A program made the translations under genes and the position numbers. The notes beneath the pieces were generated by a model. It was not told the origin of the DNA and did no database searches. It was given only the letters and a program-made list of their open reading frames with translations. Of a stretch of DNA of 23,157 nucleotides, positions 1 to 23,157 are shown in pieces. Numbering within the stretch: the first letter of the stretch is position 1; each line of letters begins with the position of its first letter. The stretch comes from a virus: the IMG/VR virus record IMGVR_UViG_3300012931_000076, positions 1 to 23,157 of that record; one strand, given 5' to 3'.

Positions 1-1
1 T

Positions 2-151
2 ATTACAATTGAAAGGGGAGAACATGGAGAAGTAGGAAGAAGTAAGCCTATGACTTATCATGAAGCTATGGTTAGGTATAGATCATTTTATTATGAAGTT
101 CATAAGGATAGAGGTCCATTTGGTCATAGTTTAGAAATTGAAGAAGTATAA
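2..151 (+). CDS. C-terminal end of a truncated gene, unknown product
   Basis: An open frame enters from the left edge and ends at a TAA at 149-151, giving about 49 residues (starting ITIERGEHGEVGRS, ending SLEIEEV). The fragment is charged, with a Tyr/His-rich middle (TYHEAMVRYRSFYYEVH). No family is recognised from it. The SD AAAGGAG of the next gene begins at the last base of its stop codon, so the two genes are probably co-transcribed. The start lies outside the window. Confidence 0.6.
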   Translation: MTIERGEHGEVGRSKPMTYHEAMVRYRSFYYEVHKDRGPFGHSLEIEEV

Positions 152-165
152 AAGGAGATAATAAA

Positions 166-780
166 ATGAGTGGCGGCTATGGAGGAAATAATTGTAGTTG
201 GAACTGTCTTTGTAAAGAATGTAAGGGATGTAAGCATATCTGCTGGGTAAAACAAAGTTGTGTCTCAGCTGTAGATAAATGTGATGAATTTAAATCTAGG
301 TATGAAACTAAAAAAGAAAAGGGGGATAAAATTATGCCAGGAAGAATGGAAAGTATGGGTGGGGTATCGGGAAGACATTGTTTTGGAGATAGTAAGTATG
401 AACCAAGAGAAAGGTCTATACCATCTATACCAATAAAAGAACATAAAATAGAAAAGAAAGAAAAAACAAAGGTAAATAAAAAAGTAATACACAAATTTTG
501 TGAAGGAAAAGTAGTAGATGATAGAAGCGCAAAACAAGATGGTTATTATGTAATAAGATGTAAATATTGTGGAAGAATATTCAATGGAAAGACTTCTAAT
601 TCCAGATCTCGCAATCCTGGATACGAAACAAAGAAAACCTATTGTAAGGATTGTAAGTGCTTTAGTAAAGGTGTGGAAGTAGATCATTCACACTGTATTG
701 ACCTAAAATACTATAGTCCAAGAGATGTTTTGCCAAAAGAGGGCATGATAGATGCTTGTAGAAATTTTAGACAACGGTAA
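166..780 (+). CDS. Cys-rich putative zinc-binding protein
   Basis: 204 residues starting at an ATG preceded by AAAGGAG with good spacing. The N-terminus is unusually rich in Cys (C10, C14, C16, C19, C22, C26, C32, C39), followed by a basic, low-complexity Lys-rich linker (about 90-110). A second Cys group has the shape of a zinc ribbon: C132-x2-C135 and C160-x2-C163 with C165 close by. Two metal sites joined by a flexible linker is the simplest reading. No enzyme motif is visible and I do not recognise the family; nucleic-acid binding is only an inference from the zinc-ribbon layout and basic charge. It ends in TAA directly before promoter copy 1, so it is the last gene of the preceding unit. 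Confidence 0.75.
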   Translation: MSGGYGGNNCSWNCLCKECKGCKHICWVKQSCVSAVDKCDEFKSRYETKKEKGDKIMPGRMESMGGVSGRHCFGDSKYEPRERSIPSIPIKEHKIEKKEKTKVNKKVIHKFCEGKVVDDRSAKQDGYYVIRCKYCGRIFNGKTSNSRSRNPGYETKKTYCKDCKCFSKGVEVDHSHCIDLKYYSPRDVLPKEGMIDACRNFRQR

Positions 781-785
781 TAAAA

Positions 786-817
786 TATCTAGCAAAATAG
801 AAAAAATATTCTATAAT
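786..817 (+). promoter_or_regulatory. Phage promoter, copy 1 of 3
   Basis: TATCTAGCAAAA (786-797), 14 bases, then TATAAT (812-817) preceded by ATATTC. The same two blocks with the same spacing recur at 4860-4891 and 9767-9798, each time in a gap just before a gene with a strong SD. TATAAT is a consensus -10; the usual -35 TTGACA is absent and the conserved upstream block sits where a -35 element would be. It would drive the leader frame, the Pth2-like gene and the suppressor tRNA. Confidence 0.85.
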
Positions 818-855
818 ATTAATATAAAGTAATTCTAATAAGGAGGGTTGTATCT

Positions 856-915
856 ATGTCATAGGTAAAACCAAGAAAATTTGATGGTGGATAGATAAAC
901 ATTCGTCCCCCATAA
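856..915 (+). CDS. Leader microORF with two in-frame TAG codons
   Basis: The ATG at 856 lies 9 bases after GGAGG (842-846), one of the better ribosome sites in the window, about 30 bases downstream of the expected promoter 1 start point. Read normally it is Met-Ser-stop (TAG at 862-864). If TAG is read through, the frame runs 19 codons to a TAA at 913-915, with a second TAG at 892-894; with Gln at both, the peptide would be MSQVKPRKFDGGQINIRPP. An amber-suppressor tRNA lies 600 bases downstream in the same unit. A leader that senses suppressor activity, or a short peptide made only when TAG is read, are inferences. Which amino acid is inserted cannot be told. It could also be chance. Confidence 0.4.
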
Positions 916-969
916 TATCACATCCTCAACTTAATAATTTATAATAACAAATTTTAGGAGGATCTTATT

Positions 970-1281
970 ATGGGAGAAAAAATGATAGAATTAAAGAACT
1001 GGTTAAAATCTGCCGGTATAGAAATACGGATATTAAAAAATACGCATAAGGATAATCAAAGAAATCATAAGTTCAATATTCATACCTTGTATGATTTAAA
1101 TAGCTTACAAAGAGAATATAGACATAAACACATTGCTTATTCAGAATTGCGAGGAAAGACTAGAGACCAAATAGAAAAACCGAGACAAGGTAACGAGCCA
1201 AGCGAATCACTAATCCAGAAATTCAAGGATGAGTATAGAGAAGAAGAAACTATATGTATTAGTGCGCAAAGACTTGGATAA
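970..1281 (+). CDS. Small charged protein of unknown function
   Basis: 103 residues, ATG at 970 eight bases after AGGAGGA (956-962). The protein is strongly charged, with many Lys, Arg, His and Glu and no membrane segment. No family recognised. Its last 17 codons overlap the Pth2-like gene, which starts at 1229 in the +1 frame; the C-terminal residues there look like an out-of-frame reading of that gene rather than a domain. The overlap suggests translational coupling. A +1 frameshift fusion is possible, since the downstream frame is open from 1214, but no clear slip site is seen. Confidence 0.6.
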   Translation: MGEKMIELKNWLKSAGIEIRILKNTHKDNQRNHKFNIHTLYDLNSLQREYRHKHIAYSELRGKTRDQIEKPRQGNEPSESLIQKFKDEYREEETICISAQRLG

Positions 1282-1528
1282 AAGTTATCAAGCGGTTCAG
1301 GCCGGTCATGCGGTGGCTGAATGGTTACTACATGACCAGTCTTGGCGTAATAACACACTAGTTTATTTAGGAGTGGATAATGAAGATTCGTTAGTTTATT
1401 GGTCTCAAAAATTGAGTTTTAAGGGAATTAAATATGTAGGTTTTAGAGAACCTGATATAGGAAATGAGTTAACTGCAATAGCGGCTCATACTGACCATAA
1501 GATATTTAATAAACTTAAACTTTTATGA
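1229..1528 (+). CDS. Pth2-like peptidyl-tRNA hydrolase
   Basis: 99 residues. The N-terminal strand and helix fit the Pth2 family: KLYVLVRKDL followed by QAVQAGHAVAEW (family pattern VVRxDL...GKxAAQxxHA). A later REPDIGNELTAIA segment fits the EPD...TAIA region of short phage and bacterial members. Pth2 enzymes cleave the ester bond of peptidyl-tRNA released from stalled or prematurely ended translation, recycling the tRNA. The family's usual Lys before the AQ/VQ helix is replaced (Ser-Tyr-Gln), so activity should be tested rather than assumed. The start is the only ATG after an in-frame TAA at 1211; its SD is weak, and translation probably depends on the overlapping gene. The TGA stop at 1526-1528 directly abuts the first base of the suppressor tRNA, so the two form one transcript. 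Confidence 0.7.
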   Translation: MSIEKKKLYVLVRKDLDKSYQAVQAGHAVAEWLLHDQSWRNNTLVYLGVDNEDSLVYWSQKLSFKGIKYVGFREPDIGNELTAIAAHTDHKIFNKLKLL

Positions 1529-1601
1529 TCGTGTGTTGCCGGTCTGGTGCAGGCGGAGAACTCTAAATTCTTCAAGGCGGGTTCAATTCCCGCCACACGA
1601 A
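1529..1601 (+). tRNA. Amber suppressor tRNA, anticodon CTA
   Basis: A full cloverleaf can be folded by eye. The acceptor stem is TCGTGTG (1529-1535) with CACACGA (1594-1600), seven perfect pairs. The D stem is GCC (1538-1540) with GGC (1552-1554) around an 11-base loop containing GG. The anticodon stem is 1556-1560 with 1568-1572, and the loop CTCTAAA (1561-1567) puts T at 33, CTA at 34-36 and A at 37. The T arm is GCGGG-TTCAATT-CCCGC (1577-1593). The discriminator is A1601 and CCA is not encoded. CTA reads the stop codon UAG. The D arm is unusual (three pairs, G where A14 is expected). G1555 can pair with C1573, extending the anticodon stem to six pairs and leaving a 3-base variable loop. 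The charging amino acid cannot be told from sequence. Confidence 0.87.
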
Positions 1602-1628
1602 ACAAAGAAAAGGACAAGGTATAACAAA

Positions 1629-2222
1629 ATGACAGCTGTAAGGGAGATATTAGCCTTAATTAACAAAGGTATTGTAAAATTTGTAAGAAAAGAAAAAGAA
1701 AATCCTCTATATGTATTCATTGAGGATGAAGATTTTAAATTTTTAAAAGACTCTGTAAAAAGAAATGGTGAAGACGCTTTTGAGTATAATGCTAAAATAG
1801 ATAGTTGTGGTGAAATATACTTATGGGGATTAATTATACATGCTAAAAGTTATTTAGATGAATTTAAAGAATTAAATCGGTGCGTTTCTATATTTAAAGA
1901 TGACTCGGGAATTATATTTCTTTGTACGCCAGAAAGAGAAGGAGAAAAAGAATTAAAAAAATTATCTGAATTAATAGAAACTAGATTATATAGATCATCA
2001 GCCGCTACAAAAATAAAAAAGGAAGATTTAGAAAAAATAAATATATTTTTAAACAAATTTAAACACCCATCTATTAAAATAACCCCTATGTTACTTAGTG
2101 ATTATAATTACTTAAATTTTAAAATAAGGGCTGAGGGTATATTTAAATATAAACAAGTAATAGATTTTTATTTAAAACTTATCGTGGATAGTTTAAAAGT
2201 GGAGTTTGAAAATAATATGTAA
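1629..2222 (+). CDS. Unknown protein, about 197 residues
   Basis: The start is set at ATG 1629, after AAGGACAAGG, because the longer in-frame opening to 1533 runs through the tRNA gene. The protein (MTAVREILALINKG...) is Lys/Glu-rich and looks soluble, with alternating helix-like and strand-like stretches. No signal peptide, membrane segment or known catalytic motif is visible and I do not recognise the family. It sits between the suppressor tRNA and the hydrolase/endolysin pair, with a 12-base gap to the next gene, so it belongs to the same transcription unit. The context alone does not say whether it belongs with the tRNA cassette or the lysis genes. Confidence 0.7.
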   Translation: MTAVREILALINKGIVKFVRKEKENPLYVFIEDEDFKFLKDSVKRNGEDAFEYNAKIDSCGEIYLWGLIIHAKSYLDEFKELNRCVSIFKDDSGIIFLCTPEREGEKELKKLSELIETRLYRSSAATKIKKEDLEKINIFLNKFKHPSIKITPMLLSDYNYLNFKIRAEGIFKYKQVIDFYLKLIVDSLKVEFENNM

Positions 2223-2234
2223 AAGAGGTATACT

Positions 2235-2810
2235 ATGGACTTAGAACTAAGCCGAGATAGACGCGAATTAGTTAAAGATGTTTTACCTACTTTGCAAACT
2301 GGAGATATTATTCTTTGTTCTTATAAAAGTATTATAGCTCAGTTTATGAGCTTATTTCAGAAAGATCCAGTTAGATGGGGGCACTGTTTATTAGTAAAAG
2401 ATAATAGTAGTGCATGGGAAGCCAAACACACCATTCGAGAATCCAATCTAAAAGAGTTGTTTAAGAACAAACAATACTGGAAAATAATAAGACATAAAAA
2501 AATAAATGATAAGAAAAAGGCATTAATCGGAAGAATAATGCCTATTTTAATTGGTAACGAGTATGGATATAAAAGGCTGTTTCTTCAAGCAATAGATCAC
2601 ATGCTTGGAACTAACTATACCAGTTGTGATACTAACACTAATGAACAGGTATGTTCAAGTCTTGTAGGATGGGCTTACGCCATTTCATTTGGATATAAAT
2701 TTAATAATAAATATTGGGCAGCATGCGATCCAGATGATATAGAGGACGATGTAGAAAAACATCCTGAAAATTGGATAGTACTGGCCGAAAAATTACCAAA
2801 GGAGGACTAG
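2235..2810 (+). CDS. Permuted papain-like (C92/YiiX-like) hydrolase
   Basis: 191 residues. The order of motifs is that of the circularly permuted NlpC/P60-type (C92, YaeF/YiiX-like) enzymes: TGDIILCSYKS (22-32), then RWGHCLLV with a candidate catalytic His50, an acidic WEAK (61-64), and much later EQVCSSLVGWAY with a candidate nucleophile Cys140. Such enzymes usually act as amidases or peptidases on cell-wall peptides or acyl substrates. The neighbouring GH108 muramidase suggests cell-wall degradation here, as an inference. No signal peptide is seen. It ends in TAG (2808-2810), one of only three TAG stops among recognised genes; readthrough would add five residues before TAA at 2826. The SD of the next gene (AAGGAGG) lies inside its 3' end. 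Confidence 0.72.
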   Translation: MDLELSRDRRELVKDVLPTLQTGDIILCSYKSIIAQFMSLFQKDPVRWGHCLLVKDNSSAWEAKHTIRESNLKELFKNKQYWKIIRHKKINDKKKALIGRIMPILIGNEYGYKRLFLQAIDHMLGTNYTSCDTNTNEQVCSSLVGWAYAISFGYKFNNKYWAACDPDDIEDDVEKHPENWIVLAEKLPKED

Positions 2811-2814
2811 TTTT

Positions 2815-3396
2815 ATGGCCGATTTTAATGTAGCATATTTAATAACTATGGGTAATGAAGGCCCATATGACAATGATCCGGCTGATATTGGAGGAGAAAC
2901 TTATTGGGGTATATCGCGTAATTATCATCCAAGTTGGCAAGGTTGGAGAATAATAGACATTCAAAAAACTAAACCAAACTTTCCAGCTAATTTAAAGGAC
3001 ACTATTGTATTGGATGGTATGGTAAGAACTTTTTACAAGGATACCTTTTGGGATATATTCTTAGGTGATAAAATAACCAATCAAGATTTGGCCAATGAGC
3101 TGTTTGACACCGGAGTTAATATGGGGATATCAAGAGCAGTTACTTTTCTACAACAAGGTTTAAATGTGCTAAATAGAAACCAAGCACTTTATCCTGACAT
3201 AGTTGTAGATGGCAAATTCGGCAATAATACTTTAAATGCTATAAACAAATATTTAGAAACAGACAGTGTGGATAATCTTTATAAAATAATGAACATATTA
3301 CAAGGTGTACACTATATTAACTATATGAACCAAAGCCCTACCCAAGAGCGATTTTGTAGAGGTTGGCTCCAAAGAATTCAGTTTATAAAAAAATAA
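2815..3396 (+). CDS. Endolysin: GH108 muramidase with PG-binding domain
   Basis: 193 residues. The N-terminus carries the glycoside hydrolase 108 signature: EGPYDNDPADIGGETYWGIS, where the Glu of EGPY (E15) is the expected catalytic acid. The second half (about 110-190) fits the PG_binding_3 type domain that accompanies GH108, including PDIVVDGKFGNNTLNAI, and ends in a Trp/Arg-rich GWLQRI stretch. These enzymes cut the glycan strands of peptidoglycan for host lysis; the length is typical of the two-domain form. There is no signal peptide, so export would need a holin or another route. The ATG follows AAGGAGG. GH108 lysins are commonest in Gram-negative phages and bacteria, which bears on the host. 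Confidence 0.88.
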   Translation: MADFNVAYLITMGNEGPYDNDPADIGGETYWGISRNYHPSWQGWRIIDIQKTKPNFPANLKDTIVLDGMVRTFYKDTFWDIFLGDKITNQDLANELFDTGVNMGISRAVTFLQQGLNVLNRNQALYPDIVVDGKFGNNTLNAINKYLETDSVDNLYKIMNILQGVHYINYMNQSPTQERFCRGWLQRIQFIKK

Positions 3397-3406
3397 GGAG
3401 AGTTAT

Positions 3407-3436
3407 ATGAAATATGATATAAGAACTTTCCATTAA
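3407..3436 (+). CDS. Nine-residue microORF before a palindrome
   Basis: ATG at 3407 follows AAGGAG (3395-3400) with 6 bases of spacing and reads MKYDIRTFH then TAA at 3434-3436. The stop lies inside a perfect inverted repeat (3432-3452). A strong ribosome site on so short a frame, followed by a hairpin and another strong SD, is the layout of a leader peptide, but it could also be remnant DNA. Confidence 0.35.
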   Translation: MKYDIRTFH

Positions 3437-3452
3437 GTTAATTTAACTTAAT
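3432..3452 (+). promoter_or_regulatory. Perfect 10-bp inverted repeat, operator or hairpin
   Basis: ATTAAGTTAA (3432-3441), one T, then TTAACTTAAT (3443-3452), a perfect palindrome ending immediately before AGGAGG (3453-3458). As DNA it resembles a dimeric repressor site; as RNA it would form an A/U stem of about 8 pairs beside the ribosome site of the 3467 microORF. No promoter of the conserved type accompanies it, so an RNA-level role is at least as likely. Confidence 0.5.
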
Positions 3453-3466
3453 AGGAGGTAGTTATT

Positions 3467-3550
3467 ATGTATGAAGTACAACAAGACAGTCCAGAAATCA
3501 GAATGACTCAAAATGATGGCACTGTCTACGTGTATAAAAATAAGGAGTAA
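3467..3550 (+). CDS. 27-residue microORF upstream of the lipoprotein
   Basis: ATG at 3467 lies 8 bases after a perfect AGGAGG, and the frame ends in TAA at 3548-3550. The peptide starts MYEVQQDSPEIRMT and ends VYVYKNKE; it is polar and has no membrane segment. The SD of the next gene, AAGGAG, overlaps its last codons, so the two are probably translationally coupled. Function unknown. The very strong ribosome site is the main reason to take it as a gene. Confidence 0.6.
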   Translation: MYEVQQDSPEIRMTQNDGTVYVYKNKE

Positions 3551-3554
3551 AAAT

Positions 3555-4031
3555 ATGAGGTTAAGTTATAAAATAATTTTAATAGCTATACTTACTACTT
3601 TATTAATTTTATTTGCTTCGTGTGCAAATTTAAATACTACTGGTTTATCTAACGAGTCTTCTAGTAGGGATATAACTAATATAGATTATACTACAGAAAC
3701 TACCACTTACTGGGTAACTACCGATAAAACCATAACAGTATCGTGGGATGCTATAAGTGGAGCATCCACTTATAATGTAGTAATACAATGGATTAGAGGC
3801 ACAAAGGTGCTTCAGACTTATAGTATGGGAAGTACTACAGAGCTAACTACAACTATGTCTTTGCCTAGAGTAGGTACTTTTGTTATTGGAATACAAGGGG
3901 TTGATTCTAGTGGAACTCTTGGAGAATTTTGCTATTCTAACGATTCTACTTGTTCTACTGTAAATAGTAGTGGTAAAGCATGGGTAATAGAAGGATATTT
4001 ACCATCAGTAACTGGTGGCACTATAGAATAA
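3555..4031 (+). CDS. Phage lipoprotein with Ig/FN3-like domain
   Basis: The start is set at ATG 3555, 7 bases after AAGGAG, giving 158 residues; an upstream in-frame ATG at 3513 would place extra polar residues before the signal peptide. The N-terminus is a lipoprotein signal: MRLSYK, a hydrophobic core, then the lipobox LFASC with Cys23 as the lipid-modified residue. A Ser/Thr-rich linker follows, then a beta-rich segment with the FN3-like pattern ITVSWDAISGASTYNVVI (about 70-90). Processed, it would be membrane-anchored with a surface or periplasmic Ig-like domain. Placed after the endolysin it could be an outer-membrane spanin component, or a surface protein that excludes other phages; the Ig-like domain is atypical for a spanin, so neither is firm. 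Confidence 0.78.
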   Translation: MRLSYKIILIAILTTLLILFASCANLNTTGLSNESSSRDITNIDYTTETTTYWVTTDKTITVSWDAISGASTYNVVIQWIRGTKVLQTYSMGSTTELTTTMSLPRVGTFVIGIQGVDSSGTLGEFCYSNDSTCSTVNSSGKAWVIEGYLPSVTGGTIE

Positions 4032-4049
4032 ATAAAAGGAGATAATATT

Positions 4050-4355
4050 ATGTCTAAAATAGTTAGTAAAACGCTTAAATGGAATGCTTCAACATCAGCA
4101 GACGTAACAGGATACAAAGTATATTATAGTCTAACAGGAGCAGCAGATTATTCTTCTACAGTGGTAGATGTCGGTAACGTAATATCAGTATCATTACCAA
4201 GCGGATTGACTGGTTTTCCATCAGACGTAGATGGTGTAGTATATTTTGGTATTACCAGCTATGATGAGGTAGGCAATGAATCGGATATGGTTAATATTTC
4301 TGCCACATTGGATTTTACTGCCCCTTTGCCAGTATCCAGTCCAGTAGTGGAATAA
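4050..4355 (+). CDS. Small FN3-like domain protein
   Basis: 101 residues in the zero frame, ATG after AAAAGGAG. The sequence is a single fibronectin III-like sandwich: LKWNASTSADVTGYKVYYS near the start, a central VSLPSGL, YFGITSYDEVGNESDMV in the last strands, and a TAP...SSP tail. No signal peptide. Single FN3 or Ig domains in phages usually decorate virions and help adhesion, or act as modules of cell-surface proteins. The preceding lipoprotein also carries an FN3-like domain, so the pair may interact. Near its end is CCCTTTG (4322-4328) followed by a stem-loop, a candidate -1 frameshift signal that would replace the last 8 residues by 33 others ending at 4429; see the separate entry. Confidence 0.75.
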   Translation: MSKIVSKTLKWNASTSADVTGYKVYYSLTGAADYSSTVVDVGNVISVSLPSGLTGFPSDVDGVVYFGITSYDEVGNESDMVNISATLDFTAPLPVSSPVVE

Positions 4356-4376
4356 TAAACAAATTAGCTGGGCTGG
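4322..4376 (+). promoter_or_regulatory. Candidate -1 ribosomal frameshift signal
   Basis: C CCT TTG (4322-4328) fits the X XXY YYZ slippery pattern in the zero frame of the FN3-like gene. After a 7-base spacer, CCAGTCCAG (4336-4344) can pair with CTGGGCTGG (4368-4376): 9 pairs, one of them G-U, with a 23-base loop. The -1 frame stays open to TAA at 4427-4429 and adds 33 residues, ending in an amphipathic stretch LAKKIITWFKDLWNSIFK. This accounts for the otherwise empty gap before the next SD (4432-4436). The -1 frame has no ATG, GTG or TTG of its own after its last stop at 4292. CCCTTTG is not among the most efficient known slip sites. Confidence 0.45.
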
Positions 4377-4386
4377 CTAAAAAGAT

Positions 4387-4431
4387 AATTACTTGGTTTA
4401 AAGATTTATGGAATTCAATCTTTAAGTAATT
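4387..4431 (+). repeat. Bulged inverted repeat before the 4444 gene
   Basis: AATTAC (4387-4392) pairs with GTAATT (4426-4431) and TTAAAGATT (4398-4406) with AATCTTTAA (4417-4425), leaving a 5-base bulge and a 10-base loop. No T-tract follows, so it is not a standard terminator. The stem ends exactly where the AGAGG ribosome site of the next gene begins and contains the stop of the predicted -1 frame extension. It could influence translation of the 4444 gene, or be incidental to an amphipathic coding stretch. Confidence 0.4.
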
Positions 4432-4443
4432 AGAGGTATATTT

Positions 4444-4857
4444 ATGATAATAAAAAATTTCTTAACTACGATAGGTGGTATAGCCTCCGTATGTTCATTG
4501 ATAGGTATAGTGTTTGGAGCGTATTTATTTTTAAATAGCCAAATGACTGCGATTGCTGGAGATATGGAACAGAAGGCTGTTACTACATTTAAACAAGAGC
4601 AACAATTACTTGAAAAAAAGATAGAAGATCAACAACAAGTTATAGACGATCGGTATTTAGAACAACTACGCTGTCAAAAAGTATTGATTGAAAAAGAATT
4701 TTCTAGATCTCCTAGCGATACACTTCTAAAAGATAAGTTGGAAAAAGTAAATAAAAGTATTAATAGTATGGAAATTCTAATAGAAGGACGTATACAAAAG
4801 AGATTAGAGGTAATGGAAAAAGAAAAAGAAGACATTTCTATAGATAATAGTAAATAA
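4444..4857 (+). CDS. Membrane-anchored coiled-coil protein, spanin-like
   Basis: 137 residues. One N-terminal membrane segment (about 8-31, IGGIASVCSLIGIVFGAYLF) is followed by a long charged helix (about 38-135) with regular heptad-like spacing of Leu/Ile and many Glu/Lys/Gln, that is, a coiled coil. This topology, cytoplasmic end short and a long periplasmic coil, is that of inner-membrane spanins (Rz-like) and of some holin-associated proteins. Its place at the end of the block holding the endolysin and the lipoprotein fits an envelope-disrupting role, but there is no direct sequence similarity to Rz that I can claim. The SD is AGAGG at 4432-4436. The gene ends in TAA just before promoter copy 2. 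Confidence 0.65.
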   Translation: MIIKNFLTTIGGIASVCSLIGIVFGAYLFLNSQMTAIAGDMEQKAVTTFKQEQQLLEKKIEDQQQVIDDRYLEQLRCQKVLIEKEFSRSPSDTLLKDKLEKVNKSINSMEILIEGRIQKRLEVMEKEKEDISIDNSK

Positions 4858-4859
4858 AA

Positions 4860-4891
4860 TATCTAGCAAAAGTCTATTTATATTCTATAAT
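4860..4891 (+). promoter_or_regulatory. Phage promoter, copy 2 of 3
   Basis: TATCTAGCAAAA (4860-4871), 14 bases, TATAAT (4886-4891) preceded by TATTC. The intervening bases differ from copies 1 and 3 (GTCTATTT instead of an A-rich run), so the two boxes rather than the whole segment are conserved. Transcription should begin near 4898, giving a leader of about 40 bases before the ATG at 4937. Confidence 0.85.
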
Positions 4892-4936
4892 ACTAACGTA
4901 GATATGACCACGATATTTTGGATAAGGAGGTGCCTT

Positions 4937-5143
4937 ATGCATAGAAAAGGTTGGAGAATGGATGAGGAAAGAGTCTTAATAGAAAATTATCATACTAAAA
5001 CTATATATGAGTTAGAGGAAATGTTAGATAGAAACCAAGACTCTATAAACTCCAAAATCAAGCGACTAAAAGCTGAAGGAAAATTAGGCGGCAACAAAGA
5101 TGAAAATGCAGTAACTAGATCCTTACAACAAAGGAGAAAATAA
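4937..5143 (+). CDS. Small SANT/Myb-like DNA-binding protein
   Basis: The start is set at ATG 4937, 6 bases after AAGGAGG; an in-frame ATG at 4904 would lie before this SD and almost on the promoter start point. The 68 residues contain one helical domain: a Trp followed by acidic residues (WRMDEERVLIENYH), then YELEEMLDRNQDSINSKIKRLK, the pattern of SANT/Myb or phage-type HTH domains in which the last helix contacts DNA. A basic tail follows. As the first gene behind promoter copy 2 it is a candidate transcription regulator. Which sites it binds is unknown. Confidence 0.72.
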   Translation: MHRKGWRMDEERVLIENYHTKTIYELEEMLDRNQDSINSKIKRLKAEGKLGGNKDENAVTRSLQQRRK

Positions 5144-5404
5144 ATGATGGTTCCTATTGCCGAAGAAGATGGTGTTAGAAGTATATGTAAAAATTGTAAA
5201 AATAGATTTCGTAGAGTTTTTATTCCTTCTAACCTTCAGAAATTTTTTGATTTAGACGAAGAAATTATTTCTGAAGCAGGGGAAGATGTGGTTATAATGA
5301 CCATGTGTTTGGCATCTGATATGGATTTGGATACTGATGAGACGATAGAATGTACTCACTTTGTTCCAAAAACACCTGATACAGGATTGTTCAAGCACAT
5401 ATAA
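5144..5404 (+). CDS. Small acidic protein with Cys motif
   Basis: 86 residues, ATG at 5144 (or 5147) directly behind the preceding stop, with AAGGAG inside the end of that gene. Near the N-terminus is CKNCKNRFRR (C-x2-C), a half zinc-finger shape; further Cys occur in TMCLAS and in ECTHF, so four Cys could form one metal site. The middle is strongly acidic (DLDEEIISEAGEDV). The family is not recognised. It lies between two putative DNA-binding proteins, so a regulatory or replication role is plausible but not shown. Confidence 0.65.
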   Translation: MMVPIAEEDGVRSICKNCKNRFRRVFIPSNLQKFFDLDEEIISEAGEDVVIMTMCLASDMDLDTDETIECTHFVPKTPDTGLFKHI

Positions 5405-5431
5405 GTATTACAAAGGAGCTTTAATAGTTTT

Positions 5432-5902
5432 ATGGATGTATTACAAAAACAAACTATAGTCGATAAATTCATTATAGATGATAACGAGTTGTTAGACAAC
5501 GAAAAACCTTACGATAGCAATCACAGACAGTGGTATTATAGTGGTATGTTTCATAAACCAGATATTTTCAAAATAGATAAAAGTCCATTAGCATTATATA
5601 TGCTATTCAGATCTTATGAGATTAGACGCAATGTAAGTTCCCCTTTTATGATGCGATTAAAAAAAGAATACTTTGACAAGGGATATATAGTATCTTCACT
5701 CCCATTTAGATTAATAGAAGAAAAAACGCAATGGAGTAGAGCGCATATAGAAAAGAATATTAAAGCATTGGTAAAGTTAAAATGGATAGTAGTATACAAA
5801 ATAGATGTAGGTAAATCACGCGAACAGAATGTTTATGCATTGGCAAAACGAAATTTTATTAGTGGCAAAGACGAATATTTTATAAATGATTTTTTACTAT
5901 AA
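5432..5902 (+). CDS. Winged-helix DNA-binding protein
   Basis: 156 residues. The middle and C-terminal half have the shape of a winged helix as found in phage replication or regulatory proteins: SPLALYMLFRSYEIRR, a helix pair around EEKTQWSRAHIEKNIKALVKL in which the second is the likely recognition helix, then LKWIVVYKIDVGKSREQNVYAL as the wing strands. The N-terminal 40 residues are acidic and probably flexible. No enzymatic motif. The SD AAGGAG (5412-5417) is 14 bases from the ATG, rather far, so translation may be modest. The TAA stop lies within the first hairpin of the tandem repeat that follows. Replication initiator versus repressor cannot be decided here. Confidence 0.65.
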   Translation: MDVLQKQTIVDKFIIDDNELLDNEKPYDSNHRQWYYSGMFHKPDIFKIDKSPLALYMLFRSYEIRRNVSSPFMMRLKKEYFDKGYIVSSLPFRLIEEKTQWSRAHIEKNIKALVKLKWIVVYKIDVGKSREQNVYALAKRNFISGKDEYFINDFLL

Positions 5903-5965
5903 GCCCTCTTTTATAGGGCTTATCAGCCCTCTTTTATAGGGCTTATCAGCCCTCTTTTATAGGGC
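5899..5965 (+). repeat. Three tandem 23-bp hairpins
   Basis: The unit AGCCCTCTTTTATAGGGC plus TTATC is repeated exactly at 5902-5924 and 5925-5947, with a partial third copy at 5948-5965. Each copy folds as AGCCCT-7-base loop-AGGGCT; the first has a 9-bp stem, ATAAGCCCT (5899-5907) with AGGGCTTAT (5915-5923). Neighbouring copies can instead pair across the junction (AGGGCT-TATC-AGCCCT), so two alternative folds exist. No T-run follows the last stem, so it may be an inefficient terminator, an RNase processing site or a 3' end stabiliser at the end of the promoter 2 unit. Confidence 0.75.
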
Positions 5966-5992
5966 ATTGAATATTACAAAGGAATATAGCAA

Positions 5993-6076
5993 ATGAATAG
6001 TGCGAGTGCGGTTGCTATGCAACCTTCTCGCGGTTTACTGAAACATAAGATTTTAAATTGGATTAGTTGCATATAA
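5993..6076 (+). CDS. 27-residue microORF in the 5.9-6.1 kb gap
   Basis: ATG at 5993 lies 9 bases after AAAGGA (5978-5983); the frame reads MNSASAVAMQPSRGLLK... and ends in TAA at 6074-6076. The second half is basic and hydrophobic. The frame runs through a GC-rich stem-loop (6002-6031) unusual for this A+T-rich DNA, so the segment may be a structured RNA rather than a gene. Function unknown. Confidence 0.35.
   Translation: MNSASAVAMQPSRGLLKHKILNWISCI
6002..6031 (+). ncRNA. GC-rich stem-loop, possible structured RNA
   Basis: GCGAG (6002-6006) pairs with CTCGC (6027-6031) and GGTTGC (6010-6015) with GCAACC (6019-6024), with an internal loop (TGC/TT) and a 3-base TAT loop. Eleven mostly G-C pairs stand out in this A+T-rich DNA. 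It lies between the tandem hairpins and the next unit. No known riboswitch or small-RNA class is recognised, and it overlaps the 5993 microORF. Confidence 0.35.
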
Positions 6077-6118
6077 TAAAAATAAATTGTAATAGTTAAA
6101 ATTGGAGGCAACAAATAA

Positions 6119-6355
6119 ATGGCAACTTATAACGTAGTTTATTTAACTTGTGGGCAAATACCACCGGATGGTTCTACTGGCATAATGCTTTCTAATGGAG
6201 GCCTTATGTGGTATGGCGATAATTTTCCAGGAACAGCTACTTTAGGCGAACACGTAGAAACTGATCCATTGTTCGATACAACTTACACATACAGCGCTGC
6301 GACTGCGGAAGAAACCACGGAATACGAAACCCTTGCCTCAGGCATTGGTCAATAA
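6119..6355 (+). CDS. Small unknown protein before clpP
   Basis: 78 residues, ATG after GGAGG (6104-6108) with 10 bases of spacing. The protein is acidic, rich in Gly, Thr and aromatic residues (LMWYGDNFPGTATLGEHV) and ends in a Thr/Glu-rich tail. There is no signal peptide, metal motif or membrane segment. The composition resembles small virion or decoration proteins more than an enzyme, but that is only an impression. It precedes clpP by 32 bases including a strong SD, so the two are probably in one transcript. A possible weak -10 (TATAAT, 6072-6077) lies upstream without the conserved upstream box. Confidence 0.6.
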   Translation: MATYNVVYLTCGQIPPDGSTGIMLSNGGLMWYGDNFPGTATLGEHVETDPLFDTTYTYSAATAEETTEYETLASGIGQ

Positions 6356-6387
6356 TAATTAAATTGAATTAGGAGGATTTATAATAG

Positions 6388-6972
6388 ATGTCACACATTC
6401 CATACGTAATTGAAGGAAAAGGTCAGAAGGAACGGGTATATGATTTATACTCAAGGTTATTAAGGGACAGGATAATTTTTATAGGATCAGGGTTTGATGA
6501 GGAATTGGCAAATTCAGTAGTAGCCCAATTATTATTTTTGGAATCCGAGGACAAAGACAAGGATATTACTATTTATATTAATAGCCCTGGTGGACTTGTG
6601 TCTGCTTGTTTGGCTATTTATGATACAATGCGGTATGTCAAACCTGATGTATCTACCGTTTGTATGGGGGAGGCAGCTAGTGCGGCTGCTTTTATTTTAG
6701 GAGCAGGTACAAAAGGTAAGAGATTTGCTTTGAAGAACGCAAGGATAATGTTGCATCAGGTGTCTGCAGGTGCTAGTGGTCACATAGAAGACATGAAACG
6801 CACTATGGCAGAAACTGAAAGAGTAAATGAAATATTGCTTCGTGAATGGGCGTCTAATACTGGTAAAACTATAGAACAGATGAAAGTTGACATGGATAGA
6901 GATTATTGGTTTGGACCGGAAGATGCTTTGAAGTATGGTATAATAGACGAGGTGTTAATAAATAGGGAGTAA
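6388..6972 (+). CDS. clpP: ClpP protease subunit
   Basis: 194 residues, the normal length of bacterial ClpP. The serine-protease triad is complete: Ser98 in GEAASAAAFIL, His123 in MLHQ, and Asp172 in DRDYWFGPEDALKYGIID. INSPGG (65-70) forms the substrate-binding loop and the LLRDRIIF N-terminus is typical. ClpP assembles as a 14-mer chamber and needs a ClpX- or ClpA-type unfoldase; no such ATPase is in this window, so a host or distant phage partner would be required. Phage ClpP-fold proteins often act as head-maturation proteases, but those usually sit between portal and capsid genes and diverge more; this one looks like a genuine ClpP. The next gene starts three bases after its stop. Confidence 0.94.
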   Translation: MSHIPYVIEGKGQKERVYDLYSRLLRDRIIFIGSGFDEELANSVVAQLLFLESEDKDKDITIYINSPGGLVSACLAIYDTMRYVKPDVSTVCMGEAASAAAFILGAGTKGKRFALKNARIMLHQVSAGASGHIEDMKRTMAETERVNEILLREWASNTGKTIEQMKVDMDRDYWFGPEDALKYGIIDEVLINRE

Positions 6973-6975
6973 AGG

Positions 6976-7737
6976 ATGGAAGAGAAGAATATACCTTACA
7001 ATAAACCACGCAAAATATTAGGTGGTGGAGGTCCAAGAGATATGCAGCGAAGACAAGGTTCTATGGGAGCTGCTAATATTAATATGCCTCAAGTAAATGT
7101 GGACGCATTGAAAGAGGTATTACTAAATAATAAAGAGACGCGCGAAGAACTTAAAGCCGAAATTCTCCGAGAGATGGAAAATATAAGGGAAGTTGTATCT
7201 AGTAATAGAAATATAGAGGGCGGGCTCCCATTCGATGTAGTAGAACAGAAAATAAAGGCCGCAGTGGCATACACTGAAAAACAGACTGCAGATCGATACG
7301 AAAGTAGTGTTGGTAATCTCAATAGTCAACTGAATGCATCTAAAAGTAGAGTAAAAGAGTTGGATGCTATTCTAAATGAAAAACGTCAAGAGGTAAATGA
7401 CTTAAAAAAGATAGTAGAAGAAAAAGATGCATTGATAAAAGACTTACGCGAACAGCAAAATCAAGAAGTCAGTGATTTGAAATTAAAGATATTGGATTTA
7501 ATTGATAAGATAAAAACAGGCACTATAACCAAAGATACTTTTGTTGATGGAGATAGACCAATTCTTGATGATAAAATATTTATAGATCCTTTAAGTGAAG
7601 TAGCAACTGATTTAGAATCCCATATAGATGTTAGCGCAGCAGAGGCTAAGGGATATAGAGTCGATTTGAAAAGTGATGTGGCTAAGTTAAAGGACTTACT
7701 AGGTAAAGGTAAATATAAACCTGTAAAAGCGGGTTAA
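6976..7737 (+). CDS. Coiled-coil protein downstream of clpP
   Basis: 253 residues, ATG three bases after the clpP stop codon, so translation is coupled to it. The N-terminus is a flexible basic Gly-rich segment (GGGGPRDMQRRQG), followed by a long helical region (about 40-175) with heptad-like Leu/Ile/Val spacing and dense Glu/Lys, clearly a coiled coil (SRVKELDAILNEKRQEV...). A shorter C-terminal part is acidic and ends in a basic tail. No family recognised. Scaffold protein, ClpP adaptor or substrate, and partner of the actin-like filament two genes on are all possible; the tight link to clpP favours a joint process. Confidence 0.7.
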   Translation: MEEKNIPYNKPRKILGGGGPRDMQRRQGSMGAANINMPQVNVDALKEVLLNNKETREELKAEILREMENIREVVSSNRNIEGGLPFDVVEQKIKAAVAYTEKQTADRYESSVGNLNSQLNASKSRVKELDAILNEKRQEVNDLKKIVEEKDALIKDLREQQNQEVSDLKLKILDLIDKIKTGTITKDTFVDGDRPILDDKIFIDPLSEVATDLESHIDVSAAEAKGYRVDLKSDVAKLKDLLGKGKYKPVKAG

Positions 7738-7757
7738 TAATTAAAGGAGGATTTAAT

Positions 7758-8747
7758 ATGAGTGTAGGATTAGATATAGGAACTAATATGTTAGTTTCTG
7801 CTACAATGGATGCTAATGGTAATCCTGTTTATAAGAAACAGAGAGACGCTTTTTTGAGGATAACTCCAAAATCCAAGGTGAATCAAAAAAGTATTAGAAT
7901 GGCTTTGGAGCATAGAAAAGCCAATTTTATTATAGATGAGAATGATGATTTTATTGTTGTAGGCGAGGACGCTTTAAGGATGGCTAATGAACGCAATTCA
8001 GATGCGCGTAGACCTATGAGTAAAGGTGTTCTTTCCCCCAAAGAAAAAGATTCATTACCTATGATTAAGCTTATTATAAGGAGTTTGGTAGGACAAGGAA
8101 ATGGGGATACTAATTTAGTATTCTCTATACCAGCAGAGCCTATAGATGGTGAGTTTGATATTTTCTTTCACACTGAGATGATTAAGTCCTACATGAAAGA
8201 AATGGGATTCGAAGCTACGCCATTGAATGAAGCATTCGCTATTGCTTTTTCTGAATTACTTGATGATAGTCTTACTGGTATGTGCTTGTCTTTTGGTGCT
8301 GGTATGGTTAACACCGCGGTGTGCTATGAGGGGGACCCTGTAGTTCAGTTTTCAGTTTGTAAAGGTGGTGATTGGATAGACCAATCAGTTGGTAAAGCTG
8401 TGGATGAAAGACCGTCGCTTATTCAGATTGAAAAAGAAGAAGGTAATATAGACTTGATGCATCCTGAAGGTAAAATTCAGGAAGCTATTGCGGTTTATTA
8501 CAGTATTCTAATAAGCTACGCTTTGGATAACATAGTGTACGAACTTGGAAGATCTAAACTGCCTTCTTTTAGAACTGATATACCTATAATTGTTTCTGGT
8601 GGACTTACTTTAGCCAATGGATTTTTAGAAAAATTTCAGAGCGTTGCAAAGGCAAAGAAGTTCCCGTTCAAAGTAAAAGATATAAGACGTGCTAAAGATC
8701 CTATGACGGCAGTGGCTTCGGGATGTTTGATGGCATCAATATTATAA
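7758..8747 (+). CDS. Actin-fold ATPase (ParM/MreB/FtsA-like)
   Basis: 329 residues with the actin/Hsp70 fold motifs in order: phosphate-1 VGLDIGTNMLVSA (3-15), connect-1 around PLNEAFAIAF (155-164), phosphate-2 LSFGAGMVNTAV (177-188) in place of the usual DIGGGTTD, a GGDWIDQSV segment (203-211), adenosine motif IIVSGGLTLANGF (277-289) and a C-terminal DPMTAVASGCL helix. The length fits ParM/MreB/FtsA-type bacterial actins, which bind ATP and polymerise; Hsp70s are much longer. Phosphate-2 lacks the Asp found in many family members, so hydrolysis may differ. Its neighbours are coiled-coil proteins and ClpP, so it is not a plasmid-like parM-parR pair. Roles in DNA positioning, assembly scaffolding or host shape are inferences. 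Confidence 0.85.
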   Translation: MSVGLDIGTNMLVSATMDANGNPVYKKQRDAFLRITPKSKVNQKSIRMALEHRKANFIIDENDDFIVVGEDALRMANERNSDARRPMSKGVLSPKEKDSLPMIKLIIRSLVGQGNGDTNLVFSIPAEPIDGEFDIFFHTEMIKSYMKEMGFEATPLNEAFAIAFSELLDDSLTGMCLSFGAGMVNTAVCYEGDPVVQFSVCKGGDWIDQSVGKAVDERPSLIQIEKEEGNIDLMHPEGKIQEAIAVYYSILISYALDNIVYELGRSKLPSFRTDIPIIVSGGLTLANGFLEKFQSVAKAKKFPFKVKDIRRAKDPMTAVASGCLMASIL

Positions 8748-8759
8748 AAGGAGATTTAT

Positions 8760-9743
8760 ATGACAACTGATTTAACACTTATGAATGAGGTTAAGAATTT
8801 AAATTTACAAACAGACGCTTTGCTTGACAAAAGCAATAAATTTTTACAAATTTTTACGCGAGCCGGGGACCCAGGCGCACATTTTCTTGTAGAATTTAAA
8901 ATTTTTAATGAGACTAAGCTTGCTAAAATGGCGGAGAGAATGCCTGAAATAAATCGTGCCACTAATGTATTTGGTAAACAGAATTCTCAAGCTACCAGTA
9001 AATTAATGTCTTTGAATATGATTTCTCAATCTCCCTACCGTAGATTGAAACAATGTCTGGCCCAAATAGAAAGAAAACGCCAAGCCTTGAAAGAAAATAT
9101 ATTTAAACTTAGAAAAGAAAAGATAGCTATGGATAGGTTAATATATGAGCGTGATGATTTAGTTAACAAATTGAATGACGATTCGGAACAATGGACAGCT
9201 GAACAGAAAACCTATTTTAGATTTGATTTAGAGAATAAGATAATCGAAATAGAAGAAAAGGTGTCTAATATTAGTGATTCTAATATCTATATTGAAGGCG
9301 CTCTAAAAGAAATTGGTATGTACCAAGATTCTTATGACGAAATAAAAACTTCCTATAATATTCCTGATAATTGGGATGAAAATGATTTTGAGAAGTCTGA
9401 AGTAGAAGAACATGTTAAAACTGCATTTTTGCATTTAGTTAGGGACGTAGAGATGACCGGTAGGCCAAATGTAGGCACAGAAGAATATTTATTCCAGTGG
9501 GGTATTAATCCTACTACTGCTTATAGACTAGTGCTACAATATTTAGATGGGGTTAATAAAGTAGTAGACGGTGGTAATTTGCCGAGTATTCAGATGCTCT
9601 ATGACTTTTTAGACAGAATGTATAACATGTTTAAGGAAGAATATAAGAATTCTTTAAAATCACTTGGATTGAAGACCCTTATTTCTGAAGAGTACTTATT
9701 TTTGGATAATAAAAATTTAGAAAATATATCTGAGGTAGAATAA
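8760..9743 (+). CDS. Coiled-coil protein paired with the actin-like ATPase
   Basis: 327 residues, ATG after AAAAGGAG twelve bases behind the actin-like gene, so co-translated with it. The middle is a long coiled coil (about 95-200: KQCLAQIERKRQALKENIFKL and a second helix EIEEKVSNI). The C-terminal third looks globular with TGRPNVGTEEYLFQWGINP (about 233-251) followed by helices. No metal or nucleotide motif. It is not recognised, but the conserved-looking Gly-Arg-Pro...Trp-Gly-Ile-Asn-Pro segment is a good handle for searches. Linkage suggests a filament partner or a structural protein. The gene ends just before promoter copy 3, closing this unit. Confidence 0.65.
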   Translation: MTTDLTLMNEVKNLNLQTDALLDKSNKFLQIFTRAGDPGAHFLVEFKIFNETKLAKMAERMPEINRATNVFGKQNSQATSKLMSLNMISQSPYRRLKQCLAQIERKRQALKENIFKLRKEKIAMDRLIYERDDLVNKLNDDSEQWTAEQKTYFRFDLENKIIEIEEKVSNISDSNIYIEGALKEIGMYQDSYDEIKTSYNIPDNWDENDFEKSEVEEHVKTAFLHLVRDVEMTGRPNVGTEEYLFQWGINPTTAYRLVLQYLDGVNKVVDGGNLPSIQMLYDFLDRMYNMFKEEYKNSLKSLGLKTLISEEYLFLDNKNLENISEVE

Positions 9744-9766
9744 ATAAACTAACTTAGTGGAGATAT

Positions 9767-9798
9767 TATCTAGCAAAATCAGAAAAATATTCTATAAT
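9767..9798 (+). promoter_or_regulatory. Phage promoter, copy 3 of 3
   Basis: TATCTAGCAAAA (9767-9778), 14 bases, TATAAT (9793-9798) preceded by ATATTC. AAAATATTCTATAATAT is identical to copy 1. The start point should lie near 9805, about 20 bases before the ATG at 9827. It would drive the long run of genes through the terminase. Confidence 0.85.
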
Positions 9799-9826
9799 AT
9801 AGATGTAAAGGAAAAGGGGGTATTAA

Positions 9827-10501
9827 ATGGGTGAAAATAACGTAAATATTTTTATAGGCACACCGGCATATAATAGCATGGTTCATACTGATTTTTTGCA
9901 TTCAATTATTTCGTACTATGAGAAGAAAATACCATTCGTGTTGATGACAATTGGTAATGAAAGTCTTATTACACGTGGGCGTAATTCAATTATTTCTTAT
10001 TTTCATAATGTAGTAGGGACTTCGCACTTATTATTTTTAGATGCTGATATTTATTTGCCTGCTGAAGCACTTATTAGAATGATTGCTTTGAATAAAGATG
10101 TTATAGGTGCTCCAGTGGCTTTGAAAGGTTTCAACAAACAAACAGGTCAGCCTGTATATAATGTTGGTAAACTTTTGGACGAGGAAACGATAGAGGATGG
10201 GTCTAAGATTTACAAGGTGGATAGGGTAGGAACAGCGGTTTTTATGCTTTCAAGAAAAGCATCCAATGCATTAGTGGAGTATGCTCAGAAAAATAAAGAT
10301 GTTTATTTTTCAAATCCACACACTCGTGGGGACGCAGATCCAAATATGAAGATGTACGACATTTTCAAGACAGGCGTATTTGATAGCGAGTATTTATCCG
10401 AGGATTATTATGTATGTCGAATTCTAAGGGAATTAGGATTTGATATTTATGTCGATCCCAATATCAAGACACGGCATAATGGAAATTTTTGTTTTGAATA
10501 A
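9827..10501 (+). CDS. Glycosyltransferase (GT-A fold, DXD motif)
   Basis: 224 residues. VNIFIGTPAYNSMVHTDFL at the N-terminus, the basic ITRGRNSIISYF and then LLFLDADIYLP, where Asp-Ala-Asp (72-74) is the metal/nucleotide-sugar DXD motif, form a GT-A-type core. VDRVGTAVFMLSR resembles the region following the DXD in several phage and bacterial families, and EDYYVCRILRELGFDIYVDPN with a late TRHNG supplies the usual acidic and His residues near the acceptor site. Such enzymes transfer a sugar from a nucleotide-sugar donor; phage targets include modified DNA bases, capsid or tail proteins and host surface polysaccharide. None can be chosen from the sequence. It is the first gene behind promoter copy 3. 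Confidence 0.85.
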   Translation: MGENNVNIFIGTPAYNSMVHTDFLHSIISYYEKKIPFVLMTIGNESLITRGRNSIISYFHNVVGTSHLLFLDADIYLPAEALIRMIALNKDVIGAPVALKGFNKQTGQPVYNVGKLLDEETIEDGSKIYKVDRVGTAVFMLSRKASNALVEYAQKNKDVYFSNPHTRGDADPNMKMYDIFKTGVFDSEYLSEDYYVCRILRELGFDIYVDPNIKTRHNGNFCFE

Positions 10502-10521
10502 ATTAGGAGGAATTTTAAAGA

Positions 10522-10737
10522 ATGTCTAATGTTAATGGAACAGTAAAGTGGTTTAATGCAGAACGTGGCTATGGGTTTTTGTTGAAAGATGGTGATGAGA
10601 ATACAGAGTACTTTGTTCACTATTCTTATATTGAGATGGAAGGTTATAAGACACTTAAGCCTGGTCAAGCTGTAACATTTGAGATTACTGAAACAGAAAA
10701 AGGTATTCAAGCTCATAATGTAACACCTATAAACTAG
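10522..10737 (+). CDS. Cold-shock domain protein
   Basis: 71 residues, the usual size of a single cold-shock domain. GTVKWFNAERGYGFL carries the aromatic RNA-binding surface with RNP1 (GYGFL), and EYFVHYSYI supplies RNP2; PGQAVTFEI and GIQAHNVTPI complete the five-strand barrel. Csp proteins bind single-stranded RNA or DNA and act as RNA chaperones or antiterminators. The ATG follows AGGAGG. It ends in TAG (10735-10737), with the next gene's AGGAAGGAG starting right after. If that TAG were suppressed, three more TAGs would be crossed before a TAA at about 10822, inside the next gene. Confidence 0.93.
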   Translation: MSNVNGTVKWFNAERGYGFLLKDGDENTEYFVHYSYIEMEGYKTLKPGQAVTFEITETEKGIQAHNVTPIN

Positions 10738-10751
10738 AGGAAGGAGTTGCG

Positions 10752-11207
10752 ATGTATTTAGCAGAAGCTATTAAGGAGAAGGAATTTATAGAACATTCTA
10801 TAGATAGTTTGTGTGATCGTATAAATGATTTATCCATGGTCACGGATGAGACTGTTGTGAAGCTAAACATTGAGTTAGTAAAAAACAAGGTCAAGGAACT
10901 TGAGAATTTATATAAGGAATTACAGAAATATACTATAATAATCGGTAGAGTGAAGTCAAAATCTGTAATAGTATTAAACGACGAAAATTTTAGTATAGCT
11001 GACGCTGATAACATATTAAAAACTATGGGAAGTAAATTAGAATTTCTTGAAGAATTACTAAGTTCTTTAAAAAATAATAGTTTTCTTCCCAAACTTTATA
11101 TATGCATAGATATCAACGACGTTGAAGAAAAAATAAAACGTCTCAGAGAGGATGTCAAGATAATAGATCTTTCAATAGAGCAGTCACTATGGCAGATAGA
11201 AGTGTAA
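10752..11207 (+). CDS. Helical unknown protein
   Basis: 151 residues, ATG just after AGGAAGGAG. The protein is almost entirely helical by composition, with heptad-like leucines in two stretches (VKNKVKELENLYKELQKY and NILKTMGSKLEFLEELLSSL). There are no Cys motifs, signal peptide or nucleotide motif. Its last 19 bases overlap the next gene. The family is not recognised; a structural or chaperone-like helper is possible from the helical composition only. Confidence 0.6.
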   Translation: MYLAEAIKEKEFIEHSIDSLCDRINDLSMVTDETVVKLNIELVKNKVKELENLYKELQKYTIIIGRVKSKSVIVLNDENFSIADADNILKTMGSKLEFLEELLSSLKNNSFLPKLYICIDINDVEEKIKRLREDVKIIDLSIEQSLWQIEV

Positions 11208-11458
11208 TTTGTAGATATTGGATATCTTTCGATGAAGAAGGGGAGATAAAATCATTTTATAAAAATAAATATGATGCTAAGGAACCTTGTCAGGAATTTA
11301 TAGTAAAACTAATACCGATAGAAAGAGACGTTTCTACTGATATAAATAATTCTATAAATGGCATAGAAAAAAGTGCTAAGAAAGCAATAAAAAGTTTAGA
11401 TAGTTTAGATACGGAATTCAAAAAAACTATCAGAGGATTAAAGGGGGTATTAAAGTAA
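11189..11458 (+). CDS. Small unknown protein, overlaps both neighbours
   Basis: 89 residues. It starts inside the previous gene (ATG 11189) with only a weak upstream AGAG, which implies translational coupling, and its stop (TAATG) overlaps the start of the dNMP kinase by one base. The first half looks like a small beta-rich segment with aromatic residues (VICRYWISFDEEGEIKSFY); the second half is helical and basic (EKSAKKAIKSLDSLDTEFKKT). No family recognised. Confidence 0.6.
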   Translation: MADRSVICRYWISFDEEGEIKSFYKNKYDAKEPCQEFIVKLIPIERDVSTDINNSINGIEKSAKKAIKSLDSLDTEFKKTIRGLKGVLK

Positions 11459-12066
11459 TGATTACAGGCATTTATGGCAAGGCGCGTTTTGGGAAGGACA
11501 CTTTAGCTGCATATTTAGAAGATATATTTAATCATAGATACAATATTAATCTAGTTAAGCTCGCTTTTGCGGGCCCTTTAAAACGCATGTGCTCAGAATA
11601 TTTTGATTTGTCTATAAGTCAGTTGTATGGCGACAAAAAAGAAATACCTGATTCAAGGTACGCTAGGTCTGCTATAAATGGTATTTATTGGACTCCAAGA
11701 GAGATAATGCAGGCAATGGGCTCTTTTTATAGAAGCATAGATTATAATTTTTGGGTAAAAGCTTTAGATAAATATATCACTACCAATAATTTAGCCCATG
11801 TAATTGTTACCGACGCCAGGCATATAAATGAATGTGAATACATAAAAAAGAATGGAATACTGATAAAAATAGTTAGGGAAGGCGCTCCTAAAATACATGG
11901 TATGCAACATGAATCAGAAACCGCGTTGGATGACAAAGAGGACAGCTATTTTGATATAGTAATAAATAATGATGGTTCACTACAAGATTTACAGAAAGCG
12001 GCTGAGAATTTAGCTGATGCTTTGATGAAGTTAAATAAATTAAAACAACAAGGGGGTTTAGTATAA
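11458..12066 (+). CDS. Deoxynucleoside monophosphate kinase
   Basis: 202 residues. The P-loop GKARFGKDT (7-15) at the very N-terminus, followed by LAFAGPLKRM, WTPREIMQAMGSFYR and VTDARHINE (117-125), matches phage dNMP kinases of the T4 gp1 type, in which the second basic segment is part of the active site. These enzymes phosphorylate dNMPs to dNDPs for DNA synthesis in the infected cell. The gene starts inside the previous stop (TAATG) and ends likewise overlapping the next start, so it is in a tight operon. It is the clearest nucleotide-metabolism gene of the window. Confidence 0.87.
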   Translation: MITGIYGKARFGKDTLAAYLEDIFNHRYNINLVKLAFAGPLKRMCSEYFDLSISQLYGDKKEIPDSRYARSAINGIYWTPREIMQAMGSFYRSIDYNFWVKALDKYITTNNLAHVIVTDARHINECEYIKKNGILIKIVREGAPKIHGMQHESETALDDKEDSYFDIVINNDGSLQDLQKAAENLADALMKLNKLKQQGGLV

Positions 12067-12350
12067 TGGCTGATAAGAAAGGAAAAGCAATGAGCATTAC
12101 TTTTGGTGCTGATCAAATAATTGGAGCGGATATTACTAGAAGCGGGGATTACAAATATGCTAGCGTAGGAATTAAACTGGGAGACAAAGAATTTATAAGA
12201 ATATCATATGAGTGGTCTAGTGAAGGTATCCCTGACTTTGTGATGGGGTTACAAGGCTGGATGGGTGCTAATAAAGAAGAGATAGACACTACCAAAGAGA
12301 CTAATAAAGATGAATACACATCTTTAAAGAACAGGATTACTAAAATATAA
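12066..12350 (+). CDS. Small unknown protein
   Basis: 94 residues, start overlapping the kinase stop (TAATG). The sequence contains a beta-rich middle (GDYKYASVGIKLGDKEFIRISYEW) and a charged helical end. No family recognised. The HNH gene that follows begins at the base after its stop codon with hardly any ribosome site of its own, which suggests that the endonuclease gene was inserted between this gene and the one at 13063. Confidence 0.6.
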   Translation: MADKKGKAMSITFGADQIIGADITRSGDYKYASVGIKLGDKEFIRISYEWSSEGIPDFVMGLQGWMGANKEEIDTTKETNKDEYTSLKNRITKI

Positions 12351-13070
12351 ATGGGAAAACGCCTTACTTTATCGTATGTAAAGGAATCATTTGCAAAGGA
12401 AGATTATATTTTGCTTAATGACACTTATATAAATGCCAGACATAAGTTAGATTACACATGTTCAAATGGGCATACGCACTCCATTACTTGGGGTAATTGG
12501 CATTTAGGTTGTAGATGTCCTATTTGTAGTGGTGTTAGTAGTCCTTCTATTGAGAAGATTAAAGAGAAGTTTTTATTAGAGGGTTATAGATTGTTATCAA
12601 CCGAATATGTTAATGCTCATAGTAGATTAATGTATATATGCCCTAATAATCACATAGATAGTATAAGCATGGCAAATTGGAATTTAGGCTATAGATGTAA
12701 AAAATGCCATATTGATAAAATAAAAGGATCTGGTAATAATGCCTGGAAAGGTGGAATAACCCCACTAATAAAACAAATAAGAAATTATATTAGAGATATG
12801 AAGTGGCATATAAAAGTACTTACACGCGATAATTGTACCTGTAATATTTGTGGTTTTGTAGGATACAAAGGATATAGACTGCACGCACATCACATAGTAC
12901 CTTTTGCAGACTTAATACAATTATATGATATAAATAGTTTAGAAAAGGCTATGGCATGCAAAGAATTATTAGATATATCCAATGGAATTACACTATGTGA
13001 ATCCTGTCATAAAAAAGTTCACAGATATAAAAATAAAAAATTTGATGAAAGAGGGTATATAAATGGCTAA
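12351..13070 (+). CDS. Free-standing HNH homing endonuclease, copy A
   Basis: 239 residues. Two N-terminal repeats of about 58 residues (about 10-60 and 70-120) share the plan YILLNDTYINARHKLDYTC..GH...W..W..GCRCPIC, each with a C-x-x-x-H...C-x2-C zinc-like site; they probably bind DNA. The C-terminal nuclease has C164-x2-C167, the HNH core AHHIVP (His180/His181), Asn211, C216-x2-C219 and H220/H224. Such genes cut and copy themselves into homologous sites. It starts directly after the preceding stop with a poor SD and overlaps the start of the next gene, fitting insertion into an older gene pair. It is a paralogue of the 13891 gene. Confidence 0.9.
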   Translation: MGKRLTLSYVKESFAKEDYILLNDTYINARHKLDYTCSNGHTHSITWGNWHLGCRCPICSGVSSPSIEKIKEKFLLEGYRLLSTEYVNAHSRLMYICPNNHIDSISMANWNLGYRCKKCHIDKIKGSGNNAWKGGITPLIKQIRNYIRDMKWHIKVLTRDNCTCNICGFVGYKGYRLHAHHIVPFADLIQLYDINSLEKAMACKELLDISNGITLCESCHKKVHRYKNKKFDERGYING

Positions 13071-13296
13071 TATAGAGGATTATCAAAATCCACAGTTTAC
13101 GAGGTACGATGAAGGATGGACATTATCTAGAAATACGGATGATCGCTATATGACTTTTGATAACACAAGAAGTTATAGAAATGGTCAACCACAACCTGGA
13201 TATAATGCTCAGAATCCAAGTACAGCTCCACAACGTGTTAGATTTGATACAGATGCAGTTAAATTACGCCCATTACTTTCAGTACAATATTTATAA
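13063..13296 (+). CDS. Small unknown polar protein
   Basis: 77 residues. The ribosome site (GAGGG near 13050) lies inside the end of the HNH gene. The protein is very polar, rich in Asn, Gln, Arg, Pro and Tyr (YRNGQPQPGYNAQNPSTAPQ), and likely disordered in the middle. There are no Cys, no hydrophobic segment and no recognised family. A structural or linker-like role is possible but not supported by a motif. Confidence 0.6.
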   Translation: MANIEDYQNPQFTRYDEGWTLSRNTDDRYMTFDNTRSYRNGQPQPGYNAQNPSTAPQRVRFDTDAVKLRPLLSVQYL

Positions 13297-13307
13297 AGGA
13301 GAATTAA

Positions 13308-13889
13308 ATGGAATTAAATGATAGGTTGGATTTATTTAAGAATGAGTTGAAGTTGATTGCTAACAAGCAAGTCAAAGATTTTACAAAAGAATGTATTAAT
13401 ATTGCACCTGATTATGTATTTGAAGATTGCCCTTCAAGTTCTTCAGGTAAGTTTCATCCAATTGATGAATTGGGTGGAGATGGAACGATTATTCATACTA
13501 AGCGAGTTTTTACAATTGCTTATGAGTTGTCAAGAGGATTTGATTGCGAAAATCATAGAGACGAGATATGCTCTGCGGCTTTGTTACATGACATGGCTAA
13601 GCAGGGATTAGTTTCTAATGGACATACAGTAAAAGACCACCCTCAGATAATGGCTAAATTAATTGCTGAAGTATACAACGATAGTTTCAAAAGTAAAATG
13701 GGAAGAGAATCAGCTAATATTATTTATTGGTGCGTAGAAAAACACTATGGACCATGGAGTGTGAATTATGGAGGAAAACTAATGTCCTCATATACTCAAG
13801 AAGAACTTTGTGTTTACACAGCAGATTATATTGCATCGAAAAGATTTATATCGGTAGATCATATACGCAAAGATGGTATGGGAATTTAG
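13308..13889 (+). CDS. HD-domain phosphohydrolase
   Basis: 193 residues. The metal-binding pattern of the HD superfamily is present: His63 (IIHTKRV), His94-Asp95 (LLHDMAKQG), His111 (DHPQIM), His146 (EKHYGPW) and Asp173 (TADYIAS). Members hydrolyse phosphate esters of nucleotides (for example dNTPs, 5'-nucleotides, or cyclic and alarmone nucleotides). With a dNMP kinase two genes upstream, a role in nucleotide metabolism is plausible; the exact substrate cannot be read from the motifs. It ends in TAG (13887-13889) with an in-frame TAA two codons further. Confidence 0.82.
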   Translation: MELNDRLDLFKNELKLIANKQVKDFTKECINIAPDYVFEDCPSSSSGKFHPIDELGGDGTIIHTKRVFTIAYELSRGFDCENHRDEICSAALLHDMAKQGLVSNGHTVKDHPQIMAKLIAEVYNDSFKSKMGRESANIIYWCVEKHYGPWSVNYGGKLMSSYTQEELCVYTADYIASKRFISVDHIRKDGMGI

Positions 13890-13890
13890 T

Positions 13891-14574
13891 ATGAATAAAT
13901 ACGACTATGATTATGTATTCAATGAATTTTTGAGCCGAGGATATTTATTATTATCTAAGTCTTATAAGAATGTATATGAAAAGTTGTTATATATTTGTCC
14001 AAATGGCCACAAACATTCTATAGCATATAGACATTTCCATAAAGGGCATGGTTGTTTAAAATGTGTAGGCATAGATAATTCTAAAAGATTTAGAATGGAT
14101 TTTTCTATTATAGAAGATAGTTTTATTTCTAATGGATATGAATTATTAACCACTGAATATATCAATGCTCATCAACAGTTGGAATATAGATATCCTTATG
14201 GGCATAGGCATAGTATGACGTGGAATAATTGGTCTAAGGGATATAGATGTCCTACATGTGACGAGATTAATAGATCAGAAGAAGGGCATTGGAATTGGCG
14301 TGGTGGCATATCATTTGAACCTTATTGTAGAATATTCAAAGATAAGTCTTTCAAAAATTCTATAAAAGCACGTGATAATTATGAATGCCAAAATCCAGAT
14401 TGTTGGCATAAAGATAAAGTATTACATATTCATCATATTGATTACAATAAAAAGAATTGTGATGAAAATAATTTAATTACTTTATGTAGGAGCTGTAATG
14501 CGAGGGCTAATATAAATCGTGAATATTATTTGACATTGTATAGAGATATTTTATCAAAAAGAGGTATTAACTAA
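13891..14574 (+). CDS. Free-standing HNH homing endonuclease, copy B
   Basis: 227 residues from ATG 13891; an in-frame ATG at 13873 would lie inside the HD gene. It has the same architecture as copy A at 12351: two N-terminal repeats (about 8-60 and 70-123), the first with YICPNGHKHS...GCLKC, the second reading YRYPYGHRHSMTW...YRCPTC, so the first Cys of the second site is lost. The C-terminal HNH has C166, C171, the HIHHID core (His181/His182), Asn193/194 and C199-x2-C202. It begins one base after the HD gene's stop. The degenerate second zinc site may alter DNA specificity. Confidence 0.87.
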   Translation: MNKYDYDYVFNEFLSRGYLLLSKSYKNVYEKLLYICPNGHKHSIAYRHFHKGHGCLKCVGIDNSKRFRMDFSIIEDSFISNGYELLTTEYINAHQQLEYRYPYGHRHSMTWNNWSKGYRCPTCDEINRSEEGHWNWRGGISFEPYCRIFKDKSFKNSIKARDNYECQNPDCWHKDKVLHIHHIDYNKKNCDENNLITLCRSCNARANINREYYLTLYRDILSKRGIN

Positions 14575-14576
14575 AT

Positions 14577-14828
14577 ATGGCAGAAGTCCCCAATATGGAT
14601 AGGCGATGGATCCCTGAAGGTGGTTTGCAAAAACACAGGGATAAGATACACAGAGGTAGTAAAGCTGCAGATAATAAAAATTTGCCTTTTGAATTCTCGA
14701 AACCAAAGAAAGAATCCAGCAGTTACTTTGAATGCGCAGAATGTGGAAGACAATTTTCTGCAGGGAAGAACACAGTTATGGTAATATGTCCTGACTGTAA
14801 TAAATTAACAAAGGCAATAAGACTATGA
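14577..14828 (+). CDS. Small zinc-ribbon protein
   Basis: 83 residues. A basic N-terminal half (GGLQKHRDKIHRGSKAADNK) is followed by a clear zinc ribbon, FECAECGRQF...VICPDCNK (C-x2-C, 17-18 residues, C-x2-C). Such ribbons mostly bind nucleic acid or another protein of the transcription machinery. Its stop overlaps the start of the NusG-family gene (ATGA), so the two are co-translated and may act together on RNA polymerase; that is inference. Its SD is AGAGG inside the end of the HNH gene. Confidence 0.75.
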   Translation: MAEVPNMDRRWIPEGGLQKHRDKIHRGSKAADNKNLPFEFSKPKKESSSYFECAECGRQFSAGKNTVMVICPDCNKLTKAIRL

Positions 14829-15313
14829 CCAATTGGCATGTATGGACTGTAGTATCGAATAGACAAAACAAGATAAATGAATTTTTGCGGTCATTAGATA
14901 GTATAGAAGAATTTATATATCCTACTGCCGCAAAAGAATATAATACAAAAAAAGGCAAAAGAGTTAAAGATGTTCCTATCTACTCTAATTATATTTTTAT
15001 TAAATATGACCATGCGCCTATTATAGAGACCACTATAAAAAGATGCCCATGGATTTCAGAATATGTAGGTAAGTGTAGCTACGAAGAAATAGACAGAATA
15101 AAGCGACAAACTAATTTGAAGTACGATGAGTTAGTAAATCCTGACGAATTGCAAAGAGGTAGCAATGTAAAGATGGTAAGGACCCCATTTGCGGGGTGGG
15201 AAGCGACTATAATAGATATAATAGATAATAAATTAGATGTTAAGTTATGTATATTAGGGGCTGATAGGATTATAAGATGTAGCAAGGACGATGTTGAACT
15301 AATATCGAGGTGA
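14825..15313 (+). CDS. NusG-family transcription factor
   Basis: 162 residues, near the length of NusG/RfaH. The N-terminal NGN domain pattern is visible: WHVWTVVSNRQNKINEFL, the VKDVPIYSNYIFIKYDH strand and a CPWISEYVG segment, followed by an acidic/basic linker. The C-terminus is a KOW domain: LQRGSNVKMVRTPFAGWEATII then DVKLCILGADRIIRCSKDDVELI. Such proteins bind the RNA polymerase clamp and suppress pausing; specialised paralogues (RfaH, LoaP) act on chosen operons. Phage copies presumably favour phage transcripts. It overlaps the zinc-ribbon gene by four bases. The target and recruitment site are unknown. Confidence 0.85.
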   Translation: MTNWHVWTVVSNRQNKINEFLRSLDSIEEFIYPTAAKEYNTKKGKRVKDVPIYSNYIFIKYDHAPIIETTIKRCPWISEYVGKCSYEEIDRIKRQTNLKYDELVNPDELQRGSNVKMVRTPFAGWEATIIDIIDNKLDVKLCILGADRIIRCSKDDVELISR

Positions 15314-15318
15314 TAATA

Positions 15319-15753
15319 ATGGATGATGTTTTTAAGAGACGGAGGGGCAGACCTCAAGGTCATTTACTAAGCGATACTACAAAAAATAAAATAAGAGTAA
15401 GTAGGATTGGTCGATTACATTCAAAAGAGACTAGAAATAAGATTTCTAGATCATTGTCATTATACTTTAAAAAAAGAAGCCCTATATCAGAAAGTTTTGA
15501 GAATGATTATAAAAATTTCCCAAAAGAATCTAAAGAATGGCTTCATAACCATAGTTATGCCTTAGATAGTTCGGAAGATATACTTTCTAATAAAAGGATG
15601 GTTTACTTGAGCCAAATTGAAGTTAGTTATGGTACTGATATTGATAATTTTTATCATTTTTCCACACCAGAATTTTTGCTTCTACTAAAAGAAGACTTAA
15701 TGTTGAATCATATGGACGAGGAATTAGCTGAATTTAATTCTATATTGTGCTAA
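15319..15753 (+). CDS. NUMOD3-like DNA-binding protein
   Basis: 144 residues. The start is ATG 15319, five bases after GAGGTGA; an in-frame GTG at 15310 overlaps that SD. The N-terminus has an AT-hook-like RRRGRPQGH, then the NUMOD3 pattern LSDTTKNKIRVSRIGRLHSKETRNKISRSL (about 19-48) known from homing endonucleases, in which short helices contact DNA. No GIY-YIG or HNH nuclease follows; the rest is acidic and helical (TPEFLLLLKEDLMLNHMDEE). It may be a decayed homing element or a DNA-binding protein recruited to the packaging region. It lies right before the probable small terminase. Confidence 0.68.
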   Translation: MDDVFKRRRGRPQGHLLSDTTKNKIRVSRIGRLHSKETRNKISRSLSLYFKKRSPISESFENDYKNFPKESKEWLHNHSYALDSSEDILSNKRMVYLSQIEVSYGTDIDNFYHFSTPEFLLLLKEDLMLNHMDEELAEFNSILC

Positions 15754-15770
15754 GGACTACAAGGACTGTT

Positions 15771-16298
15771 ATGAGCAAACCAGTAGGAAGACCAAAGAAC
15801 CCACCTAAGTTTAAGGATATTCTTTATGAAATTATTCCTTCGGCTTCGTTATTTTCCGAAGACGAGTTGAAGATGTTTAATGGATTGATGGATATTTATC
15901 TCAAAGATTTTGATGAATCACAGTTATCTGCAAATGATCTTGATGACATTATGTCTATATCTACTAATAAAGTTTTGGAAGTTAGACTTCTTCAATCTAT
16001 GCGTAACAATCCTGACATGCAGATAGACGCTTCTGCCGCTATAGAACGCTTAAGAAAACAAACCGACAAATTGAAAGAGAATTTAGCTACCAGACGTAAA
16101 GATAGAGTAGATCCTAAAAAATATAGTGGTATATCTATAGTTGATTTGGCGGTGGCTTTTGACCAGAATAAAAAAGATCATTTACTAAATAAAGTTGCTG
16201 AATACGATGCTGAGAATGAGGCTTTGCTTAACTCCGCGGAGTTAGTAGGTAATAGGAATGACCAAGATGCTGAAGTATTTGATGTAGAGGAAGAATAA
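15771..16298 (+). CDS. Probable terminase small subunit
   Basis: 175 residues from ATG 15771 with AAGGAC ahead. It starts with a basic Gly-Arg-Pro segment (MSKPVGRPKNPPKF), contains helical stretches and a central acidic region, and ends in an acidic tail with DVEEE. The main support is position: its stop overlaps the TerL start (TAATG), the standard TerS-TerL arrangement. TerS recognises phage DNA and forms a ring that regulates TerL. Sequence similarity among TerS proteins is low, so the call is moderate. The preceding NUMOD3-like gene also has a GRP-type N-terminus. Confidence 0.6.
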   Translation: MSKPVGRPKNPPKFKDILYEIIPSASLFSEDELKMFNGLMDIYLKDFDESQLSANDLDDIMSISTNKVLEVRLLQSMRNNPDMQIDASAAIERLRKQTDKLKENLATRRKDRVDPKKYSGISIVDLAVAFDQNKKDHLLNKVAEYDAENEALLNSAELVGNRNDQDAEVFDVEEE

Positions 16299-19200
16299 TG
16301 CCATCTATTGATATATATAGTGATATGGAGAATCTGCTCGACATGGGGGCAGACATGATTCAATTTTATAGGAATAACCCCTGTATCGCCGCATATGATT
16401 TACTTAAAGTGGATTTGGCTCCTATTCAGCGCATAGTTCTGAACGATATGTGGTTTAAGAATTATACAATTACAATAGCCACTCGTGGTTTTGGGAAAAG
16501 TCAATCCATAGATAGTTTATCATATGTATATGGTAAAGGATTAAATTATCTATATGAATTTTTGCCTAAAATCCCATCTTATTTAAAAGACGGCTATGAC
16601 GATGCGATATCTTGGCAAGATGACATATATACTTCTGACGGATTTCATCCCATAAAAAGGGTCTCATTAGAAAAGGGTATAAAAGGACTATGCTTAACTA
16701 CTCAAAATGGTTTTGAAAATAAAGGTAGTTATCATCATAGACTATTGACTATAAATAATACGGGCGAGTTTATATATAAAAGATTAGATGAATTTAATAT
16801 AGACGATTATGTTTGTATACAGCGTGATCAACAGGTATTTGGAGATGGTGTGGTTTCAGACGAAGACGCTTATCTTATAGGTTTGTTTATAGGTGATGGT
16901 CATATTAAAACCAAGAATGCTATAACTATAACTTCAGAAGACGCCTATATAAAATCTTTCTGTATATCGTATTGTAAAAAGAATAATATATTATATAGGA
17001 TAGATGATGACAAAAGAACTAAAAATACTTCTAAAATATGTTTTAAAAAATTTGATTATTTTTTTGAGAAGTATAATATAAAAAGAGACCTTTCATATTT
17101 TAAAGAAGTGCCATATACCATAAGATCTTCTAATAGAAAAGCTCAATTACAATTTTTAAGAGGGTATTTTGATACCGACGGCACAGTTAATTCCAGTAAT
17201 GGTGGAGTTTCGTGCTGTTCTACTTCTTATAAATTGCTAAAAGAAATTCAACTATTACTGCTTAATTTTGGAATAGTTTCGAGAGTTAGAAGAAAGAAAA
17301 CAAAATCAAGATTTGGAAAAGCTTACTTATTAGATATGTTTTTTGAGGACGCTTTAAAATTTAAGAAGTTGATAGGTTTTAATTTAAGTAGAAAACAGAT
17401 AATATTAAATAATTATTTTGATACAAGAAAAGTAAATCCTAATAAAGACATTATTCCCTATGTAAAAGATTTATGTGTTTATATTTCAAAACGCTATAGA
17501 GAATTAAATGCTAAAAATAAATTTAGTGGAAAATTGCCTACGCTGAAAACTTATAAATGGAACACCACCAATTACACATACAGCAGATTAGATACATTCA
17601 TAAAAGATATTAATAAATTAATGGTAGCCGGATATAAATTTGACCAGGACTGCATAAATGTTTTAGATATAATTACTAATATAAATAATAGGCAATATTA
17701 TTTTGATAAAATAAAACTTATAGAAAATTGGCAAGGTGATTGCTATGATTTTGAAATGGATATGCCTAATGGTGTAGAACCTAACTACTTTACTAATGGT
17801 TTTATAAATCACAATACTTTTATTCTAGGTGTTAATGCTGCTTTACACGCTTTATTATATCCTGGATACAGAGTAGGATTATTGTCTCCTTCTTTTAGGC
17901 AGTCTAAAATGATTTTTGCCGAGATAGAAAAGATATACAATAAGTCATCTATTCTCAGAGAAGCATGCGAAAAGCGCCCAGTAAGAGGTGCTGATACTTG
18001 TAATTTAAGATTTAAGGGCACTGATTTATCCAACGGTAGTTTTATCGAAGCTCTACCTGTAGGTGTTGATGGTGCAAAGATAAGAGGATCGCGTTTCTAT
18101 TTGATAGAAATAGATGAGTTGGCTCAAATGCCTTCTGATATTATTGATATGGTTATTCGTCCTATGGCAGCTGTTGTGTCAGAGCCTATGCAAAAAGTTA
18201 GGGAGATACAACGCATAGAACAACTTATAAAGGAAGGATTAGCCACTGAAGATGATTTGTTAGAGGAGTCTGCTAATAAAATGGTGATGACTTCTTCTGG
18301 ATATTTCAAGTTCAATCACATGTGGCATAGAATGAAAACTTATTGGAAGGCTATAAAGGAAGACGGTCGTAAGAAAAGTGAATACGCTGTCCATCAAATT
18401 CCATATAATAGGCTTCCTAAAGGATTCTTAGACATGAAGAATGTCAATGAAGCAAAAAGAACCATGTCTAGTATTGAGTTTATGATGGAATATGAAGCAT
18501 CTATGGTATCAGATAGCGAAGGATTTTTCAAGGCATCTCTATTAGATACATGTACGCGTGGTAGTGATTTCACCATAAAAACCCATGGAGAGCCTGGTAA
18601 AGAATATGTGATTGGTATAGACCCTAACCAAGGCGGATCTGCGTTATTTGGTATAGTAGTAGTAGAACTTGGTCATCCAAATAAAGTGGTTTATGTAAAG
18701 GGTTTAAAAAGTCAGGCTGTTCAGGATATGACTAAATCTATTCATCGTATAATTAAGAATTTTAATATAGTTAGAATTTATATGGATGCTCAGGGTGGTG
18801 GTAGCGCTATAAAAGATTTATTGGCAGAGGGATATAATAATGAGACGCCCATCCTTGATATGGACGACGATATTACTAGATATAAAACAGGTCGCAGGAT
18901 ATTGCGACTTGTCAATTTTGCACCGGTATGGATTTCAGACGCTAATTTTAATGCTTTATCCTTATTAGAAAATAATAGGTTACGATTTCCTGAATCACCT
19001 AGAAGTAACTCAGAGATAGATGAGAAACTCTATGAGGATGTTAGGCTACTTAAATCTCAGATGTTGAATATAGTAGTTACAGAAACCCAACGAGGTGTAA
19101 GGCACTTTGATACGCCTAAAAAGGGTCAAAATAAAGACTTGTATTCAGCTATATTACTTGCATCTTTTGGTGTTACAGAATTAAATAGGGAGTCTGATAT

Positions 19201-19327
19201 TGTTCCTATGAATTTAGAACCTGAAGGTTTGATTAGACCGCATGCCGCTGGCGCGCATTTTACTCGTCAGATTGGTGGTGGCGATACTGAATACCTAAGT
19301 AAAGCTGTTTTACATCGCAAGATTTAA
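16298..19327 (+). CDS. terL: Terminase large subunit precursor with intein
   Basis: 1009 residues as translated; removing the intein (residues 68-506) leaves a 570-residue TerL of normal length. The ATPase has Walker A TRGFGK/T restored exactly by splicing (GFGK + TFILGV), and Walker B YLIEIDELAQ with D606/E607. The C-terminal nuclease has D775 in IGIDPNQGG, D830 in YMDAQGGG and D947 in NKDLYSAIL, the three acidic metal ligands. It cuts concatemeric DNA and pumps it into the prohead through the portal. It overlaps TerS by one base. Unspliced, its P-loop is split, so packaging depends on protein splicing. Confidence 0.96.
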   Translation: MPSIDIYSDMENLLDMGADMIQFYRNNPCIAAYDLLKVDLAPIQRIVLNDMWFKNYTITIATRGFGKSQSIDSLSYVYGKGLNYLYEFLPKIPSYLKDGYDDAISWQDDIYTSDGFHPIKRVSLEKGIKGLCLTTQNGFENKGSYHHRLLTINNTGEFIYKRLDEFNIDDYVCIQRDQQVFGDGVVSDEDAYLIGLFIGDGHIKTKNAITITSEDAYIKSFCISYCKKNNILYRIDDDKRTKNTSKICFKKFDYFFEKYNIKRDLSYFKEVPYTIRSSNRKAQLQFLRGYFDTDGTVNSSNGGVSCCSTSYKLLKEIQLLLLNFGIVSRVRRKKTKSRFGKAYLLDMFFEDALKFKKLIGFNLSRKQIILNNYFDTRKVNPNKDIIPYVKDLCVYISKRYRELNAKNKFSGKLPTLKTYKWNTTNYTYSRLDTFIKDINKLMVAGYKFDQDCINVLDIITNINNRQYYFDKIKLIENWQGDCYDFEMDMPNGVEPNYFTNGFINHNTFILGVNAALHALLYPGYRVGLLSPSFRQSKMIFAEIEKIYNKSSILREACEKRPVRGADTCNLRFKGTDLSNGSFIEALPVGVDGAKIRGSRFYLIEIDELAQMPSDIIDMVIRPMAAVVSEPMQKVREIQRIEQLIKEGLATEDDLLEESANKMVMTSSGYFKFNHMWHRMKTYWKAIKEDGRKKSEYAVHQIPYNRLPKGFLDMKNVNEAKRTMSSIEFMMEYEASMVSDSEGFFKASLLDTCTRGSDFTIKTHGEPGKEYVIGIDPNQGGSALFGIVVVELGHPNKVVYVKGLKSQAVQDMTKSIHRIIKNFNIVRIYMDAQGGGSAIKDLLAEGYNNETPILDMDDDITRYKTGRRILRLVNFAPVWISDANFNALSLLENNRLRFPESPRSNSEIDEKLYEDVRLLKSQMLNIVVTETQRGVRHFDTPKKGQNKDLYSAILLASFGVTELNRESDIVPMNLEPEGLIRPHAAGAHFTRQIGGGDTEYLSKAVLHRKI
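16499..17815 (+). mobile_element. Intein with LAGLIDADG homing endonuclease in terL
   Basis: 439 residues inserted between Lys67 and the Thr that completes Walker A. The intein starts with Ser (SQSIDSLSYV, block A), has a block B-like SYHHRLLTI followed by LDEFNIDDYVCI, and ends with the splice blocks YDFEMDMPNG and NYFTNGFINHN followed by Thr as the +1 nucleophile. The endonuclease has two LAGLIDADG-type motifs, YLIGLFIGDG (192-201) and LRGYFDTDG (287-295). Ser1, His-Asn at the end and Thr+1 all allow standard splicing. The Walker A site is a well-known intein insertion point in terminases. Confidence 0.94.
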
Positions 19328-19333
19328 CTAACC

Positions 19334-19352
19334 CTTCTAACTATTAGAGAAG
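19334..19352 (+). terminator. Weak hairpin after terL
   Basis: CTTCTAA (19334-19340) pairs with TTA...GAAG (19344-19346, 19349-19352) with a 2-base bulge and a CTA loop, followed by TATTATTT. The stem is short and bulged and the T-run is broken, so termination would be weak if any. It is the only structure seen between terL and the next gene. Confidence 0.25.
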
Positions 19353-19377
19353 TATTATTTCCAAAGGAGGTTACTAT

Positions 19378-19677
19378 ATGCTAAAAGAAAAATTTATGTC
19401 TGTTGTGTCGGGAATTTTAGATTTAGTTGGCCCATTTACTCAATTTTTATTAGGTTGGGTAGAAAATTTGATGGATAATATAATTAGTATAAAGGTTTGG
19501 TTTTTAGGTATTTGTGTTTATATGTGTATGAATGGGAAAATTACCGGTGGAGAGTTCATTACGGCTTTTCTTGCGGTAGTTGGTTTACGCGAAGGTTATA
19601 AAATTGCCCGTAGCTACTTTGCTCCCAAACTAGGACCTGTGGATGAGGACACATCTCGTAGATTGAAAAAAATATAA
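19378..19677 (+). CDS. Small membrane protein, holin-like
   Basis: 99 residues, ATG after AAAGGAGG. Hydrophobic segments lie at about 10-27 (IPLDLVGPFTQFLLGWV-like amphipathic region), 35-52 (IISIKVWFLGICVYMCM) and 57-69 (GEFITAFLAVVGL), separated by short polar turns and followed by a basic, polar tail (KIARSYFAPKL...SRRLKKI). Size, segment spacing and charged C-terminus resemble holins. However the endolysin lies 16 kb upstream, while here the neighbours are packaging and fibre genes, so a virion-associated membrane protein is also possible. The exact number of membrane crossings is uncertain. Confidence 0.55.
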   Translation: MLKEKFMSVVSGILDLVGPFTQFLLGWVENLMDNIISIKVWFLGICVYMCMNGKITGGEFITAFLAVVGLREGYKIARSYFAPKLGPVDEDTSRRLKKI

Positions 19678-19688
19678 TAGGTGCTAAA

Positions 19689-19955
19689 ATGCCATATAAA
19701 ATATCAGGAGAAGTCAATGTTAGTAATGTAAAAATAATAATAATAAATGACCATGACGTAGTAGAGTCTATTACTATAGATGATGGTGGTAATTTTTCAG
19801 TCCTTGATTTAATAAGCGGTGATAAAACTATTATAGCATTATCTAATAGAGGTAATTTAATTGGTTATGGTTCTATACCAGGTGTGTATTCAGTGCCTAC
19901 TCATGCATTTAGACTTGATAGTAGTAGATTAGATGGTGATTATTTATTATCGTAA
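19689..19955 (+). CDS. Small beta-sandwich-like protein
   Basis: 88 residues. Alternating hydrophobic strands (YKISGEVNVSNVKIIIIND, ESITIDDGGNFSVLDL, DKTIIALSNRGNLIGYG) resemble a carboxypeptidase-regulatory-like or other Ig-type sandwich, as found in phage virion accessory proteins. No Cys, no signal, no catalytic motif. It is placed directly ahead of two fibre-type genes, so it could be a small virion or fibre-associated protein. The family call rests only on the strand pattern. Its SD (AGGTG) is modest. Confidence 0.6.
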   Translation: MPYKISGEVNVSNVKIIIINDHDVVESITIDDGGNFSVLDLISGDKTIIALSNRGNLIGYGSIPGVYSVPTHAFRLDSSRLDGDYLLS

Positions 19956-19985
19956 ATATATAAAATATATAGGAGCTGCTAATAA

Positions 19986-21200
19986 ATGACATGGACAAAT
20001 TTAGATAATAAATTTTTGTATGGAACAGAATTAAACTCAGAAGATTTACGTAATCTTAGAGATAATATAGAGGCTTTTGCTAATGGAGACGATGGGTCTC
20101 CTATAATGCGTCATGCTACTCTATCTGGTTTATCCCAAGATGATCATACTCAGTATCATACTGATTCACGTGGAGATGCCAGATATTATACTCAAACTCA
20201 ATTAAATAGCGGTCAAATGGATGACCGCTATTATACTGAATCAGAAGTAGATTCTATATCTGGTAGTATTAATACCAAATTGGATACACATAAATCTAGT
20301 AGCGATCATGATTCCAGATATTATACGCAATCTCAGGTATATACTCAGACACAGTTAAATGCTGGACAACTTGATGGTAGATATTATACTAAATCCGAAG
20401 TCACTACCATTTCTGGCAATATAGTGACGCAAATAGTTGTAGATCATGGATCACTTACTGGACTTACTGATGACGACCATACACAATATTTAAATACAAC
20501 GAGAGGCGATGCTAGATATTACACGCAAACTCAGTTAAATGCTGGTCAGATGGACTCAAGATATTATACCGAGGCTGAAATATCAACTATATCAGGAAAT
20601 ATAGTATCGCAAATTCCTACAAGTTATTATCACTCAGGCGGAACTGATGTGACAGTGGCTGATGGAGGGACAGGAAGGTCTTCTCATACAGCTTATATGC
20701 CTATAGCTGGAGGCACATCTACTACAGGCGCTCAACAATCTATAGCTACTGGAACTCAATATTATCCACTTTGTTATAATACTAGTTCTTCCCTGCCGAC
20801 TTTTCAAGTTTGCGCGGTCGCGGGGGGAGGGACAGGAGCTACTACTGCTGCTACTGCTAGAACAAATCTAGGTTTAGATACTATGGCTGTTCAAGATGCT
20901 TCTGCTGTGGCAATAACTGGTGGAACTATTAATGGTATTACTGATTTGGCAGTGGCTGATGGAGGGACAGGTGCTTCTACTGCTGCTACTGCTAGGACTA
21001 ATTTAGGTCTTGGAACTATGTCCATTCAATCCGCAGCCGCTGTAGCAATAACTGGTGGAACAATATCCGCCGGACTAACAGCCGATGATCATGGGACATC
21101 CACTACTCCAGAAGTAGTTAATGTTGTATATGGAACTGGGTCTGCCCCTACTGCTAGCACAACTACTATTGGTAGTTTGTTCATTCAATATACTGCTTAA
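19986..21200 (+). CDS. Tail-fibre-type repeat protein
   Basis: 404 residues. After an N-terminal part (1-45) that probably attaches to the virion, the protein has repeated fibre motifs: GLSQDDHTQY and GLTDDDHTQY, each followed by RGDARYYTQTQLN.GQMD.RYYTE.E (residues 49-90 and 158-200, with a partial copy at 110-140). ISGNI segments come between. The C-terminal half has two 45-residue units beginning GGTGA/GGTGAS and running through TAATARTNLGL.TM...AVAITGGTI (281-360), common in phage fibres and tail collar regions, plus related VADGGTG pieces. Such proteins trimerise and bind host receptors. The very end (VVYGTGSAPTAS) is a short tip. Confidence 0.82.
   Translation: MTWTNLDNKFLYGTELNSEDLRNLRDNIEAFANGDDGSPIMRHATLSGLSQDDHTQYHTDSRGDARYYTQTQLNSGQMDDRYYTESEVDSISGSINTKLDTHKSSSDHDSRYYTQSQVYTQTQLNAGQLDGRYYTKSEVTTISGNIVTQIVVDHGSLTGLTDDDHTQYLNTTRGDARYYTQTQLNAGQMDSRYYTEAEISTISGNIVSQIPTSYYHSGGTDVTVADGGTGRSSHTAYMPIAGGTSTTGAQQSIATGTQYYPLCYNTSSSLPTFQVCAVAGGGTGATTAATARTNLGLDTMAVQDASAVAITGGTINGITDLAVADGGTGASTAATARTNLGLGTMSIQSAAAVAITGGTISAGLTADDHGTSTTPEVVNVVYGTGSAPTASTTTIGSLFIQYTA
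20826..21066 (+). repeat. Two 135-bp direct repeats in the fibre gene
   Basis: Units starting at GGAGGGACAGG (20826 and 20961) are 135 bases apart and stay similar for about 100 bases, sharing ACTGCTGCTACTGCTAG and ATAACTGGTGGAAC. They encode the two 45-residue GGTG...ITGGTI units. They keep the frame, so they can expand or contract by recombination without breaking the gene. Confidence 0.8.
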
Positions 21201-21209
21201 GGATAGATA

Positions 21210-22235
21210 ATGACTGGATATATAAACATAGGCGATACTTGGAAAACAATATCTGGAATGCAGATAAATATAGGAGATGCTTGGAAAACAGTTACGGCTG
21301 CTTATATTAATATAGGAGATGATTGGAAAGCGTGGTATACTTCTCATGGAGATAGAGGCGTTTTTGCGGGGGGAATAACATCTTCTTATATAAGTACCAT
21401 TACTTATATTACAATTTCGTCCACAGGAAATGCTGCTAATTTTGGTGATTTAACGGCAAGTAGATCACTGTTAACAGGGACTTCTAATAGTACTGACGCT
21501 AGGGGAGTTTTTGTTGCTGGAAATACTAGCGTACCTATAAATAACATAGACTACATAACCATAACTTCGGCTGGAGATGCTACTGATTTTGGGGATAGCA
21601 CCGCTAAATATGCAGCACAAGCATCCTGTTCTAATGGTACTGACGATAGGGCTATAACAGCTTGTGGATACGATGCATCCGCTTATTATTATTCTTCTAT
21701 GTATTATTTCGCAATAACTACTCTTGGCAATACTACTCTTTTTGGTTATGCTGATGTATCTGGTGCAGGAAGTGGAGGGCTATCTAATTTAACTAACGAT
21801 AGAGGAGTTTTTGGCGGGTCATACGCTGGTGGGTATCTGAATGTTATCTGCTATATCACAATAACCACAACTGCAGACTCTAGTGATTTTGGCGATTTAA
21901 CACAATATAAGGCTTATATGGGATCGTTTTCAAATGGAACATCCGATAGAGGTGTTTTTGGTGGAGGAACTACAGGTTCATCTACTAATGTTATTAACTA
22001 CATCACAATTTCTACAACTGGAAACGCTGCTGATTTTGGAGATTTGACATCTGCAAGATATGGAGTAGGTGGAACTTCTAATGCAACTGGTAATGTAGGA
22101 GTTTTTGGTGGCGGGTATACAACAGCTAGAGTTAATACTATCGATTATATTACTATCTCATCTACTGGCAACGCCACTGATTTTGGAGATTTGACTGCAA
22201 CTACTTATAATTTAGCCGCCACATCAAATGGATAA
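21210..22235 (+). CDS. Six-repeat (propeller-like) distal fibre protein
   Basis: 341 residues. Three 14-residue units INIGDTWK/INIGDAWK/INIGDDWK (5-11, 19-25, 33-39) form an N-terminal stalk or linker. From residue 47 six repeats of about 49 residues follow, with the plan RGVFGGG......INYITISTTGNAADFGDLT......SN, like Kelch/RCC1-type blades; the third is the most divergent (DRAITACGYDAS...). Six blades would close into a propeller, a fold used for sugar or protein binding. The gene follows the fibre gene by 9 bases, so it may be its receptor-binding tip. The protein ends right after the last blade, with no chaperone domain seen. Confidence 0.72.
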   Translation: MTGYINIGDTWKTISGMQINIGDAWKTVTAAYINIGDDWKAWYTSHGDRGVFAGGITSSYISTITYITISSTGNAANFGDLTASRSLLTGTSNSTDARGVFVAGNTSVPINNIDYITITSAGDATDFGDSTAKYAAQASCSNGTDDRAITACGYDASAYYYSSMYYFAITTLGNTTLFGYADVSGAGSGGLSNLTNDRGVFGGSYAGGYLNVICYITITTTADSSDFGDLTQYKAYMGSFSNGTSDRGVFGGGTTGSSTNVINYITISTTGNAADFGDLTSARYGVGGTSNATGNVGVFGGGYTTARVNTIDYITISSTGNATDFGDLTATTYNLAATSNG

Positions 22236-22265
22236 CTAATGTTTAAGATTTAGGAGAAACTAATT

Positions 22266-23157
22266 ATGTCTATGGATTCACAAGAAATAAATAAAATAAC
22301 TGCCGCCATAAAAGACGCTAATCCAGAAATAGGTTTGCAAAGAATAGAGTTTGATGGTAATAAAGCCTCACTTTATTTACAACCTACGCAGAAAGCTTTA
22401 GCAGGACTAGAGGCTAAAGATGCTATAAAAATGCGCACAGTAGAACGTGCTAGCACCGTACAGAGGTCTACTATTAGTAGATCTACTTTAGACTTGATGC
22501 AGTCTTATAAGTCTCCTTATGACTCTACACCAAAAGAACTGTTTCAGAGAACAATGCGCTATTATGTAGAACAGGACTTATATGGATCTGTAATTGACGT
22601 TTTATCTAATTTGGCTTCTAAAGGGTTTGAAAATGATTTAGATGATTCTGACATAAAATTATTCTATGATATATGGAACTTGGATGTTAATTTTAAAGAG
22701 GTAATTGGTTGGATATTTTTTGATTTCTTTAGAGTAGGTATGGTTAGGACATATAAAATAGTTGGAAAGTATGAACCTGGTATTACATATCTATCATCGT
22801 CTCCTGGAAAAAAAGTAGAACGTAGTGTTTTACGCAACATTATAGAACGTGCTAATAAAATAAATGAAATCAGGAAGAATTCTCTAAAATATAAAGAATA
22901 CGCTGCTAAGAAGAAGAAATGGTCTAGTGGTTATATTCCTATCTCTTACACTGTTTTGAATCCACTAAATATAGAAATAACTGGTAGTTTACTCTTCAAT
23001 GACAGCAAGATATCTCTTACTCCCTCCGACGAATTAAAAAAGATGTTACAGAAAAGTCAAGGTGAATTGACTGAAGACGAAAAAGAAATAGTGAAGCTAT
23101 TACCAAGCGATTTTAAGAATGCTATTAAAGCTGGTGGCGCTATTCCTTTAGATCCAA
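22266..23157 (+). CDS. Portal-like protein, 5' part only
   Basis: The frame opens at ATG 22266 (AGGAG ahead) and is still open at the right edge, 297 codons. Its early part contains STLDLMQSYKSPYDSTPKEL, then RYYVEQDLYGSVIDVLSNLASKGF and a helical YDIWNLDVNFKEVIGWIFFDFFRVG, the kind of sequence seen at the start of portal proteins of tailed phages (membrane-free, helical, with a WI.FD.F segment). Position a few genes after terL supports this. Portals form the 12-subunit ring through which TerL packages DNA. The C-terminal half is outside the window, so the call is moderate. Confidence 0.72.
   Translation, partial: MSMDSQEINKITAAIKDANPEIGLQRIEFDGNKASLYLQPTQKALAGLEAKDAIKMRTVERASTVQRSTISRSTLDLMQSYKSPYDSTPKELFQRTMRYYVEQDLYGSVIDVLSNLASKGFENDLDDSDIKLFYDIWNLDVNFKEVIGWIFFDFFRVGMVRTYKIVGKYEPGITYLSSSPGKKVERSVLRNIIERANKINEIRKNSLKYKEYAAKKKKWSSGYIPISYTVLNPLNIEITGSLLFNDSKISLTPSDELKKMLQKSQGELTEDEKEIVKLLPSDFKNAIKAGGAIPLDP

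What the first reader, a model, noticed from the sequence alone, without database searches (positions are those of the whole stretch)
1229..1601. Amber-suppressor tRNA fused end-to-end with a peptidyl-tRNA hydrolase gene
Seen: the Pth2-like gene ends in TGA at 1528 and the tRNA's first base is 1529, with no gap, so the two must be on one transcript. The tRNA has a CTA anticodon with T33 and A37. Known: Pth2 recycles peptidyl-tRNAs dropped from ribosomes, and suppressor tRNAs occur in phages, some of which recode TAG. Inference: the pair works as a translation-control cassette, the hydrolase cleaning up failures caused by stop-codon reading. Such a linked pair is not something I know as a described system.
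Basis: partly seen in the sequence, partly recalled or inferred. Interest (0 to 1): 0.82.

Follow-up and report, generated by a model that had tools for sequence, protein, structure and literature searches.

The report
Phage tRNA operon gated by stop-codon suppression
This phage carries a tRNA that reads the stop codon UAG, joined end to end with a small tRNA-hydrolase-like gene. Across hundreds of phage sequences the two stay together, and the hydrolase, or a leader peptide before it, contains UAG codons, so it should be made only when the tRNA works: an apparently undescribed self-sensing control circuit for changing the genetic code.

Summary
A CTA (amber-suppressor) tRNA at 1529-1601 directly follows a PTH2-like gene (1229-1528). 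Among 126 non-redundant Pth2-like loci, 97 have a same-strand suppressor tRNA within 3 kb. In the reverse test, 37 of 80 phage records picked by CTA tRNA carry the gene, against 3 of 78 picked by Met tRNA (p=1.4e-10).

The pair is also wired together. In 62 clusters the hydrolase gene begins ATG-(1-7 codons)-TAG with no start codon after it. The strict pattern counts are TAG 46, TAA 1, TGA 0 in this gene; other ORFs show no TAG excess. The one TAA belongs to a phage with a TTA suppressor. In the window's clade the gate is a leader peptide: window 856-915, MS-TAG-VKPRKFDGG-TAG-INIRPP-stop. It precedes a hairpin that hides the ribosome-binding site of a small gene (970-1281), which overlaps the hydrolase gene. 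Folding predicts that only a ribosome that has read the UAGs exposes that site.

Best reading: a self-sensing nonsense-suppression operon. That the hydrolase then limits or cleans up suppression is inference. I found no published description in open-access papers.

The parts
785..817 (+). promoter-like element TATCTAGCAAAA-N14-TATAAT (TATAAT at 812-817); two more copies in the window at about 4858 and 9765
   Evidence: direct sequence comparison; inferred promoter, not tested
840..847 (+). Shine-Dalgarno AAGGAGGG of the leader ORF
   Evidence: sequence
856..915 (+). leader peptide ORF MS-UAG-VKPRKFDGG-UAG-INIRPP-stop (UAGs at 862-864 and 892-894; Pro-Pro-stop at 907-915)
   Evidence: counterparts in L096, L531, L532 and about 35 other loci
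909..974 (+). predicted hairpin whose 5' arm is the end of the leader ORF and the bases just after it, and whose 3' arm holds the Shine-Dalgarno (956-962) and start codon (970-972) of the next gene: translational attenuator
970..1281 (+). small all-helical protein gene ('orf970' family, no Pfam or PHROG match of its own), overlaps the Pth2-like gene by 53 nt
1229..1528 (+). PTH2-like (peptidyl-tRNA hydrolase 2 fold) gene, divergent phage subfamily
1529..1601 (+). amber-suppressor tRNA, anticodon CTA at 1563-1565, no encoded CCA

Best explanation
The cassette is a self-sensing nonsense-suppression operon. One transcript from the promoter at about 785-817 carries a leader peptide, orf970, the PTH2-like gene and the amber-suppressor tRNA. 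Until working suppressor tRNA has built up, ribosomes stop at UAG codon 3 of the leader; the hairpin stays closed over the ribosome-binding site of orf970, and orf970 and the overlapping, probably translationally coupled hydrolase gene stay off. Once the tRNA is processed, charged and abundant enough to read two UAGs in a row, ribosomes reach the Pro-Pro-stop end of the leader, open the hairpin and switch both proteins on. In other clades the same gate is simpler: a UAG 1-7 codons after the ATG, or inside, the hydrolase gene itself. So hydrolase output reports suppression activity. Most likely (inferred) the hydrolase, helped by orf970, acts on peptidyl- or aminoacyl-suppressor-tRNA or on stalled products of read-through, closing a negative-feedback or clean-up loop that keeps suppression tolerable. 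Basis of each step: linkage, gating codons and SD-hiding hairpins rest on comparative sequence and folding; actual read-through and the enzyme's substrate are inferred.
For: Linkage: of 126 Pth2-like clusters (90% aa) 97 have a same-strand suppressor tRNA within 3 kb, 41 within 100 bp; 115 of 115 suppressor tRNAs lie on the same strand; in 57 loci with 4 or more tRNAs the nearest is a suppressor in 41, 7.1 expected. Reverse: 37/80 records picked by CTA tRNA against 3/78 picked by Met-CAT tRNA, p=1.4e-10; holds below 50 kb (11/31 against 0/48) and at 50-150 kb (13/28 against 1/23). Gate: the early-stop pattern in the Pth2-like gene gives TAG 46, TAA 1, TGA 0, against 22/31/36 in all other ORFs of 1.83 Mb; internal stops in the gene are TAG 12, TAA 0, TGA 0; in all, 89/126 clusters have an amber gate, 77/95 of those with CTA nearby. 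The only early TAA is in L217, a TTA-suppressor phage nested in a clade of early-TAG phages. The base after the gating TAG is a purine in 73 of 74, background 58%; +4 purines raise amber suppression (PMC6266110). Where an SD is seen it usually fits the ATG before the TAG. Leader: amber..PP leaders upstream of Pth2-like are TAG 29, TAA 7, TGA 1, against 72/72/56 elsewhere in about 26 times more sequence; 29/45 loci found through orf970 alone have one, all with TAG. Hairpin: in 39/40 leaders a ribosome at the leader stop frees the SD (mean P(free) 0.15 to 0.58; shuffled 0.37 to 0.47; p=3e-10); window 0.07 to 0.80. orf970 is fused to Pth2-like in L264. The phages mostly use the standard code; only the Lak loci are clearly TAG-recoded.
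Against: No experiment shows read-through, charging or hydrolase activity. The position of the catalytic Lys of archaeal Pth2 is Tyr/Gln/Leu here and the usual Asp is Glu, so the substrate may differ or activity be lost. 18 CTA-linked clusters show no gate by my rules (some only because the locus is cut, such as L009). L531 and L534 have leader, orf970 and CTA tRNA but no Pth2-like gene, so the hydrolase is not indispensable. Two early-TAG phages (L089, L144) have no CTA tRNA that I could find. Four of five non-Lak TTA/TCA loci have no matching gate. The window hairpin alone is not exceptional (z=-1.6); the case rests on the set. The prime alternative, that the gated proteins do something unrelated to suppression, is not excluded.
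Confidence: 0.75

Rival explanations
1. Suppressor-gated effector: UAG gating makes orf970 and the PTH2-like protein appear only after phage tRNAs have accumulated (a timer or competence switch), but the proteins serve something else, such as reversing host tRNA-targeting toxins (TacT-like acetylation of aminoacyl-tRNA is undone by Pth) or rescuing cleaved-tRNA ribosomes.
For: The gate itself is well supported. Pth reverses TacT modification in M. tuberculosis (PMC9241777); PTH2 in jumbo phages was proposed to serve ribosome rescue after tRNA cleavage (PMC7824862). The active site is altered.
Against: It does not explain why the gene follows suppressor tRNAs in particular and not tRNA arrays in general.
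Confidence: 0.2
2. The pair is only co-located because phages collect translation genes in tRNA islands; no functional link between this hydrolase and suppressor tRNAs.
For: Pth genes were noted inside mycobacteriophage tRNA arrays (PMC5966550).
Against: In arrays the suppressor is the nearest tRNA far more often than expected (41 against 7.1); Met-tRNA records rarely carry the gene (3/78); many loci have one tRNA only, the suppressor; matching stop codons sit in the gene itself.
Confidence: 0.02
3. The early or internal TAGs are not read: translation starts at a non-ATG codon after the TAG, or the genes are decaying.
For: Many early TAGs are followed by Ile/Val codons (49/62) that could in principle be rare starts.
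Against: TAG-only bias (46:1:0 and 12:0:0), the TAA in the TTA-suppressor phage, SD spacing that fits the ATG, a purine at +4 in 73/74, internal TAGs in the middle of a conserved domain, and gene-wide conservation.
Confidence: 0.04
4. The phages are simply TAG-recoded (code 15 type) and every gene may carry TAG.
For: True of the Lak loci.
Against: All other loci gain little under TAG recoding once high-GC artefacts are set aside, TAG still ends genes, and other ORFs show no early-TAG excess.
Confidence: 0.03

Closest known systems
PTH2 peptidyl-tRNA hydrolases (PF01981; 2zv3, 3erj, 1xty, 1q7s), including PTH2 noted in jumbo phages (PMC7824862)
   Same: fold (TM 0.81), conserved Gln, His and Thr positions
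   Different: catalytic Lys replaced, Asp to Glu in a new invariant EPD motif; nearly phage-only; tied to suppressor tRNAs and UAG-gated
Phage suppressor tRNAs used for TAG recoding (crAss-like and Lak phages; PMC10879173, PMC9523058, PMC13037316)
   Same: CTA anticodon tRNA on a phage genome
   Different: here the phages mostly keep the standard code, and the UAG target seen next to the tRNA is the cassette's own operon
Translational attenuators with leader peptides (ermC, tnaC, trp; known from general knowledge)
   Same: short leader ORF, SD-hiding hairpin opened by ribosome position, Pro-Pro-stop end that could slow termination
   Different: the sensed signal is suppression of UAG codons by the operon's own tRNA
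RF2 (prfB) autoregulation by an in-frame UGA (PMC12421855)
   Same: an in-frame stop codon early in a gene makes its expression report termination or decoding activity
   Different: read by a linked suppressor tRNA, not by frameshifting; the product is a hydrolase-like protein

Membership tests
PTH2 peptidyl-tRNA hydrolase (PF01981) | profile match above curated cut-off | tested here: not met
   window protein 17.7 bits against 23; 12 of 15 relatives match at E<=0.01, best 9.7e-9
PTH2 peptidyl-tRNA hydrolase (PF01981) | fold | tested here: met
   AF2 pLDDT 94.8; Foldseek best hits are all Pth2 structures, TM up to 0.81
PTH2 peptidyl-tRNA hydrolase (PF01981) | catalytic residues (Lys18/Asp86/Thr90/Thr98 of S. 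solfataricus, from memory) | tested here: not met
   by profile alignment the Lys is Tyr/Gln/Leu, Asp is invariant Glu74, Thr90 has no counterpart, Thr98 is kept as invariant Thr82
PTH2 peptidyl-tRNA hydrolase (PF01981) | hydrolysis of peptidyl-tRNA | not testable with these tools
   needs biochemistry
amber-suppressor tRNA | complete cloverleaf with CUA anticodon | tested here: met
amber-suppressor tRNA | aminoacylation and UAG decoding in vivo | not testable with these tools
   identity Gln-like by U1-A72 (15 of 23 phage tRNA-Gln(TTG), rare in the other tRNAs examined), inference only
tRNA-Pyl | pyrrolysine tRNA anatomy and PylRS | tested here: not met
   normal 7-nt anticodon loop, two bases between acceptor and D stem, ordinary variable loop; no PylRS recognised among the window's ORFs
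leader-peptide translational attenuator | leader ORF plus downstream SD hidden by a hairpin that ribosome position opens | tested here: met
   computational only, 39/40 leaders, p=3e-10 against shuffles
TAG-recoded (code 15) phage | in-frame TAG throughout conserved genes | tested here: not met
   window TAG is a stop in 3 of 37 genes; no ORF-length gain under TAG=Q

The most novel reading that the evidence does not exclude
A new class of genetic regulator: phage operons that sense their own nonsense-suppressor tRNA. The tRNA licenses, through UAG codons in a leader peptide or in the gene, a dedicated PTH2-derived enzyme that hydrolyses suppressor-borne peptidyl- or aminoacyl-tRNA, forming a closed feedback loop that sets the level of stop-codon read-through during infection.
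Probability: 0.5. Interest if true: 0.97.

Novelty: categorically new. Interest (0 to 1): 0.93.

Why it matters
Phages are known to carry suppressor tRNAs, but what triggers and limits the code switch is called poorly understood (PMC10879173). This cassette offers a concrete, testable control circuit: a sensor (UAG leader), an output (hydrolase and helper) and the signal (the tRNA) in one operon, found in many unrelated phages that otherwise use the standard code. It would explain why standard-code phages keep amber suppressors (XacN1's authors found no target for theirs, PMC5852040), and it gives synthetic biology a natural self-limiting suppression module.

Tried and rejected
A broad alignment was too diverse for a pattern scan, so three sub-alignments were used. 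Genome-wide TAG recoding: rejected. tRNA-Pyl: rejected on anatomy. Co-location in tRNA islands: rejected. Other UAG-gated genes in the same loci: none above chance. Read-through extensions at the window's three TAG stops (2810, 10737, 13889) look trivial. A single amino-acid identity for the suppressors: rejected, acceptor stems and discriminator bases vary (A 49, T 28, G 26). Known fold for orf970: no significant Foldseek hit. A cellular origin of the family: one hit in 84,980 genomes, on a tRNA-array contig that looks like phage. Factor-independent terminator in the leader: none predicted. Suppressors elsewhere in the genomes of loci without one nearby: found for L091, L093 and L160, not for L089 or L144.

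Full report
Observation. The tRNA and the gene are as described: ARAGORN and Rfam both place a CTA tRNA at 1529-1601, directly after the TGA (1526-1528) of a 99-aa ORF. The protein is a divergent PTH2: a weak Pfam match, clear profile matches to solved Pth2, and a confident model (pLDDT 94.8) whose best Foldseek hits are all Pth2. By profile alignment the position of the catalytic lysine (from memory of the Pth2 literature) is Tyr/Gln/Leu and the aspartate is an invariant glutamate in a new EPD motif, while Gln24, His27 and Thr82 are kept.

Linkage, forward. I collected Pth2-like genes by protein alone from IMG/VR and phage records and ran ARAGORN on the flanks. In 126 clusters at 90% identity, a same-strand suppressor tRNA lies within 100 bp in 41, 1 kb in 80 and 3 kb in 97. 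All 115 suppressor tRNAs are on the gene's strand (CTA 108, TTA 6, TCA 1). In 57 loci with at least four tRNAs the nearest is a suppressor in 41, 7.1 expected. Cultured examples include Acinetobacter phage ME3 and mycobacteriophages IkeLoa and Myrna.

Linkage, reverse. Of 80 IMG/VR records chosen by a CTA anticodon-arm pattern, 37 hold a Pth2-like gene; of 78 chosen by a matching Met pattern, 3 do, one of which has its own CTA tRNA 46 bp away. Fisher p=1.4e-10 overall and significant below 50 kb and at 50-150 kb; above 150 kb the numbers are too small (13/21 against 2/7). Only 59 of the 80 CTA matches are tRNAs by ARAGORN, so the 37 is conservative. Among 84,980 cellular genomes the alignment search found one hit, on a contig with 18 tRNAs and a CTA tRNA directly behind the gene: a phage family in practice.

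Gate in the gene. The hydrolase genes carry in-frame stops that are almost always TAG. Internal: TAG 12, TAA 0, TGA 0. Early, ATG plus a few codons then the stop with no start codon after it: 62 clusters; under one strict pattern TAG 46, TAA 1, TGA 0 in this gene against TAG 22, TAA 31, TGA 36 in all other ORFs of the same 1.83 Mb. So the early amber is specific to this gene. The single TAA is in L217, whose suppressor is TTA, and which sits inside a clade of early-TAG phages: a matching change of codon and anticodon. The next base is a purine in 73 of 74 gating TAGs, the context that favours suppression (PMC6266110). Apart from the Lak loci (and inconclusive high-GC loci) the loci read as standard code.

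Gate in the leader (the window's form). The window's hydrolase has no in-frame stop. Upstream, at 856-915, lies MS-UAG-VKPRKFDGG-UAG-INIRPP-stop with a good SD and a promoter-like element. Relatives have counterparts: L531 MT#IKRLDMG#VAKLKPP, L096 MT#IHKMEYG#VARGPP, L156 MT#LNKPP, L121 MK#IKIPP, L119 MH#VHKPP (# = UAG). Amber leaders with Pro-Pro upstream of the gene count TAG 29, TAA 7, TGA 1, and are even (72/72/56) elsewhere. The next gene's SD is hidden in a hairpin whose 5' arm is the end of the leader or the bases after it. With a ribosome modelled at the first UAG the SD is free with mean probability 0.15; at the leader stop, 0.58; in shuffles 0.37 and 0.47 (39 of 40 leaders move in this direction; p=3e-10). 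In the window it goes from 0.07 to 0.80. In L531, the closest terminase relative's contig, the same arms (CCCCCATAAT with ATTATGGGG, ATCCTC with GAGGA) are kept although the leader codons differ.

Third gene. Window 970-1281 is a conserved small helical family without Pfam or PHROG match of its own. Searching with it alone gave 45 loci: 40 with Pth2-like, 41 with suppressor tRNA, 29 with an amber leader. It overlaps the hydrolase gene here and is fused to it in L264. L531 and L534 keep leader, orf970 and CTA tRNA without the hydrolase.

Mechanism. What comparative data show: the tRNA, the hydrolase and orf970 form one module, and expression of its proteins requires decoding of UAG. What is inferred: read-through really occurs; the hydrolase acts on suppressor-linked peptidyl- or aminoacyl-tRNA or its aftermath, so the loop is homeostatic; orf970 assists. 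The two UAGs in the window leader would make a steep threshold. The main open rival is that the gated proteins have another target.

Known or new. Suppressor tRNAs in phages, PTH2 in jumbo phages (PMC7824862) and Pth in mycobacteriophage tRNA arrays (PMC5966550) are known; leader-peptide attenuation and RF2 autoregulation are known principles. I found no paper that reports the linkage, the UAG gate or the UAG leader. The library holds only open-licence papers, and the key recoding paper (Borges 2022) is not held, so absence is not proof.

Limits. Clusters are related; the gate states need at least 28 changes on a poorly resolved tree, so counts are not independent events, but the TAG:TAA:TGA and +4 contrasts are internal controls. 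L089 and L144 have an early TAG and no CTA tRNA found.

Noticed in passing
window about 785-817, 4858-4900, 9765-9810: Three copies of a promoter-like element (TATCTAGCAAAA...TTCTATAATA) upstream of different gene groups, probably a phage-specific promoter.
   Followed up: partly
L264:973-1527; also L496, L497, L516, L517: orf970-type domain and Pth2-like domain in a single ORF of about 185-196 aa, a natural fusion (sequence checked in L264, length only in the others).
   Followed up: partly
L091:5449-6300 (Stenotrophomonas phage RAS14), L093:5449-6300 (Xanthomonas phage XacN1), L160: Pth2-like domain is the C-terminal part of a longer protein whose N-terminal part looks like an HD domain (by eye); the ORF begins MK-TAG in L091 and L093 (MNLA-TAG in L160), and the genomes carry CTA tRNAs elsewhere.
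   Followed up: partly
L088 (LR756504.1), L165, L210: tRNAs with 8-nt anticodon loops read as (tcta) or (ttca), i.e. a stop anticodon plus one base, in genomes with Pth2-like genes; perhaps expanded-loop suppressors.
   Followed up: no
L225, L227, L229, L230 (cluster C mycobacteriophages and kin): Hydrolase gene starts with ATG or GTG, then TAG, then GTG or ATG; a minimal gate or a leftover, not decided.
   Followed up: no
L217: TTA suppressor with MT-TAA gate inside a clade with CTA suppressors and TAG gates: codon and anticodon changed together.
   Followed up: yes
window 16298-19327: Terminase large subunit ORF of 1009 aa appears to carry an intein with a homing-endonuclease-like insert (by eye).
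   Followed up: no
window 12351-13070 and 13873-14574: Two related ORFs with zinc-ribbon repeats and an HNH-like C-terminus, probably homing endonucleases (by eye).
   Followed up: no
window 5903-5966: Three tandem copies of a short inverted repeat (GCCCTCTTTTATAGGGC...), terminator-like.
   Followed up: no
window 2810, 10737, 13889: TAG ends 3 of 37 genes; any suppression would extend these proteins.
   Followed up: partly
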